Assembly (NCBI GenBank): GCA_937127435.1
Contig: CAKZLZ010000060.1
Coordinates: 1 to 64,000 of the forward strand
Length of the DNA stretch: 64,000 nt
Reading direction: 5' to 3'
Source of the DNA: an uncultured Verrucomicrobiota bacterium
Lineage (GTDB): Bacteria; Verrucomicrobiota; Kiritimatiellia; SS1-B-03-39; UBA6053
Part shown: in pieces, positions 1 through 64,000 of the stretch
Layout: the number at the start of each line of letters is the position of its first letter
Numbering within the stretch: the first letter of the stretch is position 1
Notes under the pieces: model-generated
The model's database searches: none
Told to the model about the DNA's origin: nothing
What the model saw: the letters and a program-made list of their open reading frames with translations, nothing else
Position numbers and translations under genes: made by a program

Positions 1-41
1 CTCATCGCGCATAATTCAGTCTAGAATGATCATTCGAACAA

Positions 42-488
42 TCAGAGCGAATTTTGGATGCAGATGCAAAGAATACTTATTGTCGATGACCATCCAACCT
101 TTGCGGACACATTGCAGCACTGGTTGAAAACGCAACCGAAGGACGTGTTGGTGGCCATCGCCGCGCGTTCGGCACTGCGCAAAGTCCCAAACCTTGCGGC
201 ATTCGGCGAATTAAAACTTGGTGAAGTCCAGACAAACAAATTTATTTTCGGTTGCCTATGCGCAATTTTGAAGCTGTCCAGAGCAGTGTCCATCAACAAC
301 GGTTCCAGCCCATGGACTTGGCGAAACACATCGTATTTCCGAAATCCGTTGTCCCATTTGGTCAGCGCAAATTTTGCTGCGATCGCAGGCACTGTATTTC
401 GGGAAACGCCCAGATGCCTTGCCAAAACAGTGTTTGTTATATGCTCGTCAGGGTTGCTCCCCAAACCGCCACAGATTTGTTTCGCCAT
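42..488 (-). CDS. Putative small helix-turn-helix protein, 3' part doubtful
   Basis: Read on the minus strand, an ATG at 488 follows a strong AAGGAGCT Shine-Dalgarno with good spacing. The first ~60 codons look like a DNA-binding protein: the stretch ARHLGVSRNTVPAIAAKF (about residues 23-40) fits a helix-turn-helix. The last ~50 codons are antisense to the receiver-domain fragment and rich in Cys and Ser, so they are unlikely to be native. The gene was probably truncated by the rearrangement that produced this patchwork. I do not recognise a family. It may be a regulator of a lost mobile element or toxin system, but nothing here shows that. Confidence 0.35.
   Translation of the reverse strand: MAKQICGGLGSNPDEHITNTVLARHLGVSRNTVPAIAAKFALTKWDNGFRKYDVFRQVHGLEPLLMDTALDSFKIAHRQPKINLFVWTSPSFNSPNAARFGTLRSAERAAMATNTSFGCVFNQCCNVSAKVGWSSTISILCICIQNSL
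67..165 (+). pseudogene. Response-regulator receiver domain, N-terminal fragment
   Basis: The first ~25 codons read as the start of a CheY-like receiver domain: a hydrophobic beta strand followed by the acidic pair in VDDHP, then a helix (FADTLQHWLK). No phospho-acceptor aspartate strand, lysine strand or output domain follows. The reading frame continues into sequence that does not resemble a receiver domain. Two ATG codons lie six bases apart (58 and 67) behind GGA. It is best read as the broken 5' end of a response regulator gene. The end coordinate is where similarity fades and is approximate. Resemblance is limited to a short stretch. Confidence 0.35.
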
Positions 489-616
489 TTATCAGCTCCT
501 TTTTGAGGAACTGGTGACAATGGCTGCGTTGGCAAAATGGCACGTTCACTCAATCACTCGTTACCCAACGCCAATTACTCGCCAAGCAAGTCATGGACGC
601 GATGGAGGAGGAGTGA

Positions 617-643
617 GGGATTGCGGATTTCGGATTGCGGATT
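617..643. repeat. Short GGATTGCGGATTTC-type simple repeat at a gene break
   Basis: Three tandem-like copies of a GGATT-G/T-CGG motif lie exactly where the enolase-superfamily fragment begins. Immediately upstream, a short open frame ends QVMDAMEEE-stop at about 615 and looks like the tail of another lost gene. The repeat therefore marks a junction. A second short repeat of similar character occurs in front of ctaB (42223-42260). Confidence 0.45.
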
Positions 644-1249
644 GATCCCAATGGCACCTGGTCGGTGCAGACCGCCTGCCGGGTGGGCCGCCGCCTCGAA
701 GATTTGGATATTGAATACTTTGAAGATCCGGCCTGGGGCCTGGAAGGAAATGCGGCCGTGCGCAAAGCGGTTCGGATTCCGATCGCCACCAACATGTATC
801 CCAACAAGTTCGATGATCTGGGGCCCGCGATCAGAATGGGGGCTGTTGATATTGTTTTAACCGACTTGCATTACTGGGAAGGTCCGCGCGGGGTGAAAGA
901 TCTCACCGCGATTTGCCGCACCTTTAATATGGGCGTGGCCATGCACAGTGGCGCGGAATTCGGAATCGAGTTGGCGGCCATGCTGCATACCGCTTCCACC
1001 ATTCCTGAAATGCACGCTGCCGGAGATGCCCATTACCATTTCCTGGAGGATGACATTATCGAAGGCGGGCTGATGCAGTATAAAGACGGTTGCATTGAGG
1101 TGCCGAAAGGTCCGGGATTGGGGGTCACACTCGACGAAGAAAAGATGGATAAATACGAACGATATTATGAAGAAAAGGGTGACTATTATGCCCGCTTCCA
1201 TCAGGATCCCCGCAATCCCGATTGGTTCCCTATTGTCGGCGGCCGCTAA
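635..1249 (+). pseudogene. Enolase-superfamily (glucarate dehydratase-like) protein, N-terminally truncated
   Basis: This is the C-terminal half of a mandelate racemase/glucarate dehydratase-type sugar acid dehydratase, ~204 codons where the family has about 400-450. Visible landmarks are the metal-ligand strand RIDPNG at the extreme N-terminus, EYFEDP, the ATNM strand, and MHSGAEFG with the probable catalytic His. The N-terminal capping domain and the KxK catalytic lysines are missing. The open frame starts at a TTG inside a short simple repeat with no upstream family sequence, so the 5' half was lost by rearrangement. It lies 27 bp upstream of the GH10 gene and presumably belonged to the same sugar-catabolic operon. 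The barrel fragment should be inactive. Confidence 0.75.
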
Positions 1250-1276
1250 GATCGAAATTTAAAAACTATCAACATT

Positions 1277-2620
1277 ATGAGTGCATCTCCCAAAGCAGAC
1301 CGTAAAATTGTAACCGAAAATCTTTTTCGCCCGGATGCGGAAATGGAGTTCCGTATCCAAAGTGACACCGAACGCCACCGCAAAGGCTTCGCCCGTTTGG
1401 TGGTGAAAGATGCTGAAGGCCATCCGGTCGAAAAAGCAAAAGTTGAAATCAAACAGACGTCGCACGAATTCAAGTTTGGTTGCAATATGTTTCTGTTGGA
1501 TCAGTTTGACGACGATGCGCATAATCTCGCTTACGAGGATGCCTTTGCCAAAGTTTTTAACCAAGCGATCATCCCGTTTTACTGGTCCGATTTAGAGCCG
1601 GAGCAGGGGAATCCCCGCTTTACCAAAGACAGCGAACCGATCTATCGACGTCCGCCACCGGACCGGTGCTTGGAAGTCTGTCATACCCGCGGGATTGCCC
1701 CGAAAGGGCATCCGTTGCTGTGGCAACAGTTTTGGCCGGAGTGGTTGCCGAAAGATCCGGCGGCTCTCCGTCGGGTGATCGAAAAACGTTATCAGGAAAT
1801 TTCCGCCCGTTACGGAAACAGTATCCCCACTTTTGATGTGTGTAATGAAGCGCTTGCGCTGGGGGGCACCCATCCATTGCGTGACATCGGAAATCATGTG
1901 GATTACGCATTTGAATTGGCGGAAAAATATTTTCCTGCCAGCACGACTCTGGTTTACAACGAGACCACCGATAACAGTTTCACTCATTTCCGGGGGGAAC
2001 ATACGCCCATGTACATGTTGTGTGAGCATCTGGCTGAGCGGTATCCCTTGGGCGCGGTGGGATTGCAGTTTCATCTCTTTGACCGTACGCCCGAGAAAAT
2101 AGAAAATTACCGGAACGAACTTTTAAATCCGGCTAACATCTTCCGCTTTTTGGATCTGTATGCAAAGTTGGGACTTCCGTTGAAATTATCCGAGATTACC
2201 ATTCCCGGTTATACGCTGGTGGATGATGGAGAACAGTTCCAAGCCGATGTGGTGGAAAAACTTTACCGCATCTGGTTCAGTCATCCCGCGATGGATGAAA
2301 TTGATTTCTGGAATTTGGTGGATGGAACGGCGGCCTATTCTCCGCGGAACACCTTTGAAGGCGAAAACTTCTTTCAAGGCGGATTGGTCAATTACGACAT
2401 TTCTCCGAAAGCCGGATATAAGGTGCTCGACCGTCTGATCAACGAGGAATGGAATACCCGGGATACGCTGGAAATTTCCGCTGGCAAGTCTGCCCCGTTT
2501 CATGGATACTATGGTGGATACGAAGCCACCATTCACCATGCCGGAGGCGTGGAGACGGTCGCGTTTGCGCATCCCAAAATTCTTAACCATGAAATCACGC
2601 TTACCTTAAAATCATTATGA
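1277..2620 (+). CDS. Glycoside hydrolase family 10 protein (endo-beta-1,4-xylanase-like)
   Basis: The 447-residue protein has the GH10 barrel signatures: the acid/base Glu in DVCNEA (E191) and the nucleophile Glu in LKLSEITIPG (E306), plus the substrate-site motif HPLLWQ. Residues ~25-75 form an N-terminal beta domain of the kind that precedes GH10 barrels in Bacteroidota/Verrucomicrobiota proteins. No signal peptide is visible, so it should act in the cytoplasm, probably on imported xylo- or related oligosaccharides. Its stop overlaps the next gene by ATGA, so it is translationally coupled to the dehydrogenase. The exact substrate cannot be told from sequence. Family assignment is firm. Confidence 0.88.
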   Translation: MSASPKADRKIVTENLFRPDAEMEFRIQSDTERHRKGFARLVVKDAEGHPVEKAKVEIKQTSHEFKFGCNMFLLDQFDDDAHNLAYEDAFAKVFNQAIIPFYWSDLEPEQGNPRFTKDSEPIYRRPPPDRCLEVCHTRGIAPKGHPLLWQQFWPEWLPKDPAALRRVIEKRYQEISARYGNSIPTFDVCNEALALGGTHPLRDIGNHVDYAFELAEKYFPASTTLVYNETTDNSFTHFRGEHTPMYMLCEHLAERYPLGAVGLQFHLFDRTPEKIENYRNELLNPANIFRFLDLYAKLGLPLKLSEITIPGYTLVDDGEQFQADVVEKLYRIWFSHPAMDEIDFWNLVDGTAAYSPRNTFEGENFFQGGLVNYDISPKAGYKVLDRLINEEWNTRDTLEISAGKSAPFHGYYGGYEATIHHAGGVETVAFAHPKILNHEITLTLKSL

Positions 2621-3390
2621 TCGATCTCAACCAAGAGCTGAAAGGAAAGTCTGCGCTGATCACCGGGTCCAGTCGCGGGATTGGGGCGGCCATGATTACC
2701 GCTTTGGCGAAAGCCGGAGCCCATGTGGCTGTACACTCTTCAGGACCTTCTGAACTGGGGGAGACAGTAAGAAAACAATGTGAGGCGGAAGGGGTGAAAG
2801 CCTGTCTGCTTCATGGTGATCTCAGCGATAAAGATGTGCCTTCCCGTTTGTTGGAAGCCTGTACCGAACAATTGGGATCGGTGGATATTCTGGTGTTGAA
2901 TGCGTCGGTGCAATTCCGCAGGGAGTGGTCTGACTGGAATACCGAGGAGGCGGATACGGTGCTGGGGGTCAATGTCCGTGCCTCGGCCGAGATGATGACC
3001 CGGGTGTTGCCACAAATGCAAAAGGCAGGCTGGGGACGGATTGTCACCATTGGCAGTGTGCAACAGAATATTCCCAATCCGGCCATGGCGCTGTATGCGG
3101 CCACAAAATGTGCGCAATTGAGTTTGGCGAAAAGTTTCGCGGTGCAAGTGGCCAAAGACGGGGTGACCATCAATAATATTGCCCCGGGGGTGATTCAGAC
3201 GGATCGAAATGTGGAAGCGCTGGCGGATGATGATTACCGGCAGAAAATTGCCAACTTGATTCCGTCGCGTACATTTGGAATGCCGGAAGACTGTGCGGGT
3301 GCTTTGTTAATGCTCTGTTCTGAAGCCGGGCGCTACATTACCGGCGCGGATATTGCGATTGATGGCGGCATGGGGCTGGGGTCGCATTAA
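2617..3390 (+). CDS. SDR family NAD(P)-dependent oxidoreductase
   Basis: A 257-residue classical short-chain dehydrogenase. It shows the nucleotide-binding TGSSRGIG (near residue 16), the NAS-type segment LNAS, the catalytic Ser in TIGSVQ, and the YAATK Tyr/Lys pair. The C-terminus ITGADIAIDGGMG is typical of the family. It overlaps the GH10 gene by 4 bp and follows the enolase-family fragment, so a role in sugar or sugar-acid oxidation in the same pathway is more likely than fatty acid synthesis. The substrate is unknown. Confidence 0.88.
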   Translation: MIDLNQELKGKSALITGSSRGIGAAMITALAKAGAHVAVHSSGPSELGETVRKQCEAEGVKACLLHGDLSDKDVPSRLLEACTEQLGSVDILVLNASVQFRREWSDWNTEEADTVLGVNVRASAEMMTRVLPQMQKAGWGRIVTIGSVQQNIPNPAMALYAATKCAQLSLAKSFAVQVAKDGVTINNIAPGVIQTDRNVEALADDDYRQKIANLIPSRTFGMPEDCAGALLMLCSEAGRYITGADIAIDGGMGLGSH

Positions 3391-3429
3391 GAACGGCGTT
3401 CTGAGGCTTCCGCGGTAAACATAGGGTTA

Positions 3430-3988
3430 AAAAAGGTAGTTCCGCGGTCCCCGCGGTAAACGATTGTTATGTTTTCCACGGGGACCGTGGAACTACGGAC
3501 TTGGAACTACGAACGTGAAAAGGTTCAAAAAGGTAGTTCCGCGGTCCCCGCGGTAAACGATTGTTATGTTTTCCACGGGGACCGTGGAACTACGACTTAG
3601 AACTACGAACGTGAAAAGATTAAAAATGTAATTCCGCGGTCCCCGCGGTAAACGATTGTTTGTTTTCCACGGGGACCGTGGAACTACGACTTGGAACTAC
3701 GAACGTGAAAAGATTAAAAAGGTAGTTCCGCGGTCCCAACGGTAAACGATTGTTTGTTTTCCACGGGGACCGTGGAACTACGGACTTGGAACTACGAACG
3801 TGAAAAGATTAAAAAGGTAGTTCCGCGGTCCCCGCGGTAAACGATTGTTATGTTTTCCACGGGGACCGTGGAACTACGGACTTAGAACTACGAACGTGAA
3901 AAGATTAAAAAAGTAGTTCCGCGGTCCCCGCGGTAAACGATTGTTTTGTTTTCCACGGGGACCGTGGAACTACGGCTTTGAACTAAGC
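3430..3988. repeat. Array of six ~95 bp tandem units, each a long imperfect hairpin
   Basis: GTAGTTCCGCGGTCC-like starts occur at 3436, 3533, 3628, 3722, 3817 and 3913, giving periods of 94-97 bp. In each unit a left arm (GTAGTTCCGCGGTCCCCGCGG) pairs with a right arm (CCACGGGGACCGTGGAACTAC) across a loop of about 17 nt holding CGATTGTT. The arms are not exact inverted copies: left CCGCGG faces right CCGTGG/CCACGG, giving a G-U wobble and one mismatch on the plus-strand RNA. The spacer (GGAACTACGAACGTGAAAAG) is conserved too. There is no coding potential. The array fills most of the gap between the SDR gene and waaA. Confidence 0.9.
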
Positions 3989-4101
3989 GCCTGGAAGAGT
4001 CTGAAACTTCCGGCTTTGCTGAAGCTGGCTAAAAGCGGGTGTCCATGTTATGGGAGTTTCGATTCATTCTTCTAACTCCCTCTTAACCCACAGTTTTCTT
4101 C

Positions 4102-5394
4102 GTGTTCTGGTTTCTCTATAATCTCCTTTTTCATGTGGTTTACATTTTGATGTTGCCGCATTTTTTGTTGCGCATGCGCCGGCGGGGCGGCTACCGCAAA
4201 GATTTTGGCCAGCGACTTTTCCGATTGTCGGAAGCAGACCAACAGCGGGTTTCCGGAGGTCGGAAACTTTGGGTGCATGCGGTGAGTGTGGGGGAACTGT
4301 CAGTGGGGCTGGCGTTTATAAAAGCCTGGCGGGAAAAGTATCCGGAAACGAACTTTTTGGTGACAGTGAACACCAGCACCGCCCACAAGATTGCGGAAGA
4401 GAAGTTGGCAGAGGCCGATGTCTTGTTGTATCCGCCGCTGGATTCGCCCCGGGTGATCCGCAAAATGCTGAACACCGTGGATGTGCAGGGTCTGGTATTG
4501 GTGGAAACGGAAATGTGGCCGAACTTGCTGCGTCAATTGCATCAAAAGCAAATCCCGGTGATGTTACTGAACGGCCGGATTTCGGACCGATCTTTCCAGC
4601 GATTGCAGAAGGTACCGTTTTATACCCGGAGACTTTATAAGTTGGTTTCTCTTTATGCCATGCAGAGTGAAGCGGATGCGGAGCGGGCGAGGGGACTGGG
4701 TGCGCCCCCGGATCGGGTTCAAGTCATGCACTCGGCAAAATACGATGTGGCAAACCGTGATTCGCAGGAGGAACAAAAGCGTTTGGACCGATTGATTGCA
4801 TGTGGCTTTGTGGACAATGATTCTACCATATTATTAGGCAGTTCCACCTGGCCGGGGGAAGAAAAAGTGCTGATGGAATTTTTTCGACAACAGCGGGAAG
4901 CTTTTCCCGGCCTGCGATTGATTTTGGTGCCGAGGCATTTTGAACGCCGGGAAGAAGTGAAGGCGGATGCCGATGAGTTGGGCCTTTCTTTGGCTTGGTG
5001 GTCGGCGGATGAATTGCCGGCTGCGGATGTGTTGATGGTCGATACCACAGGGGAGCTGATGCATTTCACGGGCTTGGCTGACCTCGTATTTGTGGGAAAA
5101 AGTCTGTTCCGCAGTGAAGGTCAGAATCCGCTCGAAGCGGCGAATGCCGGAAAGGTGGTGATCACCGGTCCGGGGATGAATAATTTTAAACGGATCATGC
5201 AGGACTTGAGGGAAGCCCGTGCGGTTACTGAAGTTCGGGATGAGGAAGCGCTGAACCAGGTCCTCAAAGCTGCGCTTGAAAACATGTCCGAAGCCGGGGC
5301 GCAAGGGGCCCGTGCGGAAGCCTTGGTCTTAAGCCGCAAAGGCAGTATTGCCCGCTCGGTTGAGGCTTTTCACTGTTTGGAGACCCGTGGGTAA
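4102..5394 (+). CDS. waaA: 3-deoxy-D-manno-octulosonic acid (Kdo) transferase
   Basis: This GT-B glycosyltransferase (430 aa, normal for the family) transfers Kdo from CMP-Kdo to lipid A at the inner membrane. Visible are the N-terminal membrane anchor (~1-22), the conserved motif HAVSVGE with the catalytic Glu, the segment VLVETEMWPNLL, LLNGRISD, and the C-domain motif GQNPLEAA near residue 345. The start is GTG and no clear Shine-Dalgarno is seen. Its presence implies LPS. The last codons overlap the DUF2809 gene by 8 bp. The region upstream is filled by the hairpin array, so its promoter must lie in the ~110 bp after the array. Confidence 0.93.
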   Translation: MFWFLYNLLFHVVYILMLPHFLLRMRRRGGYRKDFGQRLFRLSEADQQRVSGGRKLWVHAVSVGELSVGLAFIKAWREKYPETNFLVTVNTSTAHKIAEEKLAEADVLLYPPLDSPRVIRKMLNTVDVQGLVLVETEMWPNLLRQLHQKQIPVMLLNGRISDRSFQRLQKVPFYTRRLYKLVSLYAMQSEADAERARGLGAPPDRVQVMHSAKYDVANRDSQEEQKRLDRLIACGFVDNDSTILLGSSTWPGEEKVLMEFFRQQREAFPGLRLILVPRHFERREEVKADADELGLSLAWWSADELPAADVLMVDTTGELMHFTGLADLVFVGKSLFRSEGQNPLEAANAGKVVITGPGMNNFKRIMQDLREARAVTEVRDEEALNQVLKAALENMSEAGAQGARAEALVLSRKGSIARSVEAFHCLETRG

Positions 5395-5788
5395 ACCGCG
5401 CCGGAATCGAATAAGGTATGCCCTATGGATTGTGGGGGTGATTTTGATCGGGGGCGCATCCCGTTTGCCGTTCACGGAAGGGTGGCCCTACCTGTACACC
5501 GAATATGCCGGTGATACCTTTTGGTCTCTAATGATTTTTCTGGGGATTGGATTTTTGTTTCCGACCTGGAAAACCATTACGGTGGCCCTGCTCACACTTA
5601 CATTTTCTTTCGGGGTCGAATTCAGTCAACTGATCCAAACGCCCGGGATGGATGCCTTGCGGGAAACCCTGTTCGGTAAATTGGTGCTGGGATCCGGATT
5701 CCGGGGCTCGGATTTTGTTTGTTACTCTCTGGGTTGTGCAATGGGCGTAGTGGGTGAGTGTATGCCGCGGAGAACTCTGACTGCCTAG
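5387..5788 (+). CDS. DUF2809 family small membrane protein
   Basis: I place the start at the GTG at 5387, which overlaps the waaA stop. The upstream ATG at 5348 only adds waaA sequence in another frame. The 133-residue protein has four hydrophobic segments and the family's motifs YAGDTFWS near residue 37 and GVEFSQL near 75, ending in a hydrophobic helix after GSGFRGSDFVCY. DUF2809 proteins are small integral membrane proteins of unknown function. Its 3' half is present again as a frameshifted copy at 15564-15835, which suggests that the DNA between was inserted by or duplicated with this gene. Confidence 0.8.
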   Translation: MGKPRRNRIRYALWIVGVILIGGASRLPFTEGWPYLYTEYAGDTFWSLMIFLGIGFLFPTWKTITVALLTLTFSFGVEFSQLIQTPGMDALRETLFGKLVLGSGFRGSDFVCYSLGCAMGVVGECMPRRTLTA

Positions 5789-5889
5789 TCACATATTATT
5801 CTCCCCTTTAGGCATTTGTATTTGATGGTTTACACAGAGGAATCAGGACAAGGAAGTGGAGGCTTCCTGGAAGCTTCGTCTTTAATTGG

Positions 5890-5960
5890 TATCACCAAAT
5901 AGCTGTGCTGTATCACGAATTGTATCTTTTATGGGGGGAGAGTTAAGCGTATCGTATAAA
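5890..5960 (+). promoter_or_regulatory. AraC-type direct-repeat operator and -10 element for the 5997 gene
   Basis: Half-sites TATCACC (5890) and TATCACG (5911) are exactly 21 bp apart, the two-helical-turn spacing used by AraC-family proteins. A GCGTATCGTATAAA block at 5947-5960 contains a TATAAA -10 candidate 44 bp from the second half-site. The same arrangement occurs upstream of 7910 and 8960. The rest of 5789-5996 shows no gene. Confidence 0.55.
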
Positions 5961-5996
5961 ATATTAATACAAATGTGGTGAAAGGAGAACAGTGAA

Positions 5997-6884
5997 ATGA
6001 CAACAAGAACAAACAGATTTATCCCGAAAATTTTAATTTTGGCCGTTATGCTGATGGTGACCGGGCATACGCCTGCGGCGCTTATTCACAGTTATTTGGC
6101 GAGTGACAGTGGGAATACCGTCTCCGAATGGCAGGACTTAACTGGTTCTGCCCACTGGACTTTTTCTCCAGCCGTGAATACTTTGAATGCCGTTTCCGGG
6201 TCCAATACGAGTTTCACACAAGCATATTCAATCTCAGATCCCCAAACTGATGGTGCATACGCTGATGCGATGCTGGAGGGAAGTGGCTCAGGAAGTGTTA
6301 CTGTCTGGTTTCGTAAAAATTTGCCCAGTATATTAGATGATCCTTACCAAGCGGTACTTTACGAGACGGGAGGTAGAACGAAGGGCTTTGCTTTACTTCT
6401 TGAGCGGAACGCCGCGGGCAATCTGAGTCTCCATGCGCAAACCAGTGGTGGTGCCGGAAGTGTTGATTTATACATCTCGCTGGATACCTTGGACCGCTCG
6501 GACTTTATACAAGGAACTGTTACATTTGATGGCAGCAATGCCAATCTTTACGCTTATGCCTCCAAGGACGGAGCGAATCAGAGCGGTACAGCGTCTAATA
6601 CATCCACAGACTTGTCCGGGAACAATAGTGCTGGACTGTTTAGTCAGGCAAACAATCCGAATGTGGGGGCCTCAATTTCCAATTCCCTTGGTGGTGGTGG
6701 TTCGGCACCTGGGTTTGACGGCGATATCGCGGCGGTCTATGTATATAATCACGCCTTAACCCCCACCGAAATTGAAACCCAGTTCAATTCTCTGGTTACG
6801 ATCCCCGAACCCGGAACACTTTTTCTGTTCGGTCTCTCGGCCATCGCAGTCCTTCTGGTTTCCCGCCACCGTCACGCGGTCTGA
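5997..6884 (+). CDS. PEP-CTERM sorting domain protein, LamG-like
   Basis: An exported protein of 295 residues with an N-terminal signal peptide (cleavage near THTPA-A, ~residue 27) and a C-terminal PEP-CTERM tail: IPEP at ~268, a hydrophobic helix, and a basic end (SRHRHAV). Such tails direct exosortase/EpsH processing and surface or matrix localisation. The middle (~35-260) has the beta-rich pattern of a concanavalin A/LamG-like domain (WFRK, GFALLLE, DGDIAAVYVYN near the end), which often binds glycans. AGGAG precedes the ATG by 8 bp. The divergently read AraC gene lies 37 bp downstream, tail to tail. Confidence 0.85.
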   Translation: MTTRTNRFIPKILILAVMLMVTGHTPAALIHSYLASDSGNTVSEWQDLTGSAHWTFSPAVNTLNAVSGSNTSFTQAYSISDPQTDGAYADAMLEGSGSGSVTVWFRKNLPSILDDPYQAVLYETGGRTKGFALLLERNAAGNLSLHAQTSGGAGSVDLYISLDTLDRSDFIQGTVTFDGSNANLYAYASKDGANQSGTASNTSTDLSGNNSAGLFSQANNPNVGASISNSLGGGGSAPGFDGDIAAVYVYNHALTPTEIETQFNSLVTIPEPGTLFLFGLSAIAVLLVSRHRHAV

Positions 6885-6921
6885 GTGTTACGCAACAATT
6901 CGTTCCTTTCTCTCCCAGCTG

Positions 6922-7731
6922 TTAACCCCGGGTTCGTGGAATCGGACGGTTGTACTTTTGTTTGTAGGCACGGCGGAAGGTTTGGAGAGAACTGAAGCCG
7001 CTGAGGCTGGCAATATTTTCGAGAGGAAGGTGGGTGCTGATCCCAAGAAGGCTCCGGGCGTGCTGGAGGCGGAGATCCCGGAGGAAATCGGAGGGGGATT
7101 CGTGGTATCGTTCATTAAATTCGCGGCTGAAATGTTCCCGGCTGATTCCGATTTCCGCACACCATTCTTTGAGGTTTTTTGATTCACGGTAGCGGGTTTC
7201 GAGCAGATGCCGTCCGTAGGCGACCGGATCGCGGTGGTGGGTGGTTGAACCTTGTTCACGGTACAGGTTCAGCAGCAGCTCATAAGCCAGACTGGCATGG
7301 GTAATCCGGTCGGAAGGTTGGCTGCTCTCGAATTCAAGGATCAGCTGGAGCAAAAGCTGATGGGCTTTGCCTCCGGTTTCCATGCGGAAAATATGTCCGC
7401 AATGTTTGCGCAGGTTTATAAAAAGTTTTGCGATACCCCCATCGGGGTTGATGACGGCGTATTCGGTCTCGTATGGGCGTTTGGAATTCGGACCCAGGTC
7501 ATAGTGGCTGTGGTCCCCATGTCTGAACAGCATGGCAAATTCAGGGATGACCTCTTGTTCAAAATCTCCGGAACGGAACCTGCAACTTCCCCGGACGGTG
7601 CGCTGGATCACCAAACAGCGGGTGGAAAGACGGTTCGTATTGTCCCACGAATAGTACCGGGTATGGTGAATTTCGCGGCGCGCAATGCGGATATCCGGAA
7701 GCCCGGGAGTGGTGGAGTCGGAGGATTTCAT
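6922..7731 (-). CDS. AraC family transcriptional regulator
   Basis: The protein has 269 residues if started at the ATG at 7731. A TTG at 7767 would add 12 residues but would run into the operator. The C-terminal ~100 residues carry two helix-turn-helix motifs: LKEWCAEIGISREHFSREF and the second, more conserved one, ENIASLSGFSSLQTFRRAYK. The N-terminal half is a beta-rich cupin-like sensor with motifs such as FRHGDHSHYDL. It is transcribed away from the 7910 PEP-CTERM gene, with the 21 bp direct-repeat operator between them. Autoregulation and control of the flanking genes are inferred. The ligand is probably a sugar but is not shown. Confidence 0.88.
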   Translation of the reverse strand: MKSSDSTTPGLPDIRIARREIHHTRYYSWDNTNRLSTRCLVIQRTVRGSCRFRSGDFEQEVIPEFAMLFRHGDHSHYDLGPNSKRPYETEYAVINPDGGIAKLFINLRKHCGHIFRMETGGKAHQLLLQLILEFESSQPSDRITHASLAYELLLNLYREQGSTTHHRDPVAYGRHLLETRYRESKNLKEWCAEIGISREHFSREFNERYHESPSDFLRDLRLQHARSLLGISTHLPLENIASLSGFSSLQTFRRAYKQKYNRPIPRTRG

Positions 7732-7740
7732 GTTTTGAAA

Positions 7741-7816
7741 TATCACGAAATGAACCACGGATATCAAGGATTGTTTCTGCTAAAAAGCTAAGGACTGGTG
7801 TAGCGTATCATATAAC
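7741..7816 (+). promoter_or_regulatory. AraC-type direct-repeat operator and -10 element for the 7910 gene
   Basis: TATCACG at 7741 and TATCAAG at 7762 are 21 bp apart. GCGTATCATATAAC at 7803-7816 gives a TATAAC -10 candidate 49 bp after the second half-site. The operator sits between the divergent AraC gene and the PEP-CTERM gene and nearly abuts the AraC start codon, so it could serve both. The same order and spacing recur at 8794-8869. Confidence 0.6.
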
Positions 7817-7909
7817 GAATGACTGAGAGGGATAAAGTATCGCACTGAAAGCTGATGTGGAACCCCTCATAAAAATCAAATTAAGAAAACAAACCCTGAG
7901 GCCCTAACC

Positions 7910-8656
7910 ATGAAAATAAAACTTTTACATCTATCGAAGTTCACCTTCTGTATGGGACTTGCTAGTGTGCTGGCATTGCCAGCCACGGCTGATGTTTTGC
8001 TTGGTTGGGAAACGGGGCTTGGGTTTGTGTCACCTAATAATGATGAAGAAAATTGGTATTGGGCCGTCGACGCTACGGCTAGTGATTCCAATCTCGAATT
8101 GACTTCTGCTTCATTAACTCCTGGAGAAGGGATTCTAAGTCACCCCGGGGGGGGGGATGATTGGAACACTACAAAACTTCGTTTTTTTAACTCGGAGTCC
8201 TATACCGCAGGAAATGGGACCATAGGGGTTGCAAAGACGGAAGGCGATTACTTTGAATTTACCCTGACACCTGATGCAGGGTACAAGGTTTCGGTTGATT
8301 CTCTGACCATATTTGGCAGTACTAGTTCTGGTGCAGTAACCTTAGAATTATTTTCAGACCATAACGGCGACAACTTCGCCACAAGTTTGGATATTAAATC
8401 AACGACTGACGCAGATACTGACATTGTGTGGGATATTCCTGCTTTGACCCCCCATCAAAATCTTACCTCAGCGGTTACCTTTAGATTATATGGTTACTCG
8501 ACGAGTGCCCCTAATGGTCACACCGTGAATATAGGAACCCGCGTGGGACCTGAAATTATTCTCAGTGGTACAGTTGCCGTCATCCCCGAGCCTTCATCTC
8601 TCCTCCTGCTGGGTATTGCGGGTGGGCTTGTGATGCTGTTCCGCCGTCGTGGATGA
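7910..8656 (+). CDS. PEP-CTERM sorting domain protein
   Basis: A 248-residue exported protein. The signal peptide covers residues 1-27 (cleavage after ATA), and the C-terminus is a textbook PEP-CTERM tail: IPEPSS, a hydrophobic helix, then FRRRG. The middle is a beta-rich domain with the pattern of a carbohydrate-binding or jelly-roll module (DYFEFTLTPDAGYKVSVDSL near 107-126, typical of secreted marine PVC proteins). The N-terminal ~18 codons and the upstream ~200 bp are duplicated around 8770-9020, where a deleted copy survives. TGAGG lies ~9 bp before the ATG. Confidence 0.85.
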   Translation: MKIKLLHLSKFTFCMGLASVLALPATADVLLGWETGLGFVSPNNDEENWYWAVDATASDSNLELTSASLTPGEGILSHPGGGDDWNTTKLRFFNSESYTAGNGTIGVAKTEGDYFEFTLTPDAGYKVSVDSLTIFGSTSSGAVTLELFSDHNGDNFATSLDIKSTTDADTDIVWDIPALTPHQNLTSAVTFRLYGYSTSAPNGHTVNIGTRVGPEIILSGTVAVIPEPSSLLLLGIAGGLVMLFRRRG

Positions 8657-8769
8657 AAGGCTGTTCAGCGGTCGAATCATTTTGATGGCGGGGGGGTGAC
8701 CGAGAAGAACCGTCCTCATTTTAGGATCGGTCCCTGTGGATTCCATCCTGTGGCCATTCGAGGGGGTTG

Positions 8770-8959
8770 GGTAGGACGGGTTTATTTTGTCGATATCACG
8801 AAATGAATGATGGATATCAAGCAATGTGGCTAATAATATGAATGTTACTCGTGTAGTATATCATATAATGAATATACAAAAGAATGAAGATCTGCAGTGA
8901 AAGCGTATGCGGGAACGTTCTTTAAAGATATGAAGGAAACAAATTAAGAGGTCCTACTT
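8770..8959 (+). promoter_or_regulatory. Second copy of the AraC-type operator/promoter, upstream of the 8960 mini-gene
   Basis: TATCACG (8794) and TATCAAG (8815) are 21 bp apart, followed 49 bp later by a perfect TATAAT at 8864. The region aligns with 7715-7909 over most of its length (for example ATATCACGAAATGAA, GGATATCAAG, GTGTAG-TATCATATAA), so it is a diverged duplicate of the AraC/PEP-CTERM intergenic region. It is placed to drive the 8960 mini-gene and the sulfatase cluster behind it. The remainder of 8657-8769 shows no gene. Confidence 0.6.
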
Positions 8960-9046
8960 ATGAAGACAGAATTTTTACTTCCATCGAAGTTCACACTATT
9001 TATTGGACCTGCCTTGATTCTGGTCCGTCCACGGCGTCGCGCATGA
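8960..9046 (+). pseudogene. 28-codon remnant of a PEP-CTERM gene, overlapping the next gene
   Basis: The ATG at 8960 follows AGAGG at good spacing and opens a 28-residue frame. Its start (MKTEFLLPSKFT) matches the start of the 7910 protein (MKIKLLHLSKFT), and its end (LVRPRRRA) resembles the basic tail of PEP-CTERM proteins. The whole middle is gone, as expected from an internal deletion. Its stop codon overlaps the ATG of the downstream gene (ATGA at 9043), so it may now work as a translated leader that couples to that gene, which has no ribosome binding site of its own. Confidence 0.6.
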
Positions 9047-10740
9047 AAATTGAAATCCCGTTTGTAAATTCTAAATGTAAAAACGTAAACGCTTGGCATA
9101 CTGGGGCGCAAACCTTGCTCCTATTGTTGGCGGTGGGCATCTGTGGCACGGCAAGGCCGGAACAGGTCCGGCTCGAGGTGGGTAATACCGTCTATGTATT
9201 GGAAGGGAACAGCTTCCGTACCGGAGTCTCAACCGACGGGGTGGGGTATGTGGTATCGAAGGATGACATAAGCGTTTTGCGGGTGGAACCGGAACCGGCC
9301 ACCGAGAAAGGGCATTTGATTCACGGTGCTCAACTGAATCCCCAGGTCGGGGAAAGCCAAGGGTATGACCAGCGTACGGATGCGGTGGGGGTAAAGGCCT
9401 ATGATGCGGCAAAGACTGCGAAATTTCCCCTCCGCATGTCGCCGGGGGATATACTGGTGAAGGCGGTTTCTTCGGTGGATATTCCTTATGGAAAGGGTGA
9501 ATTCCGCAGTGGCATTTTTGATGAATTTTCCGCCCTGATCGTAGTCAGCGAAACCCCGGACATGAAAGGAAGTCTGTTTGCCCCGGCGGTGATTGGCTGG
9601 TCGGACCGGGAACAACCAAAATTTCATGGGGTGGATTTGGATCAACTGGTCGCTTCTCTCCCGGCTTACGACACATCCATGATCCCCGCGGGAGAACGTC
9701 CGGATGTTGAAGATATAATTAAGCGCATCAATCAGTTTAACCCTCTCTATATGCAAAACTCCGGCACCTCGCCCGGGGCCGGATACCAGACCTTTTGTAT
9801 TCGGAACTGGCCTGAGGCCGATACGGGAAATTACGGGCTCAAATTGGTGGACCTGACCGATGCCGCCGGGTTGTTGTTGATTTCAGATTTGGCCACCCCC
9901 GAACAAAAACGGCGGCTGGCCATTGGCTTTATCTCCTGCGGCATTCAATGGCTGGATCCTGCAAAAGGTTTGGGTACGCAGCGTGGAGCCAACGGGGGAC
10001 ACCTGCAATGGTTCCAGTCAGCCGCCCTGTTCGCGCAATATGCCCGGGGGCTCCCCGTCGCTGACGTCTGGAATCACTTGCCCGGAAACTGGGCACAGGC
10101 CTTTGAGATTACAGACGAAGCCATGGAAACGTATTTTACCCCGCACCGGGATTTCAAAAAACCTTTTGCCTGGTATGTGCGGGAAATCACGGAAGTGAAG
10201 GGCAATAAAATCACCTTTCAAACCCAGCGTCTCCCGGGGAAGGCCGACCTGACCGGGCAACCGATGATCCGTCTCCGGGATGGCGCGCAGGCCCAGGTGA
10301 CCGGACCGAAAAGACGTAAAGGGGCTGGAAAAACCACTTCCGTGGAAATTGCGGGGCAACCGCAGGATCCTTTTGCTCCCGGAGATGAAATCTATTTCGG
10401 ACCGCAATACCCCATGGTGGCAGGGAATGTGGACTGGGCGGTTTTGCGGGCCGGGAAGGTATATCCGGATGCCGTCGAAAGTTTTGCCGCCCGTAAAAAT
10501 ACGCCGTATCGGGGGCTGAACAAATGGTCCGGCGGGATTCTGACTTCCGCCGCTCTGGGGATTCTGCCGGAAGAATTTTCCGCAACCCGAAAGTATGTGG
10601 CCGCCTGCAATACAGGGGAGGCACCCGAAGGGAGCACGGAAAAATTCGAAACCCACCATGCTGGTGCCTTTGTGAAAAGCTTCTGGGATGCGCACTGGAG
10701 CCGCATCCGCAGCATCCCCGCCCGCCCCGAAACTCCGTGA
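9043..10740 (+). CDS. Secreted protein of unknown family in a sulfatase cluster
   Basis: 565 residues with an N-terminal signal-like segment (TLLLLLAVGICGTA, ~29-42). No domain is recognised. Residues ~50-230 are beta-rich and repeatedly mention processed-looking segments such as GNTVYVLEGNSF. Residues ~240-400 contain helical stretches reminiscent of the alpha-helical domains of polysaccharide lyases or hydrolases (GIQWLDP, GGHLQWFQSAALFAQYARG). This is only an impression. The ATG overlaps the mini-gene stop and lacks a Shine-Dalgarno. It is 46 bp from the first sulfatase and is probably the first main gene of a four-gene operon. A role in sulfated-glycan recognition or cleavage is inferred from context. 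Confidence 0.75.
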   Translation: MKIEIPFVNSKCKNVNAWHTGAQTLLLLLAVGICGTARPEQVRLEVGNTVYVLEGNSFRTGVSTDGVGYVVSKDDISVLRVEPEPATEKGHLIHGAQLNPQVGESQGYDQRTDAVGVKAYDAAKTAKFPLRMSPGDILVKAVSSVDIPYGKGEFRSGIFDEFSALIVVSETPDMKGSLFAPAVIGWSDREQPKFHGVDLDQLVASLPAYDTSMIPAGERPDVEDIIKRINQFNPLYMQNSGTSPGAGYQTFCIRNWPEADTGNYGLKLVDLTDAAGLLLISDLATPEQKRRLAIGFISCGIQWLDPAKGLGTQRGANGGHLQWFQSAALFAQYARGLPVADVWNHLPGNWAQAFEITDEAMETYFTPHRDFKKPFAWYVREITEVKGNKITFQTQRLPGKADLTGQPMIRLRDGAQAQVTGPKRRKGAGKTTSVEIAGQPQDPFAPGDEIYFGPQYPMVAGNVDWAVLRAGKVYPDAVESFAARKNTPYRGLNKWSGGILTSAALGILPEEFSATRKYVAACNTGEAPEGSTEKFETHHAGAFVKSFWDAHWSRIRSIPARPETP

Positions 10741-10786
10741 ACAAAATTCCGAATAAACCCTCAACCCCATCCCACTAGATTCCCTT

Positions 10787-12160
10787 ATGAATAACCCCGC
10801 CGCGAGTGACCGCCCGAATATCGTTTTTATTAATACAGATCAGCAAAGTTCCCAGATGATGAGCTGTGCGGGCAACCGCTATTTGAAAACGCCCGCCATG
10901 GACCGGTTGGCGGAGGAGGGGATTTGTTTTAAACGGGCCTACACCACGAACCCGGTTTGTGTACCCGCCCGTTTTTCATTTTTTACCGGACGTATGCCAT
11001 CAGAATTGAATATCCGGACAAACAAACATGGAATGGCGCTTGAGAAAATCCCTGAAAACATTCTGCAAAATACGGCAGGTCAGCTATTAAAAAATGCGGG
11101 ATACCGGGTGGCGTATGGCGGCAAAACCCATCTTCCGGGAGATATGAGCCCCGAGACGATGGGCTGCGAAAATATCAGTGCGGATAAACGGGATGAACTT
11201 GCGCAGGTGAGTGCCGACTGGATTCGGGATCAGGGTGCCAAAGGGGATCAGCCTTTCTTTCTTTCGATCTGCATGGTGAACCCCCACGACATCTGTTTTA
11301 TGGGGATGCGTGATTTTATCCGCGAAACCCGGGGGGATGCCCCCGATCTCAATTTCAATGAAAGGTGGTTGCTGGGGGATGATTCGGTCGAAATGAGCGA
11401 GCTGAACCGGGCACTTTCCCTTCCGGAAGGCATGAGTGAAGAAGCGTTTTTTGCCAACCACTGTCCGCCGCTTCCCCCCAATCATCAGCCGCAGGAGGAT
11501 GAGCCGGAGGCTGTCAGAATGCAGATGGGGACCGAAGGGTTCCGTCACTACATTCGGGAAAACTGGGGTGAGAAAACCTGGCGCCTGCACCGTTGGGCCT
11601 ACGGCCGGTTGACGGAGCGGGTGGATGAGCAGGTGGGTGTGGTTCTGAAGGCAATCGATGATGCGGGATTGACGGAGAACACTCTGGTGATTTTCACCTC
11701 GGATCACGGCGACCATTCCGGTTCCCATAAACTGGATCAGAAAGTGATTCCTTATGAAGAGGCGGCCCGGATTCCGTTGCTGATGCGTTGGCCGGCCCGG
11801 ATTGCGGCGGGGCAGGTTGAAACAAAAATACCGGTGTCCAATGGGCTGGACCTGGTGCCGACTTTTTGTGATGTGGCGGAGTGTGTCGTTCCCGCGGATC
11901 TCAAAGGACAGAGTTTGATGCCGCTGGCCACGGGGAATCAAACTTCTCCATCCCGCGAGGCCATTCCTATGGAGTGGGAAAACGGACGGGGAATTGTATA
12001 CGGGGATATGAAATATCTCTTATACGATGAAGGGGGCAGCCGTGAGCAGTTGATGGATCTGGCTGGCGATCCCTACGAAACCAAAAACCATGTAAATGAT
12101 CCTGATTTACAGGAGGAACTTGCAAAGAGCCGGAAAGTTTTTGATCGGATGTTTGCTTAA
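10787..12160 (+). CDS. Sulfatase (type I, formylglycine-dependent)
   Basis: A 457-residue alkaline-phosphatase-fold sulfatase. It has the N-terminal metal-site motif NIVFINTDQQ and the activation motif C-V-P-A-R with Cys58, which the formylglycine-generating enzyme would oxidise. The Ala replaces the more usual Ser. GGKTHLPG, FTSDHGDHSG (metal ligands, near residue 303) and the C-terminal MDLAGDPYETKNH complete the pattern. No signal peptide is visible, so desulfation should be cytoplasmic unless exported by an unseen route. It probably removes sulfate from oligosaccharides taken up by the cell. No formylglycine-generating enzyme lies in the window. Confidence 0.92.
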   Translation: MNNPAASDRPNIVFINTDQQSSQMMSCAGNRYLKTPAMDRLAEEGICFKRAYTTNPVCVPARFSFFTGRMPSELNIRTNKHGMALEKIPENILQNTAGQLLKNAGYRVAYGGKTHLPGDMSPETMGCENISADKRDELAQVSADWIRDQGAKGDQPFFLSICMVNPHDICFMGMRDFIRETRGDAPDLNFNERWLLGDDSVEMSELNRALSLPEGMSEEAFFANHCPPLPPNHQPQEDEPEAVRMQMGTEGFRHYIRENWGEKTWRLHRWAYGRLTERVDEQVGVVLKAIDDAGLTENTLVIFTSDHGDHSGSHKLDQKVIPYEEAARIPLLMRWPARIAAGQVETKIPVSNGLDLVPTFCDVAECVVPADLKGQSLMPLATGNQTSPSREAIPMEWENGRGIVYGDMKYLLYDEGGSREQLMDLAGDPYETKNHVNDPDLQEELAKSRKVFDRMFA

Positions 12161-12219
12161 TGAATACAATCCTGAACTTTTTTCGAATCTATGTTAACCA
12201 CTGAATAGAGAAGTACCTT

Positions 12220-14019
12220 ATGCGCACCATTCATATTTGTCTTACGTGTATTTTATTGGGAACTGCGGTTCAGGCCGCAGACTTAAGGCTGGGGTTTCTC
12301 TTTCAAGACCACATGGTGATGCAAAGGGAAATTTCCGCTCCGGTCTGGGGATGGGCTGATCCGGGACAACAGGTCACCGTTTCTTTTGCAGGCGAAACTC
12401 AAACGGCCACCGCAGACAAGGACGGCTACTGGATCGCCATGTTTAAAGGGCTTAAAGCTTCCGATGTTGGACGTGTACTCAGGGTGACTGACGGCGACCA
12501 ACAGATTGAACGAAAGGATGTGTTGGTGGGCGAAGTCTGGTTCAGTGCCGGCCAGTCGAATATGGCGCGTTCGGTGGGGATGGACTGCAAAACTTTTCCG
12601 GTGGTGGCGGCCCGGATCGGGGAAACGGATTTTCCGGATGTGCGTTATATCCGCTTTGGAGGCACCCCCAGTCGGGAACCTTTGAAAGATCGTACGGATG
12701 CCGGAGTCAGTTGGAAAGCCATGTCTGATGAAACGTTTTTAAACAGCGAAGCCATTCCGTTTTTCTTCGGACGCCAATTGAATGAAGACCTGGATGTTCC
12801 GATCGGGCTGGTGCAGGTTGGGGTCAGTGGCACCACCCAAACCGCCTGGGCGTCAAAAGAAGTGTTGGACCGGATGCACGAGGACGGGATCAGCAAAAGT
12901 TTCGAGGAGTGGACTGGAAAAAGAGCCAATCTTGAAACCCCGAAAAAAAATGAACCCAGCGTGCTTTTTAACAGTCAGATTTATCCTTTTGCTCCGTTCG
13001 GAATGCGGGGACTGATTTGGCATCAGGGTGAAGCGGGCCCCCAGGAACAGCATGCGGAACGGATGGTGGAAATGCTGAAGTCCTGGCGGCAGTTGTTCGG
13101 GCACGATTTCATTTATCTATGGGGAGGGATGACCCGTAACGCCAGTAAATCCCCCCCTTTGGTCCCGGAGGCGCAAGGGAAGTTTTACCGGCACATGCGC
13201 AACCGTCAATTTATGGATGCCCAGAAACTTTTCGGCTATGACAGTACCTCCGCATTTGTCGATTTTTACGATCTCGGAAATGGTTATGGGCATTGGGGGC
13301 AAAAAGACATTGCCGGCATGCGCTTCGCCAAAGCGGCTTTGACCCTGGCATATGGGCAGCCACAGAACTTTGCAGGGCCTCAGAAAATTGACGCAAGTAT
13401 CGTTCCCGGGAAAGCGACAGTGTCCTTCACCCATGTGGGGGAGGGGCTTGCTTATCAACCTTCCCTCAATGGCATCAGTGGGTTTGTTTTTTATGATGGC
13501 AAGCAGGCCCGCTGGATTGAACCGCGGATTGAAAGCCCGGACACGCTGGTGTTTGAAGACCCGGCCATCACCCCCCGGACCGGAATATTTTATGGATGGG
13601 GAGGGAATCCGCATGAGACGCTGTTTAATTCGGAAGGGCTTCCGTCTTCTTCCTTCATGGTGGGGAAAAGCAAACAACCTGGAGGTGATGAGGGTTCCGT
13701 GGTATTATTGGACATTGTGAAGGGCCATAAAAAGGCAACCCTGAATGTGCTTCACGTCCGTCGTCATGTGGTGACCTGTGCGATTCTTCCCCGGAAGCTC
13801 AACGAGAACACGACCCTGCGCTTCTATCTGCCGGAAGAGTGGAGTGGCGTTGCGGTGGAACTCGATGGCGAAAAAGTGAAGACCGGTCCGGTAACCAGGG
13901 ATGAGCAGGGGCGCCGTTTCATGGAGTTTGAAGCTGAAGCCAACCGCTGGAGTTATATGCTTTATGATCCGGCCAGAGAAGCGGAAGCGCGCGAAGAAGT
14001 GGACTTTTCGCGTTCATAG
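12220..14019 (+). CDS. Sialate O-acetylesterase family protein (SGNH fold)
   Basis: 599 residues with a signal peptide (residues ~1-19, ending VQA). An N-terminal beta domain (~20-100) precedes the SASA esterase block I, EVWFSAGQSNM, whose Ser113 is the nucleophile. Further blocks include VGVSGTTQTAW and GLIWHQGEAG. A C-terminal beta domain follows. Members remove O-acetyl groups from glycans. In this setting it would deacetylate a sulfated or acetylated polysaccharide in the periplasm. It is the only enzyme of the cluster with a clear signal peptide apart from the unknown 9043 protein. Confidence 0.88.
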   Translation: MRTIHICLTCILLGTAVQAADLRLGFLFQDHMVMQREISAPVWGWADPGQQVTVSFAGETQTATADKDGYWIAMFKGLKASDVGRVLRVTDGDQQIERKDVLVGEVWFSAGQSNMARSVGMDCKTFPVVAARIGETDFPDVRYIRFGGTPSREPLKDRTDAGVSWKAMSDETFLNSEAIPFFFGRQLNEDLDVPIGLVQVGVSGTTQTAWASKEVLDRMHEDGISKSFEEWTGKRANLETPKKNEPSVLFNSQIYPFAPFGMRGLIWHQGEAGPQEQHAERMVEMLKSWRQLFGHDFIYLWGGMTRNASKSPPLVPEAQGKFYRHMRNRQFMDAQKLFGYDSTSAFVDFYDLGNGYGHWGQKDIAGMRFAKAALTLAYGQPQNFAGPQKIDASIVPGKATVSFTHVGEGLAYQPSLNGISGFVFYDGKQARWIEPRIESPDTLVFEDPAITPRTGIFYGWGGNPHETLFNSEGLPSSSFMVGKSKQPGGDEGSVVLLDIVKGHKKATLNVLHVRRHVVTCAILPRKLNENTTLRFYLPEEWSGVAVELDGEKVKTGPVTRDEQGRRFMEFEAEANRWSYMLYDPAREAEAREEVDFSRS

Positions 14020-14039
14020 AAAAACAAGGAATTAGAATT

Positions 14040-15425
14040 ATGCGCATCATCTACTTCGACATTGACAGTTTGCGGCCGGATCATTTGGGCTGCTATGGAT
14101 ACAGTCGGCCCACCAGCCCGAACATCGACCGTATCGCGGAGGAGGGGGCGAGGTTTAATCACTGCTATTGTGCCAGCTCCCCCTGTCTGCCTTCGCGTAC
14201 GGCCTGGACTTCCGGCCGTTTCGGCATCCGGAACGGGGTGGTATCCAATCACAGTGAGGGGGCGCAGTTTCACTTGCGTTGCAATCACTACGGGGGAGCA
14301 ATGGAAGACACCATGCTGTTGCCCCGGCAGCTCCGCCGTCTGGGTGTGCACACCGCAAGTGTGTCCACTTTTGCAGACCGGCATGCGGCCTATTATTTTA
14401 TGTGTGGATTTACGGATTTTCATACTCCCAATTTAAAATGCGGGGCGGAAACTGCGGAAGAGGTTACCGAAGCGGCGCTGAACTGGCTTGAGCACAATAC
14501 CCATCACGAACACAGTTTTCTGCATATCAATTATTGGGATGTTCACCGCCGCTATGAAGTGGATCAAAAGTGGCACGACCTGCTCGATTCGGCTCCGGTG
14601 GAGCAGACCTGGCCGGATGCGGAAGCGATTGATGACCACTATCGAAATGTCACCGGACCGTTTTCTGCCACCGGACAATTTAAAGACAACATCAGTATTT
14701 CGCCTTTGATGCCGGGTAAAATTTCAACCCGTGAGGAGTTTGAACATATGGTCACCGGTTATGACGCGACCATTGCCTGTGTGGACCACCACGTAGGGCG
14801 GATCCGTCAGTGGCTGGAGGAACGGGGACTGATGGAGGATACGGCCATCATTGTTAGCGGTGATCATGGTGACGCTTTCGGAGAACACGGCATCTACAGT
14901 GATCATGTATGTGCGGACGAATGTATTCATAAAATCCCCCTGGTGATCTCATGGCCAGGGGTGACGAAACCGGGGCATGTGAGTGATGAATTTCTGTATA
15001 ATTTGGATATTGGGCCGACGCTTTGTGATTTGTTTGAGGGAGAAGCTCCCAGCGACTGGGATGGCGCATCTTTCCGGAAAAACATGGAAGGCGAGCCCGG
15101 CCTGGACCGTGATTATTTGGTCTGGGACCACGGACTTTATACTGCGCAGCGCGCGGTGCGTACCAAAACCCATCTGATGATCCGCACCTATGACCAAGGC
15201 GACTTTTCCCACTTTGCCGAGGTGGAACTCTACGATATGATTGCGGATCCTTATCAAACCAAAAATTTAGCAAAGGAATTGCCGGAGGTGGTGGAACATT
15301 GCGACCGGCTTCTCGGGGAATGGATTGCGGAACAGCAGGCACGGGGCGACAGGATTCCTGATCCGCTGGCACTGATTGTGGAAAAAAGAAATGCCGCCGG
15401 CGTCGCGGTGAAGCCGCTCTCCTGA
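14040..15425 (+). CDS. Sulfatase (type I, formylglycine-dependent)
   Basis: 461 residues. The motif S-P-C-L-P-S-R gives Cys49 as the formylglycine precursor. The N-terminus IIYFDIDSLRPDHLGCYGY carries the Asp pair for Ca binding, and VSGDHGDAFGEHG (near residue 277) carries further ligands. A YDMIADPYQTKNLA tail is typical. There is no signal peptide. AAGGA lies upstream of the ATG, and the gene starts 20 bp after the esterase. It is clearly a different subfamily from the 10787 sulfatase, so the two enzymes probably desulfate different positions. Confidence 0.92.
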   Translation: MRIIYFDIDSLRPDHLGCYGYSRPTSPNIDRIAEEGARFNHCYCASSPCLPSRTAWTSGRFGIRNGVVSNHSEGAQFHLRCNHYGGAMEDTMLLPRQLRRLGVHTASVSTFADRHAAYYFMCGFTDFHTPNLKCGAETAEEVTEAALNWLEHNTHHEHSFLHINYWDVHRRYEVDQKWHDLLDSAPVEQTWPDAEAIDDHYRNVTGPFSATGQFKDNISISPLMPGKISTREEFEHMVTGYDATIACVDHHVGRIRQWLEERGLMEDTAIIVSGDHGDAFGEHGIYSDHVCADECIHKIPLVISWPGVTKPGHVSDEFLYNLDIGPTLCDLFEGEAPSDWDGASFRKNMEGEPGLDRDYLVWDHGLYTAQRAVRTKTHLMIRTYDQGDFSHFAEVELYDMIADPYQTKNLAKELPEVVEHCDRLLGEWIAEQQARGDRIPDPLALIVEKRNAAGVAVKPLS

Positions 15426-15563
15426 TTGTATGATCTGATCTGTATTTTAAAATATTTCATAAATTTAAGTTCTGACATTATGTAGTTTATGTATTTGTTA
15501 TGCAAACCTGCAAAACCGTTCATAATAAAAATGGTTCCGCACTTTTGCTTACGCTTTTGGTTG

Positions 15564-15835
15564 TTAATGATTTTTCTGGGGATTGGTTTTTTGTTTCCGA
15601 CCTGGAAAACCTCCACGGTGGCCGAGATCACACTTTCATTTTTTTCGGGGTCGAATTCAGTCAACTGACCCAAACTCCCGTGATGGATCCCTTGCGGGAA
15701 ACCCTGTATGGCAAGCTGGTGCTTGGATCCGGATTCCGGGGCTCGGATTTTGTTTGTTATGCTTTGGGATGTTTCATCGGAGTCATAGGGGAAGGATTGG
15801 CAACAAAGATTCAAGGGGTGAAGCCGCAGGGGTAA
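15564..15835 (+). pseudogene. Frameshifted 3' half of a second DUF2809 gene
   Basis: From TTAATGATTTTTCTGGGG onward this DNA matches 5528-5757 at about 85 percent by eye, in the same orientation. One base is missing in the run ACACTTTCATTTTTTTC relative to ACACTTACATTTTCTTTC, which shifts the frame. The downstream part still reads FFGVEFSQL and GSGFRGSDFVCYALG. The 5' half of the gene is absent. The flanks 15426-15563 and 15836-15979 show no gene. Confidence 0.85.
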
Positions 15836-15979
15836 TTCGTGAGGTGGGAAACATGGGCTGTGATTTGAATGTGTTGGACTTAACTTGCGAGATGTAATGG
15901 CTGACTTCGGTGACGACCTCTGTGAAATTCTTGACCGGAATGTTAAAATGTACAGTCCCTTTTCCCTAGGACATTGAAA

Positions 15980-17170
15980 GTGACAGAATCTCGTAATTTT
16001 GTTACAGATTCACTTGTGACTTCTTCTTCCAAGTTTCGGCGTGTGACGTTGCTCATCCATTTGAGTGAAGGCCTGCATGCTGGCCTTATTCGGGGCATCG
16101 GCCGCTACATGCAGGCGAACCGGGGTTGGGTGGTTCACCGTCGTGACGCGAATGTGCAGGAATGGAGCGAGGTTGTCGGTCGGCCTACGGACGGAGTCAT
16201 CGCCTGCCTACGGACAAAGGAGCTTCACGAGGCCGTTGCCGCGATGGGCGTGCCTGTGGTCAACGTGTGCGGGATCCCGGGAGAAGCGGGGAAAAGGGTG
16301 GTGGAACCCGACTACGCGGCCATCGGCTCCATGATGTGCCGGCATCTGACCGACCGCGGTCACCATGGACTCGCTTTTTACGGCAACCTGCGGGCGCCGG
16401 GACGGTCGGAGGTGCTGGAGGCCGCACGGCGGGAGGCCGCAGGGCTGGGGCTGACGGTTTCCTGCTTTGACCGGGGAGAATGGAGTCATTTGTCTAACCG
16501 CGATGCTGACGAACAATTTGGGGATTGGCTGGAGGCGTTACCTAAACCGCTGGGTCTAATGACTGCCGGCAGCGAGGACGGAATCTGCGCCATTCAACGT
16601 TGCCATGAAAGAAATTTCGATATTCCGGAACACGTTTCACTGGTCGGCTTGGCTACTGAGGAGGCTTTTATGGATCTTTCCTATCCACCGCTCAGTAGCG
16701 TACAGGTGGCCTGGCCGCGCCTGGGTTATGAGGCGGCGCGCCGAATGGATGCTCTGCTGGACGGAGCAACGGATCTACCTCTTCCCGTCCCCCAACCGCC
16801 CAGCGGGTTGACCCTCTGCCGCTCGTCCGAAGTCACCGCCATCGCAGACCCCAATCTGGCGGCGGCTTTGGTTTTTATACATGAGCATGCCGGACGCGCC
16901 ATTCCGGTAAACGAAGTGGTCCGGGTTGCCGGGCTTTCCCGCAGTGCGTTGGAGAGGCGTTTCGTTTCCAAACTCGGACGTACGGTTTTCCAGGAAATCC
17001 GCGATCAGCAGATCGCCCAGATCCGGGATCTTCTACTCGACTCAAATCTGACCCTCGACGAGATCTGCGACCGCTCTGCGTTCGCCAACACCGGTCACCT
17101 TTCCAACGCCTTCCGTCAGGCCATGGGTGAATCGCCTGGACGGTTCCGCCGCCGGTTTCAGTCTCCATGA
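15980..17170 (+). CDS. XylR-like transcriptional regulator (LacI-type sensor, AraC-type HTH)
   Basis: The protein couples a periplasmic-binding-like sugar sensor (~residues 20-280: GLIRGIGRYM, GVIACLRT, LGLMTAGSEDGI, VSLVGLATEEAFMDLSYPPLSSV) to a C-terminal AraC helix-turn-helix pair (~285-390: VNEVVRVAGLSRSALERRF and LDEICDRSAFANTGHLSNAFR). This architecture is that of E. coli XylR and is abundant in Planctomycetes/Verrucomicrobiota sugar loci. I chose GTG at 15980 because AGGA sits ~9 bp before it. A TTG six bases upstream would leave too little room. It lies just outside the DUF2809-flanked island. It may regulate the sulfatase cluster, the following PEP-CTERM gene, or both. The ligand is unknown. 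Confidence 0.9.
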   Translation: MTESRNFVTDSLVTSSSKFRRVTLLIHLSEGLHAGLIRGIGRYMQANRGWVVHRRDANVQEWSEVVGRPTDGVIACLRTKELHEAVAAMGVPVVNVCGIPGEAGKRVVEPDYAAIGSMMCRHLTDRGHHGLAFYGNLRAPGRSEVLEAARREAAGLGLTVSCFDRGEWSHLSNRDADEQFGDWLEALPKPLGLMTAGSEDGICAIQRCHERNFDIPEHVSLVGLATEEAFMDLSYPPLSSVQVAWPRLGYEAARRMDALLDGATDLPLPVPQPPSGLTLCRSSEVTAIADPNLAAALVFIHEHAGRAIPVNEVVRVAGLSRSALERRFVSKLGRTVFQEIRDQQIAQIRDLLLDSNLTLDEICDRSAFANTGHLSNAFRQAMGESPGRFRRRFQSP

Positions 17171-17186
17171 GCCTGTACGCGATTCT

Positions 17187-17207
17187 GTAAAAACTTTACG
17201 GTATATT
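17187..17207 (+). promoter_or_regulatory. Possible operator/promoter upstream of the 17306 gene
   Basis: GTAAAAACTTTAC (17187-17199) is a near palindrome directly before TATATT (17202-17207), a plausible -10 element. It could be a binding site of the adjacent XylR-like regulator, but there is no second copy in the window to compare. Confidence 0.25.
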
Positions 17208-17305
17208 GTCTGGAATCAAAATTGTCCTCAATGCATACTGTTAAGAGATTAAATACGACTGAGCCCATGTCCGGCCCATCAACCTTGAACAAGAGAACAA
17301 ATAAC

Positions 17306-18058
17306 ATGAAAATTTTCCTCTCCTTACTTACCCTTACCGGCATTTTCTTGGCTCCGTTGCAGGCCGCGACCCTTTACTCTCACAGTTTTGGGGGATTGGA
17401 TACCGTGGATTTGCATGGAGTGACCCCCGACATCAGCGTGACCGATGCCACTCACAGTACAGGGGGCAATTGGGCTGCGGCTACTGGTGAGCCGGAATTG
17501 AATGCGGATGGTAGTGTGGTCTCCGTTGGAAACCAGGACGGAACGGCGGCTCTTGTCTTTGTCCCGGTACATGGGTACGTGTATACCTTAACCATGAATG
17601 CAACGGTTGATACAGACTGGGCTGCTATGGGGTTCAGCGATGAAGCGACCGGAGCAACAACTAATATGGCGCAGAATGGAATTTTATGGGGGCTCACCAG
17701 TAAAGGCGGTCAGTCATTTTTCGCGAAACCTACCGGTGGAACAGATTCTGCAGGTGGCTATACTGACACCACGGGTACAGCAAAAATTTCGGTTGTTCTG
17801 GATACAAGAGACGGGACATCGGGGTGGGATGTGAACTGGCTGGTCGATGATGTCGTACGTGCGACTTTAACAGATATTTCATCGGCTTATGAAAATAAAA
17901 TTAAATCTGTCGCCATCTCTTGGAACACGAGTAGCGGGGAAGATTTGAAGTTCGACAATCTAGAATTCACAGCAGTGATTCCCGAACCCAGCAGTCTTGC
18001 CCTGATCGGCATCTCCGCCGTCGCGGCGATGTTTGTGTGCCGCAGAAGACGACGGTGA
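17306..18058 (+). CDS. PEP-CTERM sorting domain protein
   Basis: A 250-residue exported protein when started at the ATG at 17306 (behind AAGAGA), which begins a clear signal peptide (MKIFLSLLTLTG to LQA). A 28-codon upstream extension is polar and unlikely. The middle is beta-rich with sugar-binding-like character (WAAMGFSDE, VVLDTRDGTSGWDVNWLVDD). The tail is IPEPSS, a hydrophobic helix and CRRRRR. No domain family is named with confidence. It follows the XylR-like gene by 136 bp. Confidence 0.82.
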   Translation: MKIFLSLLTLTGIFLAPLQAATLYSHSFGGLDTVDLHGVTPDISVTDATHSTGGNWAAATGEPELNADGSVVSVGNQDGTAALVFVPVHGYVYTLTMNATVDTDWAAMGFSDEATGATTNMAQNGILWGLTSKGGQSFFAKPTGGTDSAGGYTDTTGTAKISVVLDTRDGTSGWDVNWLVDDVVRATLTDISSAYENKIKSVAISWNTSSGEDLKFDNLEFTAVIPEPSSLALIGISAVAAMFVCRRRRR

Positions 18059-18126
18059 TCCGGTAGAGACGAAAATAAAGGGTAGGATTCGGAGAAGGGC
18101 GCTGACCCGAACGGCAGGTAGCTAAG

Positions 18127-18228
18127 GTGGTTTTTCATGCCTTCACCACCATCATTTCTGAAATGAGCAGCATAGTTATGTTTTTTGTAGGGGTCATTTC
18201 GCTGATGCTTTTCCGTAAGAGAAAGTAA
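18127..18228 (+). pseudogene. Decayed C-terminal end of a PEP-CTERM gene
   Basis: The frame reads TTIISEMSSIVMFFVGVI then SLMLFRKRK-stop. It aligns with the tails of the neighbouring proteins (IPEPSS, hydrophobic helix, basic end), but the PEP motif has become SEM and there is no body upstream: a stop codon lies at 18103. The rest of the 18059-18409 gap shows no gene. Confidence 0.5.
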
Positions 18229-18409
18229 ATCTCCATGTGAGCCCGGGTTTTATCTGACCTACACTGGGTTCCGGAATGGTGGGTGCGTGTTTCCGGTCGG
18301 CTTTGGGTTTTTCAGTTTCAAGCGCCGCCCTTTCCATTGCAATTCGCCCTCATAAATACAGAATTTGATCTGTCACTTTCCCGAGCCTTTATTTAGAAAG
18401 GTGGATACT

Positions 18410-18850
18410 ATGACAAAGAAAATCACACTATTATTTATTCCAGCCCTTTTTTTTCTGCTCATTACCGGATGCAAAGATGCGTCTGAAGGATCCGAAAATA
18501 AAATGAGATCCTGGTATCAGCGGGGGACTGAATTAGCCTATCCCCCGGATGCCAGGTATTTGGCCGGTAAAAATACCAGTGCCTGGTTGAGTGATGTTTA
18601 TTTAAAATTACAGGTTTCTCCTGAATATAAGCAGACTTTAGATGAGAACCTCAGCCTGATGAAAAATCCGCCATCTTTGGACCTGCCCGAGGATATGAAG
18701 CCTTGGGTCCCATGGGATTTGGAAGGTAAAAAATTAACTTTTTATGAGCACAGGACCGGAAATATTGACGAAGGTGGATTTCATAGCCAACTGGCTTTTG
18801 AAGCAGAAACCGGGCTTCTGTATGTACATATTGTTGAGTTTGCTCCCTGA
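18410..18850 (+). CDS. Small lipoprotein of unknown function
   Basis: 146 residues starting at the ATG at 18410 behind AAAGGTGG. The N-terminus is a lipoprotein signal (MTKKITLLF to LLITGC), with the lipidated Cys near residue 20. The mature part is polar and rich in Lys, Pro and Trp (EDMKPWVPWDLEGKKL). It contains no recognised domain. It is isolated: no operon partners are within 250 bp on either side. It is probably anchored in the outer membrane. Confidence 0.7.
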   Translation: MTKKITLLFIPALFFLLITGCKDASEGSENKMRSWYQRGTELAYPPDARYLAGKNTSAWLSDVYLKLQVSPEYKQTLDENLSLMKNPPSLDLPEDMKPWVPWDLEGKKLTFYEHRTGNIDEGGFHSQLAFEAETGLLYVHIVEFAP

Positions 18851-18996
18851 GTATTGCGGTGACTATTCGATGCCAGACTGTAAGCAATACCGAAGCTTTC
18901 TCCTGGAGAGAAGGACGGGGGTAAAAAAATATTTGTCTCCAGAGACACTTGATGAAAAAAGGTTTAAATAGTGCGGTCTCTTTGGGCTGTGAAGGC

Positions 18997-19015
18997 ACCC
19001 GCGCTGGACGCGGGG
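18997..19015 (+). terminator. GC-rich hairpin after the lipoprotein gene
   Basis: CCCGCG (18998) pairs with CGCGGG (19009) across a CTGGA loop. There is no clear T run directly after it, so it is a weak terminator candidate only. Nothing else is seen in 18851-19128. Confidence 0.3.
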
Positions 19016-19128
19016 AATGAATCGTGCCGTTTTTGAAACCGCCTGACGGCAGTCCGCCCGTGTGAATTTTTTGCTGTAAATTCTATTAATGCCTAGCGTA
19101 TTTTAAAATCTCTGTAAGGGTCCCCTGC

Positions 19129-20334
19129 ATGGAACCCTTACATGCATTGTTAGAAGAATTGATTCATAAAGGTGGAAGTGATTTACACCTTTCGGCTGAA
19201 AGACAACCCATGCTCAGAATTGACGGCGATATGACCGCCTCCAGTCATTCCTTGCTTTCGCATACAGAAGTAAATGAGATGCTTCGGGGGATTATGGACG
19301 GGCGTGCCAGCGAGGAGTATAAAGAGAATAGTGATACCGACTTCGCGTATGAAATTGAGGATCTGGCCCGTTTCAGGGTAAATGTGTTTGAAGACCGTTT
19401 TGGCATGGGAGCGGTCTTCCGTCAAATTCCCAGTAAAGTCTTGTCTGCAGATGAGTTGAATTTATCGGAAAGCGTACGGGATCTGTGTAATCTTTCCAAG
19501 GGTTTGGTTTTGGTGACGGGGCCGACCGGCAGCGGGAAATCCACGACTTTGGCCGCAATGCTGGATCTCATTAACAGCAGTCAATCCAATCATATTATCA
19601 CCATTGAAGATCCGATTGAGTTTGTGCACAAAGATAAGAAATGTTTAATCAATCAGCGGCAAATCAAAGACCATACCAAGAGTTTTGCCAAGGCATTGCG
19701 GGCGGCATTACGTCAGGATCCCGATATTGTGATGGTGGGGGAGATGCGGGATTTGGAAACCATTGAAATTGCATTGGAAACCGCGGAAACCGGCCATTTG
19801 GTTTTCGGAACTTTGCATACCACAACCGCGGCCAGTACAATGGACCGGATTATCGATGTATTTCCGGCAGAGCGCCAAAATCAGATTCGGTCTATGCTTT
19901 CGAATTCCCTGAAAGCGGTAATTGCGCAGACCTTGTGTAAAAAAATAGGGGGAGGGCGGGTGGCCGCGTTGGAAATTCTGAAAGTGGATCATGGCATCAG
20001 CGCGTTGATTCGGGACGGGAAGATTCATCAAATTCCTTCGGCGATTCAAATCGGTGCATCCAAAGGGATGTGCTTGCTCAATACATCGTTGCTTCAATTG
20101 GTGAAAGAGGGGACGGTAGAGCCCCGGGAAGCTTATGTGAAATCTACTGACAAAGAAGATTTACTGGCGAGCTTCTGCAAAGCGGGATTGTCGGTGGATT
20201 TCACTATTGACTGCGCTCAAGTGCCCAATGCCAAGCTGCCTTTGCCGGTGCGTTCGCAGGAAAAAGCGCAGGTGCCGGAAGAAAAAAATGTATGGGGCAA
20301 AAAGAAAAATATAAAGTTCGGCAAGAAGAATTAG
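19129..20334 (+). CDS. PilT-family type IV pilus retraction ATPase
   Basis: 401 residues of the PilT/PilU secretion ATPase family. Walker [10 protein letters not shown] is at 131-139, the Asp box reads TIEDPIEF, Walker B lies in QDPDIVMVGEMRD, and the His box is GHLVFGTLHTT. TAAGGG gives a good Shine-Dalgarno. Compared with the second PilT (58838) it has a ~40-residue Lys-rich tail (GKKKNIKFGKKN at the end). It is not next to any other pilus gene: the neighbour is a HEAT/VWA protein. It may act as an accessory (PilU-like) retraction motor. Confidence 0.88.
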   Translation: MEPLHALLEELIHKGGSDLHLSAERQPMLRIDGDMTASSHSLLSHTEVNEMLRGIMDGRASEEYKENSDTDFAYEIEDLARFRVNVFEDRFGMGAVFRQIPSKVLSADELNLSESVRDLCNLSKGLVLVTGPTGSGKSTTLAAMLDLINSSQSNHIITIEDPIEFVHKDKKCLINQRQIKDHTKSFAKALRAALRQDPDIVMVGEMRDLETIEIALETAETGHLVFGTLHTTTAASTMDRIIDVFPAERQNQIRSMLSNSLKAVIAQTLCKKIGGGRVAALEILKVDHGISALIRDGKIHQIPSAIQIGASKGMCLLNTSLLQLVKEGTVEPREAYVKSTDKEDLLASFCKAGLSVDFTIDCAQVPNAKLPLPVRSQEKAQVPEEKNVWGKKKNIKFGKKN

Positions 20335-20426
20335 CGCGGGGACGGGGGGATGTCCCGAGAAGGGGCGGGTTTCCGTTTGACTCCAATTGAATCCTGATTA
20401 GCCTTTTAATGTAAATGGAGATGATG

Positions 20427-22307
20427 ATGTTACCAAATTTTAGTTTGAAACAATGGGTCGGTTTACTGCTGTTTGTTTGTATTTCCGGTGGCGGAAATTT
20501 ATTGGCGCTGGAAGGGGCCGGGGTCGGGGAGAATGCTTTGCGGGACGTTCACAATTCCAGATCATCCCTTGCGGCTGCGGATCTCATCCGTACTTCCGAC
20601 CAACAACCCCGACTGGCCCTGGCGGCCCTGGGGATGTATCTTCGATACCACAAAGATTTTTCCGGGGTCAATTCTGTGGACCCCATCCTGCTGCTGGCCA
20701 AACGCCCGGGGATGCGGGACCGGGTCGCCATGGTGCTGGCCTTTAACCGGGGCATGCGCCGGAAAAATAATAATCTCTTTACGGTGATTCAACATCTTTC
20801 CTCCCACGGGGATCCTGCAGCCCGCGAATTGGCCGCCGCCACCTTGGCGACCCTGAGTTGTCACCGATTTATCACCAATCCGGATTTGTATCCTTCGCTT
20901 CGGAATGATGAGAAAAAGCGACTCAGCTATGCCCGCACGGTTGAAATCCCTATGCAGACTTGGATGGACTCTCCGCCTTCCCGTATGAAATCCCGGGAAA
21001 CGAAAAACCGGAAAATGCCCATTATCCCTGCCGGATTGTTTTCTGACACTTATGGAGACACCCGGGTGCTGGCCACCATTGCGGCCGCTTTTGACGGGTC
21101 CCCGGATTATTATGATGCCGTGTATGGTCAAGGGCGTGCACAGGGATCTTTGGCGGGAGCGATGCTGCTGTATTTCTCAAGGCAGAAAGAACCCTTGAAA
21201 CCTGAAAATGCCACCTTGTTGTTTAAGGCGGCTTTTACGGAGGGCCCTTCGGGTTCCATTGTCCCCCGTTCGCAACGGGGTCCGATGATCCGTACCCGCT
21301 TTTCCCCCTTGTTGTCGGGAGAGGTATTGGCCTGTATGGGAGCCGCACAGCTTAAGTTGCCGGAGTTGCAGCCCCTGGTGGAATTTGCCCTGGCAAATCC
21401 GGATCCGGCCGTACAGATTGAGGCGGTTCGAACCTTGCGTGCTTATGGCCTGAATGAACAAAGCATCATTGCGTTGGCCAAATTTTTGCCGCAGGGCTCC
21501 GGTCCGGTGATGCCGGATTTATGCGCCACCCTGGGGCTTTATCCGGATGCGCGCCTGGTGCCGTTGTTGCTGCTTCGTTTGCAAAAAGAAGAGGGACGCT
21601 ACCGTTTGGATTTGTCGCATGCCCTGGCGAGTATTGCCGGGTATCAGGAAGGAACGAATGCGGAAAGCTGGGTGGAGTGGTGGAAGAAATCCAGGGACAC
21701 ATTTAAAGTGAGTCCGGAGGCTTCCAGGAAGTTTTGGAATGAGACGCCGGTACAAACCATGTCTGCCCGGTCATACGGCGGGTTTTACGGCATGTCCATT
21801 TATAGCCACCGTCTCGCTTATGTGGTGGATACATCCCTTTCCATGAAGGGGAGCCGGATTGAATCTCTCCGGGAGAATTTCACCCAGTCTCTTGAAAGTC
21901 TGAAGCCGGTTCCGGGTCAAACGGACTGGAAGAAACCTGAAGTGCGATTTAACATTATTGATTTTGGCGGCGATGTGGTGGCCATGCAATCGAAAGGGTT
22001 GACCGATGATCTGGACGATGGTTTGGACCGGGTGGAAGAGATGCCCTTAACCTATGGAACAAGAACTTTTGATTCCCTTGACCGGGCGCTGGAACTGGAA
22101 GGGGTGGACAGCATCTATTTCCTATCTGATGGCGCACCTTATTGGGGGCAGGTTGAATCCTGGCCGACGGTATTGGAAGTTTTGGATCTGCTGATGTTGC
22201 ATGATCCGGTGGCGATTTGGAGTGTGGCTTTTGATCCCAAAGGTGAAAACGGGAATGCCATGAAAACCATGGCCTTGGAAAATTCGGGACTGTACACCAC
22301 GCCTTAA
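20427..22307 (+). CDS. Exported HEAT-repeat and von Willebrand factor A domain protein
   Basis: About 626 residues from the ATG at 20427, which has GGAG six bases before it (ATGs at 20415-20424 are alternatives). A signal peptide (VGLLLFVCISGGGNLLA) leads. Residues ~50-430 are helical repeats with HEAT-like spacing (ALAALGMYLRY, ARELAAATLATL, IEAVRTLRAYG). The C-terminal third is a VWA domain with the MIDAS motif DTSLSMKGS (Asp at ~468) and FLSDGAPYWG. Such proteins are common in Planctomycetes/Verrucomicrobiota. The function is unknown. It could be a metal-dependent adhesion or scaffold protein in the periplasm. Confidence 0.78.
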   Translation: MLPNFSLKQWVGLLLFVCISGGGNLLALEGAGVGENALRDVHNSRSSLAAADLIRTSDQQPRLALAALGMYLRYHKDFSGVNSVDPILLLAKRPGMRDRVAMVLAFNRGMRRKNNNLFTVIQHLSSHGDPAARELAAATLATLSCHRFITNPDLYPSLRNDEKKRLSYARTVEIPMQTWMDSPPSRMKSRETKNRKMPIIPAGLFSDTYGDTRVLATIAAAFDGSPDYYDAVYGQGRAQGSLAGAMLLYFSRQKEPLKPENATLLFKAAFTEGPSGSIVPRSQRGPMIRTRFSPLLSGEVLACMGAAQLKLPELQPLVEFALANPDPAVQIEAVRTLRAYGLNEQSIIALAKFLPQGSGPVMPDLCATLGLYPDARLVPLLLLRLQKEEGRYRLDLSHALASIAGYQEGTNAESWVEWWKKSRDTFKVSPEASRKFWNETPVQTMSARSYGGFYGMSIYSHRLAYVVDTSLSMKGSRIESLRENFTQSLESLKPVPGQTDWKKPEVRFNIIDFGGDVVAMQSKGLTDDLDDGLDRVEEMPLTYGTRTFDSLDRALELEGVDSIYFLSDGAPYWGQVESWPTVLEVLDLLMLHDPVAIWSVAFDPKGENGNAMKTMALENSGLYTTP

Positions 22308-22459
22308 AGAAAAAAACAGTCTTCGATATTCATATTCTGTCGCAAAGGTTCTCTGTTCTGTGCTAGCAGTGAATGGTGTTCAATTCTTTTTGGTTCTTTT
22401 GAATCCTGAATTGTCCATTTTTAAATAGGCTTCCCATCCCCATAGAACAATATATTATT

Positions 22460-23305
22460 ATGAACACGAAACAGATGACCCGATTCGCCTTGTACTTTTT
22501 TCTCGGAACCGCAGTGGTTGTTGCGGAAGATACAGCTGCACCCACAAACAAATTGACACCGGAACAGAGTACAAAAGCCAGTGAGTTAGCGAAAAAGTTG
22601 GCCAACCCAATTGCAAACCTTATCAGTCTGCCGCTTCAATACAACTATGATGAAAACTATGGCGAAAATGATAAAGGGTCGAAAAGCCAACTGAATATTC
22701 AACCGGTGGCCCCGTTTACCCTCAATGAAGATTGGAACCTGATCACTCGTACGATTGTGCCGGTTATCGAACTGAAAGATATGCCGGGGGCGGGAAGTGA
22801 ATCAGGATTGGGGGATATTACCGCAAGTCAGTTTTTCTCACCGAAAGCGCCTACCAGTGGCGGCTGGGTTTGGGGTGCGGGATTGGTTGAATTGATTCCC
22901 ACAGCTTCTGAAGACACCTTGGGCGGTGAGAAATGGGGATTGGGCCCCACAGCGGTGGCACTGAAACAGGCAGGACCCTGGACGGTCGGCGGACTGGTGA
23001 ATCATGTCTGGTCGGTGGCGGGAGAGAGTGACCGTGCGGACATCAATTCGACATTTATTCAGCCTTTTGTGGCCTACATCATCGATGCGACCAAGACGAC
23101 TTTGTCTTTGAATACCGAGTCCACCTATAACTGGGAAAGTGAAGAGTGGTCGGTTCCGGTAAATCTGGGGGCGGCACAATTGTTTCGGGTGAAGTCGCAG
23201 ATTATGCAGTTCCAGCTGGGTGCCCGTTACTGGGTTGAATCTCCCGACGGCGGTCCTGAAGATTGGGGTTTGCGTTGTCAGTTGACCTTTTTATTCCCTA
23301 AATGA
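22460..23305 (+). CDS. Outer membrane beta-barrel protein of the 'transporter' type
   Basis: 281 residues with a signal peptide (ending near VVVAED). The body alternates polar and hydrophobic residues in strand-sized segments (PLQYNYDENYG, WNLITRTIVPVIEL, GGLVNHVWSVAG, FQLGARYWVES) and ends in an aromatic strand, LTFLFPK. This matches small barrels often annotated as 'transporter' or 'neuromedin U-like', which frequently accompany DUF1254 genes. It precedes the three DUF1254 genes by 83 bp and may form the outer membrane component of their system. Substrate and mechanism are unknown. Confidence 0.7.
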   Translation: MNTKQMTRFALYFFLGTAVVVAEDTAAPTNKLTPEQSTKASELAKKLANPIANLISLPLQYNYDENYGENDKGSKSQLNIQPVAPFTLNEDWNLITRTIVPVIELKDMPGAGSESGLGDITASQFFSPKAPTSGGWVWGAGLVELIPTASEDTLGGEKWGLGPTAVALKQAGPWTVGGLVNHVWSVAGESDRADINSTFIQPFVAYIIDATKTTLSLNTESTYNWESEEWSVPVNLGAAQLFRVKSQIMQFQLGARYWVESPDGGPEDWGLRCQLTFLFPK

Positions 23306-23388
23306 TCAAGGGAAAGCATTGAACCCCTGTGCACGAATGCAGGGAGAACCAACCTAATATACGGTTAAGTCCATTAAGAGAAAATAAC

Positions 23389-24897
23389 ATGAAAATATAC
23401 AAATCAACCGGCGTCAAATTTGCGCTGACTCTCTCCCTTATCTCCGCCTTTGGCGGCGCGCAGGCTGAAGTTTCAAAAGAAGTACTGGATGCGGTTTCGA
23501 TTCCGGATCAGGTTGAGAGCACCATCGGGGATCTTCATTTTTTTGACGGGGTGCCGAGCGACGCCACTATTGACAAACTTTACGACAATCTCGACCGCAT
23601 GCGGGGGGTTCAGGTTTATCTTGATCATCAGGGTGCGGCCTCTCTCTATGCCATGCGCATGGGAAATGCCGGTATTGGTGCGACCGCAAACAAAGTCAGC
23701 ATTACCGAAAAATTGCTTAAACCGGAATCCTTGTATCTGACCGGGAACACCTCAACCTTGTATGCGCTGACTTATCTCGACTTAAAAGTCGACGGGGCCC
23801 TGGTGGTGGAACTTCCGCCCGGTATGCTGGGTTTTCTCGACGATGCCTGGTTCCGCTACATCGAAAATATGGGTCTGCCCGGCCCGGACCGGGGGAAAGG
23901 TGGAAAATATCTGCTGTTGCCTCCAGGCTATGACGGGGATGTGCCCGAGGGATATTTTGTGGTGAAAATGCCGACCTATCACAACCTGATGTTCTTGCGG
24001 GGCTCTATTGCCAAGGGACTGGAACCTGCAGTGGAAAACATTAAATCCGGGCTGAAGATTTACCCGTTATCCAAAGCGGGGAATCCGCCGGAAACCGAGT
24101 TTATTGAGTTTTCCGGAACGGGCTATAACACGCTTGTGACTCGGGGACTTGCGTTTTACGAAGGGCTGAATCAAGTGGTTCAGGAAGAGCCGATCCATGC
24201 GATCGGTCCGGAAATGCGCGGCACCCTGGCGGCTATTGGCATCGTCAAAGGCCAGCCTTTCAAACCCGATGCGCGGATGGAAAAGCTCTTGACTGAAGCG
24301 GCAACCCTCGGGGCCGCCACCGCACGGGCCATTACCTATCAACCCCGCATCAGCGGCGTGCAGATTTATCCCGATACAGACAGTGCCTGGACCATGGCCT
24401 ATGCCAATAAAAACACTTCGTTCGAAGCCGATGGCATTATGGGTCTGGATGCGCGGACCCTGTTTTATTACAACGCCACCGGGGTTACCCCGGCAATGGC
24501 GATGACACGTGCCGGTTCAGGTTCCGATTACGGGATTGCTTATTTGGACGCAGATAAGAAACCGTTTGACGGGTCCAAAACCTACAAACTCCATTTACCA
24601 CCCGATGTGCCGGTGAACAATTTCTGGGCGGTTACGCTCTACGACACCCAGACCCGTTCACTGCTGCAAACCAGTCAGCCCTTTCCAACCCTTGGCAGTC
24701 AGAGCGAAGGATTCCAGAAAAATGCGGACGGTTCCTTCGATGTCTATTTTGGACCCAAAGCACCTGAAGGCAAAGAGCGCAATTGGCTGGAAACTGTTCC
24801 CGGAAAAAGCTGGTTCGCGATTTTACGCATGTATGGTCCGCTGGAACCCTGGATCGAAAAGACCTGGCGGCCGAGTGAAATCGAACTTGTGAAGTGA
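23389..24897 (+). CDS. DUF1254/DUF1214 domain periplasmic protein
   Basis: 502 residues from the ATG at 23389. The signal peptide ends at AQA. The DUF1254 part (~60-240) includes TGNTSTLYAL and PGMLGFLDDAW, and the DUF1214 part (~390-502) includes NNFWAVTLYDTQTRSLL, FGPKAPEG and MYGPLEPW. It is a close paralog of the 26438 gene (same motifs in the same order) and more distant from the one between them. DUF1254/1214 proteins are exported jelly-roll-like proteins of unknown role. Their presence in three tandem copies suggests a substrate-binding or assembly function, which is not shown. Confidence 0.85.
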   Translation: MKIYKSTGVKFALTLSLISAFGGAQAEVSKEVLDAVSIPDQVESTIGDLHFFDGVPSDATIDKLYDNLDRMRGVQVYLDHQGAASLYAMRMGNAGIGATANKVSITEKLLKPESLYLTGNTSTLYALTYLDLKVDGALVVELPPGMLGFLDDAWFRYIENMGLPGPDRGKGGKYLLLPPGYDGDVPEGYFVVKMPTYHNLMFLRGSIAKGLEPAVENIKSGLKIYPLSKAGNPPETEFIEFSGTGYNTLVTRGLAFYEGLNQVVQEEPIHAIGPEMRGTLAAIGIVKGQPFKPDARMEKLLTEAATLGAATARAITYQPRISGVQIYPDTDSAWTMAYANKNTSFEADGIMGLDARTLFYYNATGVTPAMAMTRAGSGSDYGIAYLDADKKPFDGSKTYKLHLPPDVPVNNFWAVTLYDTQTRSLLQTSQPFPTLGSQSEGFQKNADGSFDVYFGPKAPEGKERNWLETVPGKSWFAILRMYGPLEPWIEKTWRPSEIELVK

Positions 24898-24963
24898 AGA
24901 AACGTGTTGGCCACTCGCCATATTTTAACAAAAAAAATCTTAATGTTTAACCTAAGGAAAAAA

Positions 24964-26415
24964 ATGAAACTACAAACGAAATTCACCACGGCCCTGCTTG
25001 CTGTTTTTTGCATCAATAGCGTGGCACAAGCTGCGCCGAAAATGGAAGAAGTCGCTGAACGCGCTTATTTATACGGGCTGCAACAAGCCATCTTTTATGG
25101 ACAACGCTGGACCTACACCCAGAACGACGACAAGGACAATATCGTTTATGCCGGTTTGAATCAGTTTTCCTGGGTACGTAAACAGATCACACCTGATTAT
25201 CCTGTGGTGACACCCAATGCGACCACTTTATATGGTGCGGGCTTTCTTGACCTGCGTGAAGGTCCGGTGGTAATCGAAGTGCCAGAAATCACGGATCGTT
25301 ATTTCAGTGTGCAGATTATGGATCCTTACGGAATTTTCCGGATGATTGTGGGTTCTCCCTTTAATGGCACCCGGGCACGGAAGTATATTTTGGTTCCCCC
25401 CAATTTTGACGGACATATCCCAGTTGATTTTCCAACCACCGACATTGTGCAATGGCCGTTTTACACAGCCTACGGCGTTGCCCGTATGGCCAATAAAACC
25501 GGATCCGATGCCGAGATTAAAATCATCAACGGTTACCAAGATCTGACCACGATTACCCCGCTTGCGGATTGGCTTGCTCATGGTAAAAAAGGCATTCCTC
25601 AGGCGGACCGGAAAATTGTGAAAGGGGATTACCTGATTCCTGACGGTTTGCCCGAATATCAGTTCGGCCAAGTGGATAAACAGACGGCCGAGCAATACTT
25701 CACCTTGCTCAGTATTATTCTGAATGATTCTACCATGCCGACGCTTGAGGATTCATTGATGGAAACCGAAATGCTCGAGCAATTGAAAGTGTTTAATATT
25801 GGTAAAGGTCTGACCTTTGACTGGGATACTTTGACCACGGAACAGCAAGCCGCATTGGAAGCCGGGTTCAAAGCCGGATTTGAAAGTGTGCGTAAAACGC
25901 TGAAAACCAACATGATCAATATGAACGGTTGGGGGGTTGTGCGTAATGACGGTGGATTCGAAACCCGCTGGATGGACCGTGCGATCATCGCTGACGCCGC
26001 CTGGGCCGCGCCGGATAAGAATATTTCACATGGGGGAGCTTTCCTGTTCACCGATTCGGAGGGACAACCCTTCAGTGGTAAAAACAAATATACCATCACC
26101 TTCGATATGGAAGATTTGCCACCGGTAACGCAGTTCTGGTCTATCCCGATCTATGATAGCAATGGCTATTTCGTGGCCAATGAAATCAGCCGCTACACCG
26201 TCAACAGCTTCATGTTGGAGTCCGGAGAGTTAACTCCCAAAGACGGAAAACTGGTGATTTATATCCAGACCGAAAAACCCACGGATCCGGAACAGGCCAA
26301 GAATTGGCTGCCGGCACCTCCGGAAGGCTTCCGTTTCACCTCCCGTTATTATGGGCCCTATGCGCCGTTAACCGACGGGACCTATAAAATGCCTAAAGTC
26401 GTAAAAGTACAATAA
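24964..26415 (+). CDS. DUF1254/DUF1214 domain periplasmic protein, divergent copy
   Basis: 483 residues from the ATG at 24964, which follows AAGGA. Upstream GTG and ATG codons are less likely. The signal peptide ends AQA. The DUF1254 motifs are TPNATTLYGAGFLDL and EITDRYFSVQIMDPYG. The DUF1214 half has TQFWSIPIYDSNGYF and ends with RYYGPYAPL. It is clearly a different subfamily from its neighbours, which suggests an old division of labour and not a recent duplication. It is 66 bp from the first copy and 22 bp from the third. Confidence 0.85.
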   Translation: MKLQTKFTTALLAVFCINSVAQAAPKMEEVAERAYLYGLQQAIFYGQRWTYTQNDDKDNIVYAGLNQFSWVRKQITPDYPVVTPNATTLYGAGFLDLREGPVVIEVPEITDRYFSVQIMDPYGIFRMIVGSPFNGTRARKYILVPPNFDGHIPVDFPTTDIVQWPFYTAYGVARMANKTGSDAEIKIINGYQDLTTITPLADWLAHGKKGIPQADRKIVKGDYLIPDGLPEYQFGQVDKQTAEQYFTLLSIILNDSTMPTLEDSLMETEMLEQLKVFNIGKGLTFDWDTLTTEQQAALEAGFKAGFESVRKTLKTNMINMNGWGVVRNDGGFETRWMDRAIIADAAWAAPDKNISHGGAFLFTDSEGQPFSGKNKYTITFDMEDLPPVTQFWSIPIYDSNGYFVANEISRYTVNSFMLESGELTPKDGKLVIYIQTEKPTDPEQAKNWLPAPPEGFRFTSRYYGPYAPLTDGTYKMPKVVKVQ

Positions 26416-26437
26416 CACCCCGTCAGAGATTTCACCC

Positions 26438-27949
26438 ATGAAACAAAAAGTTACACATACTGTGATGCTCGCTTTGGCGGGAATCAGCCTGTCAGGGTTG
26501 ACCGTCGCCCAAGCCGAGGTTTCGCAAGAAACCCTCGATTCCATCTCTATTCCCGACAAGGTGGAGAGCACCATCGGCACTCTCGCGTTTTTCGACGGGG
26601 TGCCGAGCAATGAAACCATTGATGCGCTTTATGACAATCTTGACCGCAGTCGCGGTCTGCAGGTCTATCTCGACAATATGGCGGGCGTTTCGATTAATGC
26701 GGTGCTCGACGGGTTGGAGAAAGCCGGTGCGGATGCCACCCATAAGGTTGCGGTGTTTGAGCAATTGATGGATTCACAAACCTTGGTGGTCACCGCCAAT
26801 ACCTCAACCCTCTATGCCTATTCAGGAACCAATCTGGATAAGGATGGACCTACCGTAATTGAAGTGCCGCCGGGAATGCTCGGATTTCTTGATGACGGCT
26901 GGCAGCGTTTTGTGGGAAATATCGGTGTCACCGGTCCCGACAAAGGGAAGGGGGGCAAGTATTTGGTACTGCCTCCCGGTTATGAAGGGGATGTGCCTGA
27001 AGGTTATTTCCTGCTTAAACCCCAGACCTACCGCAACTTTTTGTTTTTGCGCGGTTCGATCAAGGACGGTCTCAAACCCGCGGTGGATAACCTGGCGCAG
27101 GGACTCAAAATTTACCCCTTAAAAGATGCCGGAAATCCTGTCGCCACAGAATTAATCAACATGTCAGGCAAAGCCTTCAACACGGTTTTTCCGAATGACA
27201 TGGGGTACTTTAAAATTTTGGACGAAATGATTCAACGTGAGCCCGTCGCGGCAATTGGTCCGGAAGTCCGTGGAGCCATTGCTTCGATCGGAATTGTCAA
27301 AGGCAAGCCCTTTGCCCCTGACGCGCGGATGCAAAAACTTTTGCTTGAGGCGGGAACGCTGGGGAATGCCACCTCGCGTGCTATCACCTATCAACCGCGC
27401 ATCGACGGGGTGGCGATTTACCCGGATACGGACAGTGTCTGGGCAATGGCTTATGCAAACAAGAATACCTCCTTTGAGGCGGATGGTGCCATGAATCATG
27501 ATGCCCGGGTCTTGTTCGCGTTTAATGCAGGCGGGGTCACCCCGGCCATGGCGGTAACGGTGGCAGGTGCAGGTTCCGATTATGCCCTGGCAATGTTGGA
27601 TGCGAATAAAAAGCCCTTTGACGGTTCAAAAACTTATAAAGTGACCCTTCCTCCCGACGTGCCTGTAAACAACTTCTGGGCCTTCACGATGTATGACACC
27701 CAGACCCGTTCCCAGCTTCAGACCGGACAACAATTCCCGACGGTGGGAAGTTTGACCGAGGGCATGAAGAAAAATGCAGACGGTTCTTATGATGTGTACT
27801 TCGGCCCGAAAGCGCCGGAGGGACAGGCAGGGAACTGGTTGCAAACGGTGCCCGGTAAAAGCTGGTTCACGATTCTCCGTATGTACGGGCCCTTGGAGCC
27901 CTGGATCGACAAAACCTGGCGGCCCGGCGAAATCGAGTTGCTGAAATAA
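26438..27949 (+). CDS. DUF1254/DUF1214 domain periplasmic protein
   Basis: 503 residues, a paralog of the 23389 protein across its whole length: both share VESTIG, FFDGVPS, YDNLDR, PPGMLGFLDD, GKGGKYL, LPPGY, VPEGYF, AYANKNTSFEADG and ITYQPRI. The signal peptide ends AQA. It closes the cluster, followed by a strong intrinsic terminator 35 bp later. Divergence is mostly in residues 60-110. The function is unknown. Confidence 0.85.
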   Translation: MKQKVTHTVMLALAGISLSGLTVAQAEVSQETLDSISIPDKVESTIGTLAFFDGVPSNETIDALYDNLDRSRGLQVYLDNMAGVSINAVLDGLEKAGADATHKVAVFEQLMDSQTLVVTANTSTLYAYSGTNLDKDGPTVIEVPPGMLGFLDDGWQRFVGNIGVTGPDKGKGGKYLVLPPGYEGDVPEGYFLLKPQTYRNFLFLRGSIKDGLKPAVDNLAQGLKIYPLKDAGNPVATELINMSGKAFNTVFPNDMGYFKILDEMIQREPVAAIGPEVRGAIASIGIVKGKPFAPDARMQKLLLEAGTLGNATSRAITYQPRIDGVAIYPDTDSVWAMAYANKNTSFEADGAMNHDARVLFAFNAGGVTPAMAVTVAGAGSDYALAMLDANKKPFDGSKTYKVTLPPDVPVNNFWAFTMYDTQTRSQLQTGQQFPTVGSLTEGMKKNADGSYDVYFGPKAPEGQAGNWLQTVPGKSWFTILRMYGPLEPWIDKTWRPGEIELLK

Positions 27950-27983
27950 TCAGACTGCCGTTTCGCGATGCGAACGGACGTTG

Positions 27984-28019
27984 ACCTCCGGGCCCCGATG
28001 GGGCTTCGGAGGTTTTTTT
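27984..28019 (+). terminator. Intrinsic terminator of the DUF1254 cluster
   Basis: ACCTCCGGGCCCC pairs with GGGGCTTCGGAGGT across a GAT loop with one small bulge, followed by a run of seven T. It fits the end of a transcript that includes the barrel gene and three DUF1254 genes. Confidence 0.85.
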
Positions 28020-28072
28020 CTGGCGATCTCAAATAGAGCGTTTAGATGAGATTCTGATAAGGGGATTATAAA

Positions 28073-28426
28073 ATAAACAAACACCACAAAATAAATTATG
28101 TAGAGTTTCCCAGTCGGGATCTTGCCCTGACCAAGCGTTTCTTTGAGTCTTCCTTTGGATGGGCATTTGAAGATTACGGACCTGATTACAGTGCGTTTTC
28201 CAATGAAGGGTTGGATGGAGGCTTTTTTACTTCCGATCAAGTCTCGTCGACAAAAGCCGGTGCGGGGCTGATTGTTTTTTACAGTGGGCACCTGGAAGCC
28301 ACGCAACAATCGATTGAGGATGCAGGGGGTAAAATTATCAAAGAAATTTTCCCCTTTCCCGGAGGACGCCGGTTTCATTTTACAGAACCGGGTGGCAATG
28401 AATTTGCAGTCTGGTCTGATAAATAG
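28073..28426 (+). CDS. VOC-fold (glyoxalase/bleomycin-resistance-like) protein with apparent ATA start
   Basis: The open frame runs from a stop at 28058 and reads a complete VOC domain of about 117 residues: NKHHKINYVEFPSRDLA, FFESSFGWAFEDYGPDY, FYSGHLEATQQSI, GGRRFHFTEPGGNEFAVW. The next in-frame ATG (28211) would cut off the first beta-alpha unit. At the expected start there is ATA (28073), 8 bp behind AAGGGG, instead of ATG. Either the start is a rare ATA or a point mutation has made this a recent pseudogene. Substrate is unknown. It stands alone. Confidence 0.7.
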   Translation: MNKHHKINYVEFPSRDLALTKRFFESSFGWAFEDYGPDYSAFSNEGLDGGFFTSDQVSSTKAGAGLIVFYSGHLEATQQSIEDAGGKIIKEIFPFPGGRRFHFTEPGGNEFAVWSDK

Positions 28427-28449
28427 GGGGGGCGTAAAGAATCGGCTGA

Positions 28450-28500
28450 CCCCATCCTTTTTAGGGAGAGCAAGTTGCCAAGCAAAAAAAATGGGATGGG
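28450..28500. terminator. Hairpin with A/T-rich stem base after the VOC gene
   Basis: CCCATCC (28451) pairs with GGATGGG (28494), extended by T-rich and A-rich flanks inside the stem. This could be a bidirectional terminator. Apart from this and the inverted repeat at 28641, nothing is seen in 28427-28756. Confidence 0.4.
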
Positions 28501-28640
28501 CCATCGATCCCGCCATCCATGTATGCGTCCTGAAATTCGAAAGAATCGCGTTAACTCCTACGCTCTCTATAGCTTCATTCTATGACAATACTGTTGGTTT
28601 ATAACAAAAGTTCAATATGAATGATTTTTGCATTTGACCT

Positions 28641-28671
28641 GAACCCATTCTTGGGATTAAAGAATAGGTTC
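28641..28671. promoter_or_regulatory. 12 bp inverted repeat upstream of the act-cox operon
   Basis: GAACCCATTCTT and AAGAATAGGTTC form inverted arms with one mismatch across a GGGATTA loop, 86 bp before the actA start. With no T run it looks more like an operator or attenuator than a terminator. It could bind a dimeric regulator of the respiratory operon. Confidence 0.45.
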
Positions 28672-28756
28672 ACAAAAAGTGAAATTTTTAACGATTGCGG
28701 GCGGTATTCTTCGTTGACTGAAGGTATATCGCTTTAAATCAACCCCTTCGACGCCT

Positions 28757-29419
28757 ATGTCATCGCAACTTTTTACATCGAAACACAACACGCTCGCGCG
28801 GCTTACTCTATTGCTCTTTGTAGCTGGAGGTGCTGGTTTTTTAGGGTTTATGGATATGCTTCACCGCTCTCCCTATGTGCGCTATACCAAAGTACGCCGT
28901 GAGCAGCCCATTCCCTTTAGTCACAAACATCACACCAGTCTGGGTATTGATTGCCGCTACTGTCACACTTCGGTGGAAAAAAGCAGTTTTGCGAACATTC
29001 CGCCCACGCAGACTTGTATGAACTGTCACAACATCATGTGGAATGATTCCCCCATGTTGGAGAAGGTGCGTGAAAGCTATGCGAATGATGAATCTATTGA
29101 ATGGACCCGGGTTCATGATTTGCCTGATTTTGTATATTTTAACCATTCCATTCACGTCAATAACGGGATTGGCTGTGCGACCTGTCATGGCCGGGTGGAT
29201 CAGATGCCGCTGATGTGGCGTGAAAAACCTTTGTTTATGAAATGGTGTCTGGAATGTCACCGGGATCCGTCGCAGTTTGTGCGTCCGGACGATAAAATTT
29301 TCGATATGGCCTTTGATCCGAAAAGCCAAAGCCAGGAAGAGCGTGATGCTCTGGTGGAAAGCTACGGAATCGACACTGCCAATCAACGCCTTACCAACTG
29401 CTCAATTTGTCACCGATAA
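28757..29419 (+). CDS. actA: Alternative complex III subunit ActA, pentaheme cytochrome c
   Basis: 220 residues with an N-terminal transmembrane helix (~14-34) and five C-x-x-C-H heme motifs (CRYCH, CMNCH, CATCH, CLECH, CSICH). Alternative complex III oxidises menaquinol or ubiquinol and replaces cytochrome bc1. The ActA pentaheme protein relays electrons at the periplasmic face. It is the first gene of a 13-gene run and its stop overlaps the actB start (TAATG). No clear Shine-Dalgarno precedes the ATG. Confidence 0.93.
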   Translation: MSSQLFTSKHNTLARLTLLLFVAGGAGFLGFMDMLHRSPYVRYTKVRREQPIPFSHKHHTSLGIDCRYCHTSVEKSSFANIPPTQTCMNCHNIMWNDSPMLEKVRESYANDESIEWTRVHDLPDFVYFNHSIHVNNGIGCATCHGRVDQMPLMWREKPLFMKWCLECHRDPSQFVRPDDKIFDMAFDPKSQSQEERDALVESYGIDTANQRLTNCSICHR

Positions 29420-32400
29420 TGAATACGGACACCCCTACATCTTTTGGCGATCAGAACGGAATCCTCGACTTGCGCAGTATGCGTGAGGTGATGAAACAGG
29501 ACTGGGAGCAACGCGACCGTCGTATGTACTCCAGTTATTTGGATCGCGACGCCACCCAACTTCCGACTCCGGCGCCTTCCGCCCGCGAAGAGGACACTGA
29601 ATCCGGCGTAAACCGCCGCAGCTTCATGAAATTGATGGGGGGCAGTGCCGCATTGGCCGGTTTGGCCGCCTGTACGCGTCAACCCAAAGAACTGATTGTT
29701 CCTTACGTAAAGGCGCCCGAAGAAATTATTCCCGGCAAACCGCTTTTCTATGCCACCACCCGCATGTTTGGTGGATATGCACAGGGGATCATGGTTGAGT
29801 CCCATATGGGCCGTCCCACCAAAGTGGAAGGCAACCCCCTGCATCCCGCATCTCTCGGCGGAACTGACACCTTTTCCCAGGCTTCGGTTCTGGATCTCTA
29901 CGATCCCGACCGCATGCCGGGTCACCGCAAAGCGGGAATCCCCAGTGATTTTAAGACCTTCACCAAAGAATTACAGGAAGCCATTGCGAAAACGCCATCC
30001 GGTAAAGGATTGCGGGTATTGCTTCCACACAGTTCTTCGATCACCGAAAAACGTTTGTGTGAAAAACTTTTGGAAAACCTGCCAGAAGCGCAGATTCACG
30101 TTTTTGATCCGGTAAGTGCCGAAAATGAAGCGTTGGGTCTGGAAAAACTCTTCGGCAAGCCCATGCAGTCCGTACTGCACCTGGACAAAGCCGATGTGGT
30201 GGTGAGTTTCGATAGTGACTTTATGGGATGGAGTCCCGCCAAAGTTCGTTACGCCAAAGATTTCTCTTCCCGCCGCCGCATTGTAGACGGTGCAGAGCGC
30301 AACCGTTTCTACGCGGTAGAATCCACCTTTTCGGTCACCGGATCCAATGCGGATGACCGCTTGCCGGTTCGCGCCGGACGGGTCGAAGGCATTGCCCGCG
30401 CGGTGGCTGTCGGACTGGGAATGCAAACCGCAGCCCCCGAATTGAATGAACGGGAAGTGGCATTTGTGAAAGCCATGGTTTCCGATCTGAAAAAGGCCGG
30501 GAAAAACGCTTTGGTTACGGTGGGACCCCACCAATCCGCCACTTTGCACGCTTTAGGAAATTTGATCAATGTCCAATTGGCGGCCGTGGGCAATACGGTT
30601 GAATTTATTGAGCCGCAACTCAACGGACCTGTAAAAGTCCAGGAAGATTTCATGAACCTCGTGCGCGATATGCATGACGGTGAAGTGAAAGTACTGGCCA
30701 TGCTGGATGTAAATCCTTTGTACAATGCGCCGTTGACCCTGCGCTTTGAAAAAGCCCTTGAAAATGTCGCTTTCAGTTTCCAGTCCGGTCAACTCTTTGA
30801 CGAGACGGCAATGAAATGCAGCTGGGCGCTTTCCGGTACCCATTATCTCGAAACCTGGTCGGATATGGCGGCTTTCGATGGTACGCTTTCTATTGCCCAG
30901 CCCTTGATTGCCCCTCTTTACGAAAGCAAAAGTTCTTTGGAACTGCTTTCCGTGCTTGCAGGCGAAGAAATGACCGCCTTCGAATTGGTGCAGGATACCT
31001 GGAAGACCCGCACCGGTTTGGCGGACGACGAAGACGGATTTAACCGGTTTTGGCGTACCTCTTTGCATGACGGCTTTATTAAAGGTTCCGCTTCTAAACC
31101 CTGGAAAGGACTGAAAGCCAAATCAGACGTGCTTTCCGAAGCGTTTGAAGATCCGCAATCTGATTTTGGACTCGAAGTGGTCTTCCAACCCGATGCCCGG
31201 GTGTGGGACGGTCAATTTGCCAACAATCCCTGGTTGCAGGAAATGCCGGCCCCGATCAGCACTCTGACTTGGGATACCGTGTTCACGATTTCACCGAAAA
31301 CCGCGAAAAAATACAAAATTCGTTTAACCAACGAAGGCGTGCAGAAGCGGACGGTGGTAAAACCCAAAGTACAGATTATCGAATTGAATGTCGATAAACG
31401 CACTTTGCAAGGCCCGGTTTTGGTCATTCCCGGACATCCCGATGACACGGTGATGGTGACCTTGGGTGGTGGACGCCAGGTTGGTAAAGTTGCCAAAGGG
31501 GTGGGCTACAATGCCGCCGCCCTCCGTACCGCAGCCGATCCGTGGATTCAACAGGGTGCAACCGTGTTGGAACTGAACCGTTATCAGGAATTGGCGTTGA
31601 CCCAGGATCATTTCCCCCTGCAGGCCGATGGCCGGTCCCTCATTCGCGAAGCGGGCCTGGATCAGTACAAACAAGTACCGGATTTCCCCACGCAAATGGT
31701 GCATCAATTTTCCAAGAAGCTCACCTTGTATCCCGAATGGGATTACAGCAAAGGTCTGCAGTGGGGGATGGTGATCGATCTCAATACCTGTATCGGCTGT
31801 AATGCCTGTATGGTGGCCTGTCAGGCGGAAAACAATATTCCGACCGTAGGCAAAGACGAGGTCATGAACGGCCGCGAAATGAATTGGATCCGGGTGGATC
31901 GTTATTTTGAGGAACTCGACAATGGCGAAACCCGCTTGCACGTGATGCCCATGGCTTGTGTGCACTGCGAAAACGCGCCCTGTGAAACGGTTTGTCCGGT
32001 AGGGGCGACCATGCACAGTTCGGAAGGTTTAAACATGATGGTGTACAACCGTTGTGTGGGAACCCGTTACTGCGCCAACAACTGTCCGTACAAAGTCCGC
32101 CGCTTCAATTTCTTTAAATACACCGACGAAGAAACCGAGAGCATCAAGTTGCAACGCAACCCGGATGTGACCGTTCGTTTGCGCGGAGTCATGGAAAAAT
32201 GTACCTACTGTGTGCAACGTCTGAATCTGGCCCGGATCGATTCCAAAGTAAACGACCGTACTTTCAAGGATGGCGATGTGGTCACCGCCTGTCAGCAGGC
32301 CTGTCCCACGGAAGCGATTACCTTTGGTAACATTATTGATCCTAACAGCAAAGTCGCGAAGCTGAAAGCTTCCGGATTAAACTACACGATTTTGGAACCG

Positions 32401-32607
32401 CTCAATACCCGGGCGCGCACAAGTTTCATTGGAAAAGTGCGCAACCCGAATCCCGAGTTGGAACCGAGTATTTTGAAACCGCTGACCTTCAAGCACGGTC
32501 CCGGAGGGGAGCATGGTGAACATGCCGCACCCGAAGGACATGGGGCTCCTCACGGAAGTGAGAAAACCCCTGAAGGAAAACCTTACCCTGAAATGAAAGG
32601 GCACTGA
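29419..32607 (+). CDS. actB: Alternative complex III subunit ActB, molybdopterin-like/iron-sulfur protein
   Basis: 1062 residues from the ATG at 29419, which shares one base with the actA stop. A TAT-like motif RRSFMK (R66-R67) leads into a lipobox-like LAAC (Cys85), as in other ActB proteins. The first ~750 residues resemble a molybdopterin oxidoreductase that in this family lacks the cofactor. The last ~280 are the iron-sulfur part: CIGCNACMVAC (from Cys791), CVHCENAPCETVCPVGA, CVGTRYCANNCPYK, and CTYC to CQQACPTEA, which give binding sites for about four clusters. It sits in the periplasm and takes electrons from ActC. A His-rich C-terminal tail follows (GGEHGEHAAPEGHGA). Confidence 0.93.
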   Translation: MNTDTPTSFGDQNGILDLRSMREVMKQDWEQRDRRMYSSYLDRDATQLPTPAPSAREEDTESGVNRRSFMKLMGGSAALAGLAACTRQPKELIVPYVKAPEEIIPGKPLFYATTRMFGGYAQGIMVESHMGRPTKVEGNPLHPASLGGTDTFSQASVLDLYDPDRMPGHRKAGIPSDFKTFTKELQEAIAKTPSGKGLRVLLPHSSSITEKRLCEKLLENLPEAQIHVFDPVSAENEALGLEKLFGKPMQSVLHLDKADVVVSFDSDFMGWSPAKVRYAKDFSSRRRIVDGAERNRFYAVESTFSVTGSNADDRLPVRAGRVEGIARAVAVGLGMQTAAPELNEREVAFVKAMVSDLKKAGKNALVTVGPHQSATLHALGNLINVQLAAVGNTVEFIEPQLNGPVKVQEDFMNLVRDMHDGEVKVLAMLDVNPLYNAPLTLRFEKALENVAFSFQSGQLFDETAMKCSWALSGTHYLETWSDMAAFDGTLSIAQPLIAPLYESKSSLELLSVLAGEEMTAFELVQDTWKTRTGLADDEDGFNRFWRTSLHDGFIKGSASKPWKGLKAKSDVLSEAFEDPQSDFGLEVVFQPDARVWDGQFANNPWLQEMPAPISTLTWDTVFTISPKTAKKYKIRLTNEGVQKRTVVKPKVQIIELNVDKRTLQGPVLVIPGHPDDTVMVTLGGGRQVGKVAKGVGYNAAALRTAADPWIQQGATVLELNRYQELALTQDHFPLQADGRSLIREAGLDQYKQVPDFPTQMVHQFSKKLTLYPEWDYSKGLQWGMVIDLNTCIGCNACMVACQAENNIPTVGKDEVMNGREMNWIRVDRYFEELDNGETRLHVMPMACVHCENAPCETVCPVGATMHSSEGLNMMVYNRCVGTRYCANNCPYKVRRFNFFKYTDEETESIKLQRNPDVTVRLRGVMEKCTYCVQRLNLARIDSKVNDRTFKDGDVVTACQQACPTEAITFGNIIDPNSKVAKLKASGLNYTILEPLNTRARTSFIGKVRNPNPELEPSILKPLTFKHGPGGEHGEHAAPEGHGAPHGSEKTPEGKPYPEMKGH

Positions 32608-32627
32608 TTTTTGGAGAAATTTGAATT

Positions 32628-34010
32628 ATGTCCAATGAAGTAAAAAGAGATCCGGACGGGCAGTTGCCCTTCATCAGCGGTCATTCCCTGTCCTCGGTCA
32701 GTGAAAAGATTTCTGATGTTACCACCTTGCCTATCAAAAAGATGCCCAAGTTTTGGTACGGGGGCATGTTCCTCGGACTTACCGTGGTGCAACTTTTGTT
32801 TTTCGCTATTTTCGTACTGGTTACCCGGGGAACGGGGATCTGGGGACTCAACAACCCGGTAGGGTGGGGGTTTGCGATTATTAACTTTGTATGGTGGATT
32901 GGAATTGGTCATGCCGGTACCCTGATTTCGGCGATTCTTTTCCTATTCCAACAGGACTGGCGGATGTCGATCGCCCGGTTTGCAGAAGCCATGACGCTGT
33001 TTGCGGTGGTTTGTGCGGGACTGTTCCCGCTCTTGCACGTGGGCCGTCCCTGGCTGGTTTATTGGTTGTTTCCTTACCCGAATACTTTGGGTATGTGGCC
33101 GCAGTTCCGATCTCCCCTGTTGTGGGACGTGTTCGCGGTATCCACGTACGCCACGGTATCGATCATGTTCTGGTTCACCGGTCTGGTTCCCGATTTGGCG
33201 ACCATGCGGGCGAAAACCGATTTGGTATGGGCCAAGAAAATTTATCACGGCATGTCTCTCGGCTGGACCGGTGCGGCCCGTCACTGGCACCGCTACGAAA
33301 TTGCTTATTTGCTGCTGGCCGGTTTGGCCACGCCCCTGGTGCTTTCCGTACACTCTATCGTATCCTTGGACTTTGCGGTTTCAAACGAACCCGGATGGCA
33401 CACCACCATTTTCCCGCCCTACTTTGTGGCCGGAGCGATTTTCGCCGGTTTTGCGATGGTACTGACCTTTATGATCCCGGTACGCGCCATTTACGGCATG
33501 AAAGATCTGCTCACTGAACGTCACATGAACAACATGTGCAAAGTGATGCTGTTCTCCGGTCTGATTGTGGCCTACGGATATGCCATGGAGATTTTCTTCG
33601 GCTGGTATTCCGGCTCTCCTTTTGAACGTTTTATGGTGCTCAACCGTGCGGACGGACCTTATGCCCCCAGTTACTGGGCCCTGATCCTCTGTAATGTGAT
33701 GGTGCCGCAGTTGCTGTGGAGTTACAAAATCCGGACCAATCCGATCATGGTGTTTATCATCTGTCAGTTCATCTCGGTAGGGATGTGGCTGGAACGTTTC
33801 GTGATTGTGATTATTTCCCTGCACCGTGACTATCTGGATTCCAGTTGGGCCATGTACGCCGGTACCCGTTGGGACTGGGCCATGTACATTGGAACCATGG
33901 GTCTTTTCCTCACCCTGGTCTTTATTTTCATCCGTACCCTGCCGATTGTGGCGATCTTTGAAATGCGCGAATTGGTGCACAAAGAAGAACACAAAGAGGA
34001 CTCTCATTAA
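32628..34010 (+). CDS. actC: Alternative complex III subunit ActC, NrfD-like integral membrane protein
   Basis: 460 residues with about ten transmembrane helices of the NrfD/PsrC type. ActC holds a quinol-binding site and passes electrons to ActB. The N-terminal cytoplasmic ~40 residues precede the first helix (FWYGGMFLGLTVVQLLFF). Motifs such as WIGIGHAGTLISA, HVGRPWLVYW and HSIVSLDFAVS are typical. GGAG lies before the ATG. It is followed 11 bp later by actD. Confidence 0.93.
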   Translation: MSNEVKRDPDGQLPFISGHSLSSVSEKISDVTTLPIKKMPKFWYGGMFLGLTVVQLLFFAIFVLVTRGTGIWGLNNPVGWGFAIINFVWWIGIGHAGTLISAILFLFQQDWRMSIARFAEAMTLFAVVCAGLFPLLHVGRPWLVYWLFPYPNTLGMWPQFRSPLLWDVFAVSTYATVSIMFWFTGLVPDLATMRAKTDLVWAKKIYHGMSLGWTGAARHWHRYEIAYLLLAGLATPLVLSVHSIVSLDFAVSNEPGWHTTIFPPYFVAGAIFAGFAMVLTFMIPVRAIYGMKDLLTERHMNNMCKVMLFSGLIVAYGYAMEIFFGWYSGSPFERFMVLNRADGPYAPSYWALILCNVMVPQLLWSYKIRTNPIMVFIICQFISVGMWLERFVIVIISLHRDYLDSSWAMYAGTRWDWAMYIGTMGLFLTLVFIFIRTLPIVAIFEMRELVHKEEHKEDSH

Positions 34011-34021
34011 GGGCTCAGAAC

Positions 34022-34570
34022 ATGTTTAACGCAAAAAAAATTCAAACCTACGGCGTAGTTGCCGAGTTCTCCAGCAGCGACACCATTTTGGAAGTGGCGA
34101 CCAAAGCCCATGAAGCCGGTTACCGGATCATGGAGGCCTACAGCCCCGTTCCGGTTCACGGACTGGACGAAGCTTTGGGCCGTAAACGCAGTATTCTTCC
34201 CTGGCTGGTTTTCGGCGGCGGTACCTTCGGTTGCCTCGGCGGCCTGTTCATGCAATACTGGATGGCGGCAGTCAATTATCCCTGGAATGTGGGTGGACGT
34301 CCGACCTTCAGTTGGCCGGCCTTTATTCCGGTAACTTTCGAGCTGACCATTCTTTGTTCCGCATTGACCACGGTGATCGGCATGTTCGCTTTAAACGGAC
34401 TTCCCCGCCCGCATCACCCGATTTTCAATACCCCGAATTTCGACCGTTCTACTCTTGATCATTATTTCATTTGCATTGAAGCAAAAGATCCCAAATTTGA
34501 TGAACAGGATGTGACCGCATTTCTAAACGAATTCAAACCTGAAGCCGTAAACACCATCACTGATGCCTGA
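34022..34570 (+). CDS. actD: Alternative complex III subunit ActD (DUF3341)
   Basis: 182 residues. A cytoplasmic N-terminal domain (YGVVAEFSSSDTILEVATKA, as in DUF3341) precedes two transmembrane helices (~60-80 and ~98-120). ActD is a structural membrane subunit of ACIII. It ends in a short cytoplasmic domain with EAKDPKFDEQDV. Its stop codon lies just before the actE start region. Confidence 0.9.
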   Translation: MFNAKKIQTYGVVAEFSSSDTILEVATKAHEAGYRIMEAYSPVPVHGLDEALGRKRSILPWLVFGGGTFGCLGGLFMQYWMAAVNYPWNVGGRPTFSWPAFIPVTFELTILCSALTTVIGMFALNGLPRPHHPIFNTPNFDRSTLDHYFICIEAKDPKFDEQDVTAFLNEFKPEAVNTITDA

Positions 34571-34583
34571 ACGGAATCCAAAC

Positions 34584-35246
34584 ATGACGCCCCTCAAGAC
34601 TTTTCGACTCCACTATTTGTTCTTCTGCATAGGCCTGCTGTTTACAGCCGGATGCGGTCCGCTGTTTAAGATTCGTAAGGCGATGTATGATCAGCCGAAA
34701 TACGAACCTCTGGAAGCGACCGACTTCTTTGGGGACCGGCGCTCCGCGCGTCCTTTGGTTGCCGGTACCGTGGCCCAGGGTCATTTGCAACTCGACGACC
34801 ATCTATACCTGGGAATTGAAGAAGAAGACGGCAATTACCGTCAGGCAAAGACCTATCCTTTCGAGATTACGGCTGCGGATTTGGACCGGGGACAGGAGAT
34901 GTACAATATTCATTGTTCCGTCTGTCACGGTAAATCCGGACACGGAAACGGCATGGTGGTGCAACGCGGATACAAAACCGCTCCCAGTTACCATCGCGAT
35001 GCATTGCGTGACGCGCCTCCCGGATATTTTTATGCGGTGATCCTCAACGGATTTAACGAAATGCAGCCCTACGCCCACCAAGTGCCGGTTGAAGACCGCT
35101 GGCGGATCGTGGCCTACATCAAAACCCTGCAACGCAGCCAATTTGCCCAAGAACAAGACCTGGAAGCTATCCAACAGTTTATTGACCAGGCCCCCCTTGA
35201 ACCCACTGCTGAACACTCTGCTACGGAACACACGAATGAGCACTGA
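34584..35246 (+). CDS. actE: Alternative complex III subunit ActE, mono-heme cytochrome c lipoprotein
   Basis: 220 residues from the ATG at 34584, preceded by GGA at 9 bp. An ATG at 34563 would overlap actD but has no ribosome site. The lipobox is LLFTAGC. A class I cytochrome c domain (~95-185) has CSVCH as heme site and the Met in NEMQPY as likely axial ligand. In ACIII this subunit hands electrons on to the terminal oxidase or a soluble cytochrome. It overlaps actF by 11 bp. Confidence 0.9.
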   Translation: MTPLKTFRLHYLFFCIGLLFTAGCGPLFKIRKAMYDQPKYEPLEATDFFGDRRSARPLVAGTVAQGHLQLDDHLYLGIEEEDGNYRQAKTYPFEITAADLDRGQEMYNIHCSVCHGKSGHGNGMVVQRGYKTAPSYHRDALRDAPPGYFYAVILNGFNEMQPYAHQVPVEDRWRIVAYIKTLQRSQFAQEQDLEAIQQFIDQAPLEPTAEHSATEHTNEH

Positions 35247-36486
35247 GCTTCCCCATTTACCTACGAAACTGAAAGAGATGCAATCCCTTTCCCTGCTGAT
35301 AGCAGGGGTGGGCTTGACCATTATGTTCCTCGCCTGGATCTTCGGGGTGGCCAACTTCTACCAGGGCTATCTGGTGGGTTGGTTGCTGGCCATGGGCTTT
35401 GCGGCGGGTGGCATCTTGATTCTTTGTATCCACAACCTTGCCCATGGCGGATGGGGATTCCTGTTGCGCCGGATTGCGGAAGCCTCTGCGCTGACCATCC
35501 TTCCCATCATGTTGCTTTATTTGCCGATTCTGTTTTCGTTGGATAAAGTTTATCCCTGGGCGATTCGGGATGCCAACAATATTTCAGTTTACGCCAACGA
35601 TCCGGTGGTGGGAGCTAAATTACACTATTTGAACCATGGATTTTTCTGGTTGCGCTGGATGATCATCACCGTGGTCTGGAGCGGAGCAGCCTTTTTGTTT
35701 GCCAAATTCAGCAAACTGCAGGACGAAACCGGGGACATGGAATGGCGCAGAAAAATGCGTTTCATTGCCGGACCCATGGCGTTGATTTATATTCTGTCGC
35801 TTACCGTAGGTGCGGTTGACTGGGTGATGTCTCTCGAACCGGCCTGGTTCTCATCCATCTTTGGCGTGATGTTGGCGGCCGGCCAGATGTTGAGCATGCT
35901 GACTTTCGGTATTGTGTTTCTGACCTGGTTGTCCAAATGGGAACCGGTAAAGTCCGCATTCACCCCCAAACGTCAACACGATCTGGGCAAACTGCTTTTT
36001 GCTTTCGTGATTTTCTGGACCTATATCGAATTGTCCCAGTTTATCATTTACTGGCATCCGAACTTGAGTGAAGAAATCACCTGGTACATGAACCGTCAGG
36101 TTGGCGGATTCAACGGACTGTCCTGGTTCCTGTTTATGGCCCAGTTTACGATTCCTTTCCTGGTGTTGCTTTCCCGCAGTACCAAACAAAACCGCAAGGC
36201 CCTGTTTTACGTGGCATTTTTCCTGATGGGGATGCGGGTAATTGATCTCTATTGGATGATTGCCCCCAGTATCAATATGCCGGTGCCTGAAGCGCGGGCC
36301 TTGTACCCGGCGGCGACCAAAGCCATGTCCGGCTCCGCTTTCCACTTGTTGGATATCGTGGGCGTGGTCAGTTTTGCGGCGCTGTGGTTCGGATTGTTCC
36401 TTAAGCACTTCCGTTCCCGCCCGATTCTCCCCGTAAATGACCCCTATTTTTCCATCAATGCAGAAATCAAGGATGCAGAAGCATGA
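35236..36486 (+). CDS. actF: Alternative complex III subunit ActF, NrfD-like membrane protein
   Basis: 416 residues from the ATG at 35236, inside the 3' end of actE. A longer upstream frame is only actE read in another frame. It has about ten transmembrane helices of the NrfD type and is the second quinol-site-like membrane subunit, paralogous to ActC. Motifs include VGWLLAMGFAAGG, WMIITVVWSGAAFLF and TYIELSQFIIYWHPNLSEE. Its stop overlaps the next gene by ATGA. Confidence 0.9.
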   Translation: MSTELPHLPTKLKEMQSLSLLIAGVGLTIMFLAWIFGVANFYQGYLVGWLLAMGFAAGGILILCIHNLAHGGWGFLLRRIAEASALTILPIMLLYLPILFSLDKVYPWAIRDANNISVYANDPVVGAKLHYLNHGFFWLRWMIITVVWSGAAFLFAKFSKLQDETGDMEWRRKMRFIAGPMALIYILSLTVGAVDWVMSLEPAWFSSIFGVMLAAGQMLSMLTFGIVFLTWLSKWEPVKSAFTPKRQHDLGKLLFAFVIFWTYIELSQFIIYWHPNLSEEITWYMNRQVGGFNGLSWFLFMAQFTIPFLVLLSRSTKQNRKALFYVAFFLMGMRVIDLYWMIAPSINMPVPEARALYPAATKAMSGSAFHLLDIVGVVSFAALWFGLFLKHFRSRPILPVNDPYFSINAEIKDAEA

Positions 36487-37580
36487 GTGACGCTGATTCC
36501 AAAGAAAACGAAGAAGAAGTAAAACCCGTTGAAACCGAAGCTGCAGAACCTGCGGTGGACGAAAACGGTCCTGTGAATACTGATCATCAAGACAATGATC
36601 TGGATCTTGTAACCGTAAAGAAATTCATTGTGGGATCCTTCGTGGTGACCATTGCTTTCTTTATCCTGATGTTGATTGTGTTGAAGTTCTACAAAAACGA
36701 TTTTGAAGACGAACGCGGAGTGGCGACGGAAGAAGCCCGTCAGATTCCTGAAAAGAAAGATGCGTTGTTGCAAACCCAGCCCCTGATGGATCTGGAAGAA
36801 TACAATCATATTGAAGACAGTCGTCTTAGCACCACCGGTACGGAAGAGGGCACCACGGTGATTCCGGTGGAAGCCGCCAAAGAATTGATGTTAAGCGAAA
36901 ATGCGTTTCCCACTGCGGCCGCAACTTCTGAAAAAGAAGAAGCCGTGGTGGATGTCAGATCCGAAGAAGAGGCTGCGGATGTTGCCTTGGTGGAAGCGCC
37001 AGTGGCTCCGGCCGCTCCTGCGGCTCCGGTTGCTGAAGAAACAGAGGTTGTCGAAACCGAAACCGCGCCTGATCCCGCCATGGTTGCCGCCGGTAAAACT
37101 CTTTGGAAAGCCAACTGCACGGTTTGTCATTCCGGAACCAAAACCGCAATCGGCCCCAATATTGAAAAGGCGTATGGCAGCATGCGGAAATTGGAAAAGC
37201 ACGATCCGATCCTCATGGACACGGCTTATATCATCAATTCACTGAACAATCCGACAGAGCATATCGCCAAAGGATATCCGCCGGTGATGAGCTCTTTCAA
37301 AGAACAATTTTCAGATGAAGAAAAAAGCCAACTTGCAGCGTATTTGCAGTCACAGGGGAAACCCATCGTGAAAGCAAAACCCAAGCCGGTCGCAACCGCG
37401 GTGCCCGCTCCTGTGGTCAAACCTACGGCTGTACCGACGGTTGAGCCTGCAGTTGAAGAAGCCCCGGTTGTACCGGAAGCCAAACCCACTGCGGTTCCGG
37501 CTGCCCCGGTTGCTCCCGAGGCACCGGCAGCTCCGGCACCTGAGAAGGCGAAAGAAACAAACGGAGTGATTTTCATCTAA
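36483..37580 (+). CDS. Membrane-tethered cytochrome c with Ala/Pro/Glu-rich linkers
   Basis: 365 residues. A transmembrane helix (~50-70, FIVGSFVVTIAFFILMLIVL) is followed by an acidic, Ala/Pro-rich linker to ~200, a cytochrome c domain (~200-295, CTVCH at 212-216, axial Met in PPVMSSF), and a second Ala/Pro/Val-rich tail to the end. The heme domain is a clear paralog of the cytochrome domain fused to CoxB (same GPNI, GSMR, NPxEHxAKGYP segments). The protein lies between actF and sco, so it probably shuttles electrons between alternative complex III and the caa3 oxidase on a flexible tether. It overlaps both neighbours. Confidence 0.85.
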   Translation: MSDADSKENEEEVKPVETEAAEPAVDENGPVNTDHQDNDLDLVTVKKFIVGSFVVTIAFFILMLIVLKFYKNDFEDERGVATEEARQIPEKKDALLQTQPLMDLEEYNHIEDSRLSTTGTEEGTTVIPVEAAKELMLSENAFPTAAATSEKEEAVVDVRSEEEAADVALVEAPVAPAAPAAPVAEETEVVETETAPDPAMVAAGKTLWKANCTVCHSGTKTAIGPNIEKAYGSMRKLEKHDPILMDTAYIINSLNNPTEHIAKGYPPVMSSFKEQFSDEEKSQLAAYLQSQGKPIVKAKPKPVATAVPAPVVKPTAVPTVEPAVEEAPVVPEAKPTAVPAAPVAPEAPAAPAPEKAKETNGVIFI

Positions 37581-38422
37581 TGTTGAAAATGCTGTCCATA
37601 CAGAAAGCCCTGTTGGGTTTAATGCTTTTCACCTCCTGCGCTTTTGCCCAGGAGGTTGAAAATCCTTATGTACCCAAAGATCCGCGGACGGAACCTTTCC
37701 TCAGTGTCGAATTCAGTCCGGTTTTAGATACCCAGGTTCCCCTGGATTTAGAATTTTTGGGGGATGACGGTATCCAGTCCACGTTGCGTGACCGTTTAAT
37801 TGAAGGCAAACCCACGATTTTGGCGATTGTGTATTACCGTTGCCCCACCATGTGTAATCAGATTCTGAACGGTTTGGTGCAAACCCTCAAAGAAATTGAC
37901 TTTAAACCCGGCAAAGATTTTAATCTTTTGGCGGTGAGTTTTGATGATCAGGAAACGCATGTCACGGCTGCAGCCAAAAAGTTGAACTACATGACCGATT
38001 ATGGCGATACGGACGAAGAAGGCTGGAATTTCATGGTGGGGAATGCCCCCGAGATCCGTCAGTTAACCGATGCGGTGGGTTTTGGATTTAAGTACGATGC
38101 CATGGACGATCAATATGCCCACGGAAGTGGTTTGCTCATTTTGACGCCGGATGGACGCATTTCCCGATTTTTACCGGGCATGATGTATCCGCTCATCGAC
38201 ACCCGCTTGGCCCTGGTGGAAGCCAGTGAAGGCAAAGTGGGAACCCTTGGCGATAAACTCAAGCTCCTTTGTTATAGTTACGATCCGTTGACCGGGAAAT
38301 ACGGTCTGCTGATCAACCGCATCATTTTGGTTGCCTGTCTGCTGACAGTTGCGGCGGTAGCCTGGATGATACTCAGTCTGATCCGAATGGAAAAAAAACG
38401 GAACGAAACGACTGATTCTTAA
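37580..38422 (+). CDS. sco: SCO1/SenC family copper chaperone
   Basis: 280 residues, starting within the stop of the previous gene (TAATG). It has a signal peptide or N-terminal anchor (~1-23) and a thioredoxin-fold Sco domain with the copper ligands C88-x3-C92 (RCPTMC) and His181 (YAHGSG). A C-terminal transmembrane helix (ILVACLLTVAAVAWMILS) is an extra feature. Sco proteins deliver copper to the CuA site of CoxB, which is the next gene. Confidence 0.92.
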   Translation: MLKMLSIQKALLGLMLFTSCAFAQEVENPYVPKDPRTEPFLSVEFSPVLDTQVPLDLEFLGDDGIQSTLRDRLIEGKPTILAIVYYRCPTMCNQILNGLVQTLKEIDFKPGKDFNLLAVSFDDQETHVTAAAKKLNYMTDYGDTDEEGWNFMVGNAPEIRQLTDAVGFGFKYDAMDDQYAHGSGLLILTPDGRISRFLPGMMYPLIDTRLALVEASEGKVGTLGDKLKLLCYSYDPLTGKYGLLINRIILVACLLTVAAVAWMILSLIRMEKKRNETTDS

Positions 38423-38452
38423 ACCCCTTCTGACAGATTCCACATACATTTC

Positions 38453-39415
38453 ATGAAAGCCGTTAAAACAGCCCCAGACGTAGCCTCTTCCTATGCACAC
38501 CAGGTGGACAACCTATATGCGTATTTGCTAGGCGTATCAATCTTTTTTACAATCGCAATTTGCGCATTGATCATTTATTTCTCCGTCCGCTATCGTCGAC
38601 AGAGTGATTCCGATCGTCCTGAAGCGACAAAAGACGGCAAGTTGCTGGAGATTTTAGGATCCGTTATTCCCTTCGTGCTGGTAATGGTGATGTTCTTTTG
38701 GGGCGCCAAATTGTATTTTGACGCCCGCATTCCCCCCAAGGATTCGATTGAAGTTTTGGTGACGGGGAAACAATGGATGTGGAAACTTCAGCATCCCAAC
38801 GGAAAACGTGAAATCAACGATTTGCATGTTCCGGTCGGGGTTCCGATCAAATTGACCATGACCTCTGAGGATGTAATTCACAGTTTCTACCTTCCGGCCT
38901 TCCGTAAGAAAATGGATGTGGTTCCCGGGAAATATACCCAGATGTGGTTTTTGCCTGAGAAGACGGGAGAGTTTCATATCTTTTGTGCGGAATACTGCGG
39001 TACCGAACATTCACTGATGGTTGGAAAACTCGTGGTGATGGAGCAACAGGACTATGCCGCCTGGTTGGCGAAGTCCTGGACAGACGGGAATGCACCGGCC
39101 GCTGCTGCCAGCGATGATCCTGCCACTGCGGGTAAAGAAATTTTTGAAGCCAACTGTACGGTCTGTCACACGGGCAAACCCGGAGCGATTGGCCCCAATA
39201 TAATTCATGCCTTCGGCAGCATGCGTCAATTGGAAGGCGATGAAGAAATTTTAATGGATGACGATTACGTCCGTAACTCCATGAACAATCCCAATGAACA
39301 CGTTGCCAAGGGCTATCCCAAGGCCATGACCTCTTTCAAAGGTAACCTGAGTTCCACCCAGATGAAACAGGTCATCGCGTATCTTAAATCACAGTCTGAA
39401 GCTTCGGCTGAGTAA
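38453..39415 (+). CDS. coxB: Cytochrome c oxidase subunit II fused to cytochrome c (caa3-type)
   Basis: 320 residues: two transmembrane helices (~22-42 and ~68-88), a cupredoxin CuA domain with C178-A-E-Y-C182-G and EHSLM, and a C-terminal cytochrome c domain with CTVCH (C235-H239) and PKAMTSF. The fusion marks a caa3-type oxidase. The heme domain is closely related to that of the tethered cytochrome two genes upstream. The ATG lies 30 bp after sco. Confidence 0.94.
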
Positions 39416-39431
39416 ACTTTCGGAAAATTCC

Positions 39432-41057
39432 ATGAACGATTCTGCAAAAACTGAACCTAAGTTGAATTATTTAAATGCGGGTAGCACCGTGAAGTCCTGG
39501 TTATTCACCGTGGATCATAAACGTATTGGTGTCATGTATTTGGCATCCATCGTCGGATTCTTTTTGGTGGGTGCCTTTGCCGCGGCCCTTTTCCGGATGG
39601 AACTGGCCACCGCCGCTCCGGATGTGTTTTCCAACGACACCTATAACAAGCTGTTCACTATGCACGGCATCATCATGGTGTTTTTCTTCCTGATTCCGGC
39701 CGTGCCCGGCGTACTGGGGAACTTCCTGGTGCCCATTATGATCGGGGCCAAAGATGTGGCTTTTCCCCGATTGAACCTTGCGTCCTGGTACATTTATATG
39801 GTGGGGGGCTCTCTCACGTTGGCGGCGGTATTGTTCGGTGGCATTGATACCGGGTGGACTTTTTACACCCCCTACAGTTCGGTTTATGCCGATTCAAATG
39901 TGATTATGGCCGGTACCGGGGTGTTTATTACCGGATTTAGTTCCATTTTGACGGGATTAAATTTTATTGTGACGGTTCACAAAATGCGTGCGCCGGGGAT
40001 GCGCTGGATGCGTCTCCCGCTGTTTATCTGGGCACAGTATGCGACCTCGATTATCAATATTCTGGGAACCCCGGTGTTGGCAATTACGCTGTTATTGGTC
40101 GTCTTCGAGCGCGGCTTTGGTTTTGGAATTTTCGACCCGGCAAAGGGTGGGGATCCCGTGCTCTACCAGCATCTTTTCTGGTTCTACTCGCATCCGGCGG
40201 TTTACATTATGATTCTGCCCGGTTTCGGTGTGGTCTCTGAAGTGTTGGCCTGCTTTTCCCGCAAACGGATTTACGGCTATGAATTTGTGGCGTTTTCCAG
40301 TTTGGCGATTGCGGCCATTGGTTTCTTTGTTTGGGGGCATCATATGTTCACCAGCAGTCAGTCCGAATATGCGGCCCTCATCTTTTCGATTCTGTCCTTT
40401 CTGGTGGGGATTCCCACTTCGATCAAAATTTTCAACTGGACCGCGACCATGTATAAGGGTTCCATTGAGTTGACCGCGCCTATGATCTACACCCTCGGGT
40501 TTATTGGTCTGTTTATGGTGGGCGGATTGACCGGTCTTTTCCTTGCCACCATGGCGATTAACGTGCATTTGCATGACACCTATTTTGTGGTTGCGCATTT
40601 CCACTATGTGATGGTGGGGGGGATGATGATGGCCTGGCTGTCGGGCATGCATTTCTGGTGGCCGAAAATCTTCGGAAAGATGTACAATGCCTTTTGGGCC
40701 AAAGTAGGTGCGGTGGTAATTTTCTTTGGATTTAACTTCACCTTCTTCCCTCAGTTTATTGCCGGTTATATGGGCATGCCCCGCCGTTACCACGTGTATG
40801 ATGTGGCGTATCAGCCTTTCCAAATGTTGTCCACCGCCGGTGCCTTTTTCATGGGTGCGGGTTTGATCATTTGCTTTGCCACATTGGCGGCCTCCCTGTT
40901 TAAGAAAGAAAATTGCGGACGCAACCCATGGAAAGCAACCGGCCTGGAATGGAATCAGGCCGATAGTCCGCCCCATCCGCACAACTTTGACGCCCCCGTA
41001 GTGGTGGACGTGGAAGCCTACGATTATACCGACGAACGCATTTATCAGGACGCGTAA
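39432..41057 (+). CDS. coxA: Cytochrome c oxidase subunit I
   Basis: 541 residues of the heme-copper oxidase catalytic subunit, with twelve predicted helices. Visible ligands: the low-spin heme His in [12 protein letters not shown], the CuB His and cross-linked Tyr region in [15 protein letters not shown], the HH pair in GHHMFT, and the heme His pair in [14 protein letters not shown]. The K-channel region is normal for an A-type oxidase. It reduces oxygen to water and pumps protons. Confidence 0.96.
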
Positions 41058-41078
41058 CTCTTTTTGGAACCCACTGTT

Positions 41079-41798
41079 ATGTCGAACGCCACTTCAGATC
41101 ACGATCACGCACACAAACCTTACCAACAGCATCACTTTGATAGCATGGAACAACAAACCCAGTCCACCCTGCTGGGCATCTGGTTGTTCATGGCGCAGGA
41201 GATTCTGTTTTTTGGTGGATTATTTGCTGCATATACCATTTACCGGATTATGTACCCCACCGCCTGGGCCATGGGGGCTGCCACACAGAATGTGTGGCTG
41301 GGAATGTTCAATACCATTGTGTTGATCGGATCTTCCCTCTCCATTGTGCTGGCGGTAAACGCGGCCCGTCACAATCAAAAGTGGCAGGTGATGAAATGGT
41401 TTGCGATTACTTTGCTTCTCGGTCTGGTTTTCTTCGGAGTGAAAAGTATCGAGTACCGTACGAAATGGGATCACGGTTTGGTTCCCGGGCTGCATTGGGA
41501 TGATGCCCATGCGCTGCATACGATTCAGGAACATGCAGGCCAAGTGCATGGGGGAGAAGGGGCCATCACCGAGTTGCCGAAGGGCATCCAAATTTATTAC
41601 TCTCTGTATTTTGTGATGACCGGTATGCATGCCCTGCATATGGTGATCGGCTTCGGGCTTGCGATCTGGATTATGATCAAAAATGCCCGGGGATGTTTTA
41701 ATTCCGAGTACTATCCGCACATCGAATACTTTGGCCTCTACTGGCATTTTGTTGATATTGTGTGGATCTTTCTCTTTCCCCTCCTTTACCTCGTTTAA
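41079..41798 (+). CDS. coxC: Cytochrome c oxidase subunit III
   Basis: 239 residues from the ATG at 41079 (a TTG at 41064 is unlikely). Five to seven hydrophobic segments, with the family motifs [20 protein letters not shown] and [15 protein letters not shown]-like [13 protein letters not shown], and the end [18 protein letters not shown]. It is a structural subunit of the aa3 core. A His-rich N-terminus ([12 protein letters not shown]) is noticeable. Confidence 0.92.
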
Positions 41799-41812
41799 GA
41801 CTGGAACTTGTT

Positions 41813-42175
41813 ATGAAGAAATTGAACCTCAACATTGATCCTGCAGAGTTTACCGACGACCACGGCCACACCTCCGTCAAAGGGTATTTCGCCGTCTTCT
41901 TCGCACTTATGTTTTTCACCGTATTGACCGTACTCATGCACCTGGTGAATTTCGGACTGCTCGGAAACGCCATCTGCGCCATGTCGATTGCGGTGATGAA
42001 AGCCTCATTGGTGATCTACTTTTTTATGCACGTGCGGGAAAGTCCCAAAATTATCGGACTGGTGGTGGTGGGAAGTTTTGCCTGGTTGGCGATATTATTT
42101 CTGTTCACGGTTGCAGATTTTCAAGCGCAATACGGGAATGGTGCCAGCAGCCTTGAGCATGCATTGCCTTGGTAA
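41813..42175 (+). CDS. coxD: Cytochrome c oxidase subunit IV
   Basis: 120 residues with three transmembrane helices, of the prokaryotic subunit IV family (FALMFFTVLTVLMH, AVMKASLVIYFFMHVRESPK). It starts at the ATG at 41813: an upstream extension would read through the end of coxC. It is the last oxidase structural gene before ctaB. Confidence 0.88.
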   Translation: MKKLNLNIDPAEFTDDHGHTSVKGYFAVFFALMFFTVLTVLMHLVNFGLLGNAICAMSIAVMKASLVIYFFMHVRESPKIIGLVVVGSFAWLAILFLFTVADFQAQYGNGASSLEHALPW

Positions 42176-42222
42176 TTAGAAGGAATAAGGAATTAGGAAA
42201 TTAGAGAATGGGGGGTATATTT

Positions 42223-42260
42223 CTCCGACCTCCGACCTCCGACCTCCGACCTCCGACCTC
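42223..42260. repeat. Five tandem copies of the 7-mer CTCCGAC ahead of ctaB
   Basis: CTCCGAC is repeated five times (42223-42257) plus a partial unit, directly before the ctaB start. The stretch before it (42180-42207) is a GGAATTAG-type purine repeat. The 7 bp unit is not a multiple of three, so copy number changes would alter the frame of the upstream ATG at 42208. Confidence 0.9.
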
Positions 42261-42264
42261 TCTC

Positions 42265-43140
42265 ATGAATCGTATCCGTCCCTATCTTAATCTCTGCAAA
42301 CTCGGCATTGTCCGGATGGTGGGGGTGACGGCTGCATTCAGTTATCTGATTGCGGCGCCGGAAGTCGAAGGCTACGGCTGGATGCGTTTGGTCGCCTCCC
42401 TTATTGGTATTATGGGCGCGGCCGCCGGATCGGCGGTTTTGAACAATGTCATCGAAAAGGATCTGGATGGACGGATGGAGCGCACCCGGAACCGGGAGTT
42501 GCCGACTGGAAAAGTTTTACCCGAACATGCGCTTGGATTTGGATTGGTGCTCTGTCTGGGATCGGTCACCTGGTTGGTATTGACCGTCAATTTACTTACC
42601 GCATTTTTGGTGTTGGCAACCGCCTTTCTGTATGTGGTGGTTTACACTCCCCTCAAAACCCGTACCTGGCTGAACACCACCATTGGAGCGATTCCCGGGG
42701 CCATGCCCACCCTTTGTGGTTGGTCGGCGGCCATGAATTCCCTGGACTTCGGTGCCTGGGTGATGTTTGCGATTTTGTTCGCCTGGCAACATCCGCATTT
42801 TTACGCCATCGCCTGGATCTATCGGGATGACTACGAGAAAGCGGGCTACAAAATGTTGTCGGTGATTGATAAAACCGGTGCCCGCTTGTTTATGCAGGTA
42901 TTGCTGTTTTCCTTTTTCCTCCTGGCGGTCAGCCTGCTGCCCACCTTGATGGATATGTCCGGATGGATCTATTTTGCCGGGGCCTTGATCCTGGGTCTGT
43001 ATGTGATGCTGGCCAGCTTTCAATTTGTCGCCCGTCACACCCGCAAAGATGCACGCCGTCTGCTCTTTAGTACCATCGTGTACCTGCCGGCGCTGTTGCT
43101 GGTGATTATGGCAGATCTGGGTGCTTCCCGATTATTCTGA
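42265..43140 (+). CDS. ctaB: Protoheme IX farnesyltransferase
   Basis: 291 residues from the ATG at 42265. It is a UbiA-family enzyme with about nine transmembrane helices, and makes heme O from heme B for the oxidase. The prenyl-diphosphate/Mg motif reads NNVIEKDLDGRMERT (~60-75) and the second acidic motif lies in YRDDYEKAGYKML. An upstream in-frame ATG at 42208, behind AGGA-type sequence, would add 19 residues encoded by the 7-mer repeat (LRPPTSDLRPPTS). No Shine-Dalgarno is visible before 42265 because of the pyrimidine repeat. Either start is possible. Confidence 0.9.
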   Translation: MNRIRPYLNLCKLGIVRMVGVTAAFSYLIAAPEVEGYGWMRLVASLIGIMGAAAGSAVLNNVIEKDLDGRMERTRNRELPTGKVLPEHALGFGLVLCLGSVTWLVLTVNLLTAFLVLATAFLYVVVYTPLKTRTWLNTTIGAIPGAMPTLCGWSAAMNSLDFGAWVMFAILFAWQHPHFYAIAWIYRDDYEKAGYKMLSVIDKTGARLFMQVLLFSFFLLAVSLLPTLMDMSGWIYFAGALILGLYVMLASFQFVARHTRKDARRLLFSTIVYLPALLLVIMADLGASRLF

Positions 43141-43154
43141 GGGAGGGAAGGTTT

Positions 43155-43289
43155 TCGGAAATACGCATGAATTTCCGGTAATCATTTCTTCCTCTTTTTG
43201 CAAAAAAAAACACCCCGTCTCCTCTCCGGATTTAAATATTCTTCTTGAGCATCTCAGCCGGATTTCAGTCATCATTTAAATCGTATAAT
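43155..43289 (+). promoter_or_regulatory. Intergenic region between ctaB and the adhesin: weak hairpin and a -10 candidate
   Basis: CGGAAAT and ATTTCCG (43156-43178) form a short stem followed by a pyrimidine stretch, a weak terminator candidate for ctaB. TATAAT at 43284 is a good -10 element, about 140 bp before the adhesin start. No -35 match is convincing. No gene is seen in 43141-43424. Confidence 0.4.
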
Positions 43290-43424
43290 AGATATACGCT
43301 ATAGGTTGTGGTAAAAAAGATGGTTAATGATCGACATTCTATTGCCTCAAACCGTAATATTTGTATGAAGTGAACAATCCTGAAGTACCGTATCGTTCAG
43401 GAAAAACCGCAAGAGAACCTAATT

Positions 43425-45968
43425 ATGAAGAGCCAGAATTCTCGTATCGTATCCCGTATCGCCCTGTCGTTTAGTTGTATCCTTGGTTTCAGTACGTTGC
43501 CTGTTCAGGCCCAGATTGTTTTGGGCGGCCCCGGAAATGTTTCCAGTGGGACTGACAGTACCTCAGGCGGAAATATGAACACGGCCAGTGGAAATAGTAG
43601 TACGGCTTTAGGTGATACCAATACGGCGACAGCCGCGGATAGTACTGCGGTCGGATCCGGCAATAATGCAACCGGAGATCGTGCTACCGCAGTGGGAAAT
43701 GCGAACAACGCATCCAACACGAATGCACAGGCTTTTGGATATGGGAATCAAGCGACAGGAGAAAATTCACTGGCGACGGGTACACTGAATACGGCAAGTG
43801 GTACCAATAGTGTCGCTTCCGGACTCACCAACACTGCGGACAATAACAATTCAGTTGCAACCGGGGTGGCCAACCAATCGAATGGAGTGAGCTCGTTGGC
43901 TACAGGGACCGCCAACACTGCAAGTGGTAACTTTACCACCGCAACCGGATCGAATAATACCGCCTCGGGTGTAGATAGTACCGCGGTGGGAACGATGAAC
44001 AACGCTTCCGGGGTCAGTAGTTTGGCCGTGGGGGATACCAACGTGGCCGCTGGCATCAACAGTTCGGCAGTAGGTGCCGGTAATACGGCCAACGGGATTA
44101 ACAGCACGGCTTCGGGCAGTTTGAACACAGCCAATGGTGAAGGCAGTACCGCATCCGGTTACGGCAACCAAACCCAGAACGATAATGCCACCGCAGTCGG
44201 ATCCATCAATGCCGCGGTGGGAATTAGAAGTGCCGCCACTGGTTTTAATAATGTGGCGGTTGCGGCTGACAGTACCGCCAGCGGTTCAAACAATACGGCT
44301 TCGGGTGTAGATAGCACGGCGGTGGGAACAATGAACAACGCTTCCGGGGTCAGTAGTTTGGCCGTGGGGGATACCAATACTGCCGCCGGCATCAACAGCT
44401 CGGCGTTGGGTGCCGGTAATACGGCCAACGGGATTAATAGCACCGCTTCAGGAAGTGCAAACACGGCCAACGGGGAAGGCGGCACCGCATCCGGTTACGG
44501 CAACCAAACCCAGAACGATTATGCCACCGCAGTCGGATCCATCAATGCCGCAGTGGGAGTAAGAAGTACCGCTGCCGGATTTAACAATGTGGCAGTTGCG
44601 GATGACAGTACCGCCAGCGGTTCAAACAATTCGGCTTCGGGTGTCGACAGTACTGCCGTGGGCTCTGGCAATCAGGCCTCGGCCGAGCGTGCTACCTCCA
44701 CCGGTTACAGCAACGAGGCGTCGGGCGCGGACAGTTTGGCTGATGGCTCGGGCAACACGGCCGGAGGGTTTCGTTCCACTGCCACCGGCGCTGGAAATTC
44801 AGCCTCAGGGAATGATGCGACTGCGAGCGGATCTGGCAATCAGGCCTCGGCCGAGCGTACCACCTCCACCGGTTACAGCAACGTGGCGTCTGGCGCGGAC
44901 AGTTTGGCTGCTGGCTCGGGCAACACGGCCGGCGGGGTTCGTTCCACTGCCACCGGCTCCGGAAATTCAGCCTCAGGATTAGACGGATCAGCTGTGGGGA
45001 GTTCAAACAGTGTTTCGGGTGACCTTTCCAGTGCCTTTGGTTATTCCAATCAAGTTTCCGGTTTGCGAAGCTTGGCTTCGGGTGCGAGTAACAGTGCTTC
45101 GGGAACGGAGTCTACGGCTGTGGGAAGCACAAACAATGCCGCCGGAGTGGGGGCGACCTCTTTAGGTCGCAACAATCAGGCGCTTGGTGATGAAAGTTTA
45201 GCCATTGGTTCCGGGAATCTGGCGAATGGGGAAGCTTCCATCGCCATTGGCCGGAACACGCAGGCCGCCTCCTCCGGGTCGGTGGCGATTGGAGACGGCG
45301 CGGTCGCCCTTTCATCGGTTGCAGTGGGCCCCGGGGCAAGAGCGACCGGATTGAATACCACGGCAGTGGGCGATTTTTCAACCGCCTCGGGTAGACAAGC
45401 CGCGGCCTTTGGTACAAATTCCCAAGCCGCCGGTTACCAAAGCACGGCATTGGGCTTTAATTCACGGGCCACCGCCAGCAACTCCGTTGCGTTGGGTGCA
45501 AATTCAGTAGCGGATGAACCTAACACGGTGAGTGTGGGTTCTTCCGGAAGTGAGCGTCGTATCACCAATGTTGCCAAAGGGATTCACAGTACGGATGCCG
45601 CCAATGTTCAGCAGGTGAAAGATCTCGAAAACAAGGTCTACCGGACTTTCGCCGAACAACGAGCATTGATTGATGCCAATACGGAGGCCATCCGGACGGT
45701 GGATGCCCGGGTATCGGATTTGAAAGAAAGTGCTTTTGCCGGTATAGCCGGGGCTGCGGCTATGGATGCGTTTATTTCCCCCTCTGAAGCTGGTAAAACC
45801 ACGGTGATGGCCGGTATGGGTTTTTATGAAGGGGAATCCGCCGTCGGGGTCACTGCGACCCACCGTATGAATGTAAATGAAAACACCGATCTCTACGTCA
45901 ACGGCGGGGTTTCCGTGACCTCAAATGAAACCGTTTTGAGCCGGGTCATGATCGGTACGGAATTTTAA
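43425..45968 (+). CDS. YadA-like trimeric autotransporter adhesin
   Basis: 847 residues: a signal peptide (~1-28, ending VQA), then about 50 head repeats of 14 residues on the pattern A-x-G-x-x-N-x-A-S-G (hep/Hag-type left-handed beta-roll). A neck/stalk with VGSSGSERRITNVAKGI (~710-730) and a coiled coil (VQQVKDLENKVYRTFAEQRAL) come next. Then a C-terminal YadA membrane anchor (~770-847, four strands ending in MIGTEF). It forms a homotrimer on the outer membrane for attachment. Internal 336 and 168 bp duplications show recent growth. It is followed only 4 bp later by an Omp85 gene. Confidence 0.92.
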   Translation: MKSQNSRIVSRIALSFSCILGFSTLPVQAQIVLGGPGNVSSGTDSTSGGNMNTASGNSSTALGDTNTATAADSTAVGSGNNATGDRATAVGNANNASNTNAQAFGYGNQATGENSLATGTLNTASGTNSVASGLTNTADNNNSVATGVANQSNGVSSLATGTANTASGNFTTATGSNNTASGVDSTAVGTMNNASGVSSLAVGDTNVAAGINSSAVGAGNTANGINSTASGSLNTANGEGSTASGYGNQTQNDNATAVGSINAAVGIRSAATGFNNVAVAADSTASGSNNTASGVDSTAVGTMNNASGVSSLAVGDTNTAAGINSSALGAGNTANGINSTASGSANTANGEGGTASGYGNQTQNDYATAVGSINAAVGVRSTAAGFNNVAVADDSTASGSNNSASGVDSTAVGSGNQASAERATSTGYSNEASGADSLADGSGNTAGGFRSTATGAGNSASGNDATASGSGNQASAERTTSTGYSNVASGADSLAAGSGNTAGGVRSTATGSGNSASGLDGSAVGSSNSVSGDLSSAFGYSNQVSGLRSLASGASNSASGTESTAVGSTNNAAGVGATSLGRNNQALGDESLAIGSGNLANGEASIAIGRNTQAASSGSVAIGDGAVALSSVAVGPGARATGLNTTAVGDFSTASGRQAAAFGTNSQAAGYQSTALGFNSRATASNSVALGANSVADEPNTVSVGSSGSERRITNVAKGIHSTDAANVQQVKDLENKVYRTFAEQRALIDANTEAIRTVDARVSDLKESAFAGIAGAAAMDAFISPSEAGKTTVMAGMGFYEGESAVGVTATHRMNVNENTDLYVNGGVSVTSNETVLSRVMIGTEF
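43971..44642 (+). repeat. Two tandem 336 bp units within the adhesin gene
   Basis: The start GTAGATAG-like sequence occurs at 43971 and 44307, and a third related start (GTCGACAG) at 44643, so two 336 bp units (112 residues, eight 14-residue repeats) lie in tandem. They share long identical stretches such as CTTCCGGGGTCAGTAGTTTG. The third start marks the beginning of a divergent unit. Confidence 0.85.
44667..45002 (+). repeat. Two tandem 168 bp units within the adhesin gene
   Basis: GGCAATCAGGCCTCGGCCGA begins at 44667 and again at 44835, 168 bp (56 residues, four 14-residue repeats) apart. Identity is high with few substitutions, so this duplication is younger than most of the repeat region. 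Confidence 0.85.
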
Positions 45969-45972
45969 ATAG

Positions 45973-48096
45973 ATGAAGGGGATGGGACGCAGAGTCAGGA
46001 TCTTTTATTTTTTACTGGCCTGTGTTTTAACCGGTCCGGTCTTTTGTGAATCACTGGCTCCGCTGACACCCTTGGCACCGCAGGCGTCTTTGGCCGAATT
46101 GCGCTTTCAGAATCAGCTTTCGATTTCTGAAGAGAAAGCGAAAGATGTCATGGCGCTTCAACTGGGGGAGCCTTTTGACCCTGAAAAAATTCAGGCAGCT
46201 GCGGACAGGTTACACCAATACTACCGGAATTTATACCATCCCATGGCCCAGGTGAAATGGAAAGCTTTGCCATTTAAATCCCATGATCAGTTTTTGTTAC
46301 TCGTTGAGGTGGTTGAGGGGCCCAAAGGCCGTCTGCAGGAGCTTCGATTCACGGGGAACGTGCAGGTGACTTCAGAGACCCTGCGCACAGTGGTGAAGAC
46401 GGTTCCCCGGGACGGGGCCTGGCATCGTCTGATCCGCAAGGATCGCTTGAACCTTGATGCGCTGGAGATGGATCGTCAGGCCTTGCGGGAATTTTATCAT
46501 CATCTGGGATACCCGGATATAGAAATCGGGATTCCGGTGTTGGAGAAACCTGCAGATTACCAGGGCTTTCTATTGACCTGGCCCATTCTCAAGGAGGGCA
46601 AGGCATACCGGATTGGTACCATCAGTTTTGAGGCTGGAAAATTACCGGAGGCTTCCGTTTTAGAAGAATTAATTCCTCTGGAACCCGGGGACCCCTACAA
46701 TTCAAGAGCGCTTCGGAACATCCAGGTGAATTTTCAAAAATATCTTTTAGGGGAAGGCTACGCTTTTGCCACAGTGGATTTAATGCTGAGCCCCCGGGAA
46801 GATATGGGGTACATGGATATTACGTTTCAGGTGGATATGGGCCGGAAACCTCTCCTGAGAAAAATCAAGCTTCATGGCAATTCGCAAACATCGGATCATG
46901 TAATTCTCCGCGAAATAGAAATTCAGCCCGGCGAAGTTTTTGCGGGAGACTCCCTCTACGACACCAAAACCCGTATCGCACAGTTGCCCATGTTTTCACA
47001 GGTGGAGTTAACCTACGATGGCGATCTGCAATCGGAGTTCTTTGATTTAAATGTTCGGGTTCAGGAACGGAAAACCGGACGATTCGAAGTCGGGGTGGCA
47101 TATGGAGAAACGGAGGAGGTGGCCTTTCTGGTTAATTTATTGGAGTCAAACCTTTCATTAAAGCCCCCCTTTAAAGGAGACGCCCTGTCCGGTCGGTTGA
47201 GTGCGAGTATTGCTTCCAGTTTATTTCGGGTGGAAGGCGCAATTGACAATCCGCGGATGGGAGAAAGTCACTGGGGTCTGAACAATCGCGTCTCTTATGA
47301 AGACAATCAAATCATCAGCGATTTTTATGATCAACGCAGTTTACATGCGCAAAGTATTTTGCACTACCCGCTCTCCGCACATCAGCTTCTGGGAGTAGGA
47401 CTTTCGGGCACGTTCTATGACATTTACGGGATGGACCCGCTTCTGGCTGAAAGTCTATCCCCCGAAGATCAGGATGTCCGACTTACCTCGGTCCTTTCAT
47501 ACTGGGATTGGAACCGGACAGACCACCTTCTCCGTCCCACTTCGGGGGGAAGGCTCCGTGCCGGAGTGGAGTTGGGTACATCGGCTTTGGGTGGAAATGT
47601 GGATATGGTCCGTACCCGGCTAGATGCGGCCTATTACCTTCCGACATTTTTTGAGCAGGTGCTCAGTCTCGAATGCGGGGTTGAAAACTTGACCGGTTTC
47701 AGTTCCACAGAACGGATTCCCCTGCCGCTACGAATCTATCTGGGGGGACAACGCAATCTGCGCGGTTTTGATTACCGTTCGGTTTCTCCTGCAGGTCCGG
47801 AAGGCAATCTGGTGGGCGGGGAAGGGGCCTGGTGGGCAACCCTCGAATACCGAATCCCCACCTGGTATTGGCTGGATCTTGCGGTTTTCCTGGATGTTGG
47901 GGATGTGAGCTTGGACGCATATACCTTTAGTGGAGAAGGGGCGGTAAGCGATGCCGGGCTGGGGTTGATTGTCCGGGCGGATAACTTTCCTGTTCGTTTT
48001 GACATTGCCTCCCCATTGAATACATATGATTCTGACACTGTGAACACAACCGGTGATCTCCGTCTCTCGTTTTCTGCCGGATATCGTTTTTATTGA
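45973..48096 (+). CDS. Omp85/BamA-family outer membrane protein with POTRA domains
   Basis: 707 residues: a signal peptide (~1-22), an N-terminal set of about four or five POTRA domains (~40-390, recognisable by repeats of the type KIKLHGNSQTSDHVILREIE), and a C-terminal 16-strand barrel with the Omp85 signature RGFDYRSVSPAGPEGNLVGG and a terminal aromatic strand (LSFSAGYRFY). It is shorter and differently arranged than typical BamA. The location 4 bp after the adhesin gene suggests a dedicated assembly or export factor for it, or a second BamA/TamA paralog. Confidence 0.88.
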   Translation: MKGMGRRVRIFYFLLACVLTGPVFCESLAPLTPLAPQASLAELRFQNQLSISEEKAKDVMALQLGEPFDPEKIQAAADRLHQYYRNLYHPMAQVKWKALPFKSHDQFLLLVEVVEGPKGRLQELRFTGNVQVTSETLRTVVKTVPRDGAWHRLIRKDRLNLDALEMDRQALREFYHHLGYPDIEIGIPVLEKPADYQGFLLTWPILKEGKAYRIGTISFEAGKLPEASVLEELIPLEPGDPYNSRALRNIQVNFQKYLLGEGYAFATVDLMLSPREDMGYMDITFQVDMGRKPLLRKIKLHGNSQTSDHVILREIEIQPGEVFAGDSLYDTKTRIAQLPMFSQVELTYDGDLQSEFFDLNVRVQERKTGRFEVGVAYGETEEVAFLVNLLESNLSLKPPFKGDALSGRLSASIASSLFRVEGAIDNPRMGESHWGLNNRVSYEDNQIISDFYDQRSLHAQSILHYPLSAHQLLGVGLSGTFYDIYGMDPLLAESLSPEDQDVRLTSVLSYWDWNRTDHLLRPTSGGRLRAGVELGTSALGGNVDMVRTRLDAAYYLPTFFEQVLSLECGVENLTGFSSTERIPLPLRIYLGGQRNLRGFDYRSVSPAGPEGNLVGGEGAWWATLEYRIPTWYWLDLAVFLDVGDVSLDAYTFSGEGAVSDAGLGLIVRADNFPVRFDIASPLNTYDSDTVNTTGDLRLSFSAGYRFY

Positions 48097-48107
48097 GGAC
48101 CAAAATT

Positions 48108-49424
48108 TTGAAAATGACTTTTTTGATATGGGTTGTGGCCGGGTTCCTGATCGGTTCGGGATGTGCAAGCCACCCCTCCGGAGGGAAAGCAGATGAGGAC
48201 AGCAAAATCTTCACGCTCGATTTGACCTCGGATCCCCCGGTGGCCAAACTCCGCACCGCACCGGATGCCGAGGTTTGGGACCGGATTAAAACGCCCGGGC
48301 AGTTAACCTTCCGGCTTACCCGGAAAACCAGTGGTGATTTCCTGGGAAAACTGGGGCTGGATTCGTGGCAGCCTGAAACCGAACTTTTTCAACCCTGGGC
48401 GGTCACTGAAACCAAGGATTCTTTTATCTTTGATACGCAGGAACTTTTGATGGTGAAAGAGGGATATGAAGCCCAACCTTTTTCCTATCAGTGGGAGGTG
48501 CCCAAAGACTTTCAAAACCGGGATGCCGAGGGAAAGAAAACCGGTGAAATCTCTTACCACCGTAAGCTGACGGTGGTTTTTCAAAACCCCATCCGACCGC
48601 ATTTTACCCGTGAAATTCAGCTTCGTTCCCGTTCAGGTCCCATCAGTTTATATGCCGTGAATGCAAACGGGCAACCCGGCGAAAAAATCGCGGTTACCCC
48701 TTTGTCCTCCACGTTGAGCGTTGCGGCAGTGCGTTCCCCTGATGGGGAAATTAAGGATTGGAAAGTCTGGGACAACGAGGGGTTAAATTTGTGGACGATT
48801 TCAAAAGACGGGCTGGTAATGCTAAATGCCTTTTTGGTTTGCGAAAATTATAAGCCGGAAAAAATCACAAACTATGTCATGTTTAAATTGGCGTTGGAAC
48901 AAAAAAGCTCGATTCAGGTCACCCTGCAAATGACCACTCCGACGGTACCTGAAACTGATTTTATTTTAGAACTGGATACCCTTCCCAGCGGTGCGGGTGT
49001 TTATGTGTTGAATGACGACAATACTTTGGGACAAAAACTGGGGGACCTTCCCGCGCAATTAAAAGTCGGGTTGGCTCAACAGGTGGAGAGATTGCCCGGC
49101 GGTGTTTATCAGCACAAAGACTGGATGCTCTGGGACCCCACAGGACTCTTCAAGATCTGGTCGGATGCGCAAGGCAACGCACAGATTGTTTTAAGTTGCA
49201 CATTATTTCTGGAGGGCTTTTCCCCCGAGAATATTATTAAACCGGTGTTGGACCTGATCCCTGGAAAACCTTTTGTGCAAAAACGGGTATTAAATGTTCC
49301 GCTGTTAAAGCCCGAACAGGCGGCCGTCCGGGATAAAAATCGGCTTCAAGGCTTGGGTGTGAACCGGAAAATGGATGCGCAACCGACACCGAGACCCACG
49401 TTTATTTGGAAAGCGCCAGAGTAA
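48108..49424 (+). CDS. Lipoprotein with PEGA-like internal repeats
   Basis: 438 residues from the TTG at 48108, which lies 8 bp behind GAGGA. The ATG at 48114 is an alternative. A lipobox LIGSGC is at about residue 22. Two internal repeats are visible: DWKVWDNEGLNLWTISKDG with an ENYKPEKI tail (~220-265) and DWMLWDPTGLFKIWSDAQG with a GFSPENI tail (~345-385). A first, weaker PEGA-like unit (LTSDPPVAKLRTAPDAEVW) follows the lipobox. PEGA domains are surface beta domains. It follows the Omp85 gene directly, with no gap for a separate promoter. Confidence 0.72.
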   Translation: MKMTFLIWVVAGFLIGSGCASHPSGGKADEDSKIFTLDLTSDPPVAKLRTAPDAEVWDRIKTPGQLTFRLTRKTSGDFLGKLGLDSWQPETELFQPWAVTETKDSFIFDTQELLMVKEGYEAQPFSYQWEVPKDFQNRDAEGKKTGEISYHRKLTVVFQNPIRPHFTREIQLRSRSGPISLYAVNANGQPGEKIAVTPLSSTLSVAAVRSPDGEIKDWKVWDNEGLNLWTISKDGLVMLNAFLVCENYKPEKITNYVMFKLALEQKSSIQVTLQMTTPTVPETDFILELDTLPSGAGVYVLNDDNTLGQKLGDLPAQLKVGLAQQVERLPGGVYQHKDWMLWDPTGLFKIWSDAQGNAQIVLSCTLFLEGFSPENIIKPVLDLIPGKPFVQKRVLNVPLLKPEQAAVRDKNRLQGLGVNRKMDAQPTPRPTFIWKAPE

Positions 49425-49601
49425 GCCGGAACGACACATTTTTTGTGAGGGGTCTCCCGGAGTTTAGAATGCGGATGCCATATCCCGAAAGTATGGGTGC
49501 CGTTTCAGTGTTTACGACAGGTTGAATTCAAGGGTCGATGAAACTTCATCGCCATGTGCCTGGCCATCGAGTATGGCGCTGTGCGGTTTTAAAAAAAAGA
49601 T

Positions 49602-50207
49602 TCATGATGGCCTGTCCGTCAATCGGTAGCTGATGTTATCGTTATCGATGGCGATGAATTTGCGTTTCTGTAATTCTTGAATGATTTGGGTGACTTCTTT
49701 TTCTTCAAGGGTCTTTTGAAAAAGGCTGTTGATGGAATTTCCTAAAGTTTTCGTTTTCCGGGGACGGGAAGTTCCTCTGCCAATCAGACTTTTGACAATG
49801 GCTTCAATCCTCTCATCTTGTGAAGAGGTGTTTGATATTTGAAGGAGGGGGATTTCCGATAAATCTTTCTCACGGAGCACCCAAATTTTTTCACTTTTCA
49901 GATGACGAACTAATGGATCGAAACCGGTGTCTTTTGAAATGATATGGAAAAATGCGGTGGGGTCTTTTTCCGAGAGTTGACCGATGTAATAGGCAATATG
50001 AAAATCCAACGCATTTTTTCCGTTTCCGGCGATGCGGATGTAGCGTCCCCGCTCCCCAAGTTTTTGTAAAGCTTCGGCCAATTGGATAGAAATGTTTTTT
50101 TGGGATTCACCGACAAAAACCAAAACCCTGAAATCATGTCCATGGAGCAATTCCAGATTTTTGGGTTGCACATTTTCAAAGTCGATCAGAATATAGTTTG
50201 TTTTCAT
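49602..50207 (-). CDS. PIN-like (NYN/PIN_7) domain protein
   Basis: 202 residues on the minus strand, starting with ATG at 50207: an upstream ATG would add ten residues. The N-terminus NYILIDFENVQP is the signature of the PIN_7 family. Acidic residues typical of PIN ribonucleases appear at Asp/Glu 8-10, in KNALDFHIAYYIG and in SKDTGFDPL. The C-terminal ~80 residues look like a winged-helix domain (VTQIIQELQKRKFIAI). No antitoxin gene is beside it, so it is more likely a stand-alone RNA-binding or RNA-processing protein than a toxin. Nothing else is seen in 49425-49601. Confidence 0.78.
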   Translation of the reverse strand: MKTNYILIDFENVQPKNLELLHGHDFRVLVFVGESQKNISIQLAEALQKLGERGRYIRIAGNGKNALDFHIAYYIGQLSEKDPTAFFHIISKDTGFDPLVRHLKSEKIWVLREKDLSEIPLLQISNTSSQDERIEAIVKSLIGRGTSRPRKTKTLGNSINSLFQKTLEEKEVTQIIQELQKRKFIAIDNDNISYRLTDRPS

Positions 50208-50340
50208 ATGGTATTTTCCGGAGATGCGTCGCGTCAATTAAGTTGTTTCATATCTTAAAGTCAACTTTGGAGATTTTTACCAGCTGTGTTTCCCTCTCGC
50301 CATTCCTTGAGATTCTGAAAAAAGAGGCGATGCTTTCTCC

Positions 50341-51051
50341 ATGAAAAAACTACTTACGCGCTCTCAGGAGCGGATGCATTCTGAAACAGACTGGTTGGAT
50401 AGCTTCCACAGCTTTTCGTTTGGGGGTCATTATGATCCCGGGCGTATGGGTTTCGGTCCACTACGGGTGGTGAATGATGATATTATCGCGCCGGGAAAAG
50501 GTTTCGGCATGCATCCCCACCGCGATATGGAAATTATCAGTCTGGTGTTGGAGGGGCAACTGGAACACAAAGACAGTATGGGAAATGGGCGGGTCATTCA
50601 GACCGGGGACATTCAATACATGAGCGCAGGCACGGGGGTGCAGCACAGTGAATTTAATCCTTCGGATACGGTGCCGGTACATTTGATGCAAATCTGGATT
50701 GAACCTTATGAAAAAGGGATGGCACCCCGATATGCGGATCAGCCGATTTTGGGAAAAGTGGACAATGAATGGAAACTGTTGTTGTCCCCTGACGGTCGGG
50801 ACGGGTCGATGGAAATTCGTCAGGATGCAGAATTGCGATCACTACAACTTGGTGCCGGGAAGTGTATTGGCTATGCAACGGCAAATCGTGGCCGCGGTTT
50901 TTGGTTGTTTGTGATGGAGGGGGAGATTGAAGTTGCGGGGGAACATTTGAAAAAAGGGGATTCGCTTGCATTGAGCGGAATAAGCGATCTTGAAATGTCA
51001 ACTGTGGGCCCGGAAAACGCAAACCTTCTGTTGTTCGATTTACCCGTTTAA
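50341..51051 (+). CDS. Pirin family protein (bicupin)
   Basis: 236 residues. The N-terminal cupin carries the pirin iron motif in GFGMHPHRDMEIISLVLEG (~57-75) with a second set at VQHSE (~101). The C-terminal cupin has GRGFWLFVMEGEIEV. Related proteins (YhhW) show quercetin 2,3-dioxygenase activity or act as redox sensors. It is isolated, between a PIN-like gene (minus) and a GH2 gene. Confidence 0.9.
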   Translation: MKKLLTRSQERMHSETDWLDSFHSFSFGGHYDPGRMGFGPLRVVNDDIIAPGKGFGMHPHRDMEIISLVLEGQLEHKDSMGNGRVIQTGDIQYMSAGTGVQHSEFNPSDTVPVHLMQIWIEPYEKGMAPRYADQPILGKVDNEWKLLLSPDGRDGSMEIRQDAELRSLQLGAGKCIGYATANRGRGFWLFVMEGEIEVAGEHLKKGDSLALSGISDLEMSTVGPENANLLLFDLPV

Positions 51052-51117
51052 ACAAAAAATACATCGTAGATACAGATTTCTGTTTGCGTGTAAGTTGGTT
51101 TCGTCTATCATACCTAT

Positions 51118-52851
51118 ATGATACGCGCATTTAAAGACCACAGTATTCGTTCTTCCCGTTCTTTGGACGGGCTTTGGGATTTCCGTCCGGAAGTGGATGG
51201 GAAAAGCCGGGGAAAGTTTCCCCGGACCTATTCCCGCAAGATTCAGGTGCCTTCGGTTTGGGAGTCCTTTCCTGATCTTCGGGATTTCCGGGGAACCGCC
51301 TGGTACCGCAAGAGTTTCTCTGTGACGGAAGACTGCAATGTAAGATTGTTTTTCGGCGGGGTGAGCCACACGGGTAAAGTGTGGGTGGATGGAAAAGAGG
51401 TCGGGGAGCATTATGATGCCTTCACTCCCTGGGAAGTGGTGGTTCCGAATATGAAAGCCGGGGAGCACGATTTGGTGGTGGAGGTGGACAATACTTTCGG
51501 GGAACACAGTGCGCTGCATATCCCCAATGATTATTACACGTATGGAGGCATTACCCGTCCGGTAGAAGTTCAGCAGGTCCCGGATCAATATATTGAACAT
51601 CTGTTTGCGGTGCCGAGGCTCTATCGGGGTAAATGGCAGTTGGATGTGCGGGTGCGGGTCAAAAATATCGGGGAAGAGGCCGCATTCGGGATGTTGAAAG
51701 TTCATGTCGCCTCCGAAGAATTGCTGCTCACCCTGCCGAAAATGGAGCCGGGCGACAGCGGTGAAATTTCCGGAACCCTGCGGAATCTTGCGGTGAAACC
51801 CTGGTCTGAAACCAGTCCACAGCTTTATGATTTACAGGCGGAATTGTGGGAGGAGGGGAGTTGCTGTGATGACATGGTGGATCGGGTCGGTTTCCGGGAA
51901 ATCAAAATCAAAGGCAAAAAGCTGATGTTGAACGGGGAGGAGTTACACCTGCGCGGGTTCAACCGGCATGAAGATGCACCCATTTATGGATGCGCGGTTC
52001 CTCCGGCGTTAATGGCACATGATCTGGATTTGTTTAAAGACCTGAACTGTAATTTTCTGCGGACCTGTCACTACCCCAATGATCAACGTTTGTTGGATAT
52101 GTGTGATGAGCGGGGGATTTACGTTTGGGAAGAAAGTCATTCACGTCAAACGCCTTTGGATGCGCCGAATTTCGAAGCGCAAATTCAGACCAACACCCGG
52201 GAGATGGTGGAAAACCACTACAATCATCCCTGTATTCTGATGTGGGGAAGTCTCAATGAGTGTGAGACCCGGACCGAAGATGGCGAAGAGGTTCACCGCC
52301 GGGTATTGGAGCAGTTAAAGTCACTGGATACTTCCCGCCCGGTCACTTATGCGGGTATGTGGCGAAAGGAAGACCGTTGTTTACCGTATGCGGATATCAT
52401 TTCCTGGAACAATTACACCGGATGGTACGGAGGCGGCCCGGAAGATATCCGTGGAGATATTGATGACATGCTGGGTTGGCTGGACAGCAATGAAAGTGGT
52501 GGCAAAGGGAAACCTGTGCTGATCAGTGAATTTGGTGCGGGCGCCATTCCCGGTTGTCGGAATCCCCAGGCGGATTTATGGTCGGAGGAATATCAGGGGA
52601 TCTATTTTGAAGAAGCGCTGAATGTATTCCTGCAACATCCGCGAATCAGTGGGGCGGCAATTTGGCAGTTCTGTGATGTCCGGGTGAGCAAGGAGCCGAA
52701 TGACAGTGATTACAATTCCTACACCCCCATGGGCCGCCCGCGTTGCATGAACAATAAAGGGGTGGTGGATGAATACCGTCGCCCGAAGATGTCCTATCCG
52801 GTGGTGAAAGCCAAGATGGCTGCGGCCGTCAAGAAGCGGGGGAAGGTTTAA
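51118..52851 (+). CDS. Glycoside hydrolase family 2 protein (beta-glucuronidase/galactosidase-like)
   Basis: 577 residues: a sugar-binding jelly-roll domain (~1-165, GVSHTGKVWVDGKEVGEH), an immunoglobulin-like domain (~175-265) and a TIM barrel (~270-560). The acid/base Glu is E381 (WGSLNECET) and the nucleophile E471 (LISEFGAGA). The size and the RGFNRHED motif near residue 280 are typical of beta-glucuronidase. There is no signal peptide, so it is cytoplasmic. It may finish the hydrolysis of imported oligosaccharides. The substrate is not determined. Confidence 0.88.
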   Translation: MIRAFKDHSIRSSRSLDGLWDFRPEVDGKSRGKFPRTYSRKIQVPSVWESFPDLRDFRGTAWYRKSFSVTEDCNVRLFFGGVSHTGKVWVDGKEVGEHYDAFTPWEVVVPNMKAGEHDLVVEVDNTFGEHSALHIPNDYYTYGGITRPVEVQQVPDQYIEHLFAVPRLYRGKWQLDVRVRVKNIGEEAAFGMLKVHVASEELLLTLPKMEPGDSGEISGTLRNLAVKPWSETSPQLYDLQAELWEEGSCCDDMVDRVGFREIKIKGKKLMLNGEELHLRGFNRHEDAPIYGCAVPPALMAHDLDLFKDLNCNFLRTCHYPNDQRLLDMCDERGIYVWEESHSRQTPLDAPNFEAQIQTNTREMVENHYNHPCILMWGSLNECETRTEDGEEVHRRVLEQLKSLDTSRPVTYAGMWRKEDRCLPYADIISWNNYTGWYGGGPEDIRGDIDDMLGWLDSNESGGKGKPVLISEFGAGAIPGCRNPQADLWSEEYQGIYFEEALNVFLQHPRISGAAIWQFCDVRVSKEPNDSDYNSYTPMGRPRCMNNKGVVDEYRRPKMSYPVVKAKMAAAVKKRGKV

Positions 52852-52855
52852 GGGT

Positions 52856-52947
52856 GGCATAGACATTCTTGTCTGTGATAGCCCACAGGGCTTCTCCAAC
52901 TTTTTGCGGCTCTTCAAGCCGATCACCGACAGGAATGTCTGTGTTAC
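52856..52947. repeat. Cruciform-forming inverted repeat between convergent genes
   Basis: The arm at 52859-52880 (CATAGACATTCTTGTCTGTGAT) matches in inverse orientation the arm at 52921-52946 with three differences. Inside lie two smaller hairpins (AGCCC-ACA-GGGCT and CGGCT-TCTTCA-AGCCG). The right arm reaches into the 3' end of the DUF2959 gene. It may act as a bidirectional terminator or a REP-like element. Confidence 0.65.
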
Positions 52948-53597
52948 TCCCCTTTCATGCTGGAGATAAAGGCATCCGCTTCGGCGATGGATTTTTCCAT
53001 TTCAGCAATCAGAGAATTTACATCGGTTTGAATTTTCGCGGCTTCGCCCTGAATGCCGGCAATTGCCTGACTGTTCAGGTTGTGTTTTAAGTAAAGAACC
53101 TGGTCACCAAAGGTGCGCAATACCGGGTCCATGGAAGAGGCGGCAGAGCGCATGCTGGTGATTAATTTGTGGTACTGGGCCTGGGTTTCTTTCAGTTGAC
53201 GTTCACTGTCTTTCTTGAATTCAGGGTTTGAGTACTGTTTCAGTTCATCTTTCCACTCTTTAAACAGGCGGTTGGCCACGTCATCGATGGAGGCAATGCG
53301 GTCGTTCACTTCTTTGGCCTGTTTCTTGCATTTGTCGTATTCTTTAGAAAGCTTGTTGTATTGCTTTTCAAGATTGCCGCCGTCGAAATTTACCACGGCG
53401 GAAAACTCTTCCAGGGCTGAGGTCATTTGATCTTTGGCGTCTTCCTGGGCATCGCGCCCGCCTTCCACCCGGTCCACCAGAATATCACGTTTTTCAAAAC
53501 CGAGTTTTTCCATGCCGCCGTAATAAGCGGATTTGCAACCGACCAAGCTGATAAGGGCGAGAGAAAGGACCAAGAGTTTGTATTTCGTGTTTTTCAT
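52944..53597 (-). CDS. DUF2959 family lipoprotein
   Basis: 217 residues on the minus strand from ATG at 53597. The lipobox SLVGC gives a lipidated Cys near residue 21. The mature part is mostly helical coiled coil (KQYNKLSKEYDKCKKQAKEV, ~85-105; IAEMEKSIAEADAFISSM at the end), as expected for DUF2959. The function is unknown. It is probably an outer membrane-attached periplasmic protein. Confidence 0.85.
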   Translation of the reverse strand: MKNTKYKLLVLSLALISLVGCKSAYYGGMEKLGFEKRDILVDRVEGGRDAQEDAKDQMTSALEEFSAVVNFDGGNLEKQYNKLSKEYDKCKKQAKEVNDRIASIDDVANRLFKEWKDELKQYSNPEFKKDSERQLKETQAQYHKLITSMRSAASSMDPVLRTFGDQVLYLKHNLNSQAIAGIQGEAAKIQTDVNSLIAEMEKSIAEADAFISSMKGE

Positions 53598-53819
53598 ATA
53601 AAAGGGTTCCAAGTGGGAGTTAAGAACCTATTTTCATACTAAACCACGGAATTGCAAGTCGAGGCTTTGTTGATTGAATTTCGATTCTCTTTGCCGGAGA
53701 GGGCCACCATGGGGGTAAAGGGGCTCTGATGCAGGGAGGGGAGCTGCCTTCTATAAAACAAGCTTGAAAACCCTCGCCTCCTTCTTGACCTTGGGACGCA
53801 TTCGGGGTAGCTAACCCGC

Positions 53820-54128
53820 ATGAACGAACGTACCCCGGATCTGGACCATGTGGACGTCACTTATGTGGCGAATCTTGCGCGTATTGAACTCTCTGCGGAG
53901 GAAACGGAAAAGTTCCAGAAGGAACTGGATACCGTGGTCGCGTATATCCATCAACTGAATGAATTGGATTTGGAGGGGATTGAGCCCATGTCCCATCCGC
54001 AACCCAGAGAAAATGTATTGCGTGAAGACATTCCGGTGGAAGGTCCGGATCCTGAATTGTTGTTGAACAATGCCCCGGCGCGGGTGCAGGATTTGATTCG
54101 GGTCCCACAGATGATGGAGGATGCGTAA
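53820..54128 (+). CDS. gatC: Asp-tRNA(Asn)/Glu-tRNA(Gln) amidotransferase subunit C
   Basis: 102 residues, typical for GatC, with VDVTYVANLARIELSAEET and a C-terminal NAPARVQDLIRVPQ segment. It wraps GatA and stabilises the GatCAB complex, which converts Glu-tRNA(Gln) and/or Asp-tRNA(Asn). The stop overlaps the gatA start (TAATG). Confidence 0.93.
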   Translation: MNERTPDLDHVDVTYVANLARIELSAEETEKFQKELDTVVAYIHQLNELDLEGIEPMSHPQPRENVLREDIPVEGPDPELLLNNAPARVQDLIRVPQMMEDA

Positions 54129-55636
54129 TGGATAGCGGATCGAAGAACTCTTTGGCGCATAAAAATATTCGTGAGTTGCAGGCCATGATGGAAAATGGGG
54201 AGTGCACCTCGCGGGAGATTGTGGAAGCGGTGGCCGCCCAAATTGAAGCGGTGGATGGTGGAATCAATGCTTATTTGGAAGTGAACAAAGAAACGGCACT
54301 GGTGGATGCGGACGCGGCGGATGCCCGTCGGGCGGCCGGCGAAACCGGTCCGCTGTTGGGAATTCCGGTGGCAATTAAAGATTTATTGAATGTGAAAGGG
54401 CAGTCCTGCCGTTGCGCCTCCAAAATTTTGGAAGGTTTCACCTCTCCTTATGACGCCACTTCGGTGGCGAAACTCCGCGAAGCGGGTGCGATTCCTTTTG
54501 GCCGGGTGAATATGGATGAATTTGCCATGGGCGCCTCCACCGAGCATTCTGCCTACGGGGTGACCCGGAATCCCTGGAACCTGGATCATGTGTCCGGCGG
54601 ATCCAGCGGCGGTTCGGCCGCGGCCGTGGCGGCCAACACTGCGATTGTTTCTTTGGGATCCGACACCGGTGGTTCGGTGCGCCAGCCCGCTTCTTTTTGC
54701 GGTTGTGTCGGGTTAAAGCCCAGTTATGGACGGGTCAGCCGATATGGATTAACCGCTTTTGCCAGCTCTTTGGATCAGGTAGGGGTTTTATCTAAATCCG
54801 TGGCGGATGCGGCGGATACTTTATCAGTGATTGCCGGCCACGACCCCCGCGACAGCACCAGTGATCCGGTGGCGGTACCTGATTACGCGGCGGCTCTGGG
54901 TGAAGACCTGAGCGGAATGAAAATCGGGGTGGCGGAAGAATTTTTCGGGGAAGGCGTCGATCCGGAAGTGGCCGCATCGGTACGGGCGTCGATTGATCAG
55001 TGCGTGGCGCTGGGTGCCGAAGTGGTGCCGGTCAGTTTCCCCCATCTGAAGTATGCGGTCAGCATCTATTATATTTTAGCGCCGGCGGAAGCCTCTGCCA
55101 ACCTCTCACGCTTCGATGGCATCCGTTACGGCAACCGGGTGGAAGCCGAGGATCCGGTGAGTCTGATGTGTAAAACCCGGGATGCGCATTTCGGGGACGA
55201 AGTCAAACGCCGCATTCTGCTGGGAACCTACGTGCTGAGTTCCGGTTATTATGATGCCTATTATGTAAAAGCCCTCAAAGCCCGGGCCTTGATTAAGCAG
55301 GACTTTGATAAAGTCTTTGAGCTTTGCGATGTGTTGATGTCACCCGTGGCACCCACCACGGCTTATCCCGTTGGGGCAGGTGCCCAGGATCCCATGGCCA
55401 TGTATTTGGGTGATATTTGCACCATTCCCAGTAACCTTTCCGGAGGTTGCGGACTTTCCGTTCCCTGTGGCATGAGTGAAGCCGGACTTCCCATCGGATT
55501 ACAGATCCTCGGCCCTGCCTTTGCGGAAGAGCGGATTCTCCGAGCCGGACATGCCTATGAAATGGCCCGGGGTGCGCTTCCCAAACTCCCCGCGCCAAAC
55601 TCTGATTCCAAATCTTTACTTTCCGATCAGCTATAA
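54128..55636 (+). CDS. gatA: Asp-tRNA(Asn)/Glu-tRNA(Gln) amidotransferase subunit A
   Basis: 502 residues with the amidase signature: catalytic Lys in PVAIKDL (~83), the cis-Ser and nucleophile Ser in VSGGSSGGSAAAVAA and SLGSDTGGSVRQPA (~160-185). It releases ammonia from glutamine. The stop overlaps the gatB start (TAATG), so the three genes form one translational unit. Confidence 0.95.
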   Translation: MDSGSKNSLAHKNIRELQAMMENGECTSREIVEAVAAQIEAVDGGINAYLEVNKETALVDADAADARRAAGETGPLLGIPVAIKDLLNVKGQSCRCASKILEGFTSPYDATSVAKLREAGAIPFGRVNMDEFAMGASTEHSAYGVTRNPWNLDHVSGGSSGGSAAAVAANTAIVSLGSDTGGSVRQPASFCGCVGLKPSYGRVSRYGLTAFASSLDQVGVLSKSVADAADTLSVIAGHDPRDSTSDPVAVPDYAAALGEDLSGMKIGVAEEFFGEGVDPEVAASVRASIDQCVALGAEVVPVSFPHLKYAVSIYYILAPAEASANLSRFDGIRYGNRVEAEDPVSLMCKTRDAHFGDEVKRRILLGTYVLSSGYYDAYYVKALKARALIKQDFDKVFELCDVLMSPVAPTTAYPVGAGAQDPMAMYLGDICTIPSNLSGGCGLSVPCGMSEAGLPIGLQILGPAFAEERILRAGHAYEMARGALPKLPAPNSDSKSLLSDQL

Positions 55637-57060
55637 TGAAATACCTTCCTACCATCGGACTTGAAACGCACGTTCAACTCAATACCCGCACCAAAATTTG
55701 GTGTGGATGCAAAGTGGATTCGGCCTCGGAACCCAATACCAATGTTTGTCCGGTGTGCATGGGCTATCCGGGATCTTTGCCGGTGTTGAATGCGGAGGCG
55801 GTGCGCAAAACCGTTCAAACGGGATTGTTACTTGGATGCAAAATCGGGTTGCGGAGCAAGCATGACCGCAAAAGCTATTTTTATCCGGATATGCCCAAGA
55901 ATTATCAGATCACCCAGTACGATGAACCCCTTTGTTTGGGTGGATCTCTGGATATTGACGTGAACGGCGTAAAGAAAACGGTTCATATTAACCGGATTCA
56001 TTTGGAAGAGGATGTGGGCAAGTCCACGCATTTACGCGGTTCCAGTGGTGTGGATTATAACCGGGCGGGAACACCGTTGATGGAAATTGTGACGGAAGCG
56101 GATATGCACAGTGAAGATGAAGCTTTCGCTTATTTGACCGCCCTGAAGCGCATTTTACAGTACGGTGGCGTCAGTCACTGCAATTTGGAGCAGGGGAATA
56201 TTCGCTGTGATGTGAATATATCGGTGGCGGAAGAGGGCAGTGACACGCTGGGGACCAAAGCTGAGATTAAAAACATGAACACCTTCCGCGGAGTTCATCG
56301 GGCGGCGGCTTATGAAATTAAGCGTCAGATTCGTGCGGTGGAAACGGGCACGCCTTTGGTGCAGGAAACCCGGCGTTGGGAAGATGACCAGGGTATGACC
56401 ACGTCGATGCGCAGCAAAGAAGATGCGCATGATTACCGGTATTTCCCCGATCCCGACTTAGCGGTGATCCGGTTGACGGAAGCCCAGGTGGAAGCCTGGC
56501 GGGCGGATTTGCCGGAGTTGCCGGAAGCCAAGCGTTTGCGTTTCGTGGAAGCGCTCGGACTGCCCGAATATGATGCCGGCGTATTGGTGGCGGATGTGGA
56601 AGTGGCGAATTATTTTGAAGCGGTTTGTGCGGCGGCAAATGGCAATGCCAAATCGGCCAGTAACTGGGTGATGACCGAAGTCATGCGGGTGCTTTCCGAA
56701 AGCGGAATTGATGCCTCAGAGTTAAATGTGTCCGCCGATGCGCTGGGAAAACTCATTTTATTGGTCGATAAAAAAGTTCTGAACAATTCCAAGGCCAAAG
56801 AAGTATTTGCGGTGCTCTTGGAGGAGGGGGGCGACCCGGATACCATTGTAAAAGACAAAGGATGGGCCCAGGTCAGTGACAGCTCCGCGTTGGAAGGCTT
56901 TGTGGACCAAGTGATTGAGGAAAATCCTTCGGTGGTGGAGGACTATCGCGGAGGCAAGGGCGCGGCCCTGCAATTTCTTATGGGACAGGTTATGCGTCTC
57001 AGTAAAGGCAAGGCCAACCCGAAAATGGTTCTGGAACTGCTCAAAGAAAGACTTGCCTAA
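55636..57060 (+). CDS. gatB: Asp-tRNA(Asn)/Glu-tRNA(Gln) amidotransferase subunit B
   Basis: 474 residues. The N-terminal domain has TIGLETHVQLNT and a Zn site of four cysteines (CGC and CPVC), with FYPDMPKNYQITQYD a little later. The C-terminal YqeY-like tail domain (~330-470) recognises the tRNA. It is the kinase and transferase subunit of GatCAB. Nothing suggests divergence from normal. Confidence 0.95.
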   Translation: MKYLPTIGLETHVQLNTRTKIWCGCKVDSASEPNTNVCPVCMGYPGSLPVLNAEAVRKTVQTGLLLGCKIGLRSKHDRKSYFYPDMPKNYQITQYDEPLCLGGSLDIDVNGVKKTVHINRIHLEEDVGKSTHLRGSSGVDYNRAGTPLMEIVTEADMHSEDEAFAYLTALKRILQYGGVSHCNLEQGNIRCDVNISVAEEGSDTLGTKAEIKNMNTFRGVHRAAAYEIKRQIRAVETGTPLVQETRRWEDDQGMTTSMRSKEDAHDYRYFPDPDLAVIRLTEAQVEAWRADLPELPEAKRLRFVEALGLPEYDAGVLVADVEVANYFEAVCAAANGNAKSASNWVMTEVMRVLSESGIDASELNVSADALGKLILLVDKKVLNNSKAKEVFAVLLEEGGDPDTIVKDKGWAQVSDSSALEGFVDQVIEENPSVVEDYRGGKGAALQFLMGQVMRLSKGKANPKMVLELLKERLA

Positions 57061-57122
57061 GCCCTCACGGATGTTTTAGTTTTGGCCATGCGTTTTATTT
57101 TCTATCTACCCAAGGATGAGTT

Positions 57123-58838
57123 TTGACACCTAAGGACGAATACACACTCGAAACCCTCCGTTCCGCCGGACTGATTGATGATGCGATCGCTGAAAAAGCT
57201 GCGTATCTGGCTGACGAAAAAGGAATGGATGTTACTGAAGTTCTTGAAGAATCGGGAATGATCACCGGGGAGGAAATTACCCGGGCGATTGCTGAACACT
57301 ACGGAATGGAAATGGTTTCATTACGGGACATGGACATCGATCAGGAAGTGGTGGACGCCATGCCTGCGGAAATTGCCCAGCGGTACGGCGTCATTCCGGT
57401 GTATAAACGGGGGAATGAATTAACGGTGGCCATCTCGGATCCCCAGGACATGGACACGCTCGACAGCCTTCGTTACACTCTTCCTTATGACGTGGTGCCG
57501 ATTGTCGCTTCGGAACGTGAGATTAAATCCTCCATCAATTTATTTTATTCCGGGGGGATGACCCGCGCCGGTTCCGCATTGCAGGAACTCACCGAAGCGA
57601 CGATTTCCGGGATTGCGGCGGACGATACCGAAGCCTTGTTCGGGGATGCCGAAGAAGCCACAGAAGAAGATGCGCCGATCATCAAATTGGTCAGTTTGAT
57701 TATTATTGAAGCTTTCCGCAAACGGGCGTCGGATATTCATGTAGAACCCATGGAAAAAAAACTTCGGGTGCGCTACCGTATTGACGGGGTGTTGCAGGAA
57801 GTGGAAAGTCCGCCTAAACGTCTTCAATCCGCGATTTTGCAGCGTATTAAGATTATGGCCAACATGAAAATCGCTGAAAAGCGGGTGTGTCAGGACGGCC
57901 GTATTCAGATCAGTGTAATGGGACGGGAACTTGATTTGCGTGTGTCCGTGGTGCCTACCAACCATGGTGAATCCGTGGTTATGCGTATTTTGGATAAAGA
58001 AAGTCTGCGTCTCGGTTTGCCTGAGTTGGGATTCTTTACCGATGACCAGCAAACCTTCAGAAGTCTGATTCAGTTGGCGGACGGGATTGTGTTGGTTACC
58101 GGGCCTACCGGTTCCGGTAAAACCACGACCCTGTATTCCTGTTTGAATGAAATCAACACCTCCGACCGCAAAATCATTACTGTGGAAGATCCGGTGGAAT
58201 ATCAGTTGAGTGGTATTAACCAAGTGCATGTGCGTGCGGACATTGGTCTGACTTTTGCGGCGGCGCTGCGCTCCATTTTACGTCAGGCGCCGAACATTGT
58301 GATGATCGGTGAGATTCGAGATATGGAAACGGCGGAAATTGCGGTAAATGCCTCGCTGACCGGACATTTGGTGTTCAGTACCCTCCACACCAACGATGCG
58401 CCGAGTGCGGTGACCCGTTTGATAGATATCGGCGTAAAACCCTTCCTGGTGGCTTCATCGCTGCGCGGCATTATGGCCCAGCGGTTGGTGCGTAAAATTT
58501 GCAGCAAATGTGCAGAAACCTATAAACCCACCGATCGTGAATTGCGATCACTGGGCGCTTTGGCCGGACAGGTGGAGGATGTGGAGCTTACCCGGGGCGC
58601 GGGATGTCAAAGTTGTGCCTACACGGGTTATGCAGGCCGGATTGGTATTTTTGAGATCTTTCTGATTACTGAAGAAGTGCAGCATTTGATTTACGAGCAA
58701 GTGAACTCCAGTGAGTTGCGGAATAAAGCCCGTGAGTTGGGGATGCGTACCCTCCGGGAAGATGGATTGCGTAAAGTGATTGCAGGCCAAACGACCCTGG
58801 CCGAAGTTTTCCGGGCCACTTTAGGAGATGTAGACTAA
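57123..58838 (+). CDS. pilB: GspE/PilB-type assembly ATPase
   Basis: 571 residues starting with TTG at 57123 (AAGGATGAG gives the ribosome site). An N-terminal MshEN-like domain (~1-150) is followed by the ATPase: Walker [10 protein letters not shown] (327-335), the Asp box [19 protein letters not shown] and [11 protein letters not shown]. Two CxxC pairs (CSKC, CQSC) form the metal site. The usual RQDPD before the Walker B strand is RQAPN. The gene shares its stop with the pilT start (TAATG). Confidence 0.88.
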
Positions 58839-59920
58839 TGACGACACCCGCTGGCGAAATTACTATGGAAGACCTCCTCACCATTGTGGTGCAGGAAGGG
58901 GCCTCTGATTTACATATTGAAGTTGGAAGCCCCCCGGTTTTACGGATTCATGGGCACTTAAATCCTCTGGAAACCGAGGAGTTGAGACCTGAAGATACGG
59001 ATCGATTGATGCGTGCGGTCACTTCAGAGGATTATGTGCGTCAATTAAGTGAAACCGGAGGCGCGGATTTTGGATTTGGATTCCAGGATTTGGCCCGGTT
59101 CCGGGTAAGTATTTTTAAACAGAAGGGCAGTGTGGGCATGGTGCTCCGGCAGATTCCCAATGACCTGCTTACGCTGGAACAAATCGGATTGCCTCCGCAG
59201 ATCAAAGAATTGTTGTACAAACCGAAAGGTTTGGTTTTGGTGACGGGTCCTACCGGTTCCGGTAAATCCACGACCCTCGCCAGTATGATCAATGTGATCA
59301 ATGAGGATCGTGACTGTCACATTATCACGGTGGAAGATCCCATCGAGTTTTATCATGAACATAAACAAAGCTTGGTGATTCAGCGCGAACTCGGCGTGGA
59401 TGTGGGTTCTTTCAGTAAAGCCCTGATTGCTTCTTTGCGTCAGGATCCGGATGTGATTCTGGTGGGGGAAATGCGGGATTTGGAAACCATGGAAGCTGCG
59501 ATTTCCGCGGCGGAAACCGGTCACCTGGTTTTTGCCACCTTGCATACCACGGGTGCCGCCCGTACGGTAGACCGGATTGTGGATGCTTTCCCGACCAATC
59601 AACAGGAACAGATTCGCACCCAGTTGTCCTCCACCCTGGAAGCCGTGATTTCACAGGTGCTCTTGCCCCGGACAGATAAAGAAGGGCGGGTGGCGGCCTT
59701 TGAAATCATGATGACCACCCCCGGTATCCAGGCCCTGATTCGCGATAACAAAACCTTCCGGATTACGTCGGACATTCAGACCGGTGCCCGCAAGGGAATG
59801 GTGACGCTGGACACATCCCTGCTTACGCTTTACCGTCAAGGGATCATCAGCTTTGAAAATATGTTGTTAAAGGCAAATGATCCGGAATCTCTTGCCCAAA
59901 AAGTCCACTCCGGAAACTAA
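58838..59920 (+). CDS. pilT: Type IV pilus retraction ATPase PilT
   Basis: 360 residues, normal length. Walker [10 protein letters not shown] (137-145), [28 protein letters not shown] and [20 protein letters not shown] are standard. It powers pilus depolymerisation and twitching. It lies between two pilB-like genes, and a second pilT-like gene stands alone at 19129. Confidence 0.93.
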
Positions 59921-59937
59921 TTCCCCCTAAAACGCTT

Positions 59938-61650
59938 ATGTCTGAACTTACTCATATTGACCAACTACTCGACCACCTTCTGCAACACGATTATATCAGT
60001 GCGGCGCAGTCGAACGATGTCCTGGACGAACACAATCGAACCGGACGTGCGGTGCGGCAAATCATTTTGGACATGGAAATCATGTCCGAAGATGACCTGC
60101 TTGAACAAATGGCATTACTCATGGGTGTACGGGTCCTGGATTTAGGCAGGCATAATCTGAATATGGATCTGGCCCGGAAGTTGCCCTCATCTGTTGCCCG
60201 GATGTATAACTTGGTTCCGGTCAATATGGATGCTGTTTCCATTGAGTTGGCGACATGCGATTTTGTACCGCCGGAAGTGGTGGATGAACTTCGTTTCGTT
60301 TTGGCCATGGATGTTGAATTCGTGGTCTCCCGCGAGCGGGATATCAAAGATCATCTGGTGCAGTTCTATGCAGAAGATTCAGATGATTCGGTAGGGCACA
60401 TGTTGAGTGAGCTGGAAAGCGAATTGGAAGATGCGGGAGAATACGGGGCAGGGACCACCAACTTGACCGAAGAAGATCTCTCCAGTTCTGCCAATGCGGC
60501 TCCGGTGATCCGGTATGTGAATTTGGTTTTATATCAGGCGGTACAGGACCGGGCATCGGATATTCACTTTGAGCCTTTTGAACATGAATTTAAAATCCGT
60601 TACCGGGTGGATGGTGCGCTGTATGAAATGGCGCCGCCGCCCAAGCATTTGGCATTGCCGGTGATCTCCCGTATTAAAGTCATGTCCGGATTGGATATCT
60701 CTGAACGCCGTTTGCCGCAGGATGGACGGATTCAGTTGAATATTGCCGGCCGCCCGGTGGATTTCCGGGTATCCACGCTTCCCACCCAATTTGGTGAGTC
60801 CGTGGTACTCCGTGTATTGGACCAGAGTGCGGTAGGTCTGGAATTGGAACGTTTGGGCATGCCGGACGATGTGTATAATAATTTCAGTGAAGACATCATG
60901 ATGCCCAACGGGATTATTCTGGTGACGGGGCCGACCGGTTCCGGAAAAACCACGACCTTGTATGCGGCTTTGGGACGCCGGAACGAAGTGGGGGTGAAGA
61001 TTCTCACCGCGGAGGAACCGGTGGAGTACGACATCGACGGGATTGTGCAGATCAATGCCAATCACCGGATTAATCTTACCTTTGGTAGTATTCTCCGTGC
61101 ATTCCTCCGTCAGGATCCGGATGTGATTTTGGTGGGGGAAATCCGGGATTTGGAAACCGCGCAGATTGCGATTCAAGCTTCACTCACCGGTCACTTGGTT
61201 TTCAGTACCCTGCATACCAATGACTCTTCCGGAGCCGTTACCCGAATGGTGGATATGGGATTGGAACCCTTCCTTATTGCATCCACCCTGCAGTCTGTAA
61301 TGGGAACCCGTTTGGTAAGAACAATTTGTAAAGAATGCCGCACACCTTATGCGCCGGATGACCTCCAAATAAAATCCTTGGGCTTAACCCGGGATGTTAT
61401 CGGAAGCAATGAGTTTTATTATGGGGCCGGATGTGAAAATTGTCACGATACGGGCTATCATGGCCGGCGTGGCATCTATGAATATTTGAAGGTGACAGAC
61501 CCGATTCGGACCATGATTACTGAACGACGTCCTACCGTTGTGCTTCGCGACCGTGCGCGTGAATTGGGAATGCGCACCTTGCGGGAGGATGGAATCCGGT
61601 GTATTCTGGATGGATTCACCACCATTGAAGAAATTGTAAAATACACTTAA
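59938..61650 (+). CDS. GspE/PilB-type assembly ATPase (second copy)
   Basis: 570 residues, paralog of the 57123 protein. It has the N-terminal MshEN-like domain, the Walker [10 protein letters not shown] (331-339), [20 protein letters not shown] with the normal DPD, and the metal site CKEC and CENCH. It probably drives pilus extension or a type II-like secretion pseudopilus. Which of the two is the pilus motor cannot be decided. Confidence 0.88.
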   Translation: MSELTHIDQLLDHLLQHDYISAAQSNDVLDEHNRTGRAVRQIILDMEIMSEDDLLEQMALLMGVRVLDLGRHNLNMDLARKLPSSVARMYNLVPVNMDAVSIELATCDFVPPEVVDELRFVLAMDVEFVVSRERDIKDHLVQFYAEDSDDSVGHMLSELESELEDAGEYGAGTTNLTEEDLSSSANAAPVIRYVNLVLYQAVQDRASDIHFEPFEHEFKIRYRVDGALYEMAPPPKHLALPVISRIKVMSGLDISERRLPQDGRIQLNIAGRPVDFRVSTLPTQFGESVVLRVLDQSAVGLELERLGMPDDVYNNFSEDIMMPNGIILVTGPTGSGKTTTLYAALGRRNEVGVKILTAEEPVEYDIDGIVQINANHRINLTFGSILRAFLRQDPDVILVGEIRDLETAQIAIQASLTGHLVFSTLHTNDSSGAVTRMVDMGLEPFLIASTLQSVMGTRLVRTICKECRTPYAPDDLQIKSLGLTRDVIGSNEFYYGAGCENCHDTGYHGRRGIYEYLKVTDPIRTMITERRPTVVLRDRARELGMRTLREDGIRCILDGFTTIEEIVKYT

Positions 61651-61730
61651 TCCCCAATCAATTACCTTGAATAAGCACTGGGTTATCCAGTAAGGTCGGA
61701 GAATAATGATCACGTTAAGGAAACCTGCAT

Positions 61731-63023
61731 ATGCCAAAATATAAATTTGTTGCTGTAGACCAGAAAGGCAAAGAATACACCGGAAATCTGGAGGCGGCCG
61801 ACGAGTCGGGTGCAGAAGCAAAGCTGAGAGAAAAAGGTTTGTTTCCTACTTCCGTAACTCCTGCGGGTGGCGGATCCAAGGCCGCATCCGGTAAAGGAAA
61901 AGGGAAAGGCAGTAAAAAGCCTGCTGGGTCCAATGCAAATTTGCAAAAAGAAATTCAAATGCCTTCTTTTATGCAAAAAGTTTCTCCGAAGCAATTGATG
62001 GCATTTACCCGCCAGTTGGCCACCTTGGTGAATGCGGGATTGCCTTTGGTGAGGGGCTTGCAGGTATTGGGACGTCAGGAAAAAAATCCTTTGCTGAAAA
62101 AATCCCTGCGTGAAATGTCAGACTCGATTGAAGGCGGTAGTAACTTTGCCGAAGCTTTGGTGCAACATCCCAAGATTTTTGACAAATTATATGTCAACAT
62201 GGTGAAAGCCGGTGAAGTAGGGGGGGTACTCGATAAAGTACTGCTCAGCCTGGCTGAGTTTATGGAGAAGGTTCAGAAGATTAAGAACAAGGTCAAGGGG
62301 GCGATGATTTACCCGATCGTGGTTTTGTCTCTCACGATGTTGATTCTCGCATTTTTGATGATTGTCATTATTCCGAAATTCCAAAAGATTTTCGAAGATA
62401 TTATGCAGGGGAAACCCTTGCCCTGGTTAACCCGGCAAGTGGTTATTTTCTCCGAAAACTTTGTGGTGATTGGCCCCATTATCGTGGTGGTGGTGATCCT
62501 GTTGAGTATCGCACTCAAATTTGCCAAAAAAACCCAGAAAGGGGCTTATGTCATTGATTGGGTCAAACTGCGTATGCCGTTGTTTGGATCGTTGTTTATG
62601 AAAAGTGCCATTGGCCGCTTTAGCCGTACCCTGGGTGAGCTGATGGACTCCGGAGTACCGGTATTGCAAGCGTTGACCATTGTGGGGGAAACCTCCGGTA
62701 ATGCCGTGGTGGAAAGCGCGATTCATGAAGTGCATGATGCCGTAAAGGAAGGTGAAAACATCGCGCCCACTTTGGATTCCACCAATATTTTCCCCCCCAT
62801 GGTGATTTCCATGGTGGAAGTAGGGGAAGAAACCGGTGAGCTGCCCCAGATGCTTAAGCGGATTGCGGACAATTTTGACGATGAAGTTGATAATGCGGTG
62901 GCAGGCTTGACGTCAGTAATTGAACCTTTGCTGATTGTTTTCCTGGCGGTGATTGTAGGTGCAATTGTGATTGCGCTCTTCTTGCCGCTTATCGGAATTA
63001 TCGAAGGACTGAATACCCAGTAA
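61731..63023 (+). CDS. pilC: Inner membrane platform protein PilC/GspF
   Basis: 430 residues. After the N-terminal domain (YKFVAVDQKGKEYTGNLEA) and a Gly/Lys-rich linker (~45-62) come two T2SSF repeats (~80-200 and ~290-400) with FTRQLATLVNAGLPLVRGL and FSRTLGELMDSGVPVLQAL, and three transmembrane helices. It is the membrane base on which the ATPases act. A terminator follows. Confidence 0.92.
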   Translation: MPKYKFVAVDQKGKEYTGNLEAADESGAEAKLREKGLFPTSVTPAGGGSKAASGKGKGKGSKKPAGSNANLQKEIQMPSFMQKVSPKQLMAFTRQLATLVNAGLPLVRGLQVLGRQEKNPLLKKSLREMSDSIEGGSNFAEALVQHPKIFDKLYVNMVKAGEVGGVLDKVLLSLAEFMEKVQKIKNKVKGAMIYPIVVLSLTMLILAFLMIVIIPKFQKIFEDIMQGKPLPWLTRQVVIFSENFVVIGPIIVVVVILLSIALKFAKKTQKGAYVIDWVKLRMPLFGSLFMKSAIGRFSRTLGELMDSGVPVLQALTIVGETSGNAVVESAIHEVHDAVKEGENIAPTLDSTNIFPPMVISMVEVGEETGELPQMLKRIADNFDDEVDNAVAGLTSVIEPLLIVFLAVIVGAIVIALFLPLIGIIEGLNTQ

Positions 63024-63048
63024 TCATGGGGATCAGCCTGAAACCGCA

Positions 63049-63082
63049 GACCCGTCAGTTGCCTGGCGGGTTTGTTGTTTTC
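63049..63082 (+). terminator. Intrinsic terminator after pilC
   Basis: ACCCGTCAG and CTGGCGGGT pair with one G-U across a TTGC loop, followed by TTTGTTGTTTT. It fits the end of the pilB-pilT-pilB-pilC transcript. Confidence 0.8.
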
Positions 63083-63143
63083 TGAGTCGGGCTCCGCTGC
63101 CTTTGCCTTGCCCCCGGATAGGAATTTCGTTTAGGGATAGAGT

Positions 63144-63968
63144 ATGTTATTATTATTTCCGGTTCAAACCGAAGTGGTTTTCCTGCGCTGGCCGTGGATG
63201 AATTTTTGCCTGATTGGCTGCTGTGTTCTTTCCTACATTTGCCTGAATATATTCGGGATTGGGTATCCTGTGTTTGCCGAAATGGTCCTGCAGGGCTGGT
63301 CTCCCTACGGACTGTTAGGGCATATGTTCTGCCATGCCGGATTTCTTCATCTTTTCGGAAACATGGTTTTTCTATGGGTGTTCGGAAATGCGTTAAATGA
63401 ACGGATGGGACAACTCCGGTATTTACTCTTCTTTCTGTCGGCGGGTGTCTTTGCCGGCGTGGTTCACTTATTCATGGACGGAGGCACTGCCATCGGAGCA
63501 AGTGGAGCCGTGAACGGGGTGGTCGGGGCCTATCTCATTTTGTATCCCACCAATCGTATCAGTTGTTTCTGGCTCCTGTTCGTGAGAGGAGGTGTGATTC
63601 AAATTTCAGGATACTGGCTCATAGGATTTTGGTTTGTTCAGGATGTGTTGGGCGCCGCCGGCGGAGGCGGATATATTGCCTATTGGGCGCATCTTGGGGG
63701 GATTTTTTATGGGGTTGCAATCGGGACATGGCTTCTGAAAACAGGAAAAGTGTCGTTAAGTCATTTTGACAATCCGGATCTGCTTACTTTGCTGAAGCTG
63801 CAATCGTCTCAAAAGGAAACCGAAGTGGCTTCCGACCTCATGCCTGGAGAAATGGGGTTTGACTGTCCGGAATGCGGAAAGCCGCAACGTGTCCGGGAAA
63901 ACCAATTGGGCGAATCGGTAAAGTGCTGGTCATGCCGCACCGTGATACAGCTCGAAGAAGAGGTATGA
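63144..63968 (+). CDS. Rhomboid family intramembrane serine protease with zinc ribbon
   Basis: 274 residues. Six transmembrane helices with the rhomboid dyad: Ser120 in GASGAVNG and His183 in WAHLGG. The conserved HLFGNMVFLWVFG is present. A cytoplasmic C-terminal zinc ribbon (CPEC at ~244 and CWSC at ~263) is attached by a linker, an uncommon addition. It cleaves membrane proteins within the bilayer. The substrate is unknown. AGGGA precedes the ATG. Confidence 0.88.
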   Translation: MLLLFPVQTEVVFLRWPWMNFCLIGCCVLSYICLNIFGIGYPVFAEMVLQGWSPYGLLGHMFCHAGFLHLFGNMVFLWVFGNALNERMGQLRYLLFFLSAGVFAGVVHLFMDGGTAIGASGAVNGVVGAYLILYPTNRISCFWLLFVRGGVIQISGYWLIGFWFVQDVLGAAGGGGYIAYWAHLGGIFYGVAIGTWLLKTGKVSLSHFDNPDLLTLLKLQSSQKETEVASDLMPGEMGFDCPECGKPQRVRENQLGESVKCWSCRTVIQLEEEV

Positions 63969-64000
63969 AAGCTACTTGCCCGATTGGGCCAATGATTTGA

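Follow-up and report, generated by a model that had tools for sequence, protein, structure and literature searches.

Genes and candidate sites of the island

The window, a stretch of 64,000 nucleotides, contains an island of ~10 kb (~5789 to 15550) that is flanked on either side by a copy of the 3' part of a DUF2809 gene, the two copies being 88% identical. A gene for an AraC-family regulator, which the original prediction had placed in this region, was found exactly there, accompanied by genes for two PEP-CTERM proteins, two sulfatases and a carbohydrate esterase (Table 1). Both PEP-CTERM ORFs clear the Pfam gathering threshold, with scores of 24.6 and 21.6 bits against a cut-off of 20.7. In a search of 116 genomes, the protein encoded at 9043 matched, apart from itself, only a 31% identical paralogue from its own genome. 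It is preceded by a relic ORF that begins with a signal peptide like that of PEP-CTERM protein 2 and then runs into a short RPRRRA end, and the TGA of the relic overlaps the ATG of the 9043 gene (ATGA at 9043-9046).

Table 1. Coordinates of the repeats, candidate regulatory elements and genes in and around the island.
Feature	Position	Strand	Basis or remark
Left direct repeat, 3' part of DUF2809 gene by kdtA	5518..5757	+	88% identical to 15554-15772
Operator site 1	5890..5927	+	half-sites 5890, 5911 and conserved CT after second half-site
-10-like TATCGTATAAA ahead of PEP-CTERM gene 1	5950..5960	+	
PEP-CTERM protein 1, LamG/ConA-like domain, 295 aa	5997..6884	+	Laminin_G_3 6.1e-07, PEP-CTERM 2.5e-05
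AraC-family regulator, 269 aa, two C-terminal HTH motifs	6922..7731	-	Pfam HTH_18 1e-18, HTH_AraC 2.3e-10
Promoter-like TTGATA-N17-GATATT for araC	7739..7767	-	consensus scan only; both site 2 half-sites, read on the minus strand
Operator site 2	7741..7778	+	half-sites 7741, 7762; ancestral position, araC upstream region; exact family match
Third half-site-like element, +65, over -10 TATAAC	7806..7819	+	p=0.012
PEP-CTERM protein 2, 248 aa	7910..8656	+	Pfam 2.3e-4, above gathering; TIGR02595
Operator site 3	8794..8831	+	half-sites 8794, 8815; site 2 duplicate; exact family match
Third half-site-like element, +65, over -10 TATAAT	8859..8872	+	p=0.004
Relic of duplicated PEP-CTERM ORF, 28 codons	8960..9046	+	sequence, repeat alignment
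Protein without family match, 565 aa, first gene past site 3	9043..10740	+	Pfam/NCBIfam: none
Sulfatase	10787..12160	+	PF00884 8.7e-43
SASA-type carbohydrate esterase	12220..14019	+	PF03629 3.7e-08
Sulfatase	14040..15425	+	PF00884 2.6e-38
Right direct repeat, second copy of DUF2809 gene 3' part	15554..15792	+	repeat alignment

The regulator carries the two C-terminal HTH motifs that define the AraC/XylS family, and profile searches matched it to the DNA-binding domains of Rob, MarA, SoxS and RamA. Its ~165 N-terminal residues are conserved among the homologues described below, and no Pfam domain was matched in this part of the protein. Single-sequence structure prediction gave a pLDDT of 38.7, too low for the fold to be used, and a homologue search of named genomes returned weak matches only, from unrelated taxa.

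The pattern TATCAMS-N14-TATCAMS occurs exactly three times in the window, at 5890, 7741 and 8794, always on the plus strand, against none expected and none in 100 dinucleotide shuffles. All three of the tandem half-site pairs that had been proposed, 21 bp apart, were thus present, and so were the TATAA elements said to follow them, which start at 5955, 7811 and 8864, or 44, 49 and 49 bp past the second half-site. At sites 2 and 3 the -10 element overlaps a third half-site-like sequence, TATCATATAA, at +65. These two sites are not independent, since 7740-7962 and 8793-9012 are 71% identical and the likeness extends into the beginning of the PEP-CTERM ORF; the site 2 promoter was copied in one duplication event, which gave rise to site 3.

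A tandem operator shared by AraC homologues

Besides a paralogue on contig C158 of the window's own genome, homologues of the regulator were found in eight other genomes of the family (41-64% identity for all nine). In all nine, araC is divergent from a GH4 gene, identified by PF02056 and PF11975 in the two members tested and by 70-84% identity to one of these in the others; the best NCBIfam match of the GH4 protein was the alpha-galactosidase subfamily PRK15076, at 457.6 bits, slightly under the cut-off of 486. All nine intergenic regions also contain TATCAC-n-WWW-TG...ATCAA with a spacing of exactly 21 bp, and the pair lies 18-38 bp from the aligned araC start. A divergent GH4 gene is absent from the window locus, where a PEP-CTERM gene faces araC instead.

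A profile search of 388 genomes of the phylum added 25 genomes with AraC homologues. Among the distant loci examined, 19 of 23 have a divergent GH4 gene, and most show a recognisable operator. The 27 non-window homologues with an alignable site all carry ATCAC-A-WWW-TGCA-N8-ATCAM upstream of araC with the same 21-bp spacing, and yielded a profile consisting of A at -2, ATCACA, WWW, TGCA, R14, ATCAM at 21-25, and C35 T36. The TCAC of the first half-site and the TC of the second are invariant. Additional copies of the first half-site lie on the same strand at +65 in genome G008 (TATCACGTATTGTC), the position of the third element at sites 2 and 3, and at +74/+75 in loci L142 and L139.

The exact consensus, ATCACAWWWTGCA-N8-ATCAM, was matched 12 times in the 388 genomes and its reversed control not once (reversed-pattern counts at lower stringency were set aside as a chance estimate on account of the unusual composition of the reversed pattern). 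Comparison of coordinates placed every one of the 12 matches within about 80 bp of an independently found AraC homologue. Because operator and AraC subfamily co-occur across the phylum in this way, the tandem motif is very probably the cognate operator of the window AraC, and the subfamily, judged from these comparisons, normally has one private operator. Its organisation is that of an AraC-type tandem operator, with direct-repeat half-sites ~21 bp apart that are tied to the regulator gene. A chance origin of the motif was ruled out by the shuffles and by its conservation.

Two exceptional loci bear on the association. In G010, GH4 is retained, whereas araC survives only as an HTH remnant and the first half-site is broken as well. 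In G335, regulator and operator are retained beside a GH2 gene, a case indicating that the GH4 partner has been lost more than once.

Protein and operator were also compared position by position. The recognition helix of the first HTH, SREHF, is conserved almost everywhere among the homologues, as is TCAC. The helix of the second HTH reads QTFRRAY in the window protein as against mostly QTFH/YRAY in the family, and the window operators have TGAA where the family has TGCA (operator of the window AraC, ATCACGAAATGAA; operator of the native C158 AraC, ATCACATTTTGCA). This suggests that the second helix and the operator of the window AraC co-diverged, a suggestion that rests on very few changes.

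A probable operator over a promoter-like element of araC

Co-occurrence of operator and araC, taken alone, could also reflect conservation of the araC promoter. The pair might then be the araC core promoter and nothing else, with the direct repeat a side effect of the -35 and -10 hexamers: in minus-strand orientation, TATCAA becomes TTGATA (-35) and ATATCAC, within TGTGATAT, the -10, ~17 bp apart, with sites 1 and 3 put down to chance and to passive duplication, respectively. A promoter scan does select precisely these two elements on the minus strand. The A at -2, corresponding to the final T of such a -10, is kept in 23 of the 27 homologues, and the distance to the aligned araC start is 18-68 bp for most operators. 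We nevertheless consider this explanation improbable, since four contiguous bases that are invariant across a phylum would be unusual for a core promoter, and the conserved WWW-TGCA, R14 and C35-T36 fall outside the hexamers. In addition, further half-sites of the same orientation are present at +65 and +74/75, on the side away from araC, and there is no minus-strand gene for sites 1 and 3 to serve. These features point to an operator rather than a mere promoter, and a dual role, in which the operator lies on the promoter, fits the sequences better than a promoter-only reading. We conclude from the sequence that site 2 is probably an operator that also overlies araC's own promoter, an arrangement that predicts, and so suggests, autoregulation of araC.

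Search of the whole genome

A broader reach of the regulator, over many PEP-CTERM and sulfatase genes through TATCAMS pairs, would require that such pairs recur ahead of these genes. The 5.2-Mb genome contains a single match to TATCAMS-N14-TATCAMS beyond the window, and this lies inside a coding region. Enrichment upstream of genes, expected in the original prediction, was likewise not observed, as most of the 27 TATCA-N16-TATCA pairs fall inside genes, and none fits the operator other than those at the window sites and at the native araC/GH4 locus. The exact operator pattern is confined to the native GH4 locus and, in the window, to sites 2 and 3, and each of the other family genomes has roughly one exact site. 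One TATCA-N16-TATCA pair does lie 60 bp ahead of another PEP-CTERM gene (C134:50648), as a wider regulon would have it; it is without the last C of TCAC and without the TG box, and was judged to be a chance occurrence. A genome-wide regulon of this kind is therefore not supported and largely refuted, and we regard it as very improbable.

Origin of the regulator

In the nearest relatives, G004 and G002, the DUF2809 gene follows kdtA and the island is absent. The protein tree places the window AraC with G008 and G009, which belong to another genus (support 95/93 and 99/98), and the C158 copy with G004, a member of the genome's own genus. In the tree of the GH4 proteins, C158 again pairs with G004, and G008 and G009 stay together. 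The branch of the window AraC is long (0.56), and fast evolution could affect its exact placement. Misbinning of the contig was ruled out as the source of the odd AraC phylogeny: kdtA, which lies beside the island, is single-copy in the genome and closest to G004 (84%), and GC content matches that of the genome. The best explanation is that the regulator was probably gained laterally together with its operator; an ancient duplication with loss elsewhere is less favoured.

A model for the local circuit

Taken together, the comparisons are best explained if the motif is the AraC's own operator, the regulator was acquired laterally and rewired locally, and its promoter was duplicated, a combination that we hold to be fairly probable. 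Ancestrally, AraC would mostly have faced a divergent GH4 gene, with one (T)ATCAC-A-WWW-TGCA-N8-ATCAM operator between them. A second copy of the regulator, closest to that of another genus, would have come to lie in the 10-kb island with its operator and without GH4. The promoter region and the start of the facing PEP-CTERM gene would then have been duplicated to 8794-9046, which placed the duplicate ahead of the 9043 gene, the two sulfatases and the esterase. Given the overlap between the relic's stop and the 9043 start codon, these four genes could now be transcribed from the duplicated promoter, and a weaker third pair, at site 1, precedes the other PEP-CTERM gene. An AraC dimer is predicted to bind both half-sites, which lie 21 bp apart on the same face of the DNA, probably in response to a sugar, and to activate the plus-strand promoters from its upstream position. 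Binding at site 2 should also tune araC itself through the promoter-like element on the minus strand, and in the absence of ligand the regulator may be retained at the promoter by the +65 element.

The three sites differ in how well they fit this scheme. Scored with the profile, site 2 reached 25.9, site 3 28.4 and site 1 14.9, with the 99th percentile of the background at 12.0 (true sites are included in the background pool, which sets a floor near 0.005 for p-values). Site 1 deviates from the family pattern by one mismatch and has in common with sites 2 and 3 only the operator and a -10-like string. Features that count against the model are the weak first half-site of site 1, which scores 2.7 bits compared with 11.8 at sites 2 and 3, and its -10, which lies nearer by 5 bp, or half a helical turn. 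Passive duplication may account for site 3, and the proposed -10s are without a consensus -35, as a promoter consensus scan found no sigma-70 -35/-10 pair at any of the three plus-strand positions.

These observations bear on the possibility that only site 2 works, with site 3 decaying after duplication and site 1 matching by chance; the targets of AraC would then be its own gene and one PEP-CTERM gene, and the sulfatases would lie outside its control. The low score of site 1 is in keeping with such an arrangement, as are the relic ORF that follows site 3 and the overall likeness of only 71% between site 3 and site 2. On the other hand, site 3 outscores site 2 although its surroundings have drifted, and it retains the +65 element and TATAAT, suggesting selection. 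Site 1, for its part, retains both TATCA boxes, the 21-bp spacing and the CT at 35-36; the chance of a match of this kind in the intergenic DNA of the island is ~0.0015, an estimate derived from 10 other one-mismatch matches in the genome. Restriction of function to site 2 therefore appears unlikely to us. With the locally rewired regulator as the preferred model, control through site 2 is likely, through site 3 plausible and through site 1 uncertain. The original prediction that one regulator governs the two PEP-CTERM genes and the sulfatase/esterase operon thus holds for the genes and for an operator tied to AraC, whereas control of all three units is only plausible.

A more speculative extension, which we put forward tentatively, is that a sugar regulator with a single target, captured from a related genus, lost its enzyme gene and multiplied its operator into a new circuit, with helix and operator changing together (QTFRRAY in the helix; TGCA to TGAA, and A to G after TCAC, in the operator). 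If true, this co-change would prevent cross-talk with the native paralogue that faces GH4 on another contig.

Comparison with known systems

MelR of Escherichia coli belongs to the AraC family, is divergent from the gene of the GH4 alpha-galactosidase MelA (melAB), and reportedly regulates its own gene. It is the nearest functional parallel, since it too faces a GH4 gene, as the relatives of the window AraC do. Several binding sites in the same orientation, and autoregulation as predicted here for the window AraC, would be further points of likeness. The two differ in operator sequence; the window protein has no match to the NCBIfam MelR model NF007693 at E<=1e-3, and PEP-CTERM and sulfatase genes replace GH4 at the window locus.

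MelR is also mentioned as an AraC-family case in work on related regulators (PMC4514859). The premise that AraC-family proteins bind direct repeats about two helical turns apart is borne out by AraC, XylS, MekR, MtlR and CdhR, whose half-sites recur with a period of 21-22 bp, so that the 21 bp seen here is the usual repeat period of the family (PMC4514859, PMC5806209). In MtlR, MelR and RhaS, the upstream half-site is the stronger and the downstream one the weaker, and CdhR sits in a divergent intergenic region and is a proposed repressor of its own gene (PMC4514859, PMC5806209). The XylS half-site is TGCA-N6-GGNTA-N6, and that of CdhR is GGTCGC with a 15-bp spacer (PMC4514859, PMC5806209). 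Compared with XylS and AraC, the two conserved blocks of the window-family half-site are closer, starting 8 bp apart, and a limited search of the open-access literature returned no description of ATCAC-A-WWW-TGCA.

The analysis provides a base-resolution operator for a regulator family that is spread across a phylum, and a tractable natural case of rewiring, with a native and a transferred paralogue and the operators of both in one genome. In its relatives the regulator mostly faces one gene for a sugar-splitting enzyme; here it has apparently been redirected to genes for surface proteins and sulfate-removing enzymes. This would tie the expression of PEP-CTERM surface proteins, about whose regulation little is known, to an AraC-type sugar regulator; a search for literature on PEP-CTERM, AraC and Verrucomicrobia together found none. 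PEP-CTERM genes in other bacteria can be under sigma-54 control of the PrsR/RpoN type (PMC9850573, PMC1569441). Both cases would involve transcriptional control of exosortase cargo genes, as proposed here, but while PrsR/RpoN is a two-component/sigma-54 system, the window locus would rely on a local regulator of the AraC type that is probably sugar-responsive.

Flanks of the AraC/PEP-CTERM/sulfatase island

Comparison of the window with G004, a relative that lacks the island, showed that similarity begins only at window position 626, inside the truncated gene at the left end, and this suggests a rearrangement or assembly joint at that point. The DUF2809 repeats that flank the island were not present as a pair in either of the two relatives compared, G004 and G002. 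A further PEP-CTERM gene, at 17222, comes next after the XylR-like regulator gene. A 28-bp stretch of the tandem array was found again past a FeoB gene (L027:7167-7194) on C158, the contig of the same genome that carries the native araC paralogue.

Features of the window at the island and elsewhere
Feature	Window position	Details
Truncated homologue of G004 471-aa ORF	58-1249	Only C-terminal 204 aa kept
Tandem array of palindrome-containing 96-bp unit	3430-3985	5.8 copies with 95% mutual similarity; array lies upstream of kdtA
DUF2809 gene direct repeats	5518-5757 and 15554-15792	Both ends of island
XylR-like regulator	15974-17170	Periplasmic-binding-protein domain and AraC HTH; immediately past island
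YadA/Ata-like protein, trimeric autotransporter-type	43425-45968	

Variation at homologous loci

At one homologous locus (G010 C6, L106), only an HTH remnant of araC and part of half-site 1 are left, while the alpha-galactosidase-like GH4 gene and the ATCAAGC of half-site 2 are retained. At another (G335 C89, L153:6314), GH4 is replaced, and the regulator and operator adjoin a beta-galactosidase-like gene of family GH2 together with what may be an aldose epimerase. Loci L142 and L139 carry an additional half-site close to the GH4 start, at +74/+75 counted from the first half-site, which suggests that this branch employs multi-site or looping control.

Follow-up and report, generated by a model that had tools for sequence, protein, structure and literature searches.

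A trimeric autotransporter adhesin encoded beside a BamA-like Omp85: a candidate dedicated insertion module in Kiritimatiellia

In the accepted view, trimeric autotransporter adhesins (TAAs) rely on the general BAM machinery and insert as a trimeric protobarrel (PMC6604945), which counts against the need for a dedicated insertase. Does a TAA whose gene is followed almost immediately by a gene for an Omp85 protein nevertheless bring an insertase of its own? The question arises at a locus in the window (the whole 64,000-nucleotide stretch of DNA from an uncultured Kiritimatiellia bacterium that we analyzed), where three open reading frames lie on one strand:

43425..45968, + strand: YadA-type trimeric autotransporter adhesin (type Vc), with signal peptide, YadA_head repeats, short stalk, 12-strand-type anchor and C-terminal Phe
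45657..45965, + strand: C-terminal stalk/anchor part of the TAA, the probe for the class-wide search; last strand RVMIGTEF, without the Gly that unlinked TAAs have at -6
45973..48096, + strand: TAA-linked BamA-like Omp85, with signal peptide, 4 POTRA domains (residues ~39-365), 16-strand barrel (369-706) and loop-6 motif LRGF
48108..49424, + strand: LIP, a probable lipoprotein with three predicted beta-sandwich domains; TTG start at 48108 after the Shine-Dalgarno sequence TGAGGA

The locus and its three products

The three genes have an operon-like layout, with only 4 bp between the TAA and Omp85 genes. A UbiA-family gene and then a 284-bp gap precede the TAA gene on the 5' side, and a PIN-domain gene in convergent orientation lies on the 3' side, so that the three genes make up a self-contained unit.

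The TAA is 847 aa long and has the features of a type Vc protein: YadA head repeats, a stalk, a YadA anchor and a C-terminal aromatic residue. Its head comprises 15 YadA_head stretches (PF05658, E 1e-63), and both YadA_stalk and YadA_anchor exceed the Pfam cut-off within the C-terminal 146 aa. Two near-identical 336-bp units occupy positions 43938-44662 of the head, within a stretch of near-identical tandem units of 336 bp and 168 bp (43938-44977). The orthologue in the sister genome G002 is an open frame of 3138 aa; this frame and the tandem units suggest that fibre length changes fast.

In a profile scan, the 707-aa Omp85 gave a barrel match (E 2.7e-36) and four POTRA matches. The original prediction of a YadA-type TAA followed at this short distance by a multi-POTRA Omp85 is thus borne out by the ORF coordinates and by the YadA, Omp85 and POTRA profiles. 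The protein scored 314 bits against the BamA equivalog TIGR03303 (cut-off 297; the match begins at model position 71), and because it passes this cut-off, standard annotation would call it 'BamA'. Its predicted structure (AF2, pLDDT 83.6) has 16 strands and four POTRA domains rather than the five of a housekeeping BamA; the best structural matches of the model, near full length, were to E. coli BamA, with TamA next.

A separate housekeeping bamA was looked for and found at C71, where a gene for a 760-aa BamA has the OmpH/Skp gene directly after it; the window Omp85 is therefore neither the housekeeping BamA nor the only bamA of its genome. The resident BamA and the BamA of G002 share 84% identity; between the window Omp85 and the resident protein, identity is ~25%. 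Two further identities were ruled out: TamA by the four POTRA domains, by a tamA-tamB pair located at C34 of the same genome and by a TamA model score of 104 bits (cut-off 625), and TpsB (type Vb) by the four POTRA domains and the YadA anchor on the partner protein.

The third gene had been predicted to encode a PEGA-like lipoprotein. The ORF caller placed its start at 48093, in a 4-bp overlap with the Omp85 gene; the TTG at 48108, which lies behind the Shine-Dalgarno sequence and 11 bp past the Omp85 stop, is more likely. The N-terminal pattern IGSG-C (the hyphen precedes the lipobox Cys) presumably fits the PROSITE lipobox, and other homologues have GSG-C (G002), CTG-C and GSH-C; the Cys is invariant in all four, and the lipobox itself is not clean in every one. 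The lipoprotein part of the prediction thus stands as probable, on the strength of this pattern. The PEGA part fared less well: the PEGA profile (PF08308) gave no match in the window LIP, and two relatives scored 15.2 (the best relative) and 12.3 bits against a Pfam cut-off of 20.8. Beta structure dominates the predicted LIP model (mean pLDDT 79), which is read as three beta-sandwich domains, a fold that would be compatible with the PEGA-like name and lends it fold-level support at best. A structure search gave CnaB/prealbumin-like matches that were weak (Z under 5). LIP had no significant match in Pfam, NCBIfam, PADLOC or PDB sequences, and no SadB/YajI chain matched it in sequence or appeared among the structural matches listed.

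Linkage of TAA and Omp85 genes across the class

We searched 345 genomes of the class, most of them MAGs, with a profile of the TAA C-terminus and a profile of the Omp85. The first recovered 11 strong TAAs in 8 genomes. Ten of these have readable downstream sequence, and in all ten, which span three family codes, an Omp85 gene lies directly next on the same strand. The eleventh (G006:C126, L059:191-2493) is a second TAA that ends ~190 bp from a contig end, so that its downstream sequence is unreadable; it lies in two frames, split by a frameshift or an assembly error. From the opposite direction, the Omp85 profile found eight loci above 470 bits, and 8/8 were TAA-linked. Housekeeping BamAs scored at most 410 bits, and the linked Omp85s of G036 and G001 C36 scored inside the BamA range. 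Identities between linked Omp85s go down to 22-30%, and the flanking genes are unrelated between most loci.

The linked Omp85s vary in detail. Their loop-6 RGF motif is changed in three of ten (LKAF, LKGF and LRAF). The Omp85 at the second G002 locus (L045:7263-8852), which retains its TAA neighbour, has ~190 residues before the barrel compared with 340-402 in the others, and so would have fewer POTRA domains. Short remnants of the Omp85 C-terminus, with no TAA, occur at L047:7278-7529 (G003:C135) and L048:6545-6673 (G008:C93); these are probably decayed copies of the module. Beside the latter, L048:3697-6266 contains repeated translated motifs (RLESVHS, CELIPISREKHP) that resemble CRISPR repeat arrays.

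The triplet order was looked for outside the window and recurs in three other Kiritimatiellia genomes of two families. LIP was found in four genomes only (G000, G002, G378 and G581; family codes f1 and f9), always as the third gene of the triplet, and is absent from six of the ten linked loci. It is confined to one branch of linked Omp85s; the four LIP-bearing loci form this branch (support 99/96), which makes it probable that LIP was acquired a single time and then passed on together with the TAA-Omp85 pair. The proposed three-gene module is therefore upheld: the TAA-Omp85 pair is its conserved core, and the third member is limited to a subset. A scan of named genomes, based on a profile from four linked Omp85s and on exact short peptides, so that relatives beyond the group may escape it, recovered the closed genome CP120722.1 (Kiritimatiellota bacterium B12222, our G002) and several MAGs, all Kiritimatiellota.

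At four of the ten loci (G002a, G378, G581 and G036), the TAA stop is followed after 20-60 nt by a strong hairpin of terminator-like form, partly within the start of the Omp85 gene; none follows the TAA stop in the window. Such a hairpin could hold Omp85 below TAA levels. The sites are:

L041, 8462-8520 region: hairpin
L061, 2985-3050: hairpin
L071, 900-965: hairpin
L062, junction (minus strand): hairpin

The best Omp85 tree places the linked Omp85s to one side of the 23 housekeeping BamAs included, as do 93% of the bootstrap replicates. A single clade of all ten had moderate support (84/63; 69/48 with TamA counted), and G036 and G001 C36 sit on long branches. A mirror-tree test over the linked loci correlated TAA anchor distances with Omp85 distances (0.62, Mantel p 0.0013); after removal of two close pairs the correlation was 0.37 (p 0.15). 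Co-evolution of the anchor with the Omp85 is thus weak.

YadA anchors are rare in a sample of the phylum (18 of 387 genomes). Candidate carriers G197, G271, G343 and G095 were dropped at 20.8-21.2 bits, below the cut-off, and G361, which had the best anchor score (59 bits), was dropped as possible contamination because its anchor lies on a short contig with proteobacteria-like genes. For six TAAs from other Verrucomicrobiota classes, no Omp85 was present in the 10-19 kb of surrounding DNA, which indicates that TAAs as such need no Omp85 neighbour. The last strand also distinguishes the two sets: Gly at position -6 occurs in 0/11 linked and 6/6 unlinked TAAs, and the linked proteins end in patterns such as RAMVGFEF. 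This divergent strand may point to an altered insertion signal; phylogeny by itself could produce it as well. Beyond the phylum, neither of two plasmid-borne extra bamA copies (in Caballeronia and Rahnella) has a TAA beside it, and an E. coli match considered as a precedent for plasmid bamA was ruled out as the normal bamA-skp-lpxD locus.

A proposed dedicated insertase and its alternatives

Together, these results make it likely that one operon encodes a surface adhesin and its own dedicated Omp85 insertase, with LIP as an optional accessory. After export of the TAA by Sec, the POTRA domains of the BamA-like Omp85 encoded next to it would take up its C-terminal strands, and the trimeric 12-strand barrel would be inserted via the lateral gate of that protein; export of the passenger would follow by autotransport. 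The linked Omp85 would act alongside the housekeeping BAM and TAM, which would serve the remaining proteins. LIP, where present, may be membrane-tethered and could hold or align the unfolded trimer or dock on the POTRA domains, by analogy with SadB and TpgA. Client specificity and insertase activity, as well as the role and location of LIP, are what we infer; linkage, phylogeny and knowledge of the families lend support to the dedicated export module first proposed for this locus.

A more radical form of this idea strikes us as doubtful. The TAA would not be insertable by the housekeeping BAM and would depend wholly on its private Omp85 (and LIP where present), which would constitute an orthogonal, one-client BAM that reads the altered C-terminal strand without Gly at -6.

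It is also conceivable, if rather unlikely, that the Omp85 serves as a second BamA of general use, which boosts capacity for many outer membrane proteins, and that the operon couples expression without any client specificity. The TIGR03303 score above cut-off and the BamA-like fold would suit such a role, and Heinz and Lithgow (PMC4104836) offer regulation and client specialization alike as explanations of BamA paralogues. However, all eight clearly assigned Omp85s in the class search adjoin a TAA, and the linked proteins are an old group, far from the resident BamA in sequence (25% identity, compared with 84% between the resident bamA and that of G002). A general booster need not retain one neighbour across such divergence.

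Type Vb translocators have two POTRA domains. We consider it very improbable that the Omp85 is a passenger translocase of this kind, as in two-partner secretion, and that the TAA barrel is an anchor only. A secreted adhesin and an Omp85 in one operon is indeed the type Vb layout (PMC6604945), but the TAA retains a complete YadA anchor, and the Omp85 has four POTRA domains and matches the BamA model near full length, with TamA next. Least credible of all is a purely accidental neighbourhood, or one carried along on a single mobile block, with no functional link: the patchy spread (8/345 class genomes) would fit it, yet the pairing holds for 10/10 TAAs that could be assessed. These come from three family codes, their Omp85 identities go as low as 22-30%, and the flanking genes are unrelated at most loci.

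Relation to known systems

BamA is essential and hence hard to study. A dedicated insertase of the kind favoured here, a natural and non-essential BamA serving one TAA, would uncouple the insertion question from cell viability. How BAM inserts a barrel made of three chains is an open question (PMC6604945). Such modules would be hidden in annotation, since the linked Omp85 scores as BamA in the NCBI model. Our search of open-access papers turned up no account of an Omp85 linked to a TAA. The only gene-linked TAA helpers that it brought up are SadB and TpgA, to which IalB, beside a Brucella TAA, can be added as an uncertain case (PMC7688925); none is an Omp85.

The SadB-SadA pair of enterobacteria resembles the present locus in that a TAA and a lipoprotein export factor share one operon (PMC3953254). 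SadB, a trimeric inner-membrane lipoprotein of small size that carries a MATH-like domain, is encoded upstream (PMC3953254), whereas LIP is encoded downstream, is predicted to have three beta-sandwich domains and has no detected similarity to SadB, and an Omp85 gene stands between LIP and the adhesin. In the AtaA-TpgA system of Acinetobacter Tol 5, a co-transcribed helper likewise raises the surface display of one TAA, but TpgA is a periplasmic peptidoglycan-binding protein and not an Omp85 (PMC8151025).

Among Omp85 proteins, TamA/TamB offers a parallel as an accessory system proposed for subsets of outer membrane proteins, including autotransporters (PMC4104836); TamA differs in having three POTRA domains and a TamB partner, and in the genome of the window TamA/TamB is encoded at another locus (C34). 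Heinz and Lithgow (2014, PMC4104836) suggest that BamA paralogues may specialize for such subsets; in the portion considered here, none is tied to a client gene. Type Vb systems share the combination of an adhesin and an Omp85 in one operon, but the window adhesin brings a trimeric barrel of its own, and its Omp85 is of the BamA type. Finally, the linked Omp85 shares with housekeeping BamA its POTRA repeats, 16-strand barrel and TIGR03303 score above cut-off, and differs from it in having four rather than five POTRA domains, a separate locus, a separate branch in the tree and a linked TAA.
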